64,000 nt of DNA, taken from a virus. The notes beneath the pieces were generated by a model, which was not told where the DNA came from, made no database searches, and saw nothing but the letters and a program-made list of their open reading frames with translations. The stretch lies in the IMG/VR virus record IMGVR_UViG_3300042453_005121, positions 62,001 through 126,000 of that record, one strand, 5' to 3'. Below are positions 1 through 64,000 of the stretch, piece after piece; the stretch's first letter is position 1; each line of letters begins with the position of its first letter. The position numbers and the translations under genes are program-made.

Positions 1-1133
1 AAGTCATCCATCAGGTCGCGATCGGACATGATTTCCTGCGAGTCCTTGAGCGACGCTGTTATGTAGTGCACAGTTCCCCCGTACCCTCCTTTTTCCGAGT
101 ACTTCTTTGCGTCGCCGAAATCTGCATCGGGGCGTCTCAGTCTCACCAGTTCCTTGAGTTTATAAAAGTTGTCCTCCAAGTCGTCGGGATATGTGCTGCT
201 GATCGTGACGGATGATCTGGAGAATCTCACGACGCCCCTAGATGTTTTCTTTGGTTCGGGTTTGAATTCGTTGGGCTTTGCATCCAAGCTCTTGTCTTCT
301 TCTATGTCGTCGAATGCCTCTCCGAAGAGTCTTTCCATTGCTCTCTTGTCGGCGAAGTGGAATCCAGGCTTGTTGTGGGCCTTCAATGCGGCGATTACGT
401 CGTGGAGTCTGGATTCGGAAAGGCCGTATTTCTTCGCATTCTTTTCCATCCATTCCGAAAGGTTTTGATTATCAGAAGGGTTGGCCGAATGTCCTTGGCC
501 GAACTTCTTGAGTGAAGATATCTTGTCCACCATTCTCTGTATGTTCGGCGGAAGTGGAACGGATCTACCGAGCGGGAATCTTCTCGCCGGGTGATACTTT
601 CCTGAGGTGAACGCGTCGTGCTTGTCCTTTATGACTAGGTCTTGCTGGTCTTGTGGAGTGGTGGGGTGGAACTGAGCACTTGTGATGTCTATGTAATGTC
701 CCTCGGCCTCCACCCACCAGTGTTGTTGGGGGCTCTTCATGTTGTGGCCCTTTGGTGGGTTGGCGTCGTTGAGTCCGATCGCATACCCGGCGTGGTATCC
801 CGGCTCTGGGGTTCCGTACCATCCGGCAACCTTTCTTGCCTTGAACCCTTTTTCCCTCAGGAATTTTGCTAGGTCGTCCGCCGCGTTAACGCACGTGAAG
901 GATAGCGGATGGTGCTTGAATGGAACCACTCCCAAACTCTTGTCGTAATCCGTTCCGAGTTCGTCCTCAACGTGTTTTGGATTGTTTGGATCAAAGTGCA
1001 TGTTCTTTGGGCGCGTGATGTAATAGCACTTTTGGGCTCCGGGCTTTTTGACGAGATATTCTTTTACTGCGGCTTCAAGACGTTCCTTCATGCTCGGGGA
1101 AGGGTCGGCGAGCCACTCCATGAATGTCTTCAT
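1..1133 (-). CDS. Putative internal virion protein with a Cys-His-Asp (transglutaminase/papain-like) signature, C-terminus cut by window edge
   Basis: The frame is open from the ATG at 1133 down to base 3 with no stop, so at least 377 residues are encoded and the C-terminus lies outside the window. The first residues, MKTFMEWLADP, match the start of the next gene (MKTFMEWLFHE) and resemble the T4 capsid-targeting sequence. C81 (in FTCVNAADDL), H138 (in QHWWVEAEGH) and D149 (in YIDITSAQF) have the order and spacing of a transglutaminase/papain-like Cys-His-Asp triad; this functional reading is inference. The rest is charged and unrecognised. The start overlaps the stop of the upstream gene as ATGA (1130-1133), so the two are probably translated together. 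Confidence 0.8.
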   Translation of the reverse strand, partial: MKTFMEWLADPSPSMKERLEAAVKEYLVKKPGAQKCYYITRPKNMHFDPNNPKHVEDELGTDYDKSLGVVPFKHHPLSFTCVNAADDLAKFLREKGFKARKVAGWYGTPEPGYHAGYAIGLNDANPPKGHNMKSPQQHWWVEAEGHYIDITSAQFHPTTPQDQQDLVIKDKHDAFTSGKYHPARRFPLGRSVPLPPNIQRMVDKISSLKKFGQGHSANPSDNQNLSEWMEKNAKKYGLSESRLHDVIAALKAHNKPGFHFADKRAMERLFGEAFDDIEEDKSLDAKPNEFKPEPKKTSRGVVRFSRSSVTISSTYPDDLEDNFYKLKELVRLRRPDADFGDAKKYSEKGGYGGTVHYITASLKDSQEIMSDRDLMDD

Positions 1134-2629
1134 TTCTCACCTACTTCACTCTTGAGTGATACCTTGGCATTGTCCAGGAACATCTCCTTGTCAAAGCCGG
1201 AAAACCCTCCGTATGGGGATTCAAACTTGAAGCTTTCCTTGTTTTGTAAATAGTCCTCCAAATCCAACTCCTCGGTCTTGGATATGAAGTCCGAAAGGTC
1301 CTGGCTGTGAATCTGGAGTCTGTACGGGTGGTTCTCCATGTCCACCCAGAATCCATTTTCATCGCTGCTGTCCATGGCCTTCTTGAACGATTCCCACGCG
1401 TCCTTCTCGGAGCCGGATACGTACGCGTCTTTGTATGCCGACGAAAGGGCTTCGCGCACCGAATTACTCGCATCCCAAGCAGCCTCTGCGTCATCTACCT
1501 CGTGGCCCTCCTCCTTGGCGACCCTGATCATCGTATCTTCCAGTTCATCATCGGCTTTATGGGACATGTCGTTCCAACTTATGTCCCAACTTATGTTATC
1601 GGCAAAGTCCATGTCGCCGCCGAACCAGTGACCGAAACCTCCCATGCCTTCCTTGTCGTCTGTAGAAACTATGTTCCCCAAATCCTCAAGGTCGTACTGC
1701 TTCAGCGTCACCGTGTCTCCTTCAAGGCTCATGTCTTTCGGGACGAGGCTTAGATGGCTGGCTATCTCATATTTTCTGCCTGTTTGCAGCATGTGCTTTA
1801 CCATATTGCCTATGTTTGGCTTTATCGCCTCTATGATCTTGCGGTCGGTTTCTTGGAGGTCTTTGAGGCTGAAGTTCCTTTCCGGGGCATATCCTCCTCC
1901 CTTGATCACGTGTATGGACGGGTGCTTTAGAAGCTCCATGATCGCCGGATGGTATCTCTTGGATGGCTTGCTGTTGCCTCTGCCCTTCATTTCGCCGAGA
2001 ATTCCGTCGTTGACTATGAACGTGAGATGAGCCTTGCCTTCTGGGTCTCTCAATGAAAGTATGTTGTCGCCTTCTATCGCGCCGGAATTACCGCAGTGGC
2101 CCATGGCTTTGGCTTCTTGCGAACAGTATCCCCTTCCGAGTGAAGCCCATTTCCATCCTTGCCACGGACCTTTGAGTTCTATGAAAGTTTCATATTCATC
2201 CGAGGGCATCTCTGCCTTCCTCGCGGCGATGTCCTCGTGCCACATGTCCGAATCGGCCTTAAGTTGCATTGTCGTGTAGGATGCGTTGTTGAGTTTGCTC
2301 TTGGTCTGCGGCCATGTTCCGAATATGAAGTCCCCGAACCTGTTCATTAACTGGTTTGCGTGATTGGCTACGAGCGTATCCATCCTGACCTTGTCGGAGA
2401 TCGGTGCACCTTTTCTCGGAAGAGACGATTTCATTTCCTCTAGGGTGTTCTTTGTGAGAAAATTAACGAGATAATCCCCTTCCGGCCCTAGTTTCTTGAA
2501 TTGCTCCATCTTTTGCAGATGATGCCTGACTGCATTTTTGATGTCGGGAATATTGGGATCATTTTTGGCCTTCAATAATTGGGCCACGGTCGCGTTCTCG
2601 TGGAACAGCCACTCCATGAATGTCTTCAT
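1130..2629 (-). CDS. Putative internal virion protein with T4-like capsid-targeting N-terminus, 499 aa
   Basis: The N-terminus MKTFMEWLFHEN resembles T4 internal-protein leaders and nearly repeats the start of the downstream neighbour. Around residues 170-230 there is a Cys/Gly-rich stretch (GYCSQEAKAMGHCGNSG, then LSLRDPEGKAHLTF and GEMKGRGNSKP). It vaguely recalls the catalytic-like block of PcfJ-type proteins, but no function can be assigned. The C-terminal half is acidic, with alternating Trp and Asp. There is no Shine-Dalgarno sequence; instead TAAATAT (minus strand, 2634-2640) sits four bases before the ATG, as if the message were leaderless. The gene is first in a two-gene minus-strand unit with the Cys-His-Asp protein. 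Confidence 0.8.
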   Translation of the reverse strand: MKTFMEWLFHENATVAQLLKAKNDPNIPDIKNAVRHHLQKMEQFKKLGPEGDYLVNFLTKNTLEEMKSSLPRKGAPISDKVRMDTLVANHANQLMNRFGDFIFGTWPQTKSKLNNASYTTMQLKADSDMWHEDIAARKAEMPSDEYETFIELKGPWQGWKWASLGRGYCSQEAKAMGHCGNSGAIEGDNILSLRDPEGKAHLTFIVNDGILGEMKGRGNSKPSKRYHPAIMELLKHPSIHVIKGGGYAPERNFSLKDLQETDRKIIEAIKPNIGNMVKHMLQTGRKYEIASHLSLVPKDMSLEGDTVTLKQYDLEDLGNIVSTDDKEGMGGFGHWFGGDMDFADNISWDISWNDMSHKADDELEDTMIRVAKEEGHEVDDAEAAWDASNSVREALSSAYKDAYVSGSEKDAWESFKKAMDSSDENGFWVDMENHPYRLQIHSQDLSDFISKTEELDLEDYLQNKESFKFESPYGGFSGFDKEMFLDNAKVSLKSEVGEK

Positions 2630-2660
2630 GGGGATATTTAGATGGATACTAGTTTATTTC

Positions 2661-2969
2661 ATGTTCCCATTCATGTTCCAAAATCCCCAGTCAATAGCCA
2701 TAAAGAAGTATCTTTTTGAGATTCTCAAGGAGAGGTACGGAAGGAACGAAAGATTCATAGAGAGGATTTCTACGTTGATAGCCACCAAGGAAGATTATGA
2801 TGGGTTCGGTTCGTTCATTACAGACATATATGAGACGGGCTTCCTAAAGGCGGTGAACGAATACAAGGATCAATTCCACAAGATGGGAATGAAAGTAAGT
2901 GTTGTTCCTGAGGAAAGGCCCAAGGACCCGGGCAACAGGATATTCGGTCAATCGGAGAAGTCGGGCTGA
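2661..2969 (+). CDS. Small hypothetical protein, 102 aa
   Basis: The 102-residue reading frame begins MFPFMFQNPQ. An in-frame ATG at 2673 (MFQNPQ) is an equally likely start, and neither has a clear ribosome binding site. The sequence is mainly helical and charged, with no recognisable domain. It is divergent from the minus-strand gene starting at 2629 and runs convergently into the minus-strand gene ending at 2948, overlapping it by 22 bases. It is accepted because it fills the gap between two solid genes and has a sensible amino-acid composition, but it could still be a chance frame. Confidence 0.55.
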   Translation: MFPFMFQNPQSIAIKKYLFEILKERYGRNERFIERISTLIATKEDYDGFGSFITDIYETGFLKAVNEYKDQFHKMGMKVSVVPEERPKDPGNRIFGQSEKSG

Positions 2970-3595
2970 TTGTCGGATGGAACGGCCCTGAATAGCCATC
3001 CTCCCTCGTCTATTTTTTTCTTCTCTGAGACCTTCCACCATCTGTATTCGTCGTATGGTACGCGGTCGTATGATTCTGTGTTTGAGTTATACACCTCGTA
3101 AGCAAATGGATATATGATGCTCTTCTCACTTATCTGTTCGTTTGGATCACTCGTCCAAAATTCTATTGAAAAGTCGGTGGCTTCGGTCATGACGGAAGGA
3201 AAAACCATCTTCTTTCCGTATGTGACTTTCATCCATGATTCGCCGTAAAATTTGTCGGTTTTCCTGTCCACCTTGGCCGGCAAGCAGTATGAAAGAACCT
3301 TGTGTTTGATGTGGGGCAATTCAAAATCGGGCTTGGATTCTTCGGGCTGCACTTCTTTGTATTCTTCTACGTGTGGTTCTTGGATCGGTTGCGGTTTTTT
3401 TGTGACCGGTGGCGGTTCGGCCACGGTTGTGGAGGTGCGTGACCATTCCGTAGGGCGTTGACCCCTAGTTATTGTTTCATCCCAATTGAAATTGTGGAAA
3501 ACCAACTTGGAGCGGTCCCAGTTGACCTGCTTTTTTACGAGAGGATTGGGGCCTTCTAGAATGTATGCCTTTCCGTCTTTGTTGAATATCGCCAT
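2948..3595 (-). CDS. Hypothetical protein with Pro/Glu-rich linker, 215 aa
   Basis: The protein begins MAIFNKDGKAYILEG. A Pro/Glu/Lys-rich linker (about residues 58-95) separates an N-terminal part from a C-terminal globular part rich in Trp, Tyr and Phe (about 100-215). No family was recognised. Its position among neck and tail genes suggests a virion protein, which is inference only. The upstream leader contains AAGAG, a plausible ribosome binding site, and a TATATA element at 3611-3617 shared with the divergent gene at 3642. Confidence 0.7.
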   Translation of the reverse strand: MAIFNKDGKAYILEGPNPLVKKQVNWDRSKLVFHNFNWDETITRGQRPTEWSRTSTTVAEPPPVTKKPQPIQEPHVEEYKEVQPEESKPDFELPHIKHKVLSYCLPAKVDRKTDKFYGESWMKVTYGKKMVFPSVMTEATDFSIEFWTSDPNEQISEKSIIYPFAYEVYNSNTESYDRVPYDEYRWWKVSEKKKIDEGGWLFRAVPSDNQPDFSD

Positions 3596-3609
3596 TTCTA
3601 ACTCTTATT

Positions 3610-3618
3610 GATATATAG
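3610..3618. promoter_or_regulatory. Shared TATATA element between divergent genes
   Basis: GATATATAG lies between a minus-strand gene starting at 3595 and a plus-strand gene starting at 3642. Because TATATA is its own reverse complement, it could serve late transcription in both directions. The T4 late promoter recognised by gp55 is TATAAATA; a gp55 relative is encoded at 11754-12284. This is a motif-based suggestion, with no transcription evidence. Confidence 0.35.
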
Positions 3619-3641
3619 TTTGTTCCAGATAGGAGAGTAAA

Positions 3642-4043
3642 ATGACGTTGGTTGTACCGGACGAGGGCGAGAGAAGGCTTCTTAGTTATATAGTTAACAA
3701 GTCGTCGCCGACCAATCTCGTGCTTCATCTTTATGTGAACAACGTGAGTCTCGGAGCCGAGACTTTCACGGGCGCGAGTTTCACTGAAGCGAGTGCGTCT
3801 GGGTATGCGGCAGTGACCCTCACTGGTTCCAACTGGACCGTTGGTACGACCACAGGAGTTTCTTCTGCGACGTACAACAGCAGCATCACATTCACATTCA
3901 GCGTCGGCCAGAGCGTTTACGGCTATTACGTGACCGACACCTCGGGAAATATCCTGTGGGCCGAGGAGTTTCCTGGTGCCCCTTTCGCCCTTCCTGGGGG
4001 CGGCGGGGAGATATCGGTGACTCCGCGACTCCAATTGAACTGA
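3642..4043 (+). CDS. Small beta-rich phage protein, probable virion component, 133 aa
   Basis: The protein begins MTLVVPDEGERRLLSYIVN. It is rich in Thr, Ser, Gly and Val in an alternating pattern typical of beta-sandwich virion proteins, and has a Gly/Pro-rich segment before a basic C-terminal end. It uses an ATG preceded by AGGAGAG, a good ribosome binding site. Its TGA overlaps the next ATG (TGATG at 4041-4045), so the two are translationally coupled. Its place before the neck gene suggests a structural role; the exact function is unknown. Confidence 0.75.
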   Translation: MTLVVPDEGERRLLSYIVNKSSPTNLVLHLYVNNVSLGAETFTGASFTEASASGYAAVTLTGSNWTVGTTTGVSSATYNSSITFTFSVGQSVYGYYVTDTSGNILWAEEFPGAPFALPGGGGEISVTPRLQLN

Positions 4044-4639
4044 TGGGCGGCTTCGGACGTTGGTTGGAAGCCAGAGTCAGGGGTTCTGTGGCCGGTGAGG
4101 CGATGAAGAGAACTCTAGATTTCAAGGTCCAAGCAGAGTGGATTGAGTGGAAGGTGGAACCCAAGGGATGGATCACGGACAAGGGGACCAAGGATTCTTT
4201 TGATCTACAGGCCGCATTCTACAATCCAAAGGTCCCAAAGCCAGCCTTCTTTTATATTCGGGCCCACGCCATCCTTGATAAGCCAGACGCGGAGTACGAC
4301 TCCGTATCGGGGTCCGACGAAATGAAAATCAAGGCGTCGCTCTTCATTTTCAACGGCAAGACTGGATTGGGTGGAGTAAAAACTACCGGCGGTCCTGGGA
4401 GTATGCGCGCACTGTTGGACAGGGATGGACACATCAGACTCAGCGAGAGGGACGACGCGATAAACTTTCCCGGAGCACTATCGGAGTTTGACGGGCCTTC
4501 GTTGAAAACTCCGCTTCAACTCGCGGAGTGGATAAACAAAGTGATAGATCACACGGACATCGGAGGCGACGATGACGGAGAAGAAGAGCCCGAACCGCCG
4601 CTGGTCCCGGACGCCGGAGGAAGATTGATCGGAGTTTGA
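4043..4639 (+). CDS. Probable virion protein with capsid-targeting-like start (198 aa)
   Basis: The start chosen is the ATG at 4043, which overlaps the previous stop as TGATG; this gives the leader MGGFGRWLEARV. That leader fits the M-x-x-F-x-x-W-L-E pattern shared by other genes here and by T4 internal proteins. An upstream in-frame extension to 3956 exists but would lie inside the previous gene. The body is mixed alpha/beta and ends in an acidic Asp/Glu run followed by a Pro-rich tail. It sits directly before the gp14-like neck gene. It may be a neck/head-completion or internal protein; no homology to T4 gp13 was seen. Confidence 0.75.
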   Translation: MGGFGRWLEARVRGSVAGEAMKRTLDFKVQAEWIEWKVEPKGWITDKGTKDSFDLQAAFYNPKVPKPAFFYIRAHAILDKPDAEYDSVSGSDEMKIKASLFIFNGKTGLGGVKTTGGPGSMRALLDRDGHIRLSERDDAINFPGALSEFDGPSLKTPLQLAEWINKVIDHTDIGGDDDGEEEPEPPLVPDAGGRLIGV

Positions 4640-4641
4640 TC

Positions 4642-4649
4642 TATATAAT
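4642..4649 (+). promoter_or_regulatory. Candidate late promoter TATATAAT before the neck gene
   Basis: TATATAAT lies 17 bases before the TTG start of the gp14-like gene, with the strong ribosome binding site AAGGAGGAG (4651-4659) directly after it. The element matches the TATATA class found before other genes in this window. Transcription starting a few bases downstream would clip the ribosome binding site, so it may act differently or not at all. Confidence 0.3.
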
Positions 4650-4666
4650 CAAGGAGGAGAAACAAT

Positions 4667-5218
4667 TTGCTCAAGAACCCGGATGGAACCCCGTACAAGC
4701 CCACTGGAAGTCTGGAGCAGTTTGATCCGGACAATCCGGAGCGCTGCCTGTGGAACGATTGGGATGCGGAGATCATGAAGATATACGGATCGCCCGTGTT
4801 CTACTACGAGGTGTTCATACAGACCGGTTCCCTAGACAAGTTGTACAGGGAGGACCGGGGCAAGATATGGTCCAATAATCCCATAACACTGTACGCCAGT
4901 TACGAGCCGGTGGTGGGGCAGAATTACCAGAGCGCGTTCGGCATAGACTCGCCGGATGAAATCATATTTGATTTTAACTACAGAGATGTCGTGAAGAGGA
5001 TAGGTCATCCCCCAAAGATAGGATCAAGGATTTTCACGCCCCACAGGAACGAGGACTGGGTGATCATCCAGCGGAATGTCGGCGAGCAAATGCTCTGGAG
5101 TCAGATGCGGATGCAGGTATTGTGCCAGCGTTTCCAGGAGAGCGTCACGACCGGCGAGGGCAAGGTCACGCAGAAGAAGCCGGATTTTGATTTGAACGAT
5201 TTGAACAACCGCTCATGA
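4667..5218 (+). CDS. Neck protein, T4 gp14-like (183 aa)
   Basis: Residues about 35-150 follow the layout of T4 gp14: a short helix leading to YGSPVFYYEVF, then LDKLYREDR, a Trp-containing segment, YEPVVGQNYQSAFGI, FDFNYRDVV and a closing beta region with GSRIFTP and DWVIIQRNVG. In T4, gp14 joins the head-completion neck to the tail. The gene starts with TTG, identified by the very strong AAGGAGGAG eight bases upstream. The adjacent gp15-like, sheath and tube genes on the same strand support the call. The C-terminus (VTTGEGKVTQKKPDF) is specific to this relative. Confidence 0.72.
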   Translation: MLKNPDGTPYKPTGSLEQFDPDNPERCLWNDWDAEIMKIYGSPVFYYEVFIQTGSLDKLYREDRGKIWSNNPITLYASYEPVVGQNYQSAFGIDSPDEIIFDFNYRDVVKRIGHPPKIGSRIFTPHRNEDWVIIQRNVGEQMLWSQMRMQVLCQRFQESVTTGEGKVTQKKPDFDLNDLNNRS

Positions 5219-5362
5219 TTCCAGTCTGATGTTTTTGTTCTCGTGCACGTCCCAGAAAACGACCTTGGGAAACTTTGGTTTGGGAAGCGTCGTTCTTATT
5301 CCCTCTTTTATGAACGTTCTCTTCTTTGATCCGTTGTGCTTCTTTATGGGGAGATGTCTCAT
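5213..5362 (-). CDS. Small basic protein, 49 aa
   Basis: This 49-codon frame reads from an ATG at 5362 (MRHLPIKKHNGSKKR) to a TGA at 5213-5215. Its ATG overlaps the stop of the upstream 284-residue gene as ATGA (5359-5362), the same coupling used by many genes here, which is the main reason to accept it. The protein is Lys/Arg-rich with a C-terminal VVFWDVHENKN segment. It overlaps the end of the plus-strand neck gene by six bases. No function is known. Confidence 0.6.
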   Translation of the reverse strand: MRHLPIKKHNGSKKRTFIKEGIRTTLPKPKFPKVVFWDVHENKNIRLES

Positions 5363-6213
5363 TTCTTTTTAGATGAGAACAGTCTTCGCGGTATTTTTGT
5401 CCTGATCTTTGGGGGTGGGGTGGAGGCTCTTTTTTCTATGGTCTTATCCACTCCTTCATATCCTTCCTTGGCATATGCCCCGGAAAGCACCTTGTATTTG
5501 TTGTCGAAGGAGAGGTGCTTGTGATCACGCCAGACGTGAGTTGCTATCTTGTGTCCGTAACTATTTATTTTTCTTTCTCTTCCTTCCCTCTCCGACCTCT
5601 CCTCTTCGGTGAATGGGATCATTTCCGCGTTGTTCTTTTGGGGCAGGAACAACACTTGTCCGTAGGGCTCGCCCTTTCTAAAGATGTGGAGCTCGCCCTC
5701 CCTTGGTGCCTTGAACACTACGAAGAATATTCTGGACCACCATCGTTGTATGTGTCCGGGAACGAGGCACGGAACCGTTCCTGTGTCGTCGGTGTAGAAC
5801 CTTGGGTGCGGTTCGGTGCGTAACACGTATCCTTCGGGCGGCTCCATGTCCAAGGCACTAGACATTCCGTAGTGACCCGGAGCGAAACTCATCATCGGCG
5901 GAGTGATCTTCTTTGGCTCGTCGCCGGTCTGCGTCGTTCCTTCTTCATTGATCATCCACGGTTCTTCAGAGAAGTCGCCTTCGAAAACAAGTTCCCCATT
6001 GATCCTTTTGACGCGGCACTCGCTATTGTATGGATATACGAGTTCATGGCCGTATGTGCTTCCTTCCACGAAAGGAGGACAGTGCCACGGCTGGGGCTCG
6101 GCACCGTTCTCGTGGTCGCGGTCCTTGCCGGACCAGCCCGGTATCTGAAGCCGTATGGGCCTGGGGGGCTGGCCGTTGTGCCACGTCCGGTATTTGACCT
6201 GAATTTTTTCCAT
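5359..6213 (-). CDS. Conserved-type hypothetical protein, resembles DUF6065 (284 aa)
   Basis: The protein starts MEKIQVKYRTWHNG at the ATG at 6213; a TTG six bases earlier is possible. It is rich in Trp, Pro and His. Features such as WHCPPFVEGSTYGHELVYPY and the later segments SFAPGHYG and GYVLRTEPHPRF recall the DUF6065 family of phage and bacterial proteins; this is recalled from memory and should be tested. The C-terminus is very basic. It is the upstream partner of the small 49-residue gene through an ATGA overlap. A virion or modification role is possible but not shown. Confidence 0.7.
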   Translation of the reverse strand: MEKIQVKYRTWHNGQPPRPIRLQIPGWSGKDRDHENGAEPQPWHCPPFVEGSTYGHELVYPYNSECRVKRINGELVFEGDFSEEPWMINEEGTTQTGDEPKKITPPMMSFAPGHYGMSSALDMEPPEGYVLRTEPHPRFYTDDTGTVPCLVPGHIQRWWSRIFFVVFKAPREGELHIFRKGEPYGQVLFLPQKNNAEMIPFTEEERSEREGRERKINSYGHKIATHVWRDHKHLSFDNKYKVLSGAYAKEGYEGVDKTIEKRASTPPPKIRTKIPRRLFSSKKK

Positions 6214-6244
6214 AATCAACTAGATATTGTATCGAGGTAAATGC

Positions 6245-7228
6245 ATGCCTGTCAATCCCGGCAACCACCAGGACAAGAAACTGAACGAGTGCGACTCAAT
6301 ACCGCCTGCGGAGACCAGCAGGAACAGGGAAGGGCCCTCTAGGGATTGTCCGGGTCCGGAGGGCCTCGGTCTAGGGTGGGTGGAGAGAGCCGCCAAGTCC
6401 AAGGTCGGCGTCGGAAGAGAGGCCCAGTGCGATCCCATGCAGACGGGTCAAATTGTAGAAGATGTAAACAATCCCGAACGCCAAGTTTTATACAGGTATT
6501 CAAAAAGTCTTCGCGGGTGCGACGAAGCAATGCTTGATCTTTTCAGCAATCTGGTTGTTCTGGACGAGGATGGAAAGGCCCACAAGGTACCGATCATATG
6601 GGGCACTCAGGAAAGGGCCGTGGCTTGGATACTTCAGGACAACGTACGCAAGGATGGAAGTCTGGTTGTGGAGCGTATAAGGCTTCCCATGATGACGATA
6701 TATTCTTCGGGAATTGAGTTTGACCAAAGCAGGTACACGTATCACAAGGCGTTGGACTTGATGAGGAGATTGGACCCCAAAGGAAGGCCGGGATTGCACG
6801 GCAGCGAGAAGTTTGAGAGAGACACGGTTTTCGGCGTGGCGCGAGGAATTCCCGTGAATAAATCATACACGCTCATAGCCTGGACCATGTACATGGAGGA
6901 CATAGATCAAATTTTGGAACAGGTCATGCTAAAATTTTCTCCAGTTGCATACATACGTGTGCGAGGAGTCAATTGGGAGACTTCGGTGTCCCTGGATTCT
7001 GTGGCAAACAACGTGGATTATGAGCCCGGCGATCAAAACCAAAGAATCATAAAATTTGAGTTTAATTTGACCGCAAGATCATACATACCACAACCAATGG
7101 TCCGTAACAAGTCGGTCTTGGGCACGAAAGTGGATATCCACAACAGTGTTGAGGAACAGGACATTACGGAGGTTTTGGCGAGGATAGAGGACAGCGTCAA
7201 AGACGTGGAAAGGCAACTTAATGATTGA
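6245..7228 (+). CDS. Tail completion / sheath stabiliser protein, T4 gp15-like (327 aa)
   Basis: From about residue 80 the protein follows T4 gp15: YRYSKSLRGCDEAMLDLFSNLVV, then HKVPIIWGTQERAVAW, a Leu-Pro strand before MTIYSSGIEFD, and a later helix-strand unit (TLIAWTMYMEDIDQILEQV). gp15 caps the tail tube and sheath and joins them to the neck. The ATG at 6245 has GAGGTA upstream. The first 65 residues are a Pro/Gly/Cys-containing extension absent from T4 gp15; an internal ATG at 6437 would remove it, but its ribosome binding site is poor. It overlaps the next small gene by eight bases. Confidence 0.78.
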   Translation: MPVNPGNHQDKKLNECDSIPPAETSRNREGPSRDCPGPEGLGLGWVERAAKSKVGVGREAQCDPMQTGQIVEDVNNPERQVLYRYSKSLRGCDEAMLDLFSNLVVLDEDGKAHKVPIIWGTQERAVAWILQDNVRKDGSLVVERIRLPMMTIYSSGIEFDQSRYTYHKALDLMRRLDPKGRPGLHGSEKFERDTVFGVARGIPVNKSYTLIAWTMYMEDIDQILEQVMLKFSPVAYIRVRGVNWETSVSLDSVANNVDYEPGDQNQRIIKFEFNLTARSYIPQPMVRNKSVLGTKVDIHNSVEEQDITEVLARIEDSVKDVERQLND

Positions 7229-7445
7229 GATCAGAAACAAGACGAGAAGCCCGGTGCAGATACTGATCAGGTCAAGAAGGTCGCCCAGAGCGTTTACGAC
7301 GTTGAACGTTCCAGGCATAGGGGCTGGATGCAACACCTATATGCTGGAAGACGAGAGGAATACGGAATATGTGGAGAGGGCCGAGAAGATGGGCCTGATC
7401 TCAACGCGGCACTTAACAAAAAAAGAATTGAACAAGGGAGAATAA
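7221..7445 (+). CDS. Small protein upstream of tail sheath (74 aa)
   Basis: The 74-residue product (MIEIRNKTRSPVQIL) is basic, with a beta-rich first half, a Gly turn (PGIGAGCNTYML) and a helical C-terminus. It overlaps the gp15-like gene by eight bases and ends five bases before the sheath start, so it is clearly part of the tail operon. Small proteins of this kind in tail operons are often assembly factors or minor tail components; that is inference. Confidence 0.75.
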   Translation: MIEIRNKTRSPVQILIRSRRSPRAFTTLNVPGIGAGCNTYMLEDERNTEYVERAEKMGLISTRHLTKKELNKGE

Positions 7446-7449
7446 CGTC

Positions 7450-10260
7450 ATGGCAATCCTAAAGGGCTTTCCGCCCTCCAACTTGATTTCACCGTCGGTC
7501 CGCATCACGGAGAAGGACCTGAGCTTCATCGCTCCAGATCAGTCCTTCCATAGGGCGGGACTAGTGGGCTTCGCAAGCAAGGGCCCGATCAACATCCCGA
7601 CCGTGGTTTCTTCAAGAAGGCAGCTCAATACAATATTCGGATATCCGCATCCTGAGCAGGGCGATCCTTACCTCGTTTACGCAGCAGAGCAGTATCTGCT
7701 TGTGGCGAGTGAACTATACGTGGTTCGCGTTGCAGACACCGACGCTGTGAGCTGGGAGCGTGCCAAGACCGCTCAGGTTGAGGTTCCTTCGGCTGGCGGC
7801 GAGGTTTCAATTCTTTCAAGCGTCGCTGGCCCCTATAATCTGGGAAGCGATATGTATTTCCGTTGGAAACTCAACGGAATTCTTGCTTCTAAGACGCTGG
7901 TTGCCTTGTCTGATGCGAATCATCCAGATCCGGTCGTCCAAAGTTCGGGGTACAGTGCTCCGCAACTCGCCGAAGACCTCAATCTCCAACTTGATCCCTC
8001 AATCGACGGAATTGAGTTCTTTGCGACAGATGAGCAAATCACGCTGGTAGAGGACGAGATACAATCAACGAGCCAGACCGATACGGACGCAAATTTCATA
8101 TTGAACAAGGGTTCCGTAACCGTTGTGGTTAGTTCTTCTTCGTCCACATCATCCAACGGCAATACGATTGTTGCGGGATCAGTTGGAGGAACTGTTGTGA
8201 TCGGGGGAGTCGTTGTACAGAGATTCACAGTTTCTGAAGACGGCGAGTTCAAATTTACTTCACTTGTAAACAATCCTTCCGTCAAGGCCGTGTCCGGAGT
8301 GATAAACAACTCGACGGGCGTTATAACCCTAACTTACAACACGAACCTTTCAGCCGCTCCGGTTGGAGCCAGTGTTCCTTATAACGGCATAAGCGTTAGT
8401 TACGAGTACCTGACTAGCCACACGAACAATAGGCTGGGCGTGAGGACTACATTCTCTTTCGGTCCAAGAGCCAGCCTAGAGTTGGTTTCGGTTGCCGATT
8501 CGTTGTATGGACCCACCTCTGTTGATCCGGGCAGCGAGGTTCACGTAGGTCCGACCGGGCTTGGTTCCGGAATGACCGTGGCTCAAATGACGGGCAGTGC
8601 AGAAGACACATTTGACTTCACGACTCTGACTAATCACGACCTTCAGGTGGTTGTGGACGGAACCGACAACGTTCTGATTGACAATGTCGTTCAGGTCGTA
8701 AGTCTTTACGACTTGGCCGCAGATACTTCAGCTTCGGCATCTGACGTCGTGGACGCGATCAACGCAGAAATAAACGCCGGAAATGTTCCCGGAGGATTTG
8801 AGGCGGTTGCTGTTGGTGATTTTGTGTCTCTCCGCACGCTTCACGCAGGAGCAGACGCCAGACTTCTCGTCAAGGACGAGAGTGCGGCTTTTGAACTCCT
8901 TGGATTTGACGCTCCGCTGGTGGACCCGACTGATGCCGGTTCCGATGCGGGCGACTACGTTACCGCCGAGGGTTCTTCTCCGGACGGCATAAGCAGCGAT
9001 TCGGCCGTTTCAACGTACGGCCTCGTGAGGGGCGACACCAACAGGTTCGGGGACGTGTCAGTCACAGTGACCGCCGACTCGCCGGGCATAGATGGAAACG
9101 GAACGCAAGTTGTGATCAAGAACAACATCCGAGAGGGCAATTTTTCCCTCGAGGTGTTCAGCAATGGTGTGCAGGTTGAGGCTTGGGGAAACCTGAGCAA
9201 GGACGAGACCAGCAGATTCTACGTGGAAACCTTCCTGAGCCTCGTTTCGGATTACGTCAAGGCCTTGGACAACACCTCTAATCCATCACCTCCGCTTGAC
9301 GGAGTGTACAGCCTCGTTGGCGGCAATGACGGCATACCCGCCGATCCGGACGATCAGGACCTTCTGCTCATCGGAAGCAATGTCGGATACACCGGCATGT
9401 ACGCTCTGAGCGAGCCGGAACAAATTGACATTGACCTGATAGCCGTTCCGGGCCACAGCAGCACCGGTGTGGTGATGGCTTTGATTGATCTTTGTCAGAA
9501 TTACAGAATGGACTGCATGGCGATTGTGGATGCTCCGTTCGGACTCACGGTCAAGGAGATCGTGCAGTGGCAGAACGGTGCTCATCCGCTCAACAACACG
9601 CGGTTTGATTCCGACTTCGCTGCCCTTTACTGGCCGTGGGTCAAGATTCGCGACACGTTCAACAACGTTGACGTTTGGGTTCCGCCGTCTGGCTCGATCA
9701 TGGCCGTGTACGCGAGAAACGACTCGCTGGCGGCTCCGTGGTTCGCTCCGGCCGGCGTGAATCGTGGCGTGGTGCCGGGCATAACCGACGTGTTCAGTCG
9801 TCCGACCCTGGAAGAGAGGGACTACATGTATGGCAACAGGAACGCGGTCAATCCGATCGTTCAATACGCCGACTTCCAGGACTTCGTTGTCTGGGGTCAA
9901 AAGACGCTGCAGCGCAAGCCGACGGCTCTGGATCGCGTGAACGTGAGGCGACTGATGTTCGTCATAGAGAAAAGAATCAGGCGTGCCTCTAGGGAACTCC
10001 TGTTCGAGCCGCACGACGATATATTCCGCGACAAGTTCGTGGATATAGCGACGAGAATATTGCGAGAGGTTCAGGTTGGTAGAGGACTCACGGCCTTCAT
10101 TATCAAGGCCGACGAAGAGTTGAACACGCCTGACGTGATTGACAGGAATGAGTTCAGGGCCAGAATCGGCGTTCAGCCGACAAGGGCGGTTGAATTCATG
10201 TTCATCGAGTTCAGCATCCACAGGACTGGAAGCTTCGAGGCTGGTTCAGACACCTTCTGA
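7450..10260 (+). CDS. Tail sheath protein, T4 gp18-like (936 aa)
   Basis: The N-terminal block (PSNLISPSVRITEKDLSF, HRAGLVGFASKGP) and the C-terminal block (WPWVKIRD, VPPSGSIMAVYAR, APAGVNRG, TLQRKPTALDRVNVRRL, about residues 720-930) are classic contractile-sheath signatures. The sheath surrounds the tube and contracts to drive it through the host envelope. At 936 residues it is much longer than T4 gp18 (659); the extra length lies in a Thr/Ser/Val/Gly-rich middle region (about 200-600) that probably forms surface domains. It sits between the gp15-like and tube genes. Confidence 0.95.
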   Translation: MAILKGFPPSNLISPSVRITEKDLSFIAPDQSFHRAGLVGFASKGPINIPTVVSSRRQLNTIFGYPHPEQGDPYLVYAAEQYLLVASELYVVRVADTDAVSWERAKTAQVEVPSAGGEVSILSSVAGPYNLGSDMYFRWKLNGILASKTLVALSDANHPDPVVQSSGYSAPQLAEDLNLQLDPSIDGIEFFATDEQITLVEDEIQSTSQTDTDANFILNKGSVTVVVSSSSSTSSNGNTIVAGSVGGTVVIGGVVVQRFTVSEDGEFKFTSLVNNPSVKAVSGVINNSTGVITLTYNTNLSAAPVGASVPYNGISVSYEYLTSHTNNRLGVRTTFSFGPRASLELVSVADSLYGPTSVDPGSEVHVGPTGLGSGMTVAQMTGSAEDTFDFTTLTNHDLQVVVDGTDNVLIDNVVQVVSLYDLAADTSASASDVVDAINAEINAGNVPGGFEAVAVGDFVSLRTLHAGADARLLVKDESAAFELLGFDAPLVDPTDAGSDAGDYVTAEGSSPDGISSDSAVSTYGLVRGDTNRFGDVSVTVTADSPGIDGNGTQVVIKNNIREGNFSLEVFSNGVQVEAWGNLSKDETSRFYVETFLSLVSDYVKALDNTSNPSPPLDGVYSLVGGNDGIPADPDDQDLLLIGSNVGYTGMYALSEPEQIDIDLIAVPGHSSTGVVMALIDLCQNYRMDCMAIVDAPFGLTVKEIVQWQNGAHPLNNTRFDSDFAALYWPWVKIRDTFNNVDVWVPPSGSIMAVYARNDSLAAPWFAPAGVNRGVVPGITDVFSRPTLEERDYMYGNRNAVNPIVQYADFQDFVVWGQKTLQRKPTALDRVNVRRLMFVIEKRIRRASRELLFEPHDDIFRDKFVDIATRILREVQVGRGLTAFIIKADEELNTPDVIDRNEFRARIGVQPTRAVEFMFIEFSIHRTGSFEAGSDTF

Positions 10261-10274
10261 TAAACAAGAGAAAC

Positions 10275-10282
10275 AATAAATA
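10275..10282 (+). promoter_or_regulatory. AATAAATA, candidate late promoter before tail tube
   Basis: AATAAATA differs by one base from the T4 late promoter TATAAATA and lies 13 bases before the tail tube ATG. The overlapping AGGAG (10283-10287 region) is also the ribosome binding site of that gene, so the element may be only an A-rich leader. The same AATAAATA sequence occurs before the gene at 30392. Confidence 0.3.
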
Positions 10283-10295
10283 GGAGAACAAGAAA

Positions 10296-10850
10296 ATGCC
10301 GATTAACATGGGTTTGGGTAGGATAGGTCAGCCGGACATCATCCATAAGAGGAAGTTTCGGTGGACCTTCGAAGTGACCAGAAGTGGTCGTGGTGGCGTG
10401 CCGACAAGTTTCGTCAAAATGGCGGCCAGGCCAAATCTCAGCATAGAAGAAACCGAAATCAATTTCCTCAACGGTAAGACCTATATTCCCGGTAAGGGCA
10501 CATGGGAGACCATCACGGTCACTTATTACGACGTGACAGGAAATGACAACGTTCCTCTTTGGAGCTGGATCGCCGACGTTTATGACTACACCAATCCGGT
10601 TACGCTGACGCAGAGTTCAAAGAGAGAGTGCTATACCGGAAGCGGCATATGCACCCTGTATGATGGTTGCGGCAATCCCCTTGAAAAATGGGAGTTGCAG
10701 GACTGCTGGCCCCAGGCGGTCAACTTCGGAGAACTGGATTACGCTTCGTCCGAGGAAGTGACCATAGAGGTCACGATACGCTACTCGGGCGTCAGGTACC
10801 AGAACCTTTGCGGCAACAATCCTGATTCGCAGTGCTGCGGTTGCAGTTGA
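10296..10850 (+). CDS. Tail tube protein, T4 gp19-like (184 aa)
   Basis: The order sheath then tube is the T4 order. The protein begins MPINMGLGRIG, followed by KRKFRWTFEV, typical of the tube's first strands, and has the tube core pattern of alternating strands with PNLSIEETEINFLNGKTYIPGKGTW in the middle and a C-terminal strand (VTIEVTIRYSGV). It forms hexameric rings of the inner tail tube. The C-terminus adds a Cys-rich tail (CGNNPDSQCCGCS) not found in T4. A strong terminator follows. Confidence 0.9.
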   Translation: MPINMGLGRIGQPDIIHKRKFRWTFEVTRSGRGGVPTSFVKMAARPNLSIEETEINFLNGKTYIPGKGTWETITVTYYDVTGNDNVPLWSWIADVYDYTNPVTLTQSSKRECYTGSGICTLYDGCGNPLEKWELQDCWPQAVNFGELDYASSEEVTIEVTIRYSGVRYQNLCGNNPDSQCCGCS

Positions 10851-10875
10851 GTTGTTTTTGATCACATATCACACG

Positions 10876-10907
10876 ATGGGGCCGGGCAAACCGGCCCCAT
10901 TTTTTTT
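10876..10907 (+). terminator. Rho-independent terminator after tail tube
   Basis: A perfect ten-base stem (ATGGGGCCGG paired with CCGGCCCCAT) with a five-base loop GCAAA is followed by seven T residues. It should stop transcription from the sheath-tube operon and lower expression of the second tube gene. Confidence 0.9.
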
Positions 10908-10939
10908 GCATCGGACTCAATTATGGCGGAGGAATGATA

Positions 10940-11458
10940 ATGGGAAGAAACATGGGTCTCGGCAAGATAGGATCAGACAGCATTTGTATGATGCGCAAGT
11001 TCCGTTGGCTATTCAAGATAGACGGAGTGTGCGATGACGGGACCAGTGCTCTACCTCCAGACAAGGGGGCCAGACCCAGCCTTAATTTCAAAGAGATAGA
11101 GGCACAACACCTCAATGAGACGATTTATTTCGCTGGAAAACCCGACTGGAAACCGGTGACATTGACGTTGTTTGACCTTAAGGGAAACGGCAACCCAATA
11201 TTCAAATGGCTCAAGGAGCAGTACGAGCCTTGCCAAGACAAAGGCACTTGGAAACGCCCGGCTGGAACTGCTTGGAAAAAGAAAGCAAGACTTGAGATGT
11301 ACGACGGATGCGGAAACGTTATGGAACGATGGATATTTATGAACGTGTGGCCCAATAACATAGAATGGGGCGATCTGGACATGAGCAACAACGATTACGT
11401 GACCGTGGAACTGACGCTCCGGTACGACCGGGCTTGGACCGAGGATTGCTCCGGTTGA
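10940..11458 (+). CDS. Second tail tube-like protein (172 aa), paralogue of the upstream gene
   Basis: It repeats the start of the first tube protein (MGRNMGLGKIGSDS against MPINMGLGRIGQPD), the basic FRWLFKI strand, the LTLFDLKGNGNPIFKWL core and a closing VTVELTLRYDR strand, so it is a paralogue. The ATG at 10940 is chosen because GCGGAGGA ends about six bases before it; an ATG at 10934 would directly touch that site. It lies behind a strong terminator, so it is likely made at a different level. It could be a tube-initiator or terminator ring, a role played in T4 by gp54 or gp3; this is inference. Confidence 0.85.
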   Translation: MGRNMGLGKIGSDSICMMRKFRWLFKIDGVCDDGTSALPPDKGARPSLNFKEIEAQHLNETIYFAGKPDWKPVTLTLFDLKGNGNPIFKWLKEQYEPCQDKGTWKRPAGTAWKKKARLEMYDGCGNVMERWIFMNVWPNNIEWGDLDMSNNDYVTVELTLRYDRAWTEDCSG

Positions 11459-11686
11459 TCACTCCATATCCTTCTTCAACAACTCTCTCATCTCCGCGAG
11501 TTTGTCTTCCAACTGCTTTGCTTTCAGCTTGAGTCTTCTGCATGCTCCGCTTTTGTTGAGCCTGCCTTTTTTTGTATAGACCTTCTTTTCGTCGTCCAGA
11601 AGGGCCTGTACTATGTCTCCATATCCATTTTCTATAAGTTTCTTTATTAGTTCTTGTCTTTCAAGATATTCTATTCCGCTGCTCAT
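11459..11686 (-). CDS. Small helical protein (75 aa)
   Basis: The 75-residue product (MSSGIEYLERQELIKKL) is almost entirely Lys/Glu/Leu-rich helix, with a coiled coil likely in the last 30 residues. AAAGGAC lies upstream of the ATG. Its stop directly abuts the end of the second tube gene on the other strand. No family was recognised. Confidence 0.65.
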   Translation of the reverse strand: MSSGIEYLERQELIKKLIENGYGDIVQALLDDEKKVYTKKGRLNKSGACRRLKLKAKQLEDKLAEMRELLKKDME

Positions 11687-11753
11687 TAAAAGTTGTCCTT
11701 TTTCTATCGCTTGCTTGCATTGTAAATGAATTTATTAATATTATCAACATCAA

Positions 11754-12284
11754 TTAATTTTGATTGTCAAACATGGGCTTTCCATTCTTGAATGAAGAAT
11801 TACCCTCAAGCATTTGTATATGGTTTAGGTACTTCTTTTTTAGTTCATTGTAATTCCTTGCAGTCCTATAGAGTTGCCTGAAATGATTCAATATACACGT
11901 GGTCATGTAGTTGAATGCCTTGCCCTTTCGGGAATCAAATCGGTCTATTTTGTCAAAGCATATCATCACACCTTCCTGAACGGCGTCATCCGTGTCTATG
12001 AGTTGAAATTTGGCATACCTGACTATGTTCTCCGAAAGGGTGAAGAAGGCCACCGCCAGCTTGCTTTTTGATTCGTCGTGGTCTTGGGACGCAAGGGCGA
12101 GGAGAGACTCTTTTTCTTTCAATCTTGATTTGTCATTGGACGCGGGCACTTTTCTTATTTTCTTGCGAGATATGGTTTCGGATATCTCGCTCATCAAAAT
12201 ATCAAGCCTCACCTTGCTTTTCTTTGAATCTTGGAACTGATTTATTATTTTCTCAAAAACCTTGTTGTTCAGATACTCGTTCAC
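11754..12284 (-). CDS. Late transcription sigma factor, T4 gp55-like (176 aa)
   Basis: The core (about residues 90-150) has the sigma region 2 pattern: LSENIVRYAKFQLIDTDDAVQEGVMICFDKI, then FDSRKGKAFNYMTTCILNHF and QLYRTAR. This matches the gp55 family of T4-like phages, which replace sigma70 on host RNA polymerase and recognise TATAAATA-type late promoters. The length fits (T4 gp55 is 185 residues). Its presence supports the late-promoter-like elements listed in this window. It is followed downstream by a hairpin-free 67-base gap. Confidence 0.8.
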   Translation of the reverse strand: MNEYLNNKVFEKIINQFQDSKKSKVRLDILMSEISETISRKKIRKVPASNDKSRLKEKESLLALASQDHDESKSKLAVAFFTLSENIVRYAKFQLIDTDDAVQEGVMICFDKIDRFDSRKGKAFNYMTTCILNHFRQLYRTARNYNELKKKYLNHIQMLEGNSSFKNGKPMFDNQN

Positions 12285-13151
12285 TTAAACCGCCTTTTTG
12301 TTTTCGTTCTTCCATGAACGTATTCTTTCCTCGGCTTCGGCCTTTGACTCGTCAAACCATTTCTTGGCGGTTTCGTAGTAGGCCGGAGCGTACAGCATTC
12401 CGAGGCTGATGCTTCTGGAATGGTCTATATTTTCATCTTTGTTTCTTTGGAAGTTTTTTTCTCTTCCTATTATTTTAGTTCTTATTTCGTTTTGTCTCAG
12501 TATCAAATTTCCCAATATTTCTGTGTCGGGCCAATTGGGTCTGTCGGGGTGGGGCTCCTGATTTTCCAATCCATATATAGCCGTGAGCCTCCTCATGCTC
12601 CATCCGAATCCGATTTGATCAAGAGTTCGCAGGTGATACATGGTGGCCGTATGGCTGATCATTCCTCTCCAATCGTCGTGCTGTCTGGGGCTCATCTCGT
12701 AGCCCACGACTGGGTATTTTTCGGGCTCATCGCCACAGATTGACAGTAGATTTTCCAAGAAGTTTCTGCGCATCAGAAAAACATCAGAATGGGTCGCGAA
12801 CATGTATTTGGTGCGACAAAGGCTCTGGGCTAGGTCCATGGCCATGCACACGGTATCGGAGGGATGGAGGGTTCCGTTTACCCTTATGGAATGGACCTCC
12901 AAATCTTCGTCGTGCATTGACATGATCTTTTTCAGATTTTCGGCACGACTTCCTGTGTCTACGACGATTATGTAGGGTCTTACCGTCTGGAGCCTTAATA
13001 TTTCCACGCACAACTTCAGCGAATCATGCGTGTCTATCACCGGTATGACCGCGGTTACGTCGTATTCCCACGGTTTTTTTCGGCATTCGCCCCGCCATGG
13101 CGCATCATTTACGTCCCTGTTCCTTAGTGGGGCCAATTTTTTGAAACTCAT
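12285..13151 (-). CDS. Glycosyltransferase family 2-like (288 aa)
   Basis: The GT-A fold start is clear (VTAVIPVIDTHDSLKLCVEIL, then IIVVDTGS at about residues 60-67). A central THSDVFLMRRNF (about 120-131) supplies an SDV acidic motif in the place of the metal-binding DXD. The C-terminus is a charged helix. GT2 enzymes transfer sugars from nucleotide-sugar donors. The gene lies directly upstream of gp55 on the same strand. Phage glycosyltransferases modify virion proteins, DNA or host surfaces; which applies here is unknown. Confidence 0.78.
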   Translation of the reverse strand: MSFKKLAPLRNRDVNDAPWRGECRKKPWEYDVTAVIPVIDTHDSLKLCVEILRLQTVRPYIIVVDTGSRAENLKKIMSMHDEDLEVHSIRVNGTLHPSDTVCMAMDLAQSLCRTKYMFATHSDVFLMRRNFLENLLSICGDEPEKYPVVGYEMSPRQHDDWRGMISHTATMYHLRTLDQIGFGWSMRRLTAIYGLENQEPHPDRPNWPDTEILGNLILRQNEIRTKIIGREKNFQRNKDENIDHSRSISLGMLYAPAYYETAKKWFDESKAEAEERIRSWKNENKKAV

Positions 13152-13196
13152 CGCTCATCTATACTAGCGTGGTTTTTAACTTTTGAAGGAGAAATC

Positions 13197-13415
13197 ATGG
13201 ATTTAAAGCACACTACGATAACGGTTGACGGAAGATGCCTAGACCTTTTGATGACAGATGATGAAATAGCGACATGCTTCGAGCGTTCGTTGGCTGAGCA
13301 CAATCAGAAATACATGGACCAGAACAAGTGTTGTGCTTGTTGGCCCGTGAACAAGCCGCCGGAATGTCCTTTCTGGAGAAGGATTCTCGGTATATGCCAG
13401 AATTGCGATCAATAG
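13197..13415 (+). CDS. Small Cys-rich protein (72 aa)
   Basis: The product starts MDLKHTTITVDGRCLDL after the good ribosome binding site GAAGGAGAA. Its C-terminus packs six Cys in about 28 residues (CCACW, CPFWRR, ICQNC), suggesting zinc binding. It overlaps the next small frame by 22 bases. No family was recognised. Confidence 0.7.
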   Translation: MDLKHTTITVDGRCLDLLMTDDEIATCFERSLAEHNQKYMDQNKCCACWPVNKPPECPFWRRILGICQNCDQ

Positions 13416-13594
13416 AATGGGATGATTGTCTGAGGGCTTTTTCTTTGATAATAGAGAATCCTATGGCGGAGAAGGGATACTCAGATTTGAAGAATTTCTA
13501 TTTGAAATTTGGAATGAATCAAAACGCCGAAACTATTGGGTTTTTGACAAAGAATAGATTCTATGATCACGATCCAGATTTTGGTTCGAAATGA
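13394..13594 (+). CDS. Small hypothetical protein (66 aa)
   Basis: The start chosen is the ATG at 13394 (MPELRSIEWDDCL), inside the end of the previous gene; a purine-rich AGAAGGA lies about ten bases upstream. The frame ends 32 bases inside the next gene. The sequence is mainly helical and acidic. It is accepted because it fills a gap in a run of co-oriented overlapping genes; a chance frame cannot be excluded. Confidence 0.5.
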   Translation: MPELRSIEWDDCLRAFSLIIENPMAEKGYSDLKNFYLKFGMNQNAETIGFLTKNRFYDHDPDFGSK

Positions 13595-14498
13595 CGAGAA
13601 TACGATACGGGCGGCACTTGAATCGCTTGGGTCCTTGGATGCCAGGATTGTGGTCGGAGATTTGGGCAGCAGAGACGGCACTTTGAGCATATGCAGGTCC
13701 TTCGGTGCAGATGTCGTAAAGCCCAGATGGGACAACGACTATTCAAAAATAAGAAATGAATTGGCTTCGGACGGACTCAACATGTACCTAGATCCTTGGG
13801 AGGTGCTCGCCAAGGGTCACGAACTCATCGCCGGCATAGAGGCCAATTCTGCCGTTTATGTGGTGAGAAATGGAATGGTTTCCAAGGAAATACGCCTGTG
13901 GGCGGGTTCGTCTTTTGTGAATCCCGTTTACGAAACGATAGTGGACAAGGACGCCCAATGCTTTCCGGGGATAGCGGTGATCGGAGGACCCGGACCAGAC
14001 TTGAGGGAGGAAAGATCGCGTATCGTCGCAGATTGGATGCAAAGAAATCCGACTTCTCCCGAGCCTTACTATTACACAGCGATTTCAAGGCTTGAGAACA
14101 GGAAGTACGAGGATTTCTGCGCTTTCGCGAGGCAGTATCTCGCCATGGAAAAAAACGCGGGCGCCACGGCGGTGATGCTTTATTACCACATCGCCCAGAT
14201 AGAACTTCACACCGGCGACTTGGGCTCCGCAGTGAATCAACTTCTTAGGTGCCTTTCTCTTCATCCGGACATGGCCGAGTTCTGGTGTTTGCTCGGGGAC
14301 ATGCTTTACAAGGTCCAGAAGTACGAGAATGCCGCCGCAATGTATGAAAACGCGATGATTTTGGGAAAAAGAAGGAGAGGAGACGATCCTTATCCGGTGG
14401 ATGTGGCCAAATACGGAGTGTATCCTTCCAAGATGATACAAAACATAAAAAATTTGCTTGATGACACGGGATTAATTATCTCAAAATCAGACGCCTAG
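13563..14498 (+). CDS. Glycosyltransferase family 2-like domain with C-terminal TPR repeats (311 aa)
   Basis: The first 100 residues have a GT2 start (MITIQILVRNDENTIRAALESL, VVGDLGSRDGT). The usual DXD position reads MYLDPWEVL, with a single Asp and a Glu, so catalysis may be altered. Residues about 155-285 are helical pairs with TPR spacing (YYYTAISRLENRKYEDF, MLYYHIAQIELHTGDLGSA, WCLLGDMLYKVQKYENAA). GT2-TPR fusions of this kind are known in bacteria and phages. The substrate is unknown; a virion or host glycan is likely. Confidence 0.75.
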   Translation: MITIQILVRNDENTIRAALESLGSLDARIVVGDLGSRDGTLSICRSFGADVVKPRWDNDYSKIRNELASDGLNMYLDPWEVLAKGHELIAGIEANSAVYVVRNGMVSKEIRLWAGSSFVNPVYETIVDKDAQCFPGIAVIGGPGPDLREERSRIVADWMQRNPTSPEPYYYTAISRLENRKYEDFCAFARQYLAMEKNAGATAVMLYYHIAQIELHTGDLGSAVNQLLRCLSLHPDMAEFWCLLGDMLYKVQKYENAAAMYENAMILGKRRRGDDPYPVDVAKYGVYPSKMIQNIKNLLDDTGLIISKSDA

Positions 14499-14536
14499 AT
14501 ACTTGTAGGGACTTTTGTTTCGACAAGGAGGGATCG

Positions 14537-14794
14537 TTGGCAAGATTCAAGGTTCTTGTTAAATACGGGCATTCGTCTGAGGAGATTTGGGAGATAGAAG
14601 CCGAGAACAGGTCTCTGGCGGGGTTGCGGTGCGAGGAAATCAAAGAGGAAAACCGCAAACTCGTGGAGAAGTGCGAGAAGAACGGAGTTTTCGTGGGAAA
14701 GAAAATAAAGGAATGCGTGCTGTGCAGAATGGAACTTAAGGACGACCTTCAGGTGTGTAACGGAATATTGAACGGACTAGAAAACTATGTCTAG
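14537..14794 (+). CDS. Small hypothetical protein with CxxC (85 aa)
   Basis: The gene starts with TTG at 14537, fixed by AAGGAGGG four bases upstream. The product is Glu/Lys-rich, with a predicted beta start (MARFKVLVKYG), a helix, and one CVLC pair. It ends in an 18-base overlap with the convergent minus-strand gene. Function unknown. Confidence 0.7.
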   Translation: MARFKVLVKYGHSSEEIWEIEAENRSLAGLRCEEIKEENRKLVEKCEKNGVFVGKKIKECVLCRMELKDDLQVCNGILNGLENYV

Positions 14795-15166
14795 ATCGTT
14801 GACTACCACGGTAACCTGATCCTCCCACCTGGCCACGTCCAATTGTTTTCGTCCGGGTCCGAGTTTACTTAATCTCTTTTCCAGTTCGTCCACATGACAA
14901 TTGATCACGGACCAATTGTTCTCGGCCAACTTCCTGAGTTCGTCGTCGTGATCGGGAACTTCCAATTCAGGATAGTACTTGCCGATTTGCTCCCTGCATT
15001 CCTTGACTATTTTCCTGTAGAGCGGGACGTGACACGCACATCCGGGATTGTTCAAGAATTCGTCTATTTCCTTGTCCATATCCTTTGGTAGGGTCATTCT
15101 GAACCTGGAGTCCTTGAGTGCCCTCTTCACGTCGTTAAGCGTTATCTTTTTTGATTCTTTGCTCAT
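14777..15166 (-). CDS. Conserved-type hypothetical phage protein (129 aa)
   Basis: The product contains LKDSRFRMTLP, a Cys pair in NNPGCACHVPLYRKI, and a basic-hydrophobic C-terminal block ending QVTVVVNDLD. I recall similar proteins in large marine phages, always without a function. It is the last of four overlapping minus-strand genes (16119 down to 14777), overlapping its upstream neighbour by four bases (ATGA). Confidence 0.7.
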   Translation of the reverse strand: MSKESKKITLNDVKRALKDSRFRMTLPKDMDKEIDEFLNNPGCACHVPLYRKIVKECREQIGKYYPELEVPDHDDELRKLAENNWSVINCHVDELEKRLSKLGPGRKQLDVARWEDQVTVVVNDLDIVF

Positions 15167-15438
15167 TGTTCTTCCCTCTTAAATTCCTTTTGAAATTTTA
15201 TGTTCTCTTCTATCCATTTTCTGCTCTCTTCCTTGAGTCTCTCCCCTTCTTTTTTCCTATTCTGTTCTTCCTGTGGGTCTGATGTCTTTCGAGGTACGAC
15301 TGCTCGGCCACATCTTGGACATCTGAACTTGCGGGGGCCCATGGAGTCGTTCTTCAATTCATGAAGAGCAACGTCAGAAAGGTCGGAAACAAGTTTCCAA
15401 CTGCAGGACTGGCACAAAAGTATGTGTTTGTCAGGCAT
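15163..15438 (-). CDS. Small zinc-ribbon-like protein (91 aa)
   Basis: Two CxxC knuckles (CQSCSW and CPRCGRAV) about 30 residues apart form a probable zinc ribbon in the first half. The second half is a long charged helix. The ATG at 15438 is chosen; an in-frame TTG nine bases upstream is possible. It belongs to the overlapping four-gene minus-strand unit. Role unknown. Confidence 0.7.
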   Translation of the reverse strand: MPDKHILLCQSCSWKLVSDLSDVALHELKNDSMGPRKFRCPRCGRAVVPRKTSDPQEEQNRKKEGERLKEESRKWIEENIKFQKEFKREEQ

Positions 15439-15757
15439 CTTCTTCAACGCTTATGATGCTCTTGGCCTCTAGATAGTTCATGTACGTAGCCGAGAAGGTG
15501 GCCAAGAAACTTCCCGCCATGCCGCACAGGAACACTACCTCTGGCTTGTGGCTGACAAGAATGTAGCCGCAGAGAAATCCGACCCACGTGCCCGAGCACT
15601 GATAGCATGACACGAGTTTGTCCAACCACTTGGGCATTCTTTTCTCTATGAAGTTCCTTACGGGCTGCATTATTGTGGCGGGGTCCACAATTATATTGGT
15701 GAGTCCTATCACCGAAATACAGAATAAAAGCAGGGAAAAGGGCGGTATGTCCGACAT
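15431..15757 (-). CDS. Small membrane protein (108 aa)
   Basis: The first 25 residues after MSDIPPF are a hydrophobic segment, and a second and third follow around CYQCSGTWVGFLCGYILV and VVFLCGMAGSFLATF, giving two to three membrane helices with a CxxC between them. The third in-frame ATG (15757) is chosen because GGAG lies six bases before it. The CYQCSGTW pattern recalls DUF1360-type phage and Bacillus proteins, from memory only. It may act in the host inner membrane. Confidence 0.65.
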   Translation of the reverse strand: MSDIPPFSLLLFCISVIGLTNIIVDPATIMQPVRNFIEKRMPKWLDKLVSCYQCSGTWVGFLCGYILVSHKPEVVFLCGMAGSFLATFSATYMNYLEAKSIISVEEDA

Positions 15758-15759
15758 CG

Positions 15760-16119
15760 TCATCTCCAAAATGTTATGTGTATGTCTTCCTTGGTGCGGT
15801 AACAGCTGAATCCCGTATAAATCTCAGCGTCTTCCAAGTCAGGTTCTTCGCTCACCTTGAAAGATTTGTTGGCGACAAGGTGTCTGTCTATCTTATCAAT
15901 AGTCACTTGAGTTCCGAAGTACTCGGAGAGTGAATCTTCGTGGGTTTCCTTGGCGTTTCTGAGGAAGTCCAGAACGGATTTCCTGCCCAGTGCTCTGAGC
16001 ATGGGCGTCATCATACTCATCCTCCACTGGTCGCGGAGGTGTATCAGTTCTGGCATTTTCTTCCATACTTCCTTGTTTTCAAATACCAGTTCTTCGACGT
16101 TTTGAATGTTTATTCTCAT
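15760..16119 (-). CDS. Hypothetical protein (119 aa)
   Basis: The product MRINIQNVEELVFENKEVW is helical in its middle and has a beta-rich C-terminal half (GTQVTIDKIDRHLV, FSCYRTKEDIHITF). No family was recognised. It is the first gene of the four-gene minus-strand unit, and no Shine-Dalgarno sequence is visible before it. It is divergent from the baseplate gene starting at 16209. Confidence 0.65.
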   Translation of the reverse strand: MRINIQNVEELVFENKEVWKKMPELIHLRDQWRMSMMTPMLRALGRKSVLDFLRNAKETHEDSLSEYFGTQVTIDKIDRHLVANKSFKVSEEPDLEDAEIYTGFSCYRTKEDIHITFWR

Positions 16120-16208
16120 GGGTTTTGAATTAGATTAGATCGCATCCAAGTTTTTTAAATGGAAATACTATTGTACTTGAGGCATCAAAAAATCCAAAAG
16201 GAGATCAA

Positions 16209-17297
16209 ATGGCAGATGAGACTTTCAGGCCGCAGAAGAGGCCGGTTTCGCAGGAAGACGTGCAGGACAATGGACAGAATGCTTCGGAGCAACTCGCGAG
16301 CATGGCGGCGTTCCGCCAGAGGGCCGCGGAAGAGGGCGGCGAAGAATTCGCGAATCCCGAGGGTGAATCCGGGGTCAAGATAACGGGTAAGGTTCCGGAG
16401 GGGTTCAAGAAAGCTCTCGCCCAGAACAAGATGCAAAAAAACAACCAAACCAGACCTGCCGAAATGCGGGTGACCGGGAGCAGCAAGTTAGAAGAGCTGA
16501 TCGCCGGTATCGGCGCCAAGGGCAGCATGGTGTACGAAAGGGTGGAATTGCCTTCCAAGGGAAAGTTTTACAACGGCGAGGACGGACCGTCGGACGGAAT
16601 CGTGCACCTGCGTCCCATGACGGGAGAGGAAGAGGAGATTCTCGCCACTCCTAGGTTCGTGCGCAAGGGACAAGCCATCAATATGATCTTCAACAGATGT
16701 ATGAAGGAGAACTTTGACAGTTCTAACTTCCTGACACAGGACAGGACCTACATGCTGATTTATCTGCGTGGTATTTCCTACACGCCCGATTACGACGTTG
16801 AGGTCAGGGACCCAGAGAGCGATCAGACGTTCGCCACGACGATAAACCTCAATGATCTTTATGTGGATTATTGCGGATCGGATTTCGGAGCGGATAATCT
16901 GACGGACGTTCTGCCCACGACCGGATATAATTTCCGGTACAGGTTGGCGGTCGGAAGGGACGAACAGGATATTCAGGAGTATCGTGAGCGTAGGGCGAAG
17001 AACTTTGACCTGAGCGGTCAGGCTGACGACACGCTACTCTACAGAACGGCACACCTCATAGAGGAAATAGAGGGTCTGGGCGACAAGACTGAAATACAGA
17101 CATTGCTCAAGAAACTCCCGATCCAGGACGTGGCATACCTAAGGACCGTGGTGAATGAGCCTCCGTTCGGGGTGGACACGAAGATCAGCATCACCAACCC
17201 ATACACGCTCAGGGACTTTGAGATTGAGCTTCCGTTGGAGTCAAATTTTTTCTTCCCACGGGCAAAAAGGAAGAAGACGTCGAAAACTCAAGCCTAG
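16209..17297 (+). CDS. Baseplate hub protein, T4 gp26-like (362 aa)
   Basis: After a charged, disordered first 90 residues, the central part has the pattern of the T4 gp26 baseplate family: ELPSKGKFYNGEDG, IVHLRPMTGEEEEIL, FVRKGQAINMIFNRC, and TYMLIYLRGISYTPDY. These proteins are assembly or structural components of the baseplate hub. The gene is preceded by AAAGGAGA. The N-terminal extension makes it longer than T4 gp26 (208 residues). It is followed by a 55-residue gene and a beta-rich structural gene on the same strand. Confidence 0.75.
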   Translation: MADETFRPQKRPVSQEDVQDNGQNASEQLASMAAFRQRAAEEGGEEFANPEGESGVKITGKVPEGFKKALAQNKMQKNNQTRPAEMRVTGSSKLEELIAGIGAKGSMVYERVELPSKGKFYNGEDGPSDGIVHLRPMTGEEEEILATPRFVRKGQAINMIFNRCMKENFDSSNFLTQDRTYMLIYLRGISYTPDYDVEVRDPESDQTFATTINLNDLYVDYCGSDFGADNLTDVLPTTGYNFRYRLAVGRDEQDIQEYRERRAKNFDLSGQADDTLLYRTAHLIEEIEGLGDKTEIQTLLKKLPIQDVAYLRTVVNEPPFGVDTKISITNPYTLRDFEIELPLESNFFFPRAKRKKTSKTQA

Positions 17298-17314
17298 AGT
17301 TGTGGAAGAATCTC

Positions 17315-17482
17315 ATGGAGGAGATGTTCTTCTTCATGTACCACCTCAGGCAGAACAGAGAGTCGTTCCTTGCTTTGCCCATAAATGAGAGAAAATGGAT
17401 CATCAGCAGGTTCATAGAACAGAAGGACAAAGAGAATAAGGCAATGGAGGATGCCAGGAGAAAGGCGAAGAGTAAGAAGTAA
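17315..17482 (+). CDS. Small baseplate-operon protein (55 aa)
   Basis: The product contains YHLRQNRESFLALPINERKW and a Lys-rich helical end. In T4-like phages a small gene follows gp26 (gp51, a hub assembly factor); sequence identity to gp51 is not claimed. The ATG at 17315 has GGAAG upstream; a TTG at 17300 would add five residues. It lies two bases before the next gene, which supports it as real. Confidence 0.65.
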   Translation: MEEMFFFMYHLRQNRESFLALPINERKWIISRFIEQKDKENKAMEDARRKAKSKK

Positions 17483-17484
17483 CC

Positions 17485-18234
17485 ATGTCGCAGAAAGAAA
17501 GAAACCAGAATCCTGTCGTCGGGGACGTGCTCAACCTGCGTTTGTTCACCTACAACGCCAACCAAAGGCAGGCGGTGGACGACGTGGAAAAGGTAGAGAT
17601 ATACAGGCTGGACCCTACGTGTGTCACGGAGGACAATAAGGAGGGAAGGAGCCTTGTGGCCACCGTGGATGGTGGCGATGTTGAAATTGTCTCGGACCCT
17701 TTCGGAGGCCACTACAAGGTGTCCGTGGAACTGGAGTCGGAGTCCTACACCATAGGCAAGTATGTTGATGTCTGGAGTGTGAGGTTCAGTGCAAATCAAT
17801 CAGGCTCAATAACAAACGGATTTCGCATTCTTCCTGAGTTGTGGTATGCGGACTCCATGCCCGTGGTCTATGACTTCAGTTTTGGATTCAGGCCTAACAG
17901 GGTGAGGAAAGGGGAGCGGAGATGGCTCACAATTGACGTGATCCCGAACGTGCCCGGAGCGTCCGACATGGAGAGGTACTACTCCAACCTTGCTCTCGCG
18001 AGTCCGGTGAAGATATTTGTTGAGAAACTCTGTGGGGACTGCGTACCCAAGGAGAAAGACCTCCGAATGGTTGTGGAAGGAGGGGATGTGGAGCATCGGC
18101 ATGACTCCGAGGGCTATTTCTTTCTGGACACAGGGGAACTCGAGATGGATTGTGGAATTTATAATGTGTGGTTTGAGTTGGAGTTCGGAGAAAACAAGTT
18201 TATCTCCGACAACCTCCAGTTGCAGGTCTTCTGA
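17485..18234 (+). CDS. Putative beta-rich virion protein (249 aa)
   Basis: The sequence alternates beta strands with acidic loops throughout, with two Ig-like-looking halves (about 10-110 and 115-249) and a Cys pair CGDCVP near residue 180. Its spacing two bases after the small baseplate-operon gene indicates co-translation. A tail or baseplate component is likely from position alone; no family was recognised. Confidence 0.65.
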   Translation: MSQKERNQNPVVGDVLNLRLFTYNANQRQAVDDVEKVEIYRLDPTCVTEDNKEGRSLVATVDGGDVEIVSDPFGGHYKVSVELESESYTIGKYVDVWSVRFSANQSGSITNGFRILPELWYADSMPVVYDFSFGFRPNRVRKGERRWLTIDVIPNVPGASDMERYYSNLALASPVKIFVEKLCGDCVPKEKDLRMVVEGGDVEHRHDSEGYFFLDTGELEMDCGIYNVWFELEFGENKFISDNLQLQVF

Positions 18235-18431
18235 ATACCTTTCTTCAGCAAATTTCCCATATTGCCCTCCGTGCATGCGGACGAATTCTCTCTGAGTCCA
18301 AGAGCGATACGCCAAAAATAGCGGAAAAAACCGAGTTTGCTAAAAATTTGCTTCGGTGCGGTTGACATTACGCACGGGCGACGTACAACCTTTTAGTAGA
18401 CCGAGTTCGCCTGTTCGCAAGGAGAAGCAAA
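18235..18431. other. Intergenic gap before the ParB-like gene, no gene seen
   Basis: This 197-base gap has no convincing gene. It holds TTGACA at 18363-18368 but no good -10 element at 17-base spacing. The final CAAGGAGAAG is the ribosome binding site of the next gene. Confidence 0.4.
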
Positions 18432-19445
18432 ATGAATACGTCGGTGGACCTGAAGTCCCAGCGTCAGTCAATCCTCTCGCAACTTGAGGAGATGGGCTTT
18501 TCTTCGGAAGACATAACCGGAAAGCGGCACTTCATCCCAAAGCCTGCGGAGGTTGCGAGCGAGAGGAAGGCCGTTGAAGACAACGAGTCCAGTGCCCTGC
18601 AGAACCAACGGCTTTATGTCGCCCAAGCGAGAAAGAGCGGCAAGCCTTGGTTCCACCATCCGAAGCAAAAGCACCAGTACAGCGAATTTGTTCTGGTCAC
18701 GCCCGAAATGGCCAAAAGCCTTTTGGAGCACAACCGCAATCCACGGAAAAAGATCATGCAGGCCGTGGTTGATCGTTATCGCTCCGACATGGCTGCCGGA
18801 GAATGGAATGACAACAGTTCTGCGGTTGCCATTGACTACAACGGCCACATGCACAACGGTCAGCACCGCATTTCCGCGATCGTCCAACTTGGAAAGCCTC
18901 AGAGGCTCTGGTTTACCTTCCAGACGCTCGTGAGTGCGAGAGAAGACGAGGATATGGGGGCACCTAGGAAGCCAGCGGTGCAGATTGAGCAGAAACTGCA
19001 CAACAGGATCGGAAACAAGCTTCCGGCCGTATGCAGGTCTGCCATGCGAGGGGTTTCGGGCTCCACAAAGAGGATTTCTTCGGCCCAGTTGGCTGACTTT
19101 GCTGAACTTTACGGAGCCGAGATTGAGTGGCTTGAGCGGACTTGTCCGACGTACCGGAGCGACATTCTTGGGGCATTCCTCAAGTCCGTGCTCTGGTACG
19201 GGGCAGATAGGATGGAGCCGTTCCTGAAGCGTTTCGGCGATGTTTTGTTTGATAGCAAAGAGGACCCGGCTAGGCTCCTCCACGCAGTCGCGAAAGGAAG
19301 CGGCGGCAAGACGCGGATGAACCTCTACAAAAAGGCCCTCGCCGCGATTCATTACAACATAACGGGCAAGCGGGTCTCAAAGCTCGTTGAACGAGAGGTT
19401 GATATTTTTGAATGGGAGACCGGTTGGAAGGTTCCCTCACGCTGA
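18432..19445 (+). CDS. ParB/Srx-fold N-terminal domain protein (337 aa)
   Basis: Residues about 90-175 have the ParB-like signature found in phage and plasmid proteins: VTPEMAKSLLEHNRNPR, a basic helix with DRYRSDMAAGEW, then IDYNGHMHNGQHRISAIVQLGK. The GQHR motif is the core NTP-binding and nuclease-type sequence. The C-terminal half is helical. Related proteins act in partitioning, as nucleases, or have unknown phage roles. The start follows CAAGGAGAAG. It heads a plus-strand pair with the S1-like protein at 19459. Confidence 0.7.
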   Translation: MNTSVDLKSQRQSILSQLEEMGFSSEDITGKRHFIPKPAEVASERKAVEDNESSALQNQRLYVAQARKSGKPWFHHPKQKHQYSEFVLVTPEMAKSLLEHNRNPRKKIMQAVVDRYRSDMAAGEWNDNSSAVAIDYNGHMHNGQHRISAIVQLGKPQRLWFTFQTLVSAREDEDMGAPRKPAVQIEQKLHNRIGNKLPAVCRSAMRGVSGSTKRISSAQLADFAELYGAEIEWLERTCPTYRSDILGAFLKSVLWYGADRMEPFLKRFGDVLFDSKEDPARLLHAVAKGSGGKTRMNLYKKALAAIHYNITGKRVSKLVEREVDIFEWETGWKVPSR

Positions 19446-19458
19446 ACTGGAGGACAAG

Positions 19459-21222
19459 ATGTCAGAAGCCCAAGAATTCCGGATATCCTTTGAAAACTTG
19501 TTCAGGCGGGCCGAAAAGAAAATAGCCGGACCCACCGTAGATCTCCTCCGGGTGATCCTGAAAAACGCCTGCCTGGACGAGGGCGAATGGGTGCTCAAAG
19601 ACTCCCGCAGGATCAAAAAGAAGGGTCGGGGAAAGTTCCATGCCATAAGGGTGGAATCTAGGTCTGGGGCTAAATCCGTCAGGGTGTGGTGCAAGCCCAG
19701 GGGCAACGATTCCTGTTTTGAATATTCGTTAGTTCCTCCTCATGAAATATCTGCCGAGGAGGTTTTCAAGATACTCGAAAGAGCCAATCCGGTTTCCTTG
19801 GAGGTTCCGGAGTCGCCCGCATTGCCCGGTGCTTTCCTGAGTCACGTCATTGACGTGCCGCCACACATCAACCCCCCGGAAAAAGTCAAGGTTTTTGAAG
19901 TCTCAGAAAACAGTTTCCAAGATGTTTCTGGGGAGGTTCCCATGGGCGAATCTCAAACTAAAGGAGCCGGGCACAATGTTATCCCCGGCATCGTGATGGC
20001 GATTGATTCGGACGAGGTTTTTGTCGCTTTGCCCAACGGCAACGCCGGCATTATAAAAAAGAGCGATTACGATCTCAAACAGCACATTACAAGGCACGAT
20101 CTGGCAGAAGAAGGCAGGGCGATTAGGGTCAGCATAAGTGGCTCGACCGCCAAAACCGGCCAGCCATTCAGGCTGGAGCTTGACGCCCGATACCTTGAGG
20201 ACGGACAATCTTCCGGCTGGACGGTTTCTGACCAGCAGATATTGGGGGAAATATGCGAGGAGTTCAATACGCCCGCAGAGAGAATCCAGGCGTGGAAAGA
20301 AAGGGCAGGGGGTGTTCCGAGGGGGGAGACGGCAGAAAGGCCGCCAGAGGCCCTCACAGAGGCCCCAGAGGGCTCATTTGCCTTCTCCATGGTTCTGGAC
20401 GAGCCTTGTTTGTTGTCAGATCAGGAGGTTATGGACAAGGCCTTAGTCGCCATGAGTTCGGCGGTCGATGAAAGCGGATACATCAAGAAGAACGACGCCT
20501 CCAATTCCATCATAGAAAAACTCGGGATCAGGAATTTTGTAGAGAACGTCAGTGGCGGCACCTACACTTCGGTGGAGGGTGCAATGAGGGCACTCACGAT
20601 GGCTCTTACAAACCGGGGACACTACATCCAAAGGATTCACTATCCTTCCGGCTTCAACGTCAGAGGCTATAAATTGACAGCCAAGGCCGAGAGGAGAATA
20701 AAGGCCCTCAAGGAAAAGTACATGGCAGAGGAGGGGCGGCCTACAACCAAGCTGGGGTCGGTCGGGACCACGGAGTTGCAGGACGCCGAAAACAAACCAA
20801 ATGCCAGCTCGGACGAGCTTCATTCGGAAGGCATGACTGCCCCAGAAATCAAAGCGGAACTTGAGCGATTTGATTCGAATGCTCTGGACCGTCTCCAATC
20901 GCTCATATCCGAGTGCAAGGAGGCCGAAAATCACATCAAGGAGGTTGACTCCGTAATCGCAAATCTTGAGTCCGAGATATCGGACCTCAAGATAGATTTA
21001 GAGGCCCTTGATCTGGCCGAGAAGGAAAGAGTAAGGCAGATGGAGGAATTGACTCGCGATATTGGGCGGATCAGATCCAAGAAGGAGCCGATCATCAAAT
21101 CCATAGAACAGAAGGTCCGCGATAGGGAAGAATGGGAAAGGGAGAAGGCCCCGGTCTTGTCCAAAAAATCAAAAGTTGAGATAGAAATTTTCGGCGTCAC
21201 TGGGCACAGGCGGGCGAACTGA
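19459..21222 (+). CDS. Large protein with S1-like OB segment and C-terminal coiled coil (587 aa)
   Basis: The ATG at 19459 follows GGAGGAC. Residues about 175-245 read like an S1 RNA-binding domain (GIVMAIDSDEVFVALPNGNAGII, then GRAIRVSISG). A middle segment (about 330-430) looks like a winged-helix or helical DNA-binding fold (SGYIKKNDASNSIIEKLGI, GAMRALTMALTNRG). The last 100 residues are a long heptad-type coiled coil. The combination suggests a nucleic-acid-binding protein, but no known family was recognised. It follows the ParB-like gene by 13 bases. Confidence 0.7.
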   Translation: MSEAQEFRISFENLFRRAEKKIAGPTVDLLRVILKNACLDEGEWVLKDSRRIKKKGRGKFHAIRVESRSGAKSVRVWCKPRGNDSCFEYSLVPPHEISAEEVFKILERANPVSLEVPESPALPGAFLSHVIDVPPHINPPEKVKVFEVSENSFQDVSGEVPMGESQTKGAGHNVIPGIVMAIDSDEVFVALPNGNAGIIKKSDYDLKQHITRHDLAEEGRAIRVSISGSTAKTGQPFRLELDARYLEDGQSSGWTVSDQQILGEICEEFNTPAERIQAWKERAGGVPRGETAERPPEALTEAPEGSFAFSMVLDEPCLLSDQEVMDKALVAMSSAVDESGYIKKNDASNSIIEKLGIRNFVENVSGGTYTSVEGAMRALTMALTNRGHYIQRIHYPSGFNVRGYKLTAKAERRIKALKEKYMAEEGRPTTKLGSVGTTELQDAENKPNASSDELHSEGMTAPEIKAELERFDSNALDRLQSLISECKEAENHIKEVDSVIANLESEISDLKIDLEALDLAEKERVRQMEELTRDIGRIRSKKEPIIKSIEQKVRDREEWEREKAPVLSKKSKVEIEIFGVTGHRRAN

Positions 21223-21763
21223 AGAAGAAATCGTCCTCAAACTTCATAAGGTCGTCATAAAGGACGACCTTCCAGTCCCTGTATTTCATCTGGTAGGCGA
21301 ACGAATCCACGAGGTCCGACTCCCTCAGAAAGGCGAGTCTGGGCTTGCGATCCTTTTTCCAGAGCAGCATTGGTTTTCTCTGGCACCTGGTCGAGTCATC
21401 GGTGACCTGCCGGAGAAACTCATCCAACTCTGCGTGGCCTCCCTCAAAGGCCGATACTAGGTCAATGTCGTTATATCCACCTTTGCTCTCTAAAACAAAA
21501 TTGAAGTTGTCGGGACAAACTATATCACCAGAATAGATGTTTTTGGCGGTATGCGACAGGTGCACGTTCTGTGCTCCCCAGCGGTTTCCGCTGCCCACCG
21601 ATCGCGAAAATTTTCCCCACGTCGGGTTGGAAGAAAGGATGCTGGCGAATCGCAGATTCAGGTTTTTTACAAGTTCAAGTTCTACTCTTTTGCCCTTGAT
21701 TCCTGATTTTATCTTTTTCGGCTTCTTTTGAAATATATCATCCACATCAAGTTCTTCATCCAT
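21197..21763 (-). CDS. Putative PD-(D/E)XK nuclease / Holliday junction resolvase-like (188 aa)
   Basis: The start MDEELDVDDIFQKK at 21763 is preferred to upstream in-frame codons because it touches the shared TATATA element. GKRVELELVKNLNLRF, SGDIVCPDNF and LESKGGYNDIDL place E, D and E-x-K in the order of the PD-(D/E)XK fold used by Hjc-type resolvases and phage endonucleases. It overlaps the end of the convergent S1-like gene by 26 bases. The fold call is inference from these motifs. Confidence 0.6.
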   Translation of the reverse strand: MDEELDVDDIFQKKPKKIKSGIKGKRVELELVKNLNLRFASILSSNPTWGKFSRSVGSGNRWGAQNVHLSHTAKNIYSGDIVCPDNFNFVLESKGGYNDIDLVSAFEGGHAELDEFLRQVTDDSTRCQRKPMLLWKKDRKPRLAFLRESDLVDSFAYQMKYRDWKVVLYDDLMKFEDDFFFSSPACAQ

Positions 21764-21768
21764 CAAAA

Positions 21769-21774
21769 TATATA
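21769..21774. promoter_or_regulatory. Shared TATATA element between divergent genes at 21763 and 21781
   Basis: Only 17 bases separate the two divergent start codons, and TATATA is in the centre. On the minus side the ATG follows five bases later with no ribosome binding site; on the plus side AGGAATA precedes the ATG. This is the tightest example of the divergent arrangement. Confidence 0.4.
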
Positions 21775-21780
21775 GGAATA

Positions 21781-22062
21781 ATGAAATCAATAATCCTGAT
21801 GACTACATTTTTGATGATTTTCCTTGTGTGGGAATCCAAGCAACCCGTGGCGGTCAAAAAGAACGAACCAGACCTGAGGACGAGGGTCAAAGAGATAGAG
21901 TTTCAAAAGGCGGAAGAGATATATCTCTACCACCGTAGCAGATGCGAACAACTCAGAGAGGTCCACCAGCCAAATCACAAAGACATGATGGAAGCCGAGT
22001 TGAAATTGAAACTCAGCCGTCTTGATCTGGAGCTTGCCTCAATAAACAAAGAGTTGGACTGA
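21781..22062 (+). CDS. Small membrane-anchored protein (93 aa)
   Basis: The N-terminus MKSIILMTTFLMIFLVW is a single membrane-spanning segment or uncleaved signal, followed by a charged helical body of about 70 residues rich in Glu, Lys and Leu. This is the architecture of an inner-membrane spanin-like or scaffold peptide, but no lysis gene is nearby and the role is unknown. It is preceded by AGGAATA. Confidence 0.6.
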   Translation: MKSIILMTTFLMIFLVWESKQPVAVKKNEPDLRTRVKEIEFQKAEEIYLYHRSRCEQLREVHQPNHKDMMEAELKLKLSRLDLELASINKELD

Positions 22063-22088
22063 GGCCCGAAGCGTCCATGCCCCGAACC

Positions 22089-22490
22089 TCAATTTTCGTC
22101 TTCAGGCTCTTCTTCAGAAGGCCCTATGTCATTGACCGGGGCCTCGCCAGAAATAGATTCCATTTGCTGCTGGACGGCTTTCAGGACGTCCTTCAATTCG
22201 CCTTTCTCTTCTATGGCCTTCATTATTGCAACTCCACATTTCTGAAGGACGGTCAAGTTTGACCGTTCGCTGTCAGGCCAATGAGTGTGGATCGTGCGCC
22301 TGATCTGGTTGACTATGGTCTCGGCATTGCTTACCAGATGACGAGGACCCATATCCTCGGCATTGTCATTGAGGTCTTGGAGGGCACTCAGTATGTCTGA
22401 GACCCTCTGGGCAAAGAATGCTTTGCTTTCGTCAAGTATGAATTCCTTGAATTGCATGCGCTTATCTAGGGCCTTCAGGCGATATTCCAT
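22089..22490 (-). CDS. Helical hypothetical protein (133 aa), internal capsid-targeting-like start possible
   Basis: From the ATG at 22490 (after GGAGCGTC) the product begins MEYRLKALDKR; a second ATG at 22457 would give MQFKEFILDES, which closely resembles the T4 leader MKTYQEFIAEA. The upstream start has the better ribosome binding site, so it is reported. The body is helical (IVNQIRRTIHTHW, GVAIMKAIEEKG) and ends acidic. It is the last gene of the minus-strand nucleotide block and overlaps the zinc-finger gene by 16 bases. Confidence 0.65.
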   Translation of the reverse strand: MEYRLKALDKRMQFKEFILDESKAFFAQRVSDILSALQDLNDNAEDMGPRHLVSNAETIVNQIRRTIHTHWPDSERSNLTVLQKCGVAIMKAIEEKGELKDVLKAVQQQMESISGEAPVNDIGPSEEEPEDEN

Positions 22491-22825
22491 GACGCTCCGG
22501 GTCTTTTATTGATTTTTTTGGAAGGACGAACCCCTTTGCATGCTTTCTCTACGGCGGCCACAGACAGTTTTGCCTGCCTGAGTGTCTCGGAAGCCCCCGA
22601 ATCGTACAATTCTTTGGGTGTATGAATATTTTGTGGCGAATATTCAACTTCCAAGTCTTCCTTGACACTTCCGTCCTTGCCGTAAATCTGATTGCTCGTC
22701 TTGGGTGCGAAATAGCATGTGAAACACATGATGGGATATGTCCTTCCGTCCACGAACGGAGAATTCTTGTGGGCCGTCGTGTACAAATCCAGTTTCTGAT
22801 GACAGAGAGGACATGTCTTTTTCAT
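22475..22825 (-). CDS. Zinc-binding small protein (116 aa)
   Basis: The start MKKTCPLCHQKLDLY at 22825 overlaps the upstream SET-protein stop as ATGA, so it is chosen over an upstream in-frame codon. CPLC near the start and CFTC about 30 residues later form a likely zinc site. The rest is Ser/Lys-rich. No family was recognised. Confidence 0.65.
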   Translation of the reverse strand: MKKTCPLCHQKLDLYTTAHKNSPFVDGRTYPIMCFTCYFAPKTSNQIYGKDGSVKEDLEVEYSPQNIHTPKELYDSGASETLRQAKLSVAAVEKACKGVRPSKKINKRPGASWNIA

Positions 22826-23205
22826 AGTTTCACTTTTTGGATGTCGCGCGACACAAACCAATCGGGCCCGTAATTAACGGTCAACTGCTGTCCTGGTTCT
22901 ATGTCCTTTATGGCCATTACGGCCATGAGCCTATCGTGGTAATTCATTGAGAACACGCAGTTGTTGTCATCGCTGTGATTGTACAGCATGATCCAACCGA
23001 GCACCACGGCCAACTGGCCTTCCCAAGCCACGACATAGTTCATGAGATTGTGGTCAATTTCACCGGAGGGCATGAAGACCACCGCCGGGGCTATCTCGAC
23101 AAAAGTCTGATTTTTTATTGATTCTTTTGTGAAGACGCAGTGGCCCAAGTCTTCTGTCCACCCCATGAAGAGGCGACTGTCAATGAACGGGGTGTATTCG
23201 TTCAT
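22822..23205 (-). CDS. SET-domain protein, putative lysine methyltransferase (127 aa)
   Basis: The layout follows a minimal SET domain: GHCVFTKESI with an early Gly turn, a middle WIMLYNHSDDNN (NHS at residues 76-78), then AIKDIEPGQQLTVNYG (catalytic-type Tyr at 112). In this family the NHS and the C-terminal GxxLTxxYG bind S-adenosylmethionine and the lysine. At 127 residues it lacks pre- and post-SET parts. It is coupled by ATGA overlaps to the zinc-binding gene and the dUTPase. The substrate could be a virion or host protein; this is unknown. Confidence 0.7.
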   Translation of the reverse strand: MNEYTPFIDSRLFMGWTEDLGHCVFTKESIKNQTFVEIAPAVVFMPSGEIDHNLMNYVVAWEGQLAVVLGWIMLYNHSDDNNCVFSMNYHDRLMAVMAIKDIEPGQQLTVNYGPDWFVSRDIQKVKL

Positions 23206-23630
23206 CTTCCTGTCGATCCGAATCCGCCTTCGCCGCGTTGAGTTGAAGAGAGTTCGTTCACTTCTACAAAATCAAAGTTGTAGTGTTTTTCAATAATCAT
23301 CTGGGCTATTTTATCACCCTGTCTGATGTTGAACGTCTCTTCCTTGTCGGTGTTGAAAAGTATGACTCTGATCTCGCCTCGGTAGGAGGAATCCACGACT
23401 CCGGCAAGAACGTCAATCCCGTATTTGAGCGCCAGTCCGCTTCTAGGGGCAACGCGACCATAATAGCCCTCCGGTATTTCCATGGAGATGCCGGTGGATA
23501 CCACGACCCTTGACAACGGCGGTATGGACTTTTCTTCTGCGCTCATCAAATCCATTCCTGCGTCGGTTGGATTTGCCCTCGTGAGCGGATTCTTGCAGGC
23601 GGATGGTGTTCTTGTGTAATTGATCTGCAT
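23202..23630 (-). CDS. dut: dUTPase (142 aa)
   Basis: It hydrolyses dUTP to dUMP and keeps uracil out of DNA. All five trimeric dUTPase motifs are present: DAGMDL (23-28), PRSGLA, GVVDSSYRGEI, RQGDKIAQMII and the C-terminal GEGGFGSTGR. The ATG at 23630 has GTGAGG seven bases upstream; a TTG two codons before is possible. It overlaps the SET-protein start (ATGA) and lies within the overlapping nucleotide-metabolism block with nrdA and nrdB. Confidence 0.93.
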   Translation of the reverse strand: MQINYTRTPSACKNPLTRANPTDAGMDLMSAEEKSIPPLSRVVVSTGISMEIPEGYYGRVAPRSGLALKYGIDVLAGVVDSSYRGEIRVILFNTDKEETFNIRQGDKIAQMIIEKHYNFDFVEVNELSSTQRGEGGFGSTGR

Positions 23631-23632
23631 TT

Positions 23633-25282
23633 TCAAGCCTCACACGAGGAGCAAGTGAGGATTGAACGGGCCAATTCCTGTGCCGGGTTGGCAGACCTCT
23701 GGTAATAGAAGGTCTTAATCCCCATCTCCCAACCCTCTATGAGTAGGCTGTTGACGTCCTTCGGCGACGCAGAGGGAGGGATCGTCAGGTTCAGCGACTG
23801 GGACTGGTCTATATACTTCTGTCTCTGGGCGGCTTGGATGACGATCTCCTTCTGACTAATCTCTCCGAAGGTCTTGAAAACGTCCTTTTCCTCCTTTGAG
23901 AGGAAGTCAAGGTGCTGAACTGATCCTCCCTTAATGAGGATGCTCTTCCACGTATCGTCATCGTTCCTCTCGTGTTTCTTGAGGATTTCTTTGAGATAGG
24001 GATTCTTGTAGGTGAACTTCCCCTTGGCGAGGTTCTTTACGAAGTAGTTGCTGTTGAGCGGTTCAATGCTCGGGCTGACTTGGCCGAGTATGAAGCTGCT
24101 CGAGGTCGTCGGGGCTACAGCGAGGGTCGTTACGTTCCGCCGCCCGTACCCTTTGAGCAATTCGGGCTCGCCGTATTCCTTCGCCATCTCCTCTGTGGTA
24201 TTGTCGGACCTCTCCCTTATCGTCTTCCATATCTCGGAATTGAGAAGCTTCGCCTGCATGCTCTCAAACGCGATCATCTTGCTCTGGAGGTAGGAGTGCC
24301 AGCCGAGGACGCCGAGGCCGAGGGCCCGCTGTTTAATGGCGAAGTTTCTGGCGGCCTCCATGTATTTCACGCCTTCTGTCTTCCTTATGAACTCCTCGCA
24401 CACGGCATCAAGGAATCTCACCATGGTCTCTACGGCATCGGTTTCCTTGATTTCGTCCCAATGTAGGAGATTAAGGCTGGACAAGACACAAACGAATGAA
24501 TTGTTTTCGTCTGAAAAAAGCTGAATCTCGCTGCAGAGGTTTGAGGCCTTTATCTTGAGTTTGTTGTCCTTGTAGACCTTCGGAGCATTCTTGTTGGTCG
24601 TATCAACAAACATGATGTATGGATAGCCGGTTTCAAACCTCTTCTGGATGACTTTGGCCCATATTTTCCTCTTGTCCTTGTCGCCTTCTACGAGTTCCTT
24701 CATGAACTTATCGGTCACAGTCACGCCGATGCTCATATTCTGAATACTGTGTCCTTCGCTCCTGATCTGAAGGAATTCCTCTATGTCCGAGTGCTCTATG
24801 GGCATGTAGGCGGCGAAAGACCCTCTTCTTGCACTGCCCTGACTGATCACCTCGGCGACCTTGTCGAATATCTCCATGAAGTGGACGGCGCCGCTGCTCT
24901 CCCCACCCACGCTGATCTTGGTGCCTCGAGGGCGGAGGTCTCCGAAGAAACCACTCGTGCCTCCCCCCATCTTACTCATGATTCCTACCTCGGCAGACTT
25001 TGTCAGTATGGCCTCCATGTTGTCGGAAATGAAACTTCCGAAGCAACTGACGGGCAGGCCTCGCTTGTTGCCGAAGTTGGTCCAAACCGGCGTTGCTAGG
25101 GAATAGAATCCCCTGCTCATGTAGTTTTCAAACTTGTCGGCAAAACCCTTGATCTTGAGTATCTTCTCGGCGTTTTCTGCTATCTGCCTGATTCTCTGCT
25201 CTGGCGTCGTGTCCGGCTCCAAATAGCCTCTCTCAAGAAAGAGACGGCTGTGGGAGTTTAGCCAGTAATATTCTTTGGTCAT
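23633..25282 (-). CDS. nrdA: Ribonucleotide reductase alpha subunit, class I NrdA (549 aa)
   Basis: It reduces ribonucleotides to deoxyribonucleotides in complex with NrdB. Key motifs are the substrate-site LPVSCFGS (Cys80), the active-site NLCSEI (N248, C250, E252), the Ser/Gly-rich APTTSSSFI phosphate loop, and the C-terminal redox pair CSSC. Two radical-transfer tyrosines are expected near YYQR. There is no N-terminal ATP-cone, and at 549 residues it is much shorter than E. coli NrdA (761), so allosteric activity control is probably lost. It is followed by dUTPase and preceded by nrdB. Confidence 0.95.
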   Translation of the reverse strand: MTKEYYWLNSHSRLFLERGYLEPDTTPEQRIRQIAENAEKILKIKGFADKFENYMSRGFYSLATPVWTNFGNKRGLPVSCFGSFISDNMEAILTKSAEVGIMSKMGGGTSGFFGDLRPRGTKISVGGESSGAVHFMEIFDKVAEVISQGSARRGSFAAYMPIEHSDIEEFLQIRSEGHSIQNMSIGVTVTDKFMKELVEGDKDKRKIWAKVIQKRFETGYPYIMFVDTTNKNAPKVYKDNKLKIKASNLCSEIQLFSDENNSFVCVLSSLNLLHWDEIKETDAVETMVRFLDAVCEEFIRKTEGVKYMEAARNFAIKQRALGLGVLGWHSYLQSKMIAFESMQAKLLNSEIWKTIRERSDNTTEEMAKEYGEPELLKGYGRRNVTTLAVAPTTSSSFILGQVSPSIEPLNSNYFVKNLAKGKFTYKNPYLKEILKKHERNDDDTWKSILIKGGSVQHLDFLSKEEKDVFKTFGEISQKEIVIQAAQRQKYIDQSQSLNLTIPPSASPKDVNSLLIEGWEMGIKTFYYQRSANPAQELARSILTCSSCEA

Positions 25283-25324
25283 TTTTGTCTTTCTGGGTTG
25301 GTTTTCTACTAGAGTACAGGCGGA

Positions 25325-26296
25325 TCAAAACAACTCTTCGGCGGCGAAACTTTTTGAACGCTTTGAATACTCCACAGGTCTTGAATGAAAAAAATCTGAT
25401 TGATTATTTCCCAAAACCTGCTCGTCAAACCACGTTGTTTTTGAGATTAATTCTTTGTTTACGTCAAATATTTTCTTGAATCCTATTTCTTTGAGAGACT
25501 CGTTCATTCTGTTTTTGACAAATTCCTTGAGAATTTCAGAATTAAGTTTCTCCTCGCCGTACCCATTGACAATCCACTCTATGATTTGGAGTTCATATTT
25601 GACTGCCTCGTTGGCCTCGTGAATGATCTTCTCCTTGAGTTCTTCATCAAAGAGTTCGGGGTGCTCCTTCTTGATCACGTTGATTATTTTCATCCCGATC
25701 ATCGCGTGGAGATTTTCTTCTCGGCTCGTGTATTCAACTTGCTTGTTCGTGTCTTTGAGAACATTCTTGTACCTTCCGAACCAGCTTATTGTATAGAACT
25801 GGGAGAAGAGGGCGATGTTTTCCACGAAAAGCGTGAAGAGTATCAGCGAGTAAATGAACTGTTTCTTGTTGTCCGCATGGAACTTGTGAAGATGCTTCCT
25901 GAGGTAGTTGACCCTACCCTTTATGATATCCAATTCTAGTATTTCGTCAAACGCATCATCTATGCCGAGCACTTCAAGAAGACGTTCGTAGGCGTCGCCG
26001 TGGATGACCTCCGTGTTCGCCATGACGTATCCCATGTCGTTGATGCTCGGGTGGGGGAGGTTGTCGCCGAGTTTGGCCCAAAACTTCTTTACGCTGATCT
26101 CTAGTTGTCCGATCGTAGCGAGAGCACGGGTCATTATCTGCTGCTCCTGCTCTGTGAGAGACACCCTGAAGTCTTGAATGTCGCTTGAGAAACTGAATTC
26201 CTTGTCGGTCCAGAAACCATTGTGCATGGCCTCTATGAAATCTTGGGTCCACGGATATCGGTCAGGCTTCCTGCTAATCTGTTCTTCAAAAATCAT
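25325..26296 (-). CDS. nrdB: Ribonucleotide reductase beta subunit, class I NrdB (323 aa)
   Basis: The metal-binding helices are visible: E66 (in QLEISVKKFW), E96-V-I-H99 with Y103 four residues later (ANTEVIHGDAY), E159 (LFVENIAL) and E194-N-L-H197. The tyrosine at the H+4 position is the place of the radical Tyr of class Ia enzymes. This subunit makes the radical used by NrdA. The C-terminus (EELF) probably docks to the alpha subunit. The 42 bases between nrdB and nrdA hold no other gene. Confidence 0.95.
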   Translation of the reverse strand: MIFEEQISRKPDRYPWTQDFIEAMHNGFWTDKEFSFSSDIQDFRVSLTEQEQQIMTRALATIGQLEISVKKFWAKLGDNLPHPSINDMGYVMANTEVIHGDAYERLLEVLGIDDAFDEILELDIIKGRVNYLRKHLHKFHADNKKQFIYSLILFTLFVENIALFSQFYTISWFGRYKNVLKDTNKQVEYTSREENLHAMIGMKIINVIKKEHPELFDEELKEKIIHEANEAVKYELQIIEWIVNGYGEEKLNSEILKEFVKNRMNESLKEIGFKKIFDVNKELISKTTWFDEQVLGNNQSDFFHSRPVEYSKRSKSFAAEELF

Positions 26297-26367
26297 TTTT
26301 TGTTTTCCTTATTGTAATAAACGACGAGGTATCTAAGATTGTTAATCAAAATTTTGCATCCGATTGA

Positions 26368-27222
26368 TTAATAATAATTTTTTCTGCTACTTATGGCCGT
26401 GGAAACAAGTTCCCAAGCTCTTCTGCACGCATTTTCAAATGTGAATTTTTCAGAACAAAATTTCAAAAGTCTAGCGGCCATGTCGTTCAGCAATTCTTGA
26501 TTGTTGTCCGCCCACTCGTATTTTTCAAATATATCGCCCATGTCGTGTCTCACCGGCACATGTAGATTTTGCTCCAAAATGAGCGTGTCGCTCCAGGCCA
26601 GAATTGGTCGTTCTGCTATAAACAGTGGCCTGTTGCAGAAAGGCAGCATTTTCAATCTCCCACTACATCCTGTTCCAGAAAGGTCAATAAGATATTTGTA
26701 GCCGCAGAAGTCTTTCATGGGAGTGAATTTAGTGGGGGTTCTGCCGTGGTTCGTCCACCACATTGAATCTCCAGCGAATTTGTCGGGATGAGTCTTGCAG
26801 AGTTCCACGTATTTGATTCTCTGGGGGACTCCTTGCAGGTTGCCCTTCCAGAACATTCTTTGATCCTTGATGTTCTTCGGATCATTGTTTTCAACTATTT
26901 CGCGAATGAAACTATCAAAATTCACGAGGCCTATGTGCCACCAGTTTCCGAATATGTAATCAGGAAACAACTTTTGGTCTCTACCGAAAGAAGAAGTGTC
27001 AAACTCAATGAAATTAGACGCGTTCTCTTTTGGACTATCCTTAGTGGGTCCGTCGGCCGTATTTATTCTTATGGTATAAGTCTGGTTCAATTCGCCCGAC
27101 TCTTGGAGCATCTCAAAAACCCTGGTCATTATTTTGAGAAGACCTGCGTTTCTGCACTCCCACATAGACTTGGTCATGAAGGAAAGGCTGTCGGGCGATA
27201 TTGAAAATTCAACGTAGTTCAT
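26368..27222 (-). CDS. Glycosyltransferase family 90 (CAP10-like) (284 aa)
   Basis: The sequence follows the CAP10/GT90 layout: FPDYIFGNWWHIGL, RMFWKGNLQGVPQR, then the core YKYLIDLSGTGCSGRLKMLPFCNRP and a conserved tail with LLNDMAARLLKFC and ACRRAWELV. The family transfers xylose, glucose or related sugars onto glycans or proteins. It overlaps the gp46 gene by four bases, an unusual position inside a recombination operon. A sugar acceptor cannot be predicted. Confidence 0.78.
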   Translation of the reverse strand: MNYVEFSISPDSLSFMTKSMWECRNAGLLKIMTRVFEMLQESGELNQTYTIRINTADGPTKDSPKENASNFIEFDTSSFGRDQKLFPDYIFGNWWHIGLVNFDSFIREIVENNDPKNIKDQRMFWKGNLQGVPQRIKYVELCKTHPDKFAGDSMWWTNHGRTPTKFTPMKDFCGYKYLIDLSGTGCSGRLKMLPFCNRPLFIAERPILAWSDTLILEQNLHVPVRHDMGDIFEKYEWADNNQELLNDMAARLLKFCSEKFTFENACRRAWELVSTAISSRKNYY

Positions 27223-29228
27223 TTCTTGTCCTTCATGGTTGTGAATCCTTTTCTCTTTTCAAGACTTATCAATTCACACCCATCCAGCATTTCAAGTAGA
27301 TTTTGATCGTGCGTTGTTATGAACACTTGTCTATCTTTAGCAAGCTCCGAGATCATATTGTATACCCCAACCACCCCAATTTGGTCAATGTTGGTTGTGA
27401 CCTCGTCCAAGAAAACTAGACTTGGACACATGCCTGAATTCAACATCATGACGTGAGCGAACGCTTGGGACACGGCCAAGTTCAATCTTCTTCTTTCTCC
27501 GCCGCTCATCGCATAATAAACGAATGGGTCGCCATCACTAGGGCTTCGTTGTATCTTCTCCTCCAGCTCATTGTCGAATTCCAATTTTATTTTACCATCT
27601 ATCAAAAACTGAAGCCAGTAGGAGACCCTAGAATTTAATGCCGGTATGATTCCTTCTATCACGAACTTTCTTATTCCTGTGTCGCCGAAAGCGGTTGTCC
27701 AGAACTCGTAATAGGGAAGTTCCTTTTCAAGCGAATCCAGCTCTAGTCCTTTGTTCTCAAATTCCTCCAACTTGGATTTGATCTCCGAAGAAAGGGAATC
27801 AATCATTGGCCTGAAAGGGGTCTGACCCTCCAATTCTGATTTCTTTGACTCGGCCTGCTCCTTCAATCCATCAATCTGCTGTTCAAGGAGTTTGTTCTTA
27901 ACATCATCAGATTGGGGCTTTTCAATCTTGTTGAGTTCCGAGAGTTCTTTTCTTTTTTCCGAAAGTTCTCTTGAAGTCTTGAGCATATTGTTCTTGGCAG
28001 AATCCAGGCCGACCGATATCTTGGACAGAGTCTCGTTCAAATCCTTAAGCCGGCTCTCTGATTTTATTTTTTCGGCTCGCTCCGAATCGCACTTCTCCTT
28101 CGTCTCCTTCGTCTTGGCGAGCAGTTGTTTTGTGTATTTTCCGTAATTATCTTTTGAGACAGTGCCAAAGCATAGTTTGCATGTGGCGCCTTCGTTCTTT
28201 TCAAGTCTGGAGATTTCTTTTTCATCGTCAGAAATCTGGACTTCCAGGCCCTTTATCAAAGACTCAGACTTAGATATCAATATTTGAAGTTCATTCTGCT
28301 TTTGTTTGTTTGAAGAAAACTTCTCTTGAGCCAGATCAAGAATCTCCTGTATCTTTATCTGTTTGCCTTCTGATTCTGGTATTTCGTTATTGAGTTCGGC
28401 TATTCTTTCTTGGGCTGATCTATATCTTGAGGACTCCGCTCCGTCCGAGGTAGATTCAAGTTGTGATTTTATTTCTTTAATTCTAGCGATTAGGTCCTTG
28501 AGTTCTCCCTTTCTCTGTTCTGTCCATTTTTCCTCTTGTTCAATCGCCATCTTGAGTCTTGAACGCGAAACTTCCAACTCTTGTCTGGCGGTTTCGTGGG
28601 ATTGTTGGGCGAGTTTTATGGCATCCTTTTTGTCTTTCCTGAGGTTTTTTGCCCTTTCGGCGAAGTTCTTGTATTTGTCCAAGGAAAGAAGATTTTCAAC
28701 TATCTCTCGCTTGCTCGCCGCATCGCATTCAAGAAAGCTGCCAGTGTTGTTATCGGTGAATACGACAACGTTCACGAAAGTTTCGTAGTTGAGGCCGAGT
28801 TTATCTTCGAGTAACTTTTGAGTCGCCGGCTGTCCTCCGAGGCTTATTTCAGTGCTGTCGTCCCACGTCCCTTCTGCGCTCTCCCATAATCTCAGGGAAT
28901 CGGGCTTTCTGGTTCTTACCGCCCTGAAGTTCCCCCACCTTACCTCCGTCTTGAGACCCTTTCCGATTTGATTATTTATAACGTCCTTGTGATTGACTTT
29001 TTTGGGGTGTTTTATAGTCTTGCCGAAAAGGGTGTAGACTATGATTTCTGGGATGCTGCTTTTTCCAACTCCGTTGCTTGCGACCCTTGAGTCGCTGTCC
29101 ACGACGTCAAAATTGCTTCCCCTGACGAGGACTATGTTCCCGTAATTGGAGAAATCCAACTCAAAGCCTTCGGGGCCGAAGCAAAGAAAATTCTGGGCTT
29201 GGACGTACTTGATGTCAAGACTTTTCAC
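27219..29228 (-). CDS. 46: Recombination endonuclease subunit, T4 gp46 / SbcC/Rad50-like (669 aa)
   Basis: The SMC-type ATPase is complete: Walker A SNGVGKSS (51-58), two long coiled coils around a zinc hook CKLC (about residue 350), the signature MSGGERRRLNLAV (about 577) and Walker B LVFLDEVTT (about 610). With gp47 it resects DNA ends for recombination-dependent replication. It overlaps gp47 by four bases. An exact TATAAATA occurs on the minus strand inside this gene at 28974-28981 but is not thought to be a promoter. Confidence 0.95.
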   Translation of the reverse strand: MKSLDIKYVQAQNFLCFGPEGFELDFSNYGNIVLVRGSNFDVVDSDSRVASNGVGKSSIPEIIVYTLFGKTIKHPKKVNHKDVINNQIGKGLKTEVRWGNFRAVRTRKPDSLRLWESAEGTWDDSTEISLGGQPATQKLLEDKLGLNYETFVNVVVFTDNNTGSFLECDAASKREIVENLLSLDKYKNFAERAKNLRKDKKDAIKLAQQSHETARQELEVSRSRLKMAIEQEEKWTEQRKGELKDLIARIKEIKSQLESTSDGAESSRYRSAQERIAELNNEIPESEGKQIKIQEILDLAQEKFSSNKQKQNELQILISKSESLIKGLEVQISDDEKEISRLEKNEGATCKLCFGTVSKDNYGKYTKQLLAKTKETKEKCDSERAEKIKSESRLKDLNETLSKISVGLDSAKNNMLKTSRELSEKRKELSELNKIEKPQSDDVKNKLLEQQIDGLKEQAESKKSELEGQTPFRPMIDSLSSEIKSKLEEFENKGLELDSLEKELPYYEFWTTAFGDTGIRKFVIEGIIPALNSRVSYWLQFLIDGKIKLEFDNELEEKIQRSPSDGDPFVYYAMSGGERRRLNLAVSQAFAHVMMLNSGMCPSLVFLDEVTTNIDQIGVVGVYNMISELAKDRQVFITTHDQNLLEMLDGCELISLEKRKGFTTMKDKK

Positions 29229-30322
29229 GATTCAACTCTCTGGCATATTTCTGAGCCTATCTTGATGAGGAATTTTTTGTCTAAACCCTCTACGTTAGCC
29301 TGCTCCACATAACGCTCCAGCATCTCTTCCTCCTTGTAGAGTATGGCTTTTGCGTCCTTGATCATATGATCTTCTTTTTTTTGCGATTGCTTGATTTCAA
29401 GCGTGGCGACCTTGGAACCTTCGGTGAGCCGTTGGCGGATGTCGGACATCTGCTTGTCTGCTAGGTCACTGACTTCAAGCCGAACGAACTGTCCTTCAAG
29501 TTCATGGTCGGAAATTTCATCCTCGTTCAAGATATAGTGCTTCGGACTAAAGGTGTTTTTGACGTATTCTTTTTCGTCAGATTCCGTGTCATATATGATT
29601 AGATGCTTGTCTTGGAAGGCCTCTCCGAAGCTCAATTGCAGTGGCGATCCGACGTATTCCACCTTCTCGTTCAATTTCTGGGCTGCGTGATAGTGACCCA
29701 GAAAAACTCTATCCCAAGAATCAAATATCTCGGGGCCGACCCTGACCATGTCTCCATCGTGCTCTATCGCCACATCACTGGTGGTGTTGTATCGCACGTT
29801 CCATATCGCGCCGTCAACGGACACATGGCCTCCGAGTATCTTTTGATTCTTTGGATTTTTGCTATTCCACTCTTGATCTATCTTTTTCAAATCCTCAATT
29901 GGATTATGTGTGTAAGGAAGCATTGCAAAAAAGAATTTTTCTTCCTTGTCAGATAGAACTTCTACGGAAGGCGAGTTCACAATTCTGACCCCCGGAAGAT
30001 TTCTGAGCGGGTTGACGCTTGAGACATCCAATTTTTGGTAGTGCCACAGGTCGTGGTTTCCAAGCAAAAGAGTCAGATTTAATTCGTTTCCGCAGAGGTG
30101 TTCTTCAAATATTTCAAAAGTCTTTTGGTAGGTCAACACGTCTATTTTTTGGCGATCATGAAAGAGATCCCCCAAAAAGACTATATTTTTGATCTTTTTT
30201 TCCAATGCGGTCCTGAACGTCCAGTCAAGGGTTTGGATACAATGATCAAGCCGTTCGGCCGATTTCTTGTGAGGGTGGATGTGAATGTCGCTGAAAATGA
30301 TTATTTTCATGGATTTTAGCAT
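29225..30322 (-). CDS. 47: Recombination endonuclease subunit, T4 gp47 / SbcD/Mre11-like (365 aa)
   Basis: The calcineurin-like phosphoesterase motifs are in order: FSDIHIH, FLGDLFHDR, LLGNHDLWH, LGGHVSVDG and FLGHYHAAQ. These bind two metals for DNA nuclease activity. The C-terminal part (about 250-365) is the helical partner-binding region. GGTAAG lies before the chosen ATG; a start at MKIIIF four codons later is also reasonable. It forms the Mre11-Rad50-like complex with the product of the overlapping downstream gene. Confidence 0.93.
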   Translation of the reverse strand: MLKSMKIIIFSDIHIHPHKKSAERLDHCIQTLDWTFRTALEKKIKNIVFLGDLFHDRQKIDVLTYQKTFEIFEEHLCGNELNLTLLLGNHDLWHYQKLDVSSVNPLRNLPGVRIVNSPSVEVLSDKEEKFFFAMLPYTHNPIEDLKKIDQEWNSKNPKNQKILGGHVSVDGAIWNVRYNTTSDVAIEHDGDMVRVGPEIFDSWDRVFLGHYHAAQKLNEKVEYVGSPLQLSFGEAFQDKHLIIYDTESDEKEYVKNTFSPKHYILNEDEISDHELEGQFVRLEVSDLADKQMSDIRQRLTEGSKVATLEIKQSQKKEDHMIKDAKAILYKEEEMLERYVEQANVEGLDKKFLIKIGSEICQRVES

Positions 30323-30384
30323 GATCTTACCAAGACACGCCCAAGCAGTCCATAGATGTTCGTATCAATATTTTAGAATTGAAC

Positions 30385-30392
30385 AATAAATA
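30385..30392 (+). promoter_or_regulatory. AATAAATA, candidate late promoter for the gene at 30392
   Basis: AATAAATA differs by one base from the T4 late promoter. It overlaps the first ATG of the following gene at 30392, so if it is a promoter the message would start near 30398 and the next in-frame ATG (30401) would be used with almost no leader. Confidence 0.4.
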
Positions 30393-31150
30393 TGAATATC
30401 ATGAAACTAGTCATAAATTCAAATGTGAATTACGAAAAACCACTTCGCAAATTGTTTTTGTCCTTGCGTGGAGCGGGATTCAGGGATTACAAGAACATAA
30501 TCGTTGTGAGGGGCCAATCAGAGTCTGACGAGGAGCCCAAAAAGGTCAAAATTTCCAAGGTTGTGAAATTGGGCATTCGTGATGAACTGACGTTAATCAA
30601 CATGCGTTTGAATAACTTTGACTACACTGGGTATCATGCCCTGAATGTTTATAAAGAACACCCCCTCGTGAGTTCAGACTGGTATATGTACATTTTGGAC
30701 ACCGTTACGGTGAACAGCCTATTCGTGTCGTTCATCAATTCGGCATGCCCTGATCCGGATGAGTTGATGATCACCATGCGTCCTCATTCAAACATATGTG
30801 CATTTGGCAGTGAGGTGATAAAGAACTACGGAAACAATTTCGGCACGCCGTTGACAAAGGACGAGGCAATAAGACTTGAGTTTGATTCGCCGATAGAAAA
30901 AAACGTAGCGAGCATATCAAGGTTCGGAAGAATAACTCAGATGAATACGAGATATTTGGTAGGAGAGGCCGACATATATGGAACGGGACATCCAAGAAAA
31001 AATCTTTATTACCCAGACTTCGGATTGAGCAAATGGATATTCTGGGGGAGGACTGGTGATATCTTGGGAGACGTCCAAGAGAACAAAGTGTGGACGAGCG
31101 ACGAGATCGCCAGATTCAAAAAAGAAAACAAGCCCGAATCATTTTTTTAA
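30392..31150 (+). CDS. Hypothetical protein, possibly glycosyltransferase-like (252 aa)
   Basis: The protein begins MNIMKLVINSNVNYEKPL, followed by a Rossmann-like beta-alpha start (NIIVVRGQSE) and a central SSDWYMYILDTVTV that recalls the DXD region of nucleotide-sugar enzymes. No firm family was recognised. An alternative start at 30401 fits the late-promoter-like element just upstream. The end overlaps the minus-strand Pro/Gly-rich gene by 12 bases. Confidence 0.6.
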   Translation: MNIMKLVINSNVNYEKPLRKLFLSLRGAGFRDYKNIIVVRGQSESDEEPKKVKISKVVKLGIRDELTLINMRLNNFDYTGYHALNVYKEHPLVSSDWYMYILDTVTVNSLFVSFINSACPDPDELMITMRPHSNICAFGSEVIKNYGNNFGTPLTKDEAIRLEFDSPIEKNVASISRFGRITQMNTRYLVGEADIYGTGHPRKNLYYPDFGLSKWIFWGRTGDILGDVQENKVWTSDEIARFKKENKPESFF

Positions 31151-31453
31151 CGATTTGCTCAAAGCGGTCCAGACGTCAGAACTTTTTATCTTTTGAACCG
31201 TCGTTCCGCCTGGTTGCGGCGAACTGGGATCGCCTGGGGCCGATGGCGCTCCTATGGAAGGTCCTCCCATGGGCGGTCCTCCCAAGCCCATAGGCGGACC
31301 ACCGCCCCCTAAGCCTGGCGGAGGGCCGCTGCCAAATCCGGGGATGCTCGGCCCTCCCGGAGGTGGGCCTGGTGGGGGTGGTGGCTTTCCTCCACTTGGT
31401 GGAGGAGCCGGTGGAGTCGCTTCTAATATAAGGAATTGGTGAAAAGTAAGCAC
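31139..31453 (-). CDS. Pro/Gly-rich protein with capsid-targeting-like start (104 aa)
   Basis: The gene starts with GTG and encodes MLTFHQFLILEATPP, a near match in style to the T4 leader MKTYQEFIAEA, with a possible processing site after ILE. About 65 residues of Pro/Gly repeat (PPPPPGPP, GPPMGLGG) follow and then a helical basic tail (VWTALSKSLKK). TATATAAT ends two bases before the GTG and no ribosome binding site is seen. A flexible internal head protein is plausible. Confidence 0.7.
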   Translation of the reverse strand: MLTFHQFLILEATPPAPPPSGGKPPPPPGPPPGGPSIPGFGSGPPPGLGGGGPPMGLGGPPMGGPSIGAPSAPGDPSSPQPGGTTVQKIKSSDVWTALSKSLKK

Positions 31454-31455
31454 GA

Positions 31456-31463
31456 ATTATATA
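31456..31463 (-). promoter_or_regulatory. TATATAAT directly before the GTG start at 31453
   Basis: Read on the minus strand, TATATAAT ends two bases before the start codon. If it is a late promoter, transcription would begin at or inside the first codons, making the message leaderless or making a different start likely. The capsid-targeting-like start supports the GTG. Confidence 0.35.
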
Positions 31464-31506
31464 GCCCAGATAATAGATATATTTGTATGCAACAAGGAGT
31501 GTTTAA

Positions 31507-31677
31507 ATGGACGCAAAGGATTTGATGACCTTTATTGTTACCCTTTTCGTTCCGCCTCTCGGGGTGGCTCTGAAATCGGGATTCGGAACTCATTTTTGGG
31601 TGAATCTGGCTCTTACGGTGTTCGGTTTTTACATTGCGGGGATGGTTCACGGCGTTTACGTCGTGCTCAAGGACTAA
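31507..31677 (+). CDS. Pmp3/YqaE (UPF0057) family membrane peptide (56 aa)
   Basis: The 56-residue product has the complete family pattern: a first helix TFIVTLFVPPLGVALKSG, a loop GTHFWVN and a second helix LALTVFGFYIAGMVHGVYVV. The PPLGV and the G-x-x-H-G-V-Y end are characteristic. These two-helix proteins sit in the plasma membrane of yeast, plants and bacteria and are linked to cation and stress homeostasis. The ATG has AAGGAG eight bases upstream. It ends four bases into the 3' end of the minus-strand metalloprotease-like gene. Confidence 0.85.
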   Translation: MDAKDLMTFIVTLFVPPLGVALKSGFGTHFWVNLALTVFGFYIAGMVHGVYVVLKD

Positions 31678-32264
31678 AAATTAATTTGCGGAATCCTTGA
31701 TATCACCAAATTCCAGTTCGTCGAAACCCATTTCTTGAATGTTTCTTCGGCCTTTTTGGGGCCGACCTCATCGGTTTTGCCTTTGGTCTGAAACTCTATC
31801 TCGTGGGTTGTTTCGTGTATTATGGTGCTAGCTATTTCCAGAACGGCTTCTTTTGTGTCGCCAAACTCCCTGACTATCTTTTGTACGTTCACGTGAATCA
31901 CGTCACTAGGGGCGAGCTGTCTTTCATCTATATCTGGAATGTATTGTTTTATAACTGAATTTGGTATTCTTTGTAAGTTTTGCTGTTGTGCAGCGGAATG
32001 GCCGAATTTGAACCTTATTTTATTAGAAGCGGCAGGACCTATGATTTTTTTGTTTTCTGAAGAGTTGTATAGCCCATAAACTCCGGAATATAGGGGTGCA
32101 ATGGTACTTATGTTGTTCAAAAGCTTCTGTCCTGTTGATTTGGAGTACAACTGGACCAGTTTTATTGCATACTTTGCCTTGTCGTACAACTGGTCTATTC
32201 TGCTTTCCACATTTTCTGTTCCGAGGGTGGAATTCTCCCCGAGCCATGATTTGAAATGTCCCAT
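31674..32264 (-). CDS. HExxH putative metalloprotease with capsid-targeting-like start (196 aa)
   Basis: The start MGHFKSWLGENS at 32264 is chosen by its resemblance to the other internal-protein leaders; upstream in-frame codons lie across the divergent promoter. IASTIIHETTHEIEF carries H150-E151-x-x-H154, a zincin active site, with acidic residues downstream (KTDEVGPKKAEE) that could give the third ligand. A packaged protease would be delivered with DNA, or could act in head maturation. TATATATAAT lies six bases before the ATG and no ribosome binding site is seen. Confidence 0.7.
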   Translation of the reverse strand: MGHFKSWLGENSTLGTENVESRIDQLYDKAKYAIKLVQLYSKSTGQKLLNNISTIAPLYSGVYGLYNSSENKKIIGPAASNKIRFKFGHSAAQQQNLQRIPNSVIKQYIPDIDERQLAPSDVIHVNVQKIVREFGDTKEAVLEIASTIIHETTHEIEFQTKGKTDEVGPKKAEETFKKWVSTNWNLVISRIPQINF

Positions 32265-32270
32265 TTGAAT

Positions 32271-32280
32271 TATATATAAT
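32271..32280. promoter_or_regulatory. Shared TATATATAAT element between divergent genes at 32264 and 32293
   Basis: The element lies in the 28 bases between the two starts. On the minus side it ends six bases before an ATG with no ribosome binding site. On the plus side CGGGAG follows it and precedes the ATG. Confidence 0.4.
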
Positions 32281-32292
32281 CGGGAGAAAAAA

Positions 32293-32499
32293 ATGGACAT
32301 TTCGTATTTTTCAATGTGGCTTTTTCCTTTGTTGTTTATTTTTTCTTTGGTTGCTATTTTTTTGCACAACAAACGAAAATCCGAGACTTTGCAGTCTCAA
32401 TTCGTAGTCACAGGTTGCCTTCTAATGATTTTTTATACCGTGTGTTTTCTTTCTGGAATATGCACGATTCTTAATTTCTTATGGCGATGGGTATTATGA
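32293..32499 (+). CDS. Small membrane protein (68 aa)
   Basis: Two hydrophobic segments (WLFPLLFIFSLVAIFL and CLLMIFYTVCFLSGICTILNFLW) joined by a short basic loop make a two-helix inner-membrane protein. CGGGAG precedes the ATG. Its stop overlaps the next start as ATGA (32496-32499). A holin-like role is possible on size and topology but is not supported by context. Confidence 0.65.
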   Translation: MDISYFSMWLFPLLFIFSLVAIFLHNKRKSETLQSQFVVTGCLLMIFYTVCFLSGICTILNFLWRWVL

Positions 32500-33209
32500 A
32501 AAATTTGAATCTTCTCATACGCGGGCATATAAGAAATTCTTTTGATGATGACAAATTCATCAATCTTATACGTGCGTTCTCAGAAAGCTACAAACTAGAT
32601 ATATTCATACACACTTGGAACATAGTCCAGAACAACATAAGTTGGCGTCACGTTCCCGAAATAAAAAATGACGTCAGTGAGGAACATATTCGTTTGTACT
32701 TTAAGGAGTTTGAAAAAAACATAAAGTCAATCCAGATAGATGACGACAGCAAGATAGAACATCGCGGAAATACTTCGGGAAACATAGGTTTTACTCCGTG
32801 TCCCGTTCTTGCGTGGAAAAATATGTATTATGGTAAAATGCGTCTAGTGGATAGAGTGGCAGAAAAAGTTAATGGAAACGAAGTGGCAGTACAGACTAGA
32901 TTTGATCTCCTTTCAAATAGTTTCAGTCCAGAAGTGCATGATGTAATAAGATTTTTGAAGGAAAATTATGATTCAATAGCTGAAGGCGACAACCAAGAAA
33001 AATTAAGGTTCATATGGATGCATCCATTCATAGGTATTGACAACATATACATGGCTTCAATAAGAAACATGCAGAAATTCGTAAGATACATGTATTTTGA
33101 CATGGACAGAATACTAGAATTTCACAAAGAAACACGTCATCAAGAACACATAAGCTTTCACGAAAGGTTTTCGCCGTTCATAAATACACATCATAGTCTA
33201 GGCGAATGA
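32496..33209 (+). CDS. Putative glycan-biosynthesis protein (237 aa)
   Basis: The start MKNLNLLIRGHIRNSF at 32496 is fixed by ATGA coupling to the membrane gene. LLIRGHIR, then KLDIFIHTWN, and a later VAVQTRFDLL with Arg-Asp are a pattern I recall from phage and LPS-type glycan proteins. It is adjacent to the DUF3431-like gene on the other strand, which supports a sugar role. The exact activity is unknown. Confidence 0.6.
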   Translation: MKNLNLLIRGHIRNSFDDDKFINLIRAFSESYKLDIFIHTWNIVQNNISWRHVPEIKNDVSEEHIRLYFKEFEKNIKSIQIDDDSKIEHRGNTSGNIGFTPCPVLAWKNMYYGKMRLVDRVAEKVNGNEVAVQTRFDLLSNSFSPEVHDVIRFLKENYDSIAEGDNQEKLRFIWMHPFIGIDNIYMASIRNMQKFVRYMYFDMDRILEFHKETRHQEHISFHERFSPFINTHHSLGE

Positions 33210-34104
33210 TCCTGTGGGTGGCTTTTGAACCGCCACCGAGGAATGGACCGGAATATTCGTTATCGTTCTTTTTGTAAAGTACGCATGTTGGTTTGCCAAC
33301 ATCATCATAAAAAGTTATTGAATCTCCAGAGGCAGACCAGAACGTCTCGTTGTGATGATGGTACATTCCGATCTTGCCGTCCTCTCTCAATTTTATGGTT
33401 CCATAGTGCCTATTGCCGTCGGAACCACCCCAGAAACTGTAACAGTTGTGGGGTCTTTTGGATTCGGATTTGTCCATATTGAAGATGTAATACCATAGTC
33501 TTTCGCAATAGTGTCCGCACTCAGGATTGATTGTGGCAAGTTCTTTTTGTATGAGATTTATGTATCTTGAAATATTTGATTCAAGAATAAGTTTCACAGA
33601 TACTCCGAAGCAGCCGTTCCAGAATATGGGCAAAGATGTTGACATTCCGGCCCTCACGTGTTTTTCGCACCATTCTTTGACGTTGCAATTTGCCGAACTT
33701 GTTTCTCCCGCCCAACTGGGACATCTTCCCGCATTCAAGAAGTCGTAGGGATTTGACATCCTGTAGTTGTACGTGTAGTCAAGATTTTCTTCGGCCACAG
33801 CATCAATCCACCTCATTATGTTTTCTGCGTCCATTCCGTGTGGACTTCCTTGTACAAAAAAAATGAAATCCGAAGATTCTTTGGACTTCAACTCGTCCCA
33901 ACGATTGACGCAGTGCCAGATGTACGTGTGAGATTCCCTTCCGACGTTCGTCAGATAAGAATGACACGTTTTTTCCATTGAAGAGAGATCGGGCTCTTGT
34001 TCGCTTTTTGTGTAGACAAATACATTTCCCAAAAGATTGTGTTTCAATCTCCGGACCCAGTCAATATTTTCTTTGTAGTGGGCGACTACCACGTCAAATT
34101 TCAT
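33178..34104 (-). CDS. DUF3431-like protein, probable glycan-related (308 aa)
   Basis: The start VVVAHYKENIDWV, then VFVYTKS, TNVGRESHTYIWHCVNRWDEL and FIFFVQGSPHGMDAENIM follow the DUF3431 layout, a family found near glycosyltransferases in fungi, bacteria and viruses. The C-terminal half (GGSDGNRHYGTIKL, MYHHHNETFW) is separate and beta-rich, and may bind glycans. The start codon is base 34104, just upstream of the divergent UvsW gene. Confidence 0.6.
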   Translation of the reverse strand: MKFDVVVAHYKENIDWVRRLKHNLLGNVFVYTKSEQEPDLSSMEKTCHSYLTNVGRESHTYIWHCVNRWDELKSKESSDFIFFVQGSPHGMDAENIMRWIDAVAEENLDYTYNYRMSNPYDFLNAGRCPSWAGETSSANCNVKEWCEKHVRAGMSTSLPIFWNGCFGVSVKLILESNISRYINLIQKELATINPECGHYCERLWYYIFNMDKSESKRPHNCYSFWGGSDGNRHYGTIKLREDGKIGMYHHHNETFWSASGDSITFYDDVGKPTCVLYKKNDNEYSGPFLGGGSKATHRIIRLDYDVYL

Positions 34105-34180
34105 GATGAAAACCCGCCTGATTTTGTTTGATGACTATAATATAGTTGAAAAAAGAGCCGTTTTTTGCTATGATGAAAGT

Positions 34181-36628
34181 ATGAAGGAAACCGTTCTCCG
34201 AATACAGAATTGCTATTCTTGGCTTTATTGCGATAAGTCAGATGTTTTGAGCGTACTTCACGAGAACATGCGGTTCAGAGAGAGGGGCTACTTCCACAGC
34301 CGTCTCTACAAACAGAAGCTCTGGGACGGGTACACCGAGTTCTTCAGCAAAAAGACGGGAAGGTTCCTCACCGGCCTGCTGCCTGAAGTGAAGGCAGCAC
34401 TCACTCACATAGGCGAGGAGTACAGGATTCTTGATGAGCGGGGCGAATTTGATTTCAAATTCAATGAAATTGACGAGGATTTCCTCGGCAATGGCATAAA
34501 ACTATACGATTACCAGGTTGACTTGACAAATGCGCTGATAAAGCACAAGAGGGGCGTCATATGTGCGCCCACTGCGGCCGGTAAAGCACAGCCGCTTGAT
34601 TCTCTGGTGGCGACTCCGGATGGATTTGTCCGTATGGGGGACATAAAAGCAGGCGACTTTGTATTGACTCCCAAAGGCAAGAAGACCAAAGTTTTGGGAG
34701 TTTTTCCCCAAGGATTGAAGAAAGTTTACAAAATGCAATTCTCCAACGGAGACAGCGTGGAATGCTGTGGTGAGCATCTCTGGAAGGTGAATGCCACATA
34801 TGATCAGTGGATGGGCAAGGTATTAAATACCAACGAGATACGGAGAAGGGTCAAATGTCCGAACGGAGCAAACAGATACAACATTGAGACGCCAAAAAAC
34901 ATCAGCTTCAGAAAAAGAAAAGTCACATTAGATCCTTATTTCATGGGTCTTCTCCTTGGAGATGGTTCATTTAGGTGTCCGGGGGCGGTCACGATATCAA
35001 GTTCCGATGAAGAAATCATAGAATATGTGTCCTCATCTTTGTCGGACGGATACAGTCTGTTTTCGTGTGGCAAATTTGACTACAGAATTTCTTGTGGAAG
35101 AAGGGGCAAAGGAACTCCCAAGAACCCCTATGTGGAGTCCATAAAGAAAATGAGACTTTATGGACTCCACTCATGGAACAAATTCATACCCAAGGAGTAC
35201 ATGATCAATGATTTCAATACAAGACTTGCTGTGCTTCAAGGACTAATGGACACGGATGGTTATATTGATAAAAAAGGCGGAATTTCATTTGTCAGTACTT
35301 CAAAGAAATTGACCGATGACTTGGCTTGGATTGTAAGAAGTCTTGGGGGAATTCCATATGTGTCAAAGACAATAAAGAGCTACACGTATAAGTCTGTGAA
35401 AAAACAAGGGAGGCTTGCGTTTTTGGTGAACTTCTCTTTGCCTGAGGGGATTTGTCCATTTAGACTTTCTCGCAAAAAAAACAGATTCAAGACAAAAAGA
35501 AGGCAACTCAAGAATAGAACCATCTGCGGCGTCAAATATGTCGGCAAGAAAGAATGCCAATGCATATTGGTAGAGGATGAGGATCACCTCTATATCACCG
35601 ACAACTTTGTGGTTACCCACAACACCAACATAATGGTCTCCATTCTCAAGGCCTTGCCTAGCGGATGCCCAACGCTCGTGCTTGCCAACAAGAAGAGCCT
35701 TGTGGAGCAGAACTACGAGGAGATCGTCAAGTGGGGGTTTCAGAATGTAGGAAGGCTCTATGGCAAATATAAGGATCCCGGCGTCATAACCTGTGCCACT
35801 GTTCAGTCGCTACACAAGATGGAACCTCTCCTTGACAAGGTCAAGGTTCTGGTTGTCGATGAGATACACGAGAACATGAGCAAGGAGCCCAAGAAGTACT
35901 TCAACAAGATGAAGAGTTGCTCGGTCAGGGCAGCCGTGAGCGCTACTCCCTTCAAGTTCGGCGGAAAAGACCTATGCCAAAAGTGGCTCGTGAAGGGCTA
36001 CTTCGGACCCTCCCTCAAGTCCAAGAGTGCCGGAGGGGTTCTCACGACAAGCCATCTGCAGGAACGGGGGATGCTCTCAAAGAGCAGGTGCATTTTCTAC
36101 CCGGTGAGGGAGCCGGATCTCAAATATGAGATATACATGGATGCGGTGACGCGTGGAATAGCCGAGAACTGGCATTTCCACGAGATGATTAAGAACCTCG
36201 TCTCAAGGCTTGAGGGAAGGACGCTGATCCTTGTGGAGAGGATAGCCCAGGGGGACTCGCTTGCCTCTTTGATTCCGGGATCATTGTGGGTCCAAGGCAA
36301 AGACGACCTAGAGACAAGGAAAATGGTAATAGACAAGCTCAAGACCTCTAAAGAGCGGGTGGTTTCTATAGGAACACAGCAAATTTTCACGGCAGGAATC
36401 AATGTGATGACTCACAATGTCATAAACGCTGCTGGCGGTCAAGCCGACCACCACATCATACAGAGAGTGGGAAGAGGATTGAGAACGGCCGACGACAAGG
36501 ACATCCTGAATTACTACGACTTCGTGTTTCATAATAACGACTATCTTCTGGAGCACAGCAAGAAAAGGATCAAAATACTAAAGAAAGAAGGGCATGAAAT
36601 AATAATAAAAGACGATATTGACTTCTAG
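34181..36628 (+). CDS. uvsW: UvsW-like SF2 helicase precursor containing an intein (815 aa, 469 aa after splicing)
   Basis: After removal of the intein the protein is 469 residues, near T4 UvsW (503). The first 100 residues match the UvsW N-terminal domain (HSRLYKQKLWDGYTEFF). Helicase motifs: Walker A CAPTAAGK-T split by the intein, DEIH (motif II), SATPF (III) and QRVGRGLR (VI). UvsW unwinds branched DNA and R-loops and helps switch replication mode. The ATG at 34181 is preferred to 34103, which would add 26 unrelated residues and overlap the divergent start. It ends four bases into the next gene. Confidence 0.9.
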   Translation: MKETVLRIQNCYSWLYCDKSDVLSVLHENMRFRERGYFHSRLYKQKLWDGYTEFFSKKTGRFLTGLLPEVKAALTHIGEEYRILDERGEFDFKFNEIDEDFLGNGIKLYDYQVDLTNALIKHKRGVICAPTAAGKAQPLDSLVATPDGFVRMGDIKAGDFVLTPKGKKTKVLGVFPQGLKKVYKMQFSNGDSVECCGEHLWKVNATYDQWMGKVLNTNEIRRRVKCPNGANRYNIETPKNISFRKRKVTLDPYFMGLLLGDGSFRCPGAVTISSSDEEIIEYVSSSLSDGYSLFSCGKFDYRISCGRRGKGTPKNPYVESIKKMRLYGLHSWNKFIPKEYMINDFNTRLAVLQGLMDTDGYIDKKGGISFVSTSKKLTDDLAWIVRSLGGIPYVSKTIKSYTYKSVKKQGRLAFLVNFSLPEGICPFRLSRKKNRFKTKRRQLKNRTICGVKYVGKKECQCILVEDEDHLYITDNFVVTHNTNIMVSILKALPSGCPTLVLANKKSLVEQNYEEIVKWGFQNVGRLYGKYKDPGVITCATVQSLHKMEPLLDKVKVLVVDEIHENMSKEPKKYFNKMKSCSVRAAVSATPFKFGGKDLCQKWLVKGYFGPSLKSKSAGGVLTTSHLQERGMLSKSRCIFYPVREPDLKYEIYMDAVTRGIAENWHFHEMIKNLVSRLEGRTLILVERIAQGDSLASLIPGSLWVQGKDDLETRKMVIDKLKTSKERVVSIGTQQIFTAGINVMTHNVINAAGGQADHHIIQRVGRGLRTADDKDILNYYDFVFHNNDYLLEHSKKRIKILKKEGHEIIIKDDIDF
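34586..35623 (+). mobile_element. Intein with LAGLIDADG homing endonuclease inside UvsW
   Basis: The 346-residue insert starts with Ala (AQPLDSLVATPDG) directly after the Walker A Lys and ends with HLYITDNFVVTHN before Thr, giving the penultimate His, terminal Asn and +1 Thr needed for splicing; Ala-1 inteins of this kind are known. Two LAGLIDADG-type helices are present near residues 257 (LLLGDGSF) and 354 (LQGLMDTDGYI), so a homing endonuclease is encoded. Insertion into the ATP-binding loop is typical of inteins. Confidence 0.92.
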
Positions 36629-36894
36629 TTGTCTCCTATATCTTTTATCAGTTCGGAAATCTTTATTCCGTCGCTTATTTTTTTGACTATTGATCCGTAA
36701 CTTCCCATGCCGTCATTGGTTTTTTTCACCACGCCGAGGTTCTTCAGATTCTTGATTATATCCGGTCCGAAATCCTTTGTGTTTTTGCCGAGTAGGTAGT
36801 TTCTCTCATCAGACGTAAGTTCACCTCCGGAGTTCAGTACTCCTAGGATGGCGTCGGAAACCTCTTTTCTTTCCATCCATGTCAAAAAACGCAT
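36625..36894 (-). CDS. Small protein with W/F-containing leader (89 aa)
   Basis: The N-terminus MRFLTWMERKEV is a looser match to the capsid-targeting-like pattern. The rest is a helical body (IIKNLKNLGVVKKT, GSIVKKISDGIKIS) like a winged-helix, possibly a small DNA-binding fold. CTGGAGGT is its ribosome binding site. It overlaps the end of UvsW by four bases and is divergent from the gene at 36926. Confidence 0.6.
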   Translation of the reverse strand: MRFLTWMERKEVSDAILGVLNSGGELTSDERNYLLGKNTKDFGPDIIKNLKNLGVVKKTNDGMGSYGSIVKKISDGIKISELIKDIGDN

Positions 36895-36913
36895 GAAACA
36901 TGACCTCCAGAAC

Positions 36914-36920
36914 TATATAT
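36914..36920. promoter_or_regulatory. Shared TATATAT element between divergent genes at 36894 and 36926
   Basis: TATATAT is followed by five bases and the ATG of the plus-strand gene, with no ribosome binding site. On the minus side, the gene at 36894 has CTGGAGGT and a normal leader. Confidence 0.4.
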
Positions 36921-36925
36921 CCATC

Positions 36926-37726
36926 ATGGGAACTTTCAAAGAATGGCTTATAAACGAGAAGTCCGACATCTTCGGATTTGAAAAACCTAGAGGGAAACAA
37001 ACGCCCGAAGACTCGTATGACGGGCCAATAATACCCATAAAGCCAGAAATTTTGATAGAGACCATGATGAAAGAGACCCTGCGGGGCCAAGAGCCGTTCT
37101 CGGCCTTTGCTGATCAAATTCAATGGGGAAGAACTACAGGAGCCATGAGGATGGTCATAAGTCCTCTTGGGTCGTTCAAGAGCATAATAAGAAAGATGCA
37201 ACTTGATTTGGAAGGAAAAGAAACATGGGTTTGCAAGTCAATAATTCCCTACAAAGATTTGATGCACGCCAACAAGAAGTTTGACGAGAACTTCGCCATG
37301 GACCTTTTTGAAAAGATTGAACAGATAGGATCACTTCAAATAGACACTCCCCAAGCCGAATACAAGGGACTCAGGAATTTGACTGTATCTTTGGCCTCGC
37401 GCTGTAGGAGAAAAGACATCATGCCGGAGATATTCATATTCTCTGGAGTCAAGGAGATCAAAAAGGACGAGAATTATCTTATTGAGTTTGATTTGCGAGG
37501 ACAGGGAGTTGAAGCCCCCGGATCGGCAAGAGTAGAGCGTTTCGTCATAGACATGAGCTACAATCCCAAGACCGGAATGATCAAGAGTTTCGGACATGAC
37601 ATACAGTCCCCCACGAGGGGTCACGTTTGGTATCCTCAGCCTTCGGAGTGGGAAGAACTTTTCTCTAATGGACAAGATGCCAAGGAAATAGTAGAGACAA
37701 TAGGAGCGGCATTGAGCACGTATTGA
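36926..37726 (+). CDS. Putative internal virion protein with capsid-targeting-like start (266 aa)
   Basis: The start MGTFKEWLINEKSD at 36926 is the internal-protein leader; the frame runs upstream to 36848, but that part overlaps the divergent gene and has no support. The rest is a mixed alpha/beta protein with Met/Lys-rich regions (PEILIETMMKETLRGQ) and no recognised family. A possible processing site lies after INE. TATATAT ends five bases before the ATG. The next gene starts two bases after its stop. Confidence 0.72.
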   Translation: MGTFKEWLINEKSDIFGFEKPRGKQTPEDSYDGPIIPIKPEILIETMMKETLRGQEPFSAFADQIQWGRTTGAMRMVISPLGSFKSIIRKMQLDLEGKETWVCKSIIPYKDLMHANKKFDENFAMDLFEKIEQIGSLQIDTPQAEYKGLRNLTVSLASRCRRKDIMPEIFIFSGVKEIKKDENYLIEFDLRGQGVEAPGSARVERFVIDMSYNPKTGMIKSFGHDIQSPTRGHVWYPQPSEWEELFSNGQDAKEIVETIGAALSTY

Positions 37727-37728
37727 AT

Positions 37729-37890
37729 ATGGGATTCAGACAATGGCTTGAAGTGATGGGATCGGTCGGAGCAATAGTATCTTGCAAGGATTTGAAGAAT
37801 CCTAATTTTCAAATACAAGGGGCACTTTCAAATCTTGGGTGCGTGAAGAAAGAAAAGACGGCGAAGATGCGATTCGGAGGAAAGAAGTGA
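37729..37890 (+). CDS. Micro-protein with capsid-targeting-like start (53 aa)
   Basis: The start MGFRQWLEVMGS has the M-x-F-x-x-W-L-E leader. It continues for 53 codons to a TGA at 37888-37890, overlapping the cREC-domain gene by 52 bases in another frame. It lies two bases after the previous stop. A -1 frameshift would fuse this leader to the cREC domain, but no canonical slippery heptamer was seen, so two separate products are more likely. Confidence 0.6.
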   Translation: MGFRQWLEVMGSVGAIVSCKDLKNPNFQIQGALSNLGCVKKEKTAKMRFGGKK

Positions 37891-38411
37891 AAAAAGACAC
37901 GTCCAACCAAACGAACTTAAAAAATGCTATAGTGGACATAGCAAAAAGCCTAGAGTCTGTATTCAAGAAGTACAGCAGACAAACTCGATCCAAGGCGTGG
38001 GAAAAAGTTACAGGAAAAGATGGAGAGAAGGAGATGAAGAAGATAATCAATGATCCATCAAGGCCGATAAATACATTCCAAAAATTGGCCACCCAAAAGG
38101 AGTCAAGCCAAATCGGAATCAAGGTGTGGTTGGACGACGTTCGTCCCGTTCCGGAAGGATTTGATTTGTGGGTTAAAAATTCCAAAGAGGCAATTGAAGC
38201 TTTGAAAAAAGGAGGAGTTTCTTTGATATCCTTGGATCACGATCTCGGAGAAGAGTCCGGTACGGGCTATGACGTGGCCAAGTTCATAGAAGAGATGGCT
38301 TTCAGAGGCGATATGAGTCCTATGGAAATAAGGGTTCATTCTGCAAACCCGGTCGGAGCAATGAATATGATGAGATGCGTGAAAAACGCCAGAAAGTTCT
38401 GGGCTGTTTAG
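37839..38411 (+). CDS. Cyclic-phosphate-processing receiver (cREC) domain protein (190 aa)
   Basis: Residues about 94-185 match the cREC receiver: IKVWLDDVRPVPEGF, SLISLDHDLGEESGTGYDVAKFIEE, and IRVHSANPVGAMNMM. LDD (98-100), the LDHDLG run and the HSANPVG run are the family core. cREC proteins are linked to RNA or nucleotide cyclic-phosphate processing, often in toxin or repair islands. The start is a GTG at 37839; residues 1-90 are basic helix and the true start could be later. It overlaps the micro-protein gene by 52 bases and the next minus-strand gene by four. Confidence 0.72.
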   Translation: MREERKDGEDAIRRKEVKKDTSNQTNLKNAIVDIAKSLESVFKKYSRQTRSKAWEKVTGKDGEKEMKKIINDPSRPINTFQKLATQKESSQIGIKVWLDDVRPVPEGFDLWVKNSKEAIEALKKGGVSLISLDHDLGEESGTGYDVAKFIEEMAFRGDMSPMEIRVHSANPVGAMNMMRCVKNARKFWAV

Positions 38412-39667
38412 ATTTCAACCAGACCGGGAAATCTCTGGCCGTTTTCGTCCTTCAGCGCCACAAGGTAGGCATAGACGACTGGGATGTTATTGTCCTTCCA
38501 CCATTTGCTCGGATATCCCGTCTCCAGCCTGTAGTTCTGGAATCTTGTCTTGGTGTTTCTGATGTATCTCGCTTGATTGCGTCGGGTGTAGTACCAGAAA
38601 CTGTTTTGGTTCCAGAATGAAACATGGGTGGGGTCTTGAAAAGCTCCCCTTCCGTCGGTGGAAGGAACTTCTATGAATGCCCATCCGCCATGAGCAAGAA
38701 CCCTGTGGATTTCGCTCATGGTTCGAATTGGATCCTTGAGATGCTCTATTACGTGGCTGGCGTTGACCACATAGCAGGAATTGTCTTCCATGGGTATGCC
38801 CTCGTTAAGATCGCACTTTATTTCTCCGTCCTGTTGATCTATGGTCGTGTATCCAGGTCTTCCGTCTATGCCGCCCCCTATGTCTATCATTTTCAATCCT
38901 TTGATCTGGGCGTCTCTCTCGGCGAGTTTCTGTGCCCATTTGTTCCGCATCTGCAGGGTGTTTTTTTGTATTTCGGCGCTTCTTTCCAACCATGTATTTT
39001 TGCCGTATATCCTGTAGACGTACAGAGGCTCATTCACATGCAGAAATTTGGTTTCCAAGTAGGTTTTAATCATTAGGTCCTGATCATCTAGGACATGGAG
39101 ATTTGGATCATGACCTCCTATTTTTTTGTAAATTGATTTTCTCCAAGACCTGACGTGGTCGGGAGAATACCATATGAATGACAATGAATGACTTGTGGGT
39201 TGAAACGATCTTGGCACCCACAATTCTTTTTCTCTGAACTTGAATTTATAATGTTTCCAACCATTGTCTGAGGAATACGGGATGAATTTATCTTCGTGGT
39301 GAAATTTTGCATTGTCGGAGAATACGAATCCGACATCATTGTTCTTTTCATATTTCTCACTCAATACTTGGAGACAATTCTCCAGAAGTATGTCGTCATG
39401 GTCCACCTCAACAAGCACGTCCCCGACGCCTAATGAAAATGCCTTGTTCTTGTGGTAGCCCACATTTTCATTTTTTGAATTGTCGGTGTATATTTTTACT
39501 CTTTCGTCATACTTTAAAAAAGAAAGGTGGTCCAACGAAGCAGACCCATTGATCCATATAACCCACTCCCAATTGCTATAAGTTTGATTTTTTATTGAAT
39601 CATACAATTCAATTATATAGTCGGTGTTCTTGTGTGTGGGGGTTATTAGTGAAAATTTTATACTCAC
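38408..39667 (-). CDS. Glycosyltransferase family 2 fused to a methyltransferase (419 aa)
   Basis: The N-terminal domain (1 to about 240) is a GT2 enzyme: FSLITPTHKN, VGDVLVEVDHDD (DXD-type) and a KKIGGHDPNLHVLDDQDLM acceptor loop. The C-terminal domain (about 245-419) is a SAM methyltransferase (MIDIGGGIDGRPGY, NASHVIEHLKDP, GGWAFIEVPS). One protein would add a sugar and methylate it, as in capsule or virion glycan capping. The gene starts with GTG; TATAAT lies six bases upstream with no ribosome binding site. Confidence 0.82.
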   Translation of the reverse strand: MSIKFSLITPTHKNTDYIIELYDSIKNQTYSNWEWVIWINGSASLDHLSFLKYDERVKIYTDNSKNENVGYHKNKAFSLGVGDVLVEVDHDDILLENCLQVLSEKYEKNNDVGFVFSDNAKFHHEDKFIPYSSDNGWKHYKFKFREKELWVPRSFQPTSHSLSFIWYSPDHVRSWRKSIYKKIGGHDPNLHVLDDQDLMIKTYLETKFLHVNEPLYVYRIYGKNTWLERSAEIQKNTLQMRNKWAQKLAERDAQIKGLKMIDIGGGIDGRPGYTTIDQQDGEIKCDLNEGIPMEDNSCYVVNASHVIEHLKDPIRTMSEIHRVLAHGGWAFIEVPSTDGRGAFQDPTHVSFWNQNSFWYYTRRNQARYIRNTKTRFQNYRLETGYPSKWWKDNNIPVVYAYLVALKDENGQRFPGLVEI

Positions 39668-39720
39668 ATAAACATTATAGCATAGACAAAATCATTTGTG
39701 AACCATGTATTCAAAGTACT

Positions 39721-41760
39721 TCAATCGGATATTACGGTTATGGTTTCGTAAGTCACCATTAATTGTCCACCTTGACAAGAAACATCGGTAACCACCTGTA
39801 TTGTTGTGGTGTTTCCAGGTGGTCCTTGATCACCTTGTATGCCCTGTGCTCCATCGCCCTGATGGCCTTGGTCGCCCTGATGGCCTTGGTCGCCCTGATG
39901 GCCTTGGTCGCCCTGATGGCCTTGGTCGCCTTGATCGCCTTGATGGCCTTGATCGCCTTGGTCGCCTTGATGTCCTTGGTCTCCACTTGAACCTTGGTCT
40001 CCACTTGAACCTTGGTCGCCTTGATGGCCTTGGTCGCCTTGATGGCCTTGGTCGCCTTGATGTCCTTGGTCGCCTTGATGTCCTTGGTCGCCTTGATGGC
40101 CTTGGTCGCCTTGATGGCCTTGGTCGCCTTGATGTCCTTGGTCGCCTTGATGTCCTTGGTCGCCTTGATGTCCTTGGTCGCCTTGATGGCCTTGGTCGCC
40201 TTGATGGCCTTGGTCGCCTTGATGGCCTTGGTCGCCCTGATATCCTGTTCCTTGGTCTCCCTGTGGACCCTCCGATCCTTGTGGGCCTAATTGGCCTTCA
40301 ATCCCAGGAATGCCTTGATGCCCTTGTTCACCCTTATATCCTTGGTCACCTTGTGATCCTTGATCACCTTGTGAGCCTTGATCACCCTGTGAACCTTGGT
40401 CTCCACTTGAACCTTGTTCGCCTTGTGAACCTTGTTCGCCTTGTGGACCTTGCTCGCCTTGTGAACCTTGAGCTCCGTCTGGTGGTCCTTGGGGACCTAT
40501 ATCGCCTTGGTCACCTTGATGTCCTTGGTCACCTTGATGGCCTTGATCTCCCTGATAGCCTTGATCTCCCTGATAGCCTTGATCTCCCTGATGGCCTTGA
40601 TCGCCTTGGTCACCTTGTGAGCCTTGGTCACCTTGTGAGCCTTGGTCACCTTGTGAGCCTTGGTCACCTTGTGAACCTTGGTCACCTTGCGAACCTTGAG
40701 CTCCGTCTGGTGGTCCTTGGGGACCTATATCACCTTGATGTCCTTGGTCACCCTGTGAACCTTGGTCACCCTGTGAACCTTGGTCACCCTGTGAACCTTG
40801 GTCACCCTGTGAACCTTGGTCACCCTGTGAACCTTGGTCACCTTGTGAACCTTGGTCACCTTGTGAACCTTGGTCACCTTGTGAACCTTGGTCACCTTGT
40901 GAACCTTGGTCACCTTGTGAACCTTGGTCACCTTGTGAACCTTGGTCACCTTGTGAACCTTGGTCACCCTGATGTCCTTGGTCACCCTGATGTCCTTGAT
41001 CGCCCTGATGTCCTTGATCGCCCTGATGTCCTTGGTCACCCTGTGAACCTTGGTCACCCTGTGAACCTTGGTCACCCTGTGAACCTTGGTCACCCTGTGA
41101 ACCTTGGTCACCCTGATGTCCTTGGTCACCCTGATGTCCTTGGTCACCCTGATGTCCTTGATCGCCCTGATGTCCTTGATCGCCCTGATGTCCTTGGTCG
41201 CCCTGATGTCCTTGATCGCCCTGATGTCCTTGGTCACCTTGATGTCCTTGATCGCCCTGATATCCTTGATCGCCCTGATATCCTTGATCGCCCTGATATC
41301 CTTGGTCACCCTGATGTCCTTGATCGCCCTGATGTCCTTGATCGCCCTGATGTCCTTGATCGCCCTGATATCCTTGATCGCCCTGATATCCTTGGTCACC
41401 TTGATATCCTTGATCGCCCTGATATCCTTGGTCACCTTGATGTCCTTGGTCGCCTTGATGGCCTGCTCCCTGATATCCTTGGTCACCTTGATGTCCTTGG
41501 TCACCTTGATGTCCTTGGTCACCTTGATGTCCTTGGTCACCTTGATGTCCTTGGTCACCCTGTGAACCTTGGTCACCCTGTGAACCTTGGTCACCCTGTG
41601 AACCTTGGTCGCCCTGATGTCCTTGGTCGCCCTGATGTCCTTGGTCGCCCTGATGTCCTTGGTCGCCCTGATGTCCTTGATGGCCCTGATGGCCCTGATG
41701 TCCTTGAGGGGCTGGGGGTAATAATTCAATTATTTCGGTTACCGTAACGCAGTTAGCCAT
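39721..41760 (-). CDS. Collagen-like repeat protein (679 aa)
   Basis: After [18 protein letters not shown] the protein is about 200 Gly-x-y triplets, mostly GDQ alternating with GHQ, GSQ or GYQ, and ends in a 35-residue beta-rich tail ([15 protein letters not shown]). There are a few one-residue breaks (for example GYQGAGHQ). Such regions form trimeric triple helices in phage fibres and host-binding stalks. The DNA is a tandem repeat of 18-base units, so repeat number can easily change. AAGGA precedes the ATG. It lies beside the LamG protein, a likely partner. Confidence 0.9.
39810..41715 (-). repeat. Tandem repeats encoding collagen-like Gly-x-y triplets
   Basis: Units of nine and eighteen bases, read on the minus strand as GGN-CAY-CAA and GGN-GAC-CAA type codons, repeat for almost 1.9 kb. 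Slipped-strand change of copy number is expected. The repeats keep other frames open on both strands, producing long false ORFs. Confidence 0.92.
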
Positions 41761-41777
41761 ATGATTCCTTATCTAGT

Positions 41778-46810
<5,033 letters not shown>

Positions 46811-46814
<4 letters not shown>

Positions 46815-48019
46815 TTTTCAACTACGAATCTGAATTTGAAAGGAAATTTTCTGTCAAGGAATTGCTTGTCCACATCCCTTAGGGGCGAATAAGAAACAAT
46901 TTCTACAAATTCGGCTGAACACCTGACCTGCTTTATGTTGCTGATTCTCAGGTGGTCTAAAGCCTCCTTGACGTCCAGTATCGATCTTCCTTTCAAGGAA
47001 AAAGGCCTGTTCTCAAGAAATTCAAATTCTCTGTACAATCGTCCGCATTCGCACCTCTGATATGTATCTGTAATTCGGCAAAAATCTCCATTCCAGTATC
47101 TGACAAATGGGCTGGGAAGATTGAAATAATCGGTGGAAACTAATTTTTCCTCCACATCCTCGCACCACGACAAGTTGTCCATGAGATGGTAGTTTCTGTG
47201 TCTGCAGGTGAAGAAAGAAGCCCCACCATCCCAGCAGCGCATGTGATCGCAGATGTCATCTACATGACCTTCAAAAAGGAAGGCGGCATCTTCCGACATT
47301 ATTTTTTCATTGCTATTACTTAGAAGATGACAAACTTTTGATTTGAATTTTTGCTCTCTAATGTAATGACACATTGAATTTATTGAAGGACCAGGAGAAA
47401 ATATCACGTCAATTTCATTTTTTAATACGTGATCAAAAAATCCATTGAAAAATTCCTTTTTTTGATCTTGGAACATTTTGAAATTCACATAATGGGTTGT
47501 TGCCTTTCTTTTAATTCCATGGTGTTCCATGAAGTTATCTGAATCAGACCTGACAGTTATGGCTTTGTCTTTTTCATATCTTGATGTGTTGAAAAAATAC
47601 AAAACATTGGGATTTTCTTTTATTTCAAACTCATCCATTATGAGATCGTAATGGTTGGTGGCCTCTATAAAATAAAGAAGAGGATCCCATCTGAGGTACG
47701 AGAATGGAAGGCCAGTTGTACTTCCACTTGTCGCCATGGACTGGGATTCGCTCAATACGGAATTAACGTACCACGATGATTTGTCTGTAAGGTCTGACTT
47801 AGACTTGATCTCAGAAAAATTCTTGTAGATGGGACTGTTCTGCATTGCCCATAGTTGTATGTTTTTTCTGAGTATTGAAGTTACTTCTCTGACGATCTCT
47901 TCGTCCTCATAGAGAAGTCCTAAGCAAAATGGCTTGTATTCGTGTATAACCTGTTTGTTCGGGACGTCCGAAGACCTCCACTTTAGCACAAAATTCTTCA
48001 GGTCCTGTGTATTCCGCAT
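46811..48019 (-). CDS. PaaK/CapK-like adenylate-forming enzyme (402 aa)
   Basis: TSGSTTGLPF (97-106) is the ATP/AMP-binding P-loop of phenylacetate-CoA ligase and the capsule protein CapK, and CECGRLYREFEF near residue 320 followed by GRSILDVKEALDHL is the C-terminal part of that family. PaaK enzymes activate acids as acyl-AMP; CapK relatives occur in capsule operons. It is between the LamG protein and a GT2 gene, both on the minus strand, and overlaps the LamG start by four bases. A role in attaching an acyl or sugar group to virion glycans is possible. Confidence 0.7.
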
Positions 48020-48681
48020 CCTTCTCTTATGTAGAAATTAAGCGTCACCTTTTTGGTGTGGGCCCATTCCACATAATCCCATCTGGAAACCAGGTCCCAG
48101 TCATTGCATTTGGTGACTTTTCTCCAACCGCCATACTTGTTGATTAGGTGCCTCTTGTGAAGTATTTCACTGGTGTCTATGTGGCCTGGTTTTGGAGCAT
48201 GGGGGTGCATTCTTATTCCGACTATGTTCATTTCGCTGTCGTACAATCTTGTTCCCGTATACGCCATGTCGGCGTCGTTTTCCCTAAGAGCTTTGTACAG
48301 AGATTCAAGATGATCTGGCTCAAACCAATTGTCGTCGTCCAGATATGCTATAAGATTATGACTACTGTTCATTATCGCAAAGTTTCTCGGACCCCATCCC
48401 GCCGCTCCGCAGTTGACCGGAAGGTTATGAAAATTAAACCTCTTGTCTTCTATTTCCACTTCCTTGCAATACTTTATAGTCTCCGTACATGAGTAACACT
48501 CCTTGCACGTGTTTTTGTCAAATGCGTGGCGACAACCATCCTTGACTACCATACACTCAAAATTTTCATAGGTTTGATTTCTGAGTGATTCTACGGCTCT
48601 TTCCACCCATTTTATTTTGGAGTGATATGTCGGAAGACAAACCAGTATTTTCTCGTTAGACACTCCTTGTCCTATTTTCAT
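47998..48681 (-). CDS. Glycosyltransferase family 2 (227 aa)
   Basis: The GT2 start (ILVCLPTYHSKIKWVERAVESL, MVVKDGC), then AYLDDDNWFEP (DXD) and a closing helix give a short GT-A enzyme. A Cys-rich insertion (CKECYSC) after the first strand is unusual. AAGGAGG eight bases before the ATG is a strong ribosome binding site. It overlaps the PaaK-like gene by 22 bases, forming an operon with it and the LamG gene. Confidence 0.8.
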   Translation of the reverse strand: MKIGQGVSNEKILVCLPTYHSKIKWVERAVESLRNQTYENFECMVVKDGCRHAFDKNTCKECYSCTETIKYCKEVEIEDKRFNFHNLPVNCGAAGWGPRNFAIMNSSHNLIAYLDDDNWFEPDHLESLYKALRENDADMAYTGTRLYDSEMNIVGIRMHPHAPKPGHIDTSEILHKRHLINKYGGWRKVTKCNDWDLVSRWDYVEWAHTKKVTLNFYIREGCGIHRT

Positions 48682-48722
48682 CTGCCTCCTTGCGGGTCGC
48701 CGTGCGGCGGAACGCGCATTAT

Positions 48723-48730
48723 TATTTATT
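48723..48730 (-). promoter_or_regulatory. AATAAATA (minus strand), candidate late promoter for the GT2-PaaK-LamG genes
   Basis: Read on the minus strand, AATAAATA lies about 41 bases before the ATG at 48681 with a strong ribosome binding site between, the normal arrangement of a T4-type late promoter. It would drive the GT2, PaaK-like and LamG genes together. Confidence 0.45.
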
Positions 48731-48792
48731 CACCGAATCGGATAGGAACAAAGTTCCGGGAAAAAAATAAAACCAAAATCATATATAAATGA

Positions 48793-49557
48793 ATGCGAGC
48801 GACATTGATGGCTCTATTTTCAATGTTGATTTTCACATCCTCTTATGCCGGGACAATAGACCCTTCTACCCCGGATGAAAAGTACAGGATTTACGGAGAA
48901 GAGCACGGATGCGTTGTGAGATTGAAGGGCAGATGCTTTTGCAAGAAAGAAAAGGGCAAAGAGCATGATTTTGTGGCTTCTGCGGTTGTTATCAAGCCGC
49001 ACTGGGTAATAACGGCGGCTCACGTTGTCAAAGAGACAAAAAATGTTGTCGTTAACGTCGGCAAAAAGAACTACGAAATAAAGAAAATCATAGTGAAAGA
49101 TGGGTACGACGAAGATATCATAGGCCTAAATGACATAGCCGTCGCGTATTCGGAAGAAGATTTCGGATTGGACTTTTATCCCGAACTTTACAGCGAAAAG
49201 GATGAAGTCGGCAAGGTTGCGAGTATTTGCGGATATGGTTTGACGGGTACCTTTTCCAGCGGTGCCGTTAGGTCCGATGACAACAAAAGGGCAGGATCTA
49301 ACATCGTGGACAGAATAGACAGGAACTGTCTTGTCTGCACTAATATGGGCGGAAAGAAAACTAAATTGGAATTTCTGATAGCCAGCGGAGATTCGGGCGG
49401 AGGTCTGTTTATTGACCAGAAGCTTGCGGGAATAAATTCATTCGTCATGTCTGATGATGAAGGCCCCAACTCCGACTATGGTGACGAATGCGCTCACACA
49501 AGGATATCTCAGTATTTAGATTGGATTCTGGAACAGACCGGCTCAGCAGAAAGATAG
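48793..49557 (+). CDS. Secreted trypsin-like serine protease (254 aa)
   Basis: A signal peptide is likely (MRATLMALFSMLIFTSSYA), then the trypsin triad: H77 (VITAAHVV), D114 (LNDIAVAY) and S201 (SGDSGGGLF), with a typical cis GYGLTG loop between. Six Cys outside the active site suggest disulphides and an extracellular or periplasmic place of action. Start choices are the ATG at 48793 or at 48808; TATATAAA ends three bases before the first. Its end overlaps the convergent gene by 49 bases. A phage-coded secreted protease is unusual. Confidence 0.88.
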   Translation: MRATLMALFSMLIFTSSYAGTIDPSTPDEKYRIYGEEHGCVVRLKGRCFCKKEKGKEHDFVASAVVIKPHWVITAAHVVKETKNVVVNVGKKNYEIKKIIVKDGYDEDIIGLNDIAVAYSEEDFGLDFYPELYSEKDEVGKVASICGYGLTGTFSSGAVRSDDNKRAGSNIVDRIDRNCLVCTNMGGKKTKLEFLIASGDSGGGLFIDQKLAGINSFVMSDDEGPNSDYGDECAHTRISQYLDWILEQTGSAER

Positions 49558-49937
49558 ATTGATTTGGGATTTGATCCAAGTACCATTTTTAAATAAGGAC
49601 AGGCCCAAACGAGCATTTTTTCAAATTTCAAACCCTCTCCAAATATCTCATAAATCCAACCATCCATAAATACTTTAAGCAATTCGGCCCGAGCATCACA
49701 ACCACGATACCATTCGTATTCGGTCCTTAATTCAAAATCTCCAACAATGCCCTTGGCTTCGGAACCACGAAGCAGTATTTCATCCACACCAGAAACATCC
49801 GGAGGCAAATTCATCCTTGTGATCGGAGATGGAGATAGATCGTAAGTCCATCCATTATAATTTACATAAAGACGAGAGTCTTTTCTTGTTATTTTTGTGT
49901 ACTCTGGCCTTGATTTATCTGGATTGAATATACTCAA
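49509..49937 (-). CDS. Hypothetical protein (142 aa)
   Basis: The product MSIFNPDKSRPEYTKIT resembles in its opening the protein at 2948-3595 (MAIFNKDGKAY), followed by a beta-rich middle (GWTYDLSPSP) and a helical C-terminus with WACPYLKMVL. The start is a TTG (49937) that overlaps the epimerase stop as TTGA. It overlaps the convergent trypsin-like gene by 49 bases. Function unknown. Confidence 0.6.
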   Translation of the reverse strand: MSIFNPDKSRPEYTKITRKDSRLYVNYNGWTYDLSPSPITRMNLPPDVSGVDEILLRGSEAKGIVGDFELRTEYEWYRGCDARAELLKVFMDGWIYEIFGEGLKFEKMLVWACPYLKMVLGSNPKSIYLSAEPVCSRIQSKY

Positions 49938-50833
49938 GACAAACTCTTCAAATAATCATCCAGATTCACCTTGGGTTCCCACCCCAAAATCCTTCTGGAT
50001 TTGGATATGTCGGCGAGGGTTTCTCTCATTTCGCCGGGTCTTTGTGGTATGAATTCAATGTTGTCGGACATGGTTTTGGCTATTTCCAAAACCGAGTTAT
50101 TCTTTCCAGTTCCGACATTGAAGACGGTGCCGAAATACTCATCGTCAATATCCTTTGTGGACGCCAACACATTTGCCTCCACAACATCGGAAACATTCGT
50201 GAAATCACGACGCTGCAGTCCGTCTCCCACAACTGTCAGTGGTTGTCCATTTGCCCTTTGTCTCTTGAAAATGCCGATGACGGGAGCGTATTGTCCCTTG
50301 GTTGGTTCTCCATTTCCGTAAATGTTGAAGTATCTGAAAATGATAGTTTTCAGACCAAACAAGGAAGTGTACATTGAGCACAATTTTTCCCCCGAAACCT
50401 TGGATACGGAATAGGGATTGAGAGGATCGTCCGGCTGAGATTCTTTATTGGGAACAGGGTTGTTTCCGTAAGCGGAAGAGGTCGATGAATACATCAATCT
50501 TTTTATGCCGTTGATTCTGCTGCATTGGAGGATGTTCGCCGTACCGAGAGAATTTGTCCTAACGGCCTTAACTGGATTCTCTATGGTCGGTCCAATTCTA
50601 GATTCTGCCGCCAAATGAAAGACATAGTCCACTCCTTTGAACAAAGGCGAAATTGAATTCATTTCTGCTATGTCAATTTTATGATTTGAGCAGGACGGAT
50701 TCCAGTTGAATGTGTCCGTGGAGTTGGAGGATTCGTCGTCAATGCAAATCACTTCATGCCCCGTAAGCAACAATCTGTCTATAAGATTTGACCCTATGAA
50801 ACCCGCCCCGCCCGTAACCAGACTCTTTGTCAT
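49934..50833 (-). CDS. NAD-dependent sugar epimerase/dehydratase (SDR, GalE-like) (299 aa)
   Basis: The Rossmann start GGAGFIGSNLIDRLL, the substrate-loop SSTSSAYGNNPVP and the catalytic YSVSK (Y-x-x-x-K) are those of extended SDR enzymes that act on nucleotide sugars, such as UDP-glucose 4-epimerase. The C-terminal part RPGEMRETLADISKSRRILGW is the family's substrate-binding end. It would supply a sugar donor to the nearby glycosyltransferases. It is upstream of the 142-residue gene and downstream of the gene at 50835. Confidence 0.88.
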   Translation of the reverse strand: MTKSLVTGGAGFIGSNLIDRLLLTGHEVICIDDESSNSTDTFNWNPSCSNHKIDIAEMNSISPLFKGVDYVFHLAAESRIGPTIENPVKAVRTNSLGTANILQCSRINGIKRLMYSSTSSAYGNNPVPNKESQPDDPLNPYSVSKVSGEKLCSMYTSLFGLKTIIFRYFNIYGNGEPTKGQYAPVIGIFKRQRANGQPLTVVGDGLQRRDFTNVSDVVEANVLASTKDIDDEYFGTVFNVGTGKNNSVLEIAKTMSDNIEFIPQRPGEMRETLADISKSRRILGWEPKVNLDDYLKSLS

Positions 50834-50834
50834 G

Positions 50835-51539
50835 TTAAATTCTTTCGTTTGAAAATTCCTGAGTGAAAAATTGCTCCACGAATGGAGTTATCGCAGACCT
50901 GTAATATATCTTGTCGAAATCAAATGGAATGTCGTCTCCGTAAATTTTTTTGACCCAAGGAGAAAGAAGCAGGTAGAAATATGATATTTCTCCGTTCGCA
51001 CTCCACCTCTCAAGATTTTTTTTGTTCGCCGAGAAGGAATCGTAGTCCAATAAATTTTTGGATTCCATGAAAAATCGTGTATTTTTGAGTTCAGTTATGA
51101 CCTTTGATTCTTTGGTTGAAACTCCGATCTGATCAGATGTGAGAGCCTTGTTCAATTTCTTTCGGTACATTTTCTGCCATATTTTCCATCTCTTCCATGC
51201 CTTTTCGCCGACCAAGCAGTGGGGTTCTATCAACGCATGAATGTCTCCCTCTTTTATTGATTTCAATATTTGAATTTGCGACCGCACATATGTTCTGAGG
51301 TCCTTGTCTTCCAGAACTCCCTTCATTTCCCGGGCGAGTTTGTAGCAATATTTGAAAAGAGTTGATTTTCTAGGGTCGGTGTTTTTCTTGAGTTTCGCGA
51401 AAGATTCCTTTGGAATCTCTCTCCGACATTCTTCCTCCCAGATTATGGCGATCTTGAAGGCTTTCGCCTCCATATCGTTCATCTTGTATTTGATGATCGG
51501 TTCAAGTTCGCTCATTTTCCCGTATTGCAAAATGCTCAT
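50835..51539 (-). CDS. Hypothetical helical protein (234 aa)
   Basis: The product is helical and charged (YKMNDMEAKAFKIAIIWEEEC, EKAWKRWKIWQKMYRKKLN), with a beta-containing C-terminus (GEISYFYLLLSPWVKKIYG). The start at 51539 (MSILQYGK) is chosen; 51515 (MSELEP) is equally possible and neither has a strong ribosome binding site. No family was recognised. It ends two bases before the epimerase. Confidence 0.6.
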   Translation of the reverse strand: MSILQYGKMSELEPIIKYKMNDMEAKAFKIAIIWEEECRREIPKESFAKLKKNTDPRKSTLFKYCYKLAREMKGVLEDKDLRTYVRSQIQILKSIKEGDIHALIEPHCLVGEKAWKRWKIWQKMYRKKLNKALTSDQIGVSTKESKVITELKNTRFFMESKNLLDYDSFSANKKNLERWSANGEISYFYLLLSPWVKKIYGDDIPFDFDKIYYRSAITPFVEQFFTQEFSNERI

Positions 51540-51602
51540 GTGTAGGTATGATCTGTTTCCGGAAACTTGAACTAATATAACCTGAAACCTGAAAACGAAC
51601 AA

Positions 51603-52040
51603 CTGTAGAACATTTGCGGTGAGATGCTGCTTGATTTTTCGGGGGGACCCGAACCATGCCAGTTAGAAACTCCTGGTAGTCGTCCTAAGCGTTGTGTCGA
51701 GAGGCACATGAGGTAAACCAATAACAAAGGGCTGTATCAGTCTCGCGAAAGACTTTTTGGCTAGGCGAAAGCCGTGCGTTTTTCCCGTGAAACCCGACAG
51801 TAGTTTGATCTGTCAAGGGGCCTGGGTCACGGTCCATAATGGACAAAAAATCAATAAAGTCGTATAAGCGGATATGAAGGACGGGAAGTAGGCGGTCAAG
51901 CAGAAAAGACGGAATGTCCGAACTGAGGACTGAACTCGTCTGAGATTTTCGGTTATCTAGAGTATATTCTAGATAACTATAATCTTAAGATTAGTAGGGT
52001 CCAAAGGGAAGGACCCCCTTCTATAAACACATAATTGGAT
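51603..52040 (+). ncRNA. Putative structured non-coding RNA region upstream of the polymerase genes
   Basis: No frame longer than 60 codons is open in either strand, although the rest of the window is almost fully coding. Strong hairpins follow one another: 51638-51653 (TTCGGG/CCCGAA), 51739-51754 (AGTCT/AGACT with loop CGCGAA), 51759-51773 (GGCT/AGCC with loop AGGCGAA), 51796-51814, 51952-51977 (ten-base stem), palindrome 51980-51993 and 51997-52016. Two loops carry GCGAA. I could not recognise a group I or II intron core, tmRNA, RNase P or tRNA. The strand is chosen from the following plus-strand genes. Confidence 0.4.
51952..51977 (+). other. Perfect ten-base hairpin in the putative RNA
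   Basis: GTTATCTAGA pairs with TCTAGATAAC across a six-base loop GTATAT. It lies just before the 14-base palindrome 51980-51993 and a stem 51997-52016. It may be part of the RNA's 3' domain or a processing/termination signal; no T-run follows directly. Confidence 0.6.
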
Positions 52041-52045
52041 AATGC

Positions 52046-52249
52046 ATGAACACAGATCATTTGGTCCCAAAAAGTCCTAGTAAAAGCAATAAAGATGGTA
52101 GAACTACCGACAAGAAACTCAAACGGTATCTCAGGAGGATATCCGATAGAAAAGGAATATCTTACAAGGAGGCAATTTTAAAGTTTTATGGGGTTGAATC
52201 ATTGAAAAAACTAGATGAACGACTGGTTCATTCTCTTTTCAAAGATTGA
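52046..52249 (+). CDS. Small basic protein (67 aa)
   Basis: The product (MNTDHLVPKSPSKSNKDG) is strongly basic, with a helical part (RYLRRISDRKGISYKEAILKFYG). The opening HLVPKSPSKSN vaguely recalls an HNH start but the rest of the motif is absent. No ribosome binding site is visible, but TATAAAC occurs about 18 bases upstream. It directly follows the hairpin-rich region and precedes the polymerase gene. It may be a remnant of an intron-type endonuclease or unrelated. Confidence 0.5.
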   Translation: MNTDHLVPKSPSKSNKDGRTTDKKLKRYLRRISDRKGISYKEAILKFYGVESLKKLDERLVHSLFKD

Positions 52250-52287
52250 GATGGATTGTTCTAGAAAAACATGTAGAATGATTTTCA

Positions 52288-53598
52288 ATGACCGATTTTG
52301 TTGAATTCCTGCCGCGTCTCAAGGGCAAGGACGTATACTTCAGCCTGAACAAGGAAAATCCGGACTGGAACGAGTCGGTTGGCGTTGAGCTTTCCTTTCG
52401 TCACGGCGGAGAGTCGCTGACGTTGTCCTTGGATGACGTGGATCAGTCTTCTTACCTCGCCTCTTCTCTTCATCATGTTCTGGACGGCGGAAACGCGCTG
52501 ATCTCTTGGTGCGCCAAGGATGTTTTTTCTTTTTTGAAGGGCCGCACCGGAATCGGATTGGAGCTGAAAGGGAAAATTTATGATCTTTCCGTCATATCTT
52601 CGTATCTCGGAATGGAGGCGGACAAGCCAAAGACGTTCAGGGAGGCTGTTGCTCTCCTGAAGTCCTGTTTGTCCGATCCCGGCTGGGAGCAATTCAAGTC
52701 TTTTTATTTCGGAGTATATGAACCACTTTTTTCTGAGGTTCTTCCCGAAATAGAGACGTGCTGTCTCGTGGACAACAAGAGAAGGAGTTGCGTCTACGCC
52801 ACCTACGTGATTGAAGGTCAGGTGAACGGAAGACTCAGGACCGTCAAGACAGGGCGGAATTCTTACAATCCTCATTCAATGGGTCCTGACGACAAGCGTG
52901 ATATCAGGCCACAGGACTACGACGACGTTTTTTTGTATTTTGACTACCGAAACATGGAGGTCAACGTCCTTCAATGGCTGTCGGGAGACGGGGATTTGGC
53001 AAGAGTGCTGGAGTCCGGTTCTGATCCATACAAGGAGATATGGCGGATCATCACCCGGCAGGAGCCCACAGAAGGCCACAGAAAGATATGTAAGGACATA
53101 TTCCTGCCCGTGGTATTCGGTCAAGGCAAATCTTCCTTGGCGGCCAAATTGAAAATTTCGGAAGAAATTGCTTCCAGACTCATACATAGCCTTGGTAAGA
53201 CATTTCCCGTTGCCTTTGACTGGGTCAACTCCCAGTCAACCAATGGCAACAACACGGCGACTGACGCCTTCGGCCGCAAAAGGACTTTTGACGGCCGGGA
53301 GCAGTACAAAGTTAAAAACTTTTGTATCCAGTCCCCAGCGAGCATGATCTGTTTGAGAAAACTTGTGCGTCTTCACGAGGCTCTGGCCTCTAGGGCGAGC
53401 ATATGTTTTCACGTACATGATGGATATTACGTCCTTTGCAAGAAAAGCGAAATCAATTCAATTGCGGAACTCGGAATCAGAACTCTCGAGGAGGACGATT
53501 CCATGTTTCCGGGTCTCGCAATGCGTGTCTCCTGCAGGGCGGGAGACAGGTTGGATGACATGCGTTCTATAACACTAACAAAAAGGGTTTCAATATGA
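52288..53598 (+). CDS. Divergent family A DNA polymerase (436 aa)
   Basis: Polymerase motifs are in order: the 'thumb' entry GQVNGRLRTVKTGR, motif A FDYRNMEVNVLQWLSGD (D219), motif B R265-x3-K269 ... F277-G278 and motif C FHVHDGYYV (H377, D378, with Gly where E. coli Pol I has Glu). The position equal to Pol I Phe762 is Leu273 and that of Tyr766 is Phe277. The first 110 residues look like an inactivated 3'-5' exonuclease domain. It is much smaller than Pol I and its activity is uncertain. A T4-type family B polymerase was not seen in the window. It overlaps the next gene as ATGA. Confidence 0.8.
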   Translation: MTDFVEFLPRLKGKDVYFSLNKENPDWNESVGVELSFRHGGESLTLSLDDVDQSSYLASSLHHVLDGGNALISWCAKDVFSFLKGRTGIGLELKGKIYDLSVISSYLGMEADKPKTFREAVALLKSCLSDPGWEQFKSFYFGVYEPLFSEVLPEIETCCLVDNKRRSCVYATYVIEGQVNGRLRTVKTGRNSYNPHSMGPDDKRDIRPQDYDDVFLYFDYRNMEVNVLQWLSGDGDLARVLESGSDPYKEIWRIITRQEPTEGHRKICKDIFLPVVFGQGKSSLAAKLKISEEIASRLIHSLGKTFPVAFDWVNSQSTNGNNTATDAFGRKRTFDGREQYKVKNFCIQSPASMICLRKLVRLHEALASRASICFHVHDGYYVLCKKSEINSIAELGIRTLEEDDSMFPGLAMRVSCRAGDRLDDMRSITLTKRVSI

Positions 53599-54149
53599 AG
53601 ATACACGATTCTTTCCCCGTGACAGAGGAGGAGTACCTCCTTCTAGACAGCAAGTTCGGCGAACTTTGCGAGTATCAGGCTTGGCAACTCATAAAGAAGA
53701 ACACGAGAAACAACCACACCGACAATCAAGAGGACATAGCCCAGGACATGCGGATAGCTTTGTTGCGGGCGGCGTCCTACTACAAGCGGCAGTGCTACAT
53801 AGAAGCCTGCATTGATTTGTGCAAGAAGCATGCGAAAGACCCAGTCATAAAGTCTGTTGTGAAGCAACTCGCCAACCTGTGGAAGAACAAGACCAGACAC
53901 GGAGCCAATAAGCAGAAATTTGGACCTCACCAAGAAAAGATGCTTGACAAGATCGTGAGGGTTCTGCTTCCCATCAAGGAACGGCCCGACAAGAAGGCCT
54001 CGCTCAGGATAGACACCAAGTTCACGACTTATTGCAAGGCCATAACATGGAATGCGCAGAAGTCGCTCGGCAAGAGGATAACGAGGGAGAAGGGCATACG
54101 GACCGGAATGGTTTCTTTGTCCGAATATGATTATCTGGGCGGTAATTGA
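53595..54149 (+). CDS. Sigma-like transcription protein, possible second sigma factor (184 aa)
   Basis: The product contains an acidic helix with DNQEDIAQDMRIALLRAA and later FTTYCKAITWNAQKSLGKRI, the spacing of sigma region 2 in late-transcription sigma proteins; a shorter relative of gp55 lies at 11754-12284. It is coupled to the polymerase gene as ATGA. Homology is weak, so this is an inference from pattern; it could also be an RNA- or DNA-binding protein of another kind. Confidence 0.5.
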   Translation: MKIHDSFPVTEEEYLLLDSKFGELCEYQAWQLIKKNTRNNHTDNQEDIAQDMRIALLRAASYYKRQCYIEACIDLCKKHAKDPVIKSVVKQLANLWKNKTRHGANKQKFGPHQEKMLDKIVRVLLPIKERPDKKASLRIDTKFTTYCKAITWNAQKSLGKRITREKGIRTGMVSLSEYDYLGGN

Positions 54150-54185
54150 TATATAACTGATGGCTTTTGACCAAGGAGGTCAACC

Positions 54186-54578
54186 ATGCAGAGACGGATT
54201 TTTTTGGTGGTCGGCGGAGTTTTGGCCGCCGAGTGCATTGCCGGTGAACCGACGAAGGCCATTGCTTTGGATATTAATTCCTACGAGAGCGCAGTTAGAT
54301 TTGCCAAGGATTCTGGCGGCCGGGCATATGTGCTCTTCGTCGGAAGCCGGTGCGATTGGTGCGAACGTCAGAAAGAGATTATGGAGGATAGTAGGGTCAT
54401 AGACGCATTGAAGCCTTTCTTTGTCGCTTATGTGAATGTTTCGGAGAACAAGGATGTTTCAAGGTTTCATAAGGTGAGGGTGGTTCCCACGCATATGATT
54501 TTGGATCAGGAGGGCGAGGTCGTGAAAAGATTTCAAGGTTATCAGGACGCGAAAGAATTTTTGGAGTGGATCGGCTAA
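54186..54578 (+). CDS. Secreted thioredoxin-like protein (130 aa)
   Basis: The N-terminus MQRRIFLVVGGVLAAECIAG is a signal or lipoprotein-type peptide. The thioredoxin motif C56-D-W-C59 (SRCDWCERQ) and a cis-Pro VVPTHMI (P101) are both present, and the C-terminal strand-helix (DAKEFLEWIG) closes the fold. Such proteins assist disulphide chemistry in the periplasm; this may serve the Cys-rich secreted protease or virion proteins. GATATATAAC and the strong site AAGGAGGT precede it. Confidence 0.8.
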   Translation: MQRRIFLVVGGVLAAECIAGEPTKAIALDINSYESAVRFAKDSGGRAYVLFVGSRCDWCERQKEIMEDSRVIDALKPFFVAYVNVSENKDVSRFHKVRVVPTHMILDQEGEVVKRFQGYQDAKEFLEWIG

Positions 54579-54853
54579 TCCCAGTGTTCGTTTCCGTTTT
54601 CGTCAAAGTAATGCAGAATCCATCCGGAAGTTGAATAGTATTTTCTGTCAACCTTGATTTTGCCGCTGTGTATTTTTCTATGGCAACTTGAGCAAGCCAC
54701 GACCGTGTTGAGTTCAACGTACTCGCCGCCTTGTTCTCCGGGGACGATCCGATGCACGTCCAGAGTGCAGTATTCATCCGTGCCGCAGAATTTGCACCTC
54801 TTGTCGGTCTTCTTCTTGTTTGCCTTGTTGATCAACTTTTTCTTTCTCGGCAT
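54575..54853 (-). CDS. HNH endonuclease (92 aa)
   Basis: CKFCG, then LDVHRIVPGEQGGEYVELNTVVACSSCHRKIHSG form the complete HNH fold with four zinc Cys. The start is taken at MPRKKKL (54853); the frame extends to 54910 (with MKTTLVYW at 54877). HNH endonucleases in phages are often free-standing homing or packaging nucleases. It sits between the thioredoxin-like and GMP reductase genes on the opposite strand, as mobile elements often do. Confidence 0.8.
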   Translation of the reverse strand: MPRKKKLINKANKKKTDKRCKFCGTDEYCTLDVHRIVPGEQGGEYVELNTVVACSSCHRKIHSGKIKVDRKYYSTSGWILHYFDENGNEHWD

Positions 54854-54913
54854 CCAATAAACTAGCGTTGTCTTCATAATAAGAATATTGTATATTGAAC
54901 CGGGAGCCATAAC

Positions 54914-55948
54914 ATGAGAATTGAAAACGACATAAAACTTGACTATTCCGACGTGCTCATATGTCCCAAGCGATCCGAGTCGCCAAGTCGCAGGAATGTG
55001 GTTCTAGAGCGAAGGTTCAAATTTTTGAATTCGCGTGCGGAGTGGGAGGGGGTTCCCATTGTCGCGGCCAATATGGCGAACGTGGGCACATTTGGAATGG
55101 CCAAGGCCCTCGCGGGATTCAATATGCCGGCTTGTCTTCACAAGCATTATGAAATTGATCGTTTGGTTAAATTTTTTTCCGAAAACACTGCCTTTTATGC
55201 GATGGGCATCAAGGATGAAGATTTGACAAAGTTTCATGAATTTGTCAGATCGTTCGGACGTAATCCGGATATGATATGTCTTGATGTGGCAAACGGATAC
55301 ACGAGGCATTTCGTGGATCACTGCAAGAAAATCAGAGACAAATGTCCCGGATCAATATTGATGGCCGGGAATGTCTGTACCCCCGAGATGGTCCAAGAAC
55401 TTCTTCTTGCTGGCGGCGTGGATATTGTGAAGATAGGCATAGGTCCGGGATCGGCGTGTACGACAAGAGTTGTCACGGGCGTAGGATTCCCGCAATTTTC
55501 TAGCACGATAGAGTGTTCGGATGCCGCCCACGGTCTCAAGGGTCATATAGTAGCCGACGGTGGCTGCACGACTCCTGGAGACGTCGCCAAGGCCTTCGGT
55601 GCGGGGGCTGATTTTGTTATGCTCGGAGGCATGTTTGCCGGTCACGATGAATGTGAGGCGGATTGGGAGTATGATTCTGCCGGAGAAAAAACATTCATGC
55701 GGTTCTACGGAATGAGCAGCAGGGAAGCCATGGAGAAATTCAATGGGGGCGTTGCCGGATACCGGGCTGCCGAAGGCAGGTCTGCCAAGGTTCCGTATCG
55801 CGGACCTGTGGAGTCTACGGTTCAAGAAATACTCGGAGGTCTGAGGAGTGCCTGTACTTACGTGGGTACTGAAAGCCTCAAGGACTTCAGCAAGTGCTGC
55901 AAATTCGTCAGGGTCAACAACACTCACAACAGAATATTTGAGAACTGA
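54914..55948 (+). CDS. guaC: GMP reductase / IMP dehydrogenase family enzyme (344 aa)
   Basis: The beta/alpha barrel of this family is complete: KLDYSDVLICPKRS, VPIVAANMANVGTF, the Cys loop GIGPGSAC (C182), VTGVGFPQ, VADGGCTTPGDVAKAFGAGADFVMLGGMFAGHDE and the flap RFYGMSSREAM. GMP reductase makes IMP from GMP with NADPH. The length (344) and the GMSSREAM flap fit GMP reductase better than IMP dehydrogenase, which would carry CBS domains. CGGGAG precedes the ATG. It is next to helicase and recombination genes, so it probably adjusts purine supply for replication. Confidence 0.85.
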   Translation: MRIENDIKLDYSDVLICPKRSESPSRRNVVLERRFKFLNSRAEWEGVPIVAANMANVGTFGMAKALAGFNMPACLHKHYEIDRLVKFFSENTAFYAMGIKDEDLTKFHEFVRSFGRNPDMICLDVANGYTRHFVDHCKKIRDKCPGSILMAGNVCTPEMVQELLLAGGVDIVKIGIGPGSACTTRVVTGVGFPQFSSTIECSDAAHGLKGHIVADGGCTTPGDVAKAFGAGADFVMLGGMFAGHDECEADWEYDSAGEKTFMRFYGMSSREAMEKFNGGVAGYRAAEGRSAKVPYRGPVESTVQEILGGLRSACTYVGTESLKDFSKCCKFVRVNNTHNRIFEN

Positions 55949-55975
55949 TCGCCGCTCCCTCAATTAGGATCGTAC

Positions 55976-57583
55976 ATGGAAGAAATTGAAATTGAAGAGG
56001 GCGATCTTACTCCCGAAGAGCGGTCTGAACTGGACAGGCTCACCAAGGAGGCCGAGTCCTCCGAGAAGTACAAGTGGGATGAGGAGTTCCAGCGCACCAT
56101 AGTTGGACTTCTGCTGAATGACAGGTGGTTTGCGACCCAGTGCAGGGACCTCATCCTGCCTTCTTATTTTCTTGATGAGCGACACCAGATCGTGTGCAAG
56201 GTTCTGTTTGACCACATGGAGTCCTACAACACGATCCCGACCCGCGTGCAGGTGATGCAGGGCGTTAAGGACAGGGTGTCCCACAAGAGCGACAATGTAA
56301 TTTTGGAGTACGTGGCCGAGGCCGAACTGATATATAAGAAATTTGTGCCGGGCCTCGACAGTCGAGAGTATTTTCTGGACAAGATCGTCAACTTCGCAAA
56401 GTTGATGGGACTCAAGACCGCGTTTGATCAGTCGCTCGGCCTCATAAAGCGCGATCCCGAGAGCGAGTCGACCTGGACCAAGATACAAGACATCCTGAAG
56501 ACGGCCTTGCTAGTTGATCGCAATTTTGAGGAGGGGTTGAATTACTTTGACACCTTTGAAGAGCGGTATGCGAGGATGCAGCAGGAGGAGCAGGCGAGGG
56601 AGAGGTTCACCAGTGGATTTGAGGCCATAGACGACGCTCTCCTCGGGGGAGGATGCCACAGGGGCGAGATATATTCATGGATAGGACTCAGTGGCAGCGG
56701 CAAGTCGCTTGCTCTCGTGGGGGCCGCCCTCAAGAACGTGACTCAACTCGGAAAGAAGGTTCTTTATATATCCTTGGAGATGGGTGAGGATTCCATAGCC
56801 GAGAGATTTGACGCTCAGATCGCGGGTGTGGACATCAATAAACTTCAGGAGATGAAGGATAGGGTCAAGGCGGCATTTGATGATTTTACCCATGACAAAG
56901 ACGACCGCAGGATGCTCGTCATCAAGCAGTTCCCTGCGGGAAGCATGACTGTGGCCACCCTCAAAGCCTACATGCAGCAACTTCAGATGATGGGCTTCAC
57001 GCCCGACTTGCTCGTCATAGACTACATCGGTGAAATGAAAGATTATCCGGGCATCCCCACGTACGAGTCCAGATATAGGATTGTGCGAGATTTAAGAGGC
57101 TTGGCGACCGAAGACAATATCTGCATATTCACGGCCATGCAGCCCAACAAGGACGCGAGAGAGGCGCAGAAGAAGGACGGCTTGGGTGACGGCGTCATAG
57201 ACGACACAAATCTCGCCGACTCCTACGGCCAGATCAGGCCCTTGGACGGGTGTTGGAGCATCAACCAGATGCAGGCCGAGAAGGAGGCCGGCATCGCGAG
57301 AATATTCGTGATCAAGCACCGTCACGGAAAGAGCAGGTTTACCTGTTGGGCGAGGTTCAACAAAGAAACCCTGCAGATGAAGCAGATCAGCGAGTTGGAA
57401 TACAACAAAATATGGCGTGAATACTCTTTCAAGAAGACCGACAGGGCTGCCGACGTAGACGCCCAAGCGGACATGCTCGCTGCCAAATTGAAGAAGAGCA
57501 AGAAAAAATTCAGCGATGACATGGGATACGACGATCCCGATTCGCCCGACGTACAACCAACCTTGGAGAATAATGATGAATGA
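55976..57583 (+). CDS. 41: Replicative DNA helicase, T4 gp41 / DnaB-like (535 aa)
   Basis: The N-terminal DnaB-type domain (about 35-180) has HQIVCKVLFDHME and IPTRVQVMQGV. The C-terminal RecA-like ATPase has Walker A GLSGSGKS (237-244), the sheet VLYISLEMGEDSIAERF, Walker B LLVIDYIGEM and CIFTAMQPNKDAR. The C-terminus is a short acidic tail. As a hexamer it unwinds duplex DNA at the replication fork. It overlaps the UvsY-like start by a few bases. Confidence 0.9.
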   Translation: MEEIEIEEGDLTPEERSELDRLTKEAESSEKYKWDEEFQRTIVGLLLNDRWFATQCRDLILPSYFLDERHQIVCKVLFDHMESYNTIPTRVQVMQGVKDRVSHKSDNVILEYVAEAELIYKKFVPGLDSREYFLDKIVNFAKLMGLKTAFDQSLGLIKRDPESESTWTKIQDILKTALLVDRNFEEGLNYFDTFEERYARMQQEEQARERFTSGFEAIDDALLGGGCHRGEIYSWIGLSGSGKSLALVGAALKNVTQLGKKVLYISLEMGEDSIAERFDAQIAGVDINKLQEMKDRVKAAFDDFTHDKDDRRMLVIKQFPAGSMTVATLKAYMQQLQMMGFTPDLLVIDYIGEMKDYPGIPTYESRYRIVRDLRGLATEDNICIFTAMQPNKDAREAQKKDGLGDGVIDDTNLADSYGQIRPLDGCWSINQMQAEKEAGIARIFVIKHRHGKSRFTCWARFNKETLQMKQISELEYNKIWREYSFKKTDRAADVDAQADMLAAKLKKSKKKFSDDMGYDDPDSPDVQPTLENNDE

Positions 57584-58100
57584 ATTGAACAAACTGATTC
57601 CTCAGTCCGACATTGACGCGATGAACCCCCACGCCCAGACCACCATCAAGATCGGTGGTCAGGAGGTGGTGTTGGACAACTCGAGACTGGCCTTCAACGA
57701 GGTCAGCCTCAATAATTTCATGGAGAATCTCGCACTTTGGTACGACTACTTCAGCCAGAAACTCGCCGAGGCCGAGGCCATACTCTCCTACAAGGAGTAC
57801 GAGTACGACGTTCTCTTCTCGGCTGCGTACGAGAGGAGCAAGGAAGGAGGCTGCACCGACAAGCTCGCCGAGGCCAACGCCAAGAAGGAGCCCAACGTGT
57901 GCGATGCAAAGAAGGAGATCATTGGTGCCAAGCACAAGGTCACCCTGCTCAAGCAGCACCTGAAGTCATGGGACAAGGCCCACGAGAACGCGATGAGCCG
58001 GGGGCACATGATCAGGAAAGAGATGGACAAGCTCAACACGGACATAGTGTTCAAGAGCAGGGACGATCAGGTTTCCGGCATAGTCGGCCGGCACGGCTGA
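57573..58100 (+). CDS. UvsY-like recombination mediator (175 aa)
   Basis: The helical protein contains SLNNFMENLALWYDYFSQKLAEAEAILSYKE and a C-terminal KAHENAMSRGHMIRKEMDKL block, which share the layout of T4 UvsY (137 residues) and its cyanophage relatives: acidic start, long amphipathic helices, and a conserved basic end. UvsY loads UvsX on gp32-coated ssDNA. It sits between gp41 and a glycosylase, near uvsX and gp32 genes. The start at 57573 follows GGAGAA; 57576 is also possible. Homology is low, so this is a probable call. Confidence 0.55.
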   Translation: MMNELNKLIPQSDIDAMNPHAQTTIKIGGQEVVLDNSRLAFNEVSLNNFMENLALWYDYFSQKLAEAEAILSYKEYEYDVLFSAAYERSKEGGCTDKLAEANAKKEPNVCDAKKEIIGAKHKVTLLKQHLKSWDKAHENAMSRGHMIRKEMDKLNTDIVFKSRDDQVSGIVGRHG

Positions 58101-58684
58101 TGAACTACTTAGTAGACCCCCAGAACATAACGAAGTTTGACTGCGACGAGCAGGAACTTCAGTTGTTGATTCTTTTCTGGATATGTGCGGCGGGCAAGAA
58201 GGCGACCACTGCGGCCGCGAACCTTTGTCGAATTCTTGAGCGTGGCCGTTCCTTGTTCGGGGTTGAAGAACCGTTTGAGATCATAAGCAGATTCGGTCCG
58301 GACTTGGCGGAGACCATGAGGACCCACGGCATCGGATGCTACAACAACAAAAGTAGGTCCATGCTGGACCTCGTAGACAAGGGGCTTGATCTTTCCTCCT
58401 GTTCTGTGGCTGATCTGGAGCACGTCGTCGGCATCGGTCCAAAGACGGCCAGGTGCTTCGTCATGCACAGCAGGAGGAACGTGAGGCACGCCGGTCTGGA
58501 CACGCACGTCTTGAAGTACATGAGAGAAAGGGGCCTTGAGGTACCCAAGTCAACACCCACGGGACGTAAGTATCTGGAGATAGAGAAAAAATTCATTGAG
58601 ATGGCGGATTCGTCCGGGAAAACTATTGCTGAATTTGACCTAGAGATATGGAGGAGATACAGCTCAAAATCAAGGAGTGAATAG
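58100..58684 (+). CDS. HhH-GPD DNA glycosylase, EndoIII-like (194 aa)
   Basis: LEHVVGIGPKTARCF (K115) and HAGLDTHVLKYMRERG (D134) are the helix-hairpin-helix and catalytic Asp of the endonuclease III/MutY family, which removes damaged bases. The C-terminal 4Fe-4S cluster of EndoIII is absent. The start ATG at 58100 overlaps the UvsY-like stop as TGATG; a longer frame to 57737 runs across another gene and is rejected. Confidence 0.78.
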   Translation: MNYLVDPQNITKFDCDEQELQLLILFWICAAGKKATTAAANLCRILERGRSLFGVEEPFEIISRFGPDLAETMRTHGIGCYNNKSRSMLDLVDKGLDLSSCSVADLEHVVGIGPKTARCFVMHSRRNVRHAGLDTHVLKYMRERGLEVPKSTPTGRKYLEIEKKFIEMADSSGKTIAEFDLEIWRRYSSKSRSE

Positions 58685-58711
58685 TATCTCATCCGGTCAC
58701 TAGATTATTTT

Positions 58712-59332
58712 ATGTTGGAAGAGATCGCCGACAACATACGGCAGAAACTTAAAAACCAGCACGTTCCTCCAAGGATACTCTTGGACAGGTTCAGGCTGAT
58801 AGACGAAAACTCGCGCAGGAGCGGACAATATCTTGATCCGAACTACCTGCCGTTTTATTACCATCTATCCAAATTCGTCCATCCCAAAGAAATCCTGCAC
58901 GTCGGCTTGGACCTCGGACTTCCGAGTTGCTGTTTCCTTCTCGGATCAAAGTCCGTCACGGGGGTTCTTGGTTTTCAAAGAAAATCTAAATTTTTCTATT
59001 CTCCGAGGATCGCCGTCTCCAACATGAGGGACGTTAAGGGGAAGAGATTGAACGTGGGATTCCATTACGGATCAATTTTAGACGACGACATGCAGAAAAA
59101 AATGTCCGGAGGCGTGGACCTCGTTCTTATAACGGAAAGGTGCTCGCACGATCAAATTTCCGAGACTCTTGAAGTTTGTTGGGAAAGAACGAGACTGGAC
59201 GGGTTCTTGGTGGTAGATCACATATCGGGCAAGGACGGCTTCGGAGACGTGTGTAGAAACTTTTGCAAATCAAAAAACGCACCCTTTATAGATTTGGCCA
59301 CTAGATACGGCACTATGATCATACGAAAGTGA
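58712..59332 (+). CDS. SAM-dependent methyltransferase-like protein (206 aa)
   Basis: The middle part has a Rossmann start KEILHVGLDLGLPSC and later VDLVLITERC and DGFLVVDHISG, giving the strand order of class I methyltransferases. It has no specific substrate motif. CTAGATTATTTT precedes the ATG and no strong ribosome binding site is seen. The gene is between the glycosylase and the protein at 59445, all on the plus strand. Confidence 0.6.
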   Translation: MLEEIADNIRQKLKNQHVPPRILLDRFRLIDENSRRSGQYLDPNYLPFYYHLSKFVHPKEILHVGLDLGLPSCCFLLGSKSVTGVLGFQRKSKFFYSPRIAVSNMRDVKGKRLNVGFHYGSILDDDMQKKMSGGVDLVLITERCSHDQISETLEVCWERTRLDGFLVVDHISGKDGFGDVCRNFCKSKNAPFIDLATRYGTMIIRK

Positions 59333-59444
59333 GGGGGCGAACGAGTTCCATCACATGATCACTCCTAATGTGGTGACGAAACAGGTTGAAGCCGCTCTCA
59401 ATGCTTGATGTCAAGAAAGATCAATCCTCTTACTATTTTATTTC

Positions 59445-60158
59445 ATGGGATATGAAATAGTGTTTCATTACAAGGAGGCTTCTTCTCCCGGTGTCTACGG
59501 GGACGAATTGAAGACCAAGAATTGCAAGATAGGGAAGGTCACCGAGGACGTGGGTTTGGAGGTTCTCGCGGCCAAGATCATGAGCCAGTTGGCCAGAAGG
59601 AATATACTTATCACCGACGTTGAAATATATGAATTCGCCAAGAAGAAGTTGAACTACAGGGAGACTTCCGACGGCATAGTTCTGAAAAACAAAAAATTCA
59701 GTTTTGACTCGGGCACGGTCCTCACGACCGATGAATTTTCCGAGGACGAAGATTTCAAGCCGATTCCGTCTCCATCCAGGGACTTGGCCGACCAATCGTG
59801 CCCGGTGACGAGGACTCAATCGCCGCGACCGCACAAGAGGGCCATTCGTCACGAGTTGTTTGAACCCGAGCCGCTCGCCCTCCACAAGGCCCAGCAGAAG
59901 GGGCTCAAGTTCACGGTCGGCAAGAAATATCCCATTTATTCCGAATCGTCCATGGGCACCTCGGTGATCTACAAGACCACTGACGACAAGGGGCGGGACG
60001 TGGACGTCAGTTCCGAATATTTCATGGCTATGGGGGCCGGACTCCTGCAGCAGGACGATGGCCCGAAGTACGTGGGGGCGGAGAATCAGAAGGAAGAGAT
60101 AAATCTTTGGCGGAACTACGAACAGACCGACATGCCCGATATAAGAGGAAGGAATTAA
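59445..60158 (+). CDS. Hypothetical replication-block protein (237 aa)
   Basis: The product MGYEIVFHYKEASSPG begins with a beta/alpha domain (about 1-85: DVEIYEFAKKKLNY), then a Pro/Ser-rich linker and a C-terminal beta region (TVGKKYPIYSESSMG, DVSSEYFMAM). No family was recognised. It ends one base before the next gene's start, so they form one operon. Confidence 0.65.
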   Translation: MGYEIVFHYKEASSPGVYGDELKTKNCKIGKVTEDVGLEVLAAKIMSQLARRNILITDVEIYEFAKKKLNYRETSDGIVLKNKKFSFDSGTVLTTDEFSEDEDFKPIPSPSRDLADQSCPVTRTQSPRPHKRAIRHELFEPEPLALHKAQQKGLKFTVGKKYPIYSESSMGTSVIYKTTDDKGRDVDVSSEYFMAMGAGLLQQDDGPKYVGAENQKEEINLWRNYEQTDMPDIRGRN

Positions 60159-60159
60159 A

Positions 60160-60585
60160 ATGGCTACAAAAAGACAGCAGGAGAGAAAGAAGAAGGCAAG
60201 GGAGCAGAAGGCCAAGGCGAGGGTTGAGGCTAGGAGGCACAAGTTGGCCTTGGTGAGGAAGGACGAGCGCAGATCGGTCGTTTTGAATCACAAGTTCAGA
60301 GACAAGATCAAGCCGATCGTCAATGATCCGGAGGCCAAGAAGAGACTTGAGGAGGCTGAGAATCGCCGTAATATAAAGAAGCTTGAAAACAACGCCGAGA
60401 TATTAAAAGCTCTTGAAGAGGAGTACATGAGGGAAATGGAGCGGAAAAAGACCCTGAATCAGAACCTAGAGGCTGAAGGACATCTGACACTGGAAGACAA
60501 ACTCGGGGCCTTGGAGGGTAAGGCGAGGGCCTCCATGGAAGGCGAGGAGCGGGAGACCGGCCGCATTGATCTGACCCAAAGTTGA
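60160..60585 (+). CDS. Highly charged coiled-coil protein (141 aa)
   Basis: Almost every residue is Lys, Arg, Glu or Ala in long helices (MATKRQQERKKKAREQK to AENRRNIKKLENNAEILK), with a Glu-rich C-terminus. It starts after AAGGAATTAAA, one base after the previous stop. It resembles DNA-binding or scaffolding helix proteins of phages but has no named family. Confidence 0.65.
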   Translation: MATKRQQERKKKAREQKAKARVEARRHKLALVRKDERRSVVLNHKFRDKIKPIVNDPEAKKRLEEAENRRNIKKLENNAEILKALEEEYMREMERKKTLNQNLEAEGHLTLEDKLGALEGKARASMEGEERETGRIDLTQS

Positions 60586-60614
60586 TTTGTTCTAAAAAAA
60601 TCTGCTAAAGCCTA

Positions 60615-60643
60615 TTGACTTCTTATACGATATAACCTATAAC
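60615..60643 (+). promoter_or_regulatory. Sigma70-type promoter before gp32
   Basis: TTGACT (60615-60620) and TATAAC (60638-60643) are separated by exactly 17 bases, a good match to the bacterial consensus. The predicted start is near 60650, with an untranslated leader of about 57 bases that ends in GGAG before the gp32 ATG. It fits early or middle transcription by host sigma. Confidence 0.6.
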
Positions 60644-60706
60644 ATGAACATGCGACGCAGATGCGACGCTTGAACTTGAGATAACCTTTAACAACGGAGA
60701 ACTAAC

Positions 60707-61636
60707 ATGGGACTTGATCTTGGCTCGCTTCAGAATGACTATAAGACGCTCAAATCCACAGAGGGATCGGGCGGTTCCTTCCTTGAGAATTTTGTCAGAA
60801 TGCCCGAGGGCAAGGGAAGCGTCGTGATGCGTCTTCTTCCCCCCGCTCCCAAGGGCTCCTTCGGCCGCGACGACAACCCCTTCTACCTCGTCACCGCCCT
60901 TCACAGGGTGAACGGCAAGAGCCTCCACGACATCCGCGACTATGTGGGTGGCAAGTGGGTCGGCAAGAACCCGATCGTGGAGTACATGAGGCTCCTTTGG
61001 AAGGAGAGCGAGCAGTCCGCTCCCGCCGAGGCCGAGCAGAAGCGGAACCTCTACAGGCAGATCAAGCCGATTGAGAGGTATTACTACAACGTGATCGTCC
61101 GCGAGGAGAGGTCCGAGGACGGCACCGTCAAGAAGAACGTTGGTCCCAAGATTCTTTCAGTCGGCAAGACCGTCCATGAGATCATTCTTCGTGGCATTCT
61201 TGGCGACAAGGAGATGAACCAGCCCCAGTTGGGCGACGTTACGGAATTCAAGACAGGTTACGACTTCAAGCTCGTGAAAACGATCCGCAAGTCGGGAGAG
61301 CAGAGTTTCCCCAATTACGAGGGTTCGCACTTCCTCGAGCAGTCGCCCGCCGGTGATCCCGACGAGTGCAAGCGCTGGATGACGAGCCTCCACGACCTCA
61401 AGGCCCTCAGGGTCCTTAAGACCTACGAGGAACTTGAGCACGAGTTGCTTGTCCATCTGGGACTCAAGCAGGACGCGGGCGGTTTTGATCCGTCTAAGTA
61501 CTCGTCCAAGCCCGCCGTTGCTGAACAGGCTCCCGCCAAGCCCGCAGTGGCCGCCGTCAAGGTTGAGTCCGATGATTCGGACGACGACGAGATCGCCGAC
61601 AAAGATTTTCTGGAAGAGTTGAGAAAGCTCGGTTGA
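60707..61636 (+). CDS. 32: ssDNA-binding protein, T4 gp32-like, zinc ligands missing (309 aa)
   Basis: The core follows gp32: EGKGSVVMRLLPP, the region DNPFYLVTALH, IKPIERYYYNVIV and a C-terminal acidic tail (DSDDDEIADKDFLEEL), the part that binds other replication proteins. At the place where T4 gp32 has its Cys-x-x-Cys zinc knuckle the sequence reads NPIVEY (88-93), with no Cys in the region, so the zinc site is lost. The leader has a sigma70-type promoter, and a 15-base stem follows its stop. Confidence 0.85.
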   Translation: MGLDLGSLQNDYKTLKSTEGSGGSFLENFVRMPEGKGSVVMRLLPPAPKGSFGRDDNPFYLVTALHRVNGKSLHDIRDYVGGKWVGKNPIVEYMRLLWKESEQSAPAEAEQKRNLYRQIKPIERYYYNVIVREERSEDGTVKKNVGPKILSVGKTVHEIILRGILGDKEMNQPQLGDVTEFKTGYDFKLVKTIRKSGEQSFPNYEGSHFLEQSPAGDPDECKRWMTSLHDLKALRVLKTYEELEHELLVHLGLKQDAGGFDPSKYSSKPAVAEQAPAKPAVAAVKVESDDSDDDEIADKDFLEELRKLG

Positions 61637-61648
61637 TTTGATAAGAGC

Positions 61649-61684
61649 GACCTCTCCCGGGGCAATCGGGCCCCGGGAGAGGTC
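61649..61684 (+). terminator. Fifteen-base hairpin between gp32 and uvsX
   Basis: GACCTCTCCCGGGGC pairs perfectly with GCCCCGGGAGAGGTC around a six-base loop AATCGG. TAATTTAA follows instead of a T-run, so this may be a weak terminator or a processing or mRNA-stability element that separates the very abundant gp32 message from uvsX. Confidence 0.7.
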
Positions 61685-61721
61685 TAATTTAATCGTCGCA
61701 CATCAAAAAAAGGAACAAATA

Positions 61722-62915
61722 ATGGCCAAGGCGAAATCAAAGAATGAGGATTCGGTCCTGGATGAAATCCTCAATTCCACCGGAGGCGAGACACTCCGCC
61801 ATGCCGGTCAAGTACCGTATTATGTGGACACCGGCAATCTAGCGATCAACTTCGCCTGTAGCGGAAAGTTTATGAAGGGCGGATTCCCCGGCGGCAGGAT
61901 CATAGAGGCCTTTGGCCCCGAGGCGTCCGGAAAGTCGCTTCTTGGTTATTGTTTCCTGGGAGCGATACAAAAGCAGGGTGGAATCGCCGTGCTCCTTGAT
62001 TGCGAGAGGTCAAGCGGCAGCGATTTCGCGGAGCGGTGTGGTCACGTTGATCCCGACAAGCTACTTGTTTTTGACCCCGTGACGCTCCAGCAGGTGGAGA
62101 AGAAGATTCTTGCCGTCGTCAAGGCGATCCGGGCCAAGTTCCCCAAGAAGCCCATCGGGATCGTCTGGGACAGCATCGGCGTCAACCCGACCGACAGGGA
62201 ATGGAGCGAGGTGGAACTCCCTGAGAATGCCACCAAGGCCCAGATTGACGCCGTGGGTAATGAGCGCCCCGGCGAGAGGGCCAAGTTCGCCAATAAGATT
62301 CTCCGCAGCCTCAATCCTTTTCTCAACGACAACGACGCCACCCTGTATGTGATCAATCAGGTTAGGAAGAAGATCGGCGTAATTTACGGCAACGACGAGA
62401 CCACCAGCGGTGGCGGCGAGGCCCTTAAGTTCTACGCCTCGCTCAGGTTCAGGACAGGAGCTCCCAAGGCCTTCCAAGACAAGAACACCAAGCTCTCCCT
62501 CGGGGTCAACATGACCATCGTCAATAAGAAAAACAGGCACTTCACGCCCGGCGTGAAGATTGAGAATGTGCCTCTTTTCTTTGAATCGGGCATTAATCCG
62601 CTCGGGGGTCTTATGGATGCCCTTTTGATGGCCAAGAGGGTGGAGCCCGCCAAGGGGGCCGGAAAATACACGGTGCTTTCCCCGTGGAACGGGGGCGACG
62701 AAGAAGCGGTTTTCCAGCAGTCCAAGTCCTCTCCTTTTGACGCGGACATTCTCATGAAATATCCGCTTCTGGTGGACGCCGAAAGTTCCGACGAGGTGAA
62801 GGAATACATCAAGGAGTGGTCGGACGCCATAGCACTGACCACCAGCGACAGCGTCGAGCAGATCGCGACCGAACAGGACGTCGGTCACCTCCTCGGGAGC
62901 AAGGGAGATGATTAA
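61722..62915 (+). CDS. uvsX: UvsX/RecA-like recombinase (397 aa)
   Basis: Walker A GPEASGKS (65-72), Walker B IGIVWDSIG (about 156), and the C-terminal loop RFRTGAPKAF are those of UvsX and RecA. It forms filaments on ssDNA for strand exchange and recombination-dependent replication. The ATG at 61722 follows AAAGGAACA; an in-frame upstream extension to 61638 would cross the hairpin. It overlaps the next small gene by eight bases. Confidence 0.92.
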   Translation: MAKAKSKNEDSVLDEILNSTGGETLRHAGQVPYYVDTGNLAINFACSGKFMKGGFPGGRIIEAFGPEASGKSLLGYCFLGAIQKQGGIAVLLDCERSSGSDFAERCGHVDPDKLLVFDPVTLQQVEKKILAVVKAIRAKFPKKPIGIVWDSIGVNPTDREWSEVELPENATKAQIDAVGNERPGERAKFANKILRSLNPFLNDNDATLYVINQVRKKIGVIYGNDETTSGGGEALKFYASLRFRTGAPKAFQDKNTKLSLGVNMTIVNKKNRHFTPGVKIENVPLFFESGINPLGGLMDALLMAKRVEPAKGAGKYTVLSPWNGGDEEAVFQQSKSSPFDADILMKYPLLVDAESSDEVKEYIKEWSDAIALTTSDSVEQIATEQDVGHLLGSKGDD

Positions 62916-63123
62916 GATCAAGATTGATTTGAGCGACGACCAGGTTGATCAGATAGTGTTGGAAGAGATCAGAAGGCACTCCGAACTTCTGAAATCCAAT
63001 ATTGCTTCTCTCAAAAGAAAGAGAAGGCGCGAGAAGTACGAGCAGGAAGATTTGGACAGGTTCATTGAAGTGCATGCCGCGATGAAGGTTATCATCGGCT
63101 ACTACGGCAGCCACATCAGTTGA
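62908..63123 (+). CDS. Small conserved-type protein (71 aa)
   Basis: The product MIKIKIDLSDDQVDQIVLEEIRR is a charged helical protein with the basic run RKRRREKY. It overlaps the end of uvsX by eight bases, suggesting co-translation with the recombinase. T4-like phages often have such a small gene in this place. Function unknown. Confidence 0.7.
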   Translation: MIKIKIDLSDDQVDQIVLEEIRRHSELLKSNIASLKRKRRREKYEQEDLDRFIEVHAAMKVIIGYYGSHIS

Positions 63124-63352
63124 TCTTCTTGGCTTCTAAAATTTTGAACTCAACCCTGCGACCTTTGTAGTTCTTGTCGCAGAGGGCCGGAACGAGTTTG
63201 GCAAGGTCAAGGACCTCGGTTTTATTTATGTCGGCCTTGACCACGAACATTTTCGCGCTGAACGCCCGGCAGTATTCCTTCAACTGTTTGTGATTGCTCA
63301 CGAGCGTGAAGAATCTTTTTTTGTCGCTCGTCTCCAGCAGCAGACATTTCAT
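63116..63352 (-). CDS. Small hypothetical protein (78 aa)
   Basis: The product MKCLLLETSDKKRFFTLV is basic with a mixed alpha/beta pattern, and ATAGGAG is a strong ribosome binding site. It overlaps the convergent small gene by eight bases. No family was recognised. Confidence 0.65.
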   Translation of the reverse strand: MKCLLLETSDKKRFFTLVSNHKQLKEYCRAFSAKMFVVKADINKTEVLDLAKLVPALCDKNYKGRRVEFKILEAKKIN

Positions 63353-63472
63353 TTGTTTTCTCCTATTTTGTTGATCATATCATTTTTTGATGTGATCGTC
63401 AAGGAATTTTTCCAAATTACATTCATGTTTTTGGATTTTGGACAAAGCATCTCATTTATTGTCGTTGTCAAG

Positions 63473-63480
63473 GATAAATA
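63473..63480 (+). promoter_or_regulatory. GATAAATA, candidate late promoter
   Basis: GATAAATA differs by one base from the T4 late promoter. It lies 18 bases before the ATG at 63499, with GAGGGA between as ribosome binding site, so transcription and translation signals are both well placed. Confidence 0.45.
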
Positions 63481-63498
63481 AAGGTCAGAGGGAATGGC

Positions 63499-63948
63499 AT
63501 GTCAAAATTTGATCGTAAGGTTGAAATCATGCGGAATATGGCCATTGATCTCGTGCCTTACAATTTTCCCATGGGCCCGGTTGAGCTTGAATACCACATT
63601 TCGCCGTTGAAAAAAACCGAGGTGGAGGTTGACGGCTACACGGTCGTTTTTCATCTGAACAGGGCTTCCTACAAGGACCATTATTTAGAGACTTTTCAAG
63701 TCTACAACAAATATGCACCCTTTCTGCCTTTTTGTCTCGTGACCAAACTCGCCAAAAAGGTACTGGGAGGACATTTTCTTTCGCTTGTGGAATTCTATCA
63801 GGATGACCACAAAATTTATTGCTGGAGCGTGTGTCTTGATGACCGCGGCAGGCCGATTTCTTCTCCCATAAAAGAACAATCCAAGCCTAGGGTGTTTGAA
63901 GGATTTGAATACATGTACATGACCCCGGAGCAACTAAATTTGTATTGA
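63499..63948 (+). CDS. Hypothetical protein (149 aa)
   Basis: The product MSKFDRKVEIMRNMA has a beta-rich centre (VEVDGYTVVFHLNRASY, SLVEFYQDDHKIYCWSVCL). No family was recognised. It is the last complete gene and follows a late-promoter-like element. It may be a late structural or accessory protein. Confidence 0.65.
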   Translation: MSKFDRKVEIMRNMAIDLVPYNFPMGPVELEYHISPLKKTEVEVDGYTVVFHLNRASYKDHYLETFQVYNKYAPFLPFCLVTKLAKKVLGGHFLSLVEFYQDDHKIYCWSVCLDDRGRPISSPIKEQSKPRVFEGFEYMYMTPEQLNLY

Positions 63949-63988
63949 TTTGATTGGAATCTTTTCTTGATGATACGGAGGGCAACCT

Positions 63989-64000
63989 ATGAAGATCGCG
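63989..64000 (+). CDS. Start of a gene cut by the window edge
   Basis: An ATG at 63989 follows the strong ribosome binding site CGGAGGG. Only MKIA is visible; the product cannot be identified. Confidence 0.6.

Follow-up and report, generated by a model that had tools for sequence, protein, structure and literature searches.

Large structured RNAs and leaders of replication genes

Large structured RNAs of phages are few and mostly unexplained. ColE1 RNAII is a folded RNA of roughly 550 nt that acts with a family A polymerase. GOLLD and ROOL, found in phages and prophages, are large and highly structured, contain pseudoknots and have no known function (PMC12286853). OLE RNA has been linked to the protein OapA through an immediately adjoining gene (PMC11332333). 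In phage T4, gp43 and gp32 are autogenous repressors that act through leader structures in their mRNAs, that of gp32 being a pseudoknot (PMC3014915).

The locus described here lies in a stretch of 64,000 nt (the window) that comprises positions 62,001–126,000 of the IMG/VR record IMGVR_UViG_3300042453_005121 (150,762 bp). Comparison with related phages makes it secure that a non-coding gap of the window holds a real, conserved structured RNA on the + strand. This RNA is ~460 bases long, with ~13 helices in a folded part at 51627–52017. Like GOLLD and ROOL, it is large, highly structured, pseudoknotted and phage-borne. However, many GOLLD members exceed 800 nt, and GOLLD and ROOL occur in tRNA islands rather than beside replication genes. 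There are no tRNA genes in the 64-kb window, and among the homologous loci only one (L067) has such a gene, ~5 kb away. The likeness to OLE and OapA is that of a large RNA adjoining the gene of a co-occurring protein, but OLE is found in Bacillota chromosomes rather than phages, and OapA is a membrane protein whereas the putative partner here is small, basic and helical. With the gene 43 and gene 32 operators of T4 (the latter pseudoknotted) the RNA shares its setting, in the position of a structured leader of genes for phage replication. In the gene 43 operator the hairpin has only 16–18 bases and lies ~40 bases before the start codon, so that the present RNA is more than 10 times larger, and the polymerase here belongs to family A. 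ColE1 RNAII is of similar size and likewise goes with a family A polymerase, but at this locus there is no R-loop or origin evidence.

The initial annotation had proposed a covariance search with Rfam models. With cmscan against Rfam 15, no family matched at the gathering score (window and 11 homologous loci) or at permissive settings (window and the distant homologue L066), and the models for GOLLD, ROOL, OLE and HEARO were among those without a match. The RNA is undescribed in the sense that it is absent from Rfam 15 and has no counterpart that we found in the literature, a statement that does not cover candidate RNAs published outside Rfam. It works most like the T4 replication-gene leaders or the large RNAs of the OLE, GOLLD and ROOL type, and by the tests applied it is a member of none of them.

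The gap and its coding context

As the initial annotation had it, the window is nearly all coding, and the interval 51603–52040 has no frame above 60 codons and precedes a small basic protein and a family A polymerase. All of this is borne out: ORFs of at least 60 codons cover 94% of the window, the longest ORF inside the interval has 53 codons, the gap ranks second in size, and the two genes follow on the + strand at 52046–52249 and 52288–53598 (PF00476). The limits of the gap were drawn too narrowly, however. For the neighbour on the minus strand a TTG at 51602 had been taken as the start, whereas the homologues of this protein begin MK/MNELEP.., equivalent to ~51516. With the true start at about that position, the non-coding stretch extends over ~51517–52045, and the RNA with its promoter reaches to 51525. 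The earlier reading needs mending, in that the RNA lies on the + strand, its 5' end is further upstream and its 3' end is a long-range pseudoknot. The divergent neighbour itself (50835–51516, minus strand, MxELEPIIKYKM..) is conserved, RNA-less relatives included, and has no match in Pfam or PHROG.

Homologues and distribution

There are 12 distinct homologous sequences in 14 IMG/VR phage records, all from uncultivated phages. The first relatives were reached via the adjoining polymerase (62% and 57% identity), with the gene order kept and the gap alignable. The set was widened by scanning 2.9 million viral contigs for patterns and by searching with polA and the 184-aa protein encoded downstream. 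It consists of a close set (the window, L003, L004, L018 = L013, L021, L038 and L047) and a distant set (L066–L070, with a polA identity of 43% for L066); a relaxed pattern built on both recovered the identical contigs and no others. Wherever the slot is entire the gene order is constant, with a divergent gene (~216–255 aa), the RNA and the small basic ORF, and polA and the 184-aa gene come next wherever the contig reaches that far.

No homologue of the RNA was found by pattern scan in 84,980 prokaryote genomes, where two GTDB matches proved to be chance, with no likeness beyond the pattern itself, nor in 50,697 named phages, including DNA searches with two homologues. One covariance-model match of 25.8 bits, in a 343-kb relative (G001), was discarded as it falls within coding sequence. 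In the pre-polA gaps of L072 and L005 the core was not detected, even in searches without filters. The gap of the RNA-less relative L072 (5021–5660) is long and has a folding z-score of −3.1; without a core match, it possibly contains a different structured RNA.

Secondary structure

The inferred transcript segment extends over 51559–52022 (+), with covarying helices in the 12 distinct homologues. The promoter gives the inferred 5' end, and the 3' limit follows from the final conserved strand of the pseudoknot. All helices are on the + strand. P1 closes the main body by pairing CTGCTTGA (51627–51634) with TCAAGCAG (51896–51903), and relatives have different complementary strands at this place (TGTTTGGT/ACCAGACA, TTTGATCT/AGATCAAA and TTAATCTTC/GAAGATTAA, with arms picked by eye). 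The hairpins P2 and P3 follow. Inspection of relatives finds a hairpin at the position of P2 (TTCGGG/CCCGAA, 51638–51653), while P3 (GCCAG/CTGGT, 51658–51677) has the covarying stems CAAGGTC/GACCTTG, CGGGGA/TCCCCG and TGGGG/CCCCA. P4, formed by TCGTCC (51680–51685) and GGACGG (51879–51884), closes the junction of P5 (with P6) and P7; four of its six pairs are doubly changed in a structure-blind alignment, and cross-pairing of anchor windows gives p = 5e-5. P5 (51688–51733) is short in the window (AGC 51688–51690, GCT 51731–51733) and has its support in the relatives, by inspection (AGCCTTT/GGAGGCT). Its inner hairpin P6 (51694–51707, loop GAGA) has compensated pairs in the structure-blind alignment.

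In the window itself P7 is weaker than any other helix, with only 4 bp between TCGC (51743–51746) and GCGG (51868–51871), and it is paired in only 46% of the structure-blind alignment. In most relatives it has 6–8 bp (ATTTAGC/GCTAAAT, ATTTAAC/GTTAAAT, ACTTTAA/TTAAAGT, CCTGTA/TACAGG). It runs over a purine-rich loop into P8 (GACTTT 51751–51756, AAAGTC 51856–51861), a near-invariant U-A run outward of which the pair types vary. P8 closes the junction of P9, P10 (with P11) and P12. Two hairpins with GCGAA-type loops had been pointed out in the initial annotation, at 51740–51755 and 51764–51773. Both can be drawn, but only the second is conserved, as the tetraloop hairpin P9 (GGC-GAAA-GCC); the first competes with the conserved P7 and P8, has no counterpart in relatives and was rejected. 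P10 (CCGTG..ACCC/GGGT-CACGG, 51785–51832) holds P11 (51796–51800 with 51810–51814), and the two form the most conserved core, for which the covariance model R1 is further evidence. Swaps occur in both, CCGUG/CACGG for CCAUG/CAUGG in P10 and GACAG/CUGUC for GAUAG/CUAUC or GACGC/GCGUC in P11, and over all 12 sequences 97% of P10/P11 cells are paired, compared with 23–41% in slid controls. The small hairpin P12 (TCC..GGA, 51833–51843) has 95% of its cells paired. Outside the body lies P13 (51952–51977), the perfect ten-base stem already noticed in the initial annotation (GTTATCTAGA/TCTAGATAAC). A stem is present at the same place in 11 of the 12 sequences, its counterparts (arms picked by eye) being quite different in sequence from that of the window.

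Folding and covariation

The + strand folds at −138 kcal/mol, relative to −119.4 ± 5.8 for dinucleotide shuffles (z −3.2, 0 of 100), and the − strand has a z-score of −2.5. In 9 of the 12 homologues the margin over the shuffles is larger for the + than for the − strand. Single z-scores among the homologues are moderate (−0.9 to −4.8), which would leave room for an absence of any RNA function, with chance hairpins, a decayed gene or a palindromic site acting at the DNA level. This is scarcely tenable in view of the strand preference and of the compensatory changes found across 12 sequences in many helices and the pseudoknot. A decayed protein gene is also what the initial annotation had named as refuting its candidate unknown structured RNA, but the homologous stretches have no common reading frame and so are not a decayed gene. 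Its candidate has thus gained support, since the alignment of related phages, which it had suggested, contains strongly covarying stems.

The main counts come from a structure-blind test, in which seven sequences were aligned with MAFFT and the structure was derived from the window alone. This structure pairs 86% of the cells, compared with 33–48% when slid. Doubly changed pairs number 17, against 9.8 ± 1.9 in shuffled alignments, none of 500 shuffles reaching 17, and the covariation score is 0.305 against 0.179 ± 0.017. From the same alignment, RNAalifold recovers P3, P4, P6 and P8–P12, with 20 compensated pairs. In the anchor-set windows of the pseudoknot, P4 and P7/P8, a genome's own strands pair better than genome-swapped ones (permutation p = 5e-5 each). 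Because relatedness inflates such p values, they are taken as support and not as probabilities. The cross-genome arm test and the G-U count are only supporting, as their arms were picked by eye; the weight is carried by the anchor-window test and the structure-blind counts.

The pseudoknot and the U-tracts

The core loop between P11 and P10 contains the strand GGGGCCT (51817–51823), which pairs with AGGACCCC (52010–52017, one bulged A) near the 3' end. The latter lies inside the conserved AGGGA..CCCC (52005–52017), in which AGGGA is present in 11 of the 12 sequences and is GGGGA in the remaining one. Across the homologues the pairing takes the forms GGGGCCU/AGG(A)CCCC, GGGGCGU/ACGCCCC, GGGGUAUA/UAUACCCC and AGGGUAUA/UAUACCCU. 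Compensated changes are found at pair 1 (G-C, U-A, A-U), pair 5 (C-G, U-A, U-G) and pair 6 (C-G, G-C, A-U, U-G). The CCCC strand can alternatively pair locally, with GGG at 51997–51999 or with the conserved AGGGA, making this alternative pairing an obvious candidate for a possible switch.

P9 is flanked by U-tracts on both sides in all 12 sequences (51754–51758 and 51779–51783 in the window), the partner strand of P8 is A-rich, and the P9 loop is of the GNRA type in the close set. Such an arrangement is compatible with a U.A-U triple helix involving the A-strand of P8, but this is inference only. That such a triple helix around P9 stabilises a primer or origin RNA, or an RNA subunit of the replisome, in the place of a primase must be counted a long shot.

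Neighbouring genes

The first gene after the RNA encodes a small basic protein of 67 aa (52046–52249, +), the putative RNA partner. Its conserved core is RxxRR..R.A.RKGI.Y.EAI..FY, and its model has three helices (core pLDDT >90); there is no Pfam match and no fold match in the PDB. Of 13 records tested, the nine that bear the RNA all have the protein, and it was not detected in the four RNA-less relatives. This tracking is seen within one clade and could also stem from shared ancestry, and the absence of so short a protein may reflect divergence beyond detection.

An HNH gene ~2.5 kb downstream (protein of 92–111 aa) was also considered as a partner and rejected, because one RNA-bearing record lacks it and two RNA-less relatives have it. 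Tracking with the RNA is therefore not shared by all genes of the neighbourhood. A small HNH protein this close to a large structured RNA would suit the RNA of a mobile element, be it a group I or II intron, a retron or an OMEGA/HEARO guide RNA, but the RNA and the HNH gene each occur without the other, and the RNA has a single fixed locus per genome. It interrupts no gene, since it sits between divergent genes with no + strand exon upstream, and its neighbours (the small basic protein and polA) include no reverse transcriptase, large nuclease, IscB or TnpB. The initial annotation could recognise no intron core, RNase P, tmRNA, tRNA or retron, and neither could the models: no Rfam match was obtained for any such mobile-element family or, up to E 10, for a group I or II catalytic core, and RNase P, tmRNA, tRNA and SRP had no match by covariance model or ARAGORN. 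An origin in a mobile element is accordingly very improbable.

The second gene encodes a compact family A DNA polymerase of 436 aa (52288–53598, +; PF00476, E 7.7e-22). As the sole polymerase A in the 150.8-kb record, which has no polymerase B, it is apparently the sole replicase. Its motif C is HDG, not HDE. In two RNA-less relatives the slot before polA is occupied by a protein gene. In L078 it is an archaeo-eukaryotic-type primase (659–1951, PF22548, 2.3e-8), and in L079 (LR756511.1, 595 kb) a 387-aa gene on the minus strand (5204–6367) without Pfam assignment, the product of which has an IHDS motif resembling single-subunit RNA polymerases. DnaG-like primases are present in three RNA-less relatives, while none was found in ~1.05 Mb from the window's genome (G000) and 11 other RNA-bearing records, which are incomplete; the search had no positive control. 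With the RNA immediately 5' of the only DNA polymerase found, these occupants of the slot raise the question of whether it acts directly in replication, as a pre-primer or origin RNA like ColE1 RNAII or as a replisome RNA subunit in place of the primase-like gene. We consider this unlikely. One 75-kb RNA-less relative is also without a DnaG-like primase, another primase type or that of the host could serve, and the absence of a primase cannot be checked by synteny in these fragmentary records because primase neighbourhoods are not shared. Were the RNA nevertheless to prime replication, it would stand in a protein's place.

The third gene (53595–54149) encodes a 184-aa protein that is 73–89% identical among RNA-bearing phages. 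It has a weak match to Pfam Sigma70_r2 (E 0.1), but a fold search gave no match, leaving the label of sigma factor unproven.

Promoter, transcript and inferred role

A consensus scan places a sigma70-like promoter (TTGCAA-16-TATGAT) at 51525–51552 on the + strand, reading toward the RNA, and 11 of the 12 homologues have a comparable one (TTGCNN or TTGACT, 16–17 nt spacing, a −10 box like TATGAT or TACAAT). Transcription is predicted to start at ~51559, as judged from the promoter and not from a measured start. A reading of TATAACCT near 51576 as a late promoter was dropped, as it is not enriched upstream of other genes. Between the RNA and the next ORF no terminator was recognised (a scan of the window only), and the next start codon lies 11–54 nt beyond the pseudoknot in all 12 sequences (27 nt in the window). 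It speaks against control of the next ORF that several distant members have no clear Shine-Dalgarno sequence on which such control could act. With a promoter upstream, a co-directional gene close downstream and no terminator between, the RNA has the position of a leader, on sequence evidence alone.

Comparison of the homologues thus demonstrates helices, pseudoknot, promoter motif, gene order and tracking of the small protein, while the function of the RNA is inferred. The promoter, the spacing and the invariable position favour a leader. The proposal that this new large structured RNA leads the transcript of the replication operon and is bound by the polymerase, the small protein or both is held at an even chance, in the absence of expression data. 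A host-type, sigma70-like promoter would drive the + strand RNA as the first 450–560 nt of a transcript that runs on, by a read-through that is unproven, into the genes for the small basic protein and the polymerase. The RNA would fold into a closed multi-helix body (P1–P12) and a 3' hairpin (P13), with its last conserved bases folding back on the core loop to give the pseudoknot. Binding of the small basic protein and/or the polymerase is inferred, as is a competition between the pseudoknot and a local hairpin that the CCCC strand can form a short way 5' of the start codon. Pseudoknot formation may in this way make expression of the replication genes depend on the state of the ribonucleoprotein, by analogy with gp32 and gp43 of T4 and their smaller leaders.

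At 450–560 nt and ~13 helices, the RNA far exceeds known phage translational operators in size, and a trans-acting particle fits these figures at least as well. It may be a stand-alone RNA that is cut or terminated before the genes and serves as a ribonucleoprotein scaffold, a ribozyme or an RNA-only assembly, with the basic protein as its dedicated partner. Because of the size and complexity of the RNA this is nearly as likely as a leader, and we hold it as a tentative but substantial possibility. Its helix number, tetraloop, pseudoknot and invariant core resemble those of large ornate RNAs, and the tracking of the small protein recalls OLE, tied to OapA via the adjacent gene (PMC11332333). 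However, the 3' end has no recognised terminator or processing site, an ORF always follows within the short distance given above, and no copy was found away from the polA operon. The setting is specific and lends itself to testing: the RNA is always placed ahead of the replicative polymerase gene, and the presence of the small basic protein follows that of the RNA. A leader of this kind would be far larger than the known operators of phage replication genes; a trans-acting RNA would mean a new ribonucleoprotein, for which a likely protein partner is already at hand.

Other features of the window

Upstream of the locus, the interval 48793–49557 encodes a trypsin-like serine protease with a signal-peptide-like start and the motifs TAAHVV and GDSGGG; it is conserved, with 51% identity in G008. 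The biggest gap of the window (60243–60706, 464 nt) is located directly 5' of an ORF resembling gp32-type single-strand-binding proteins.
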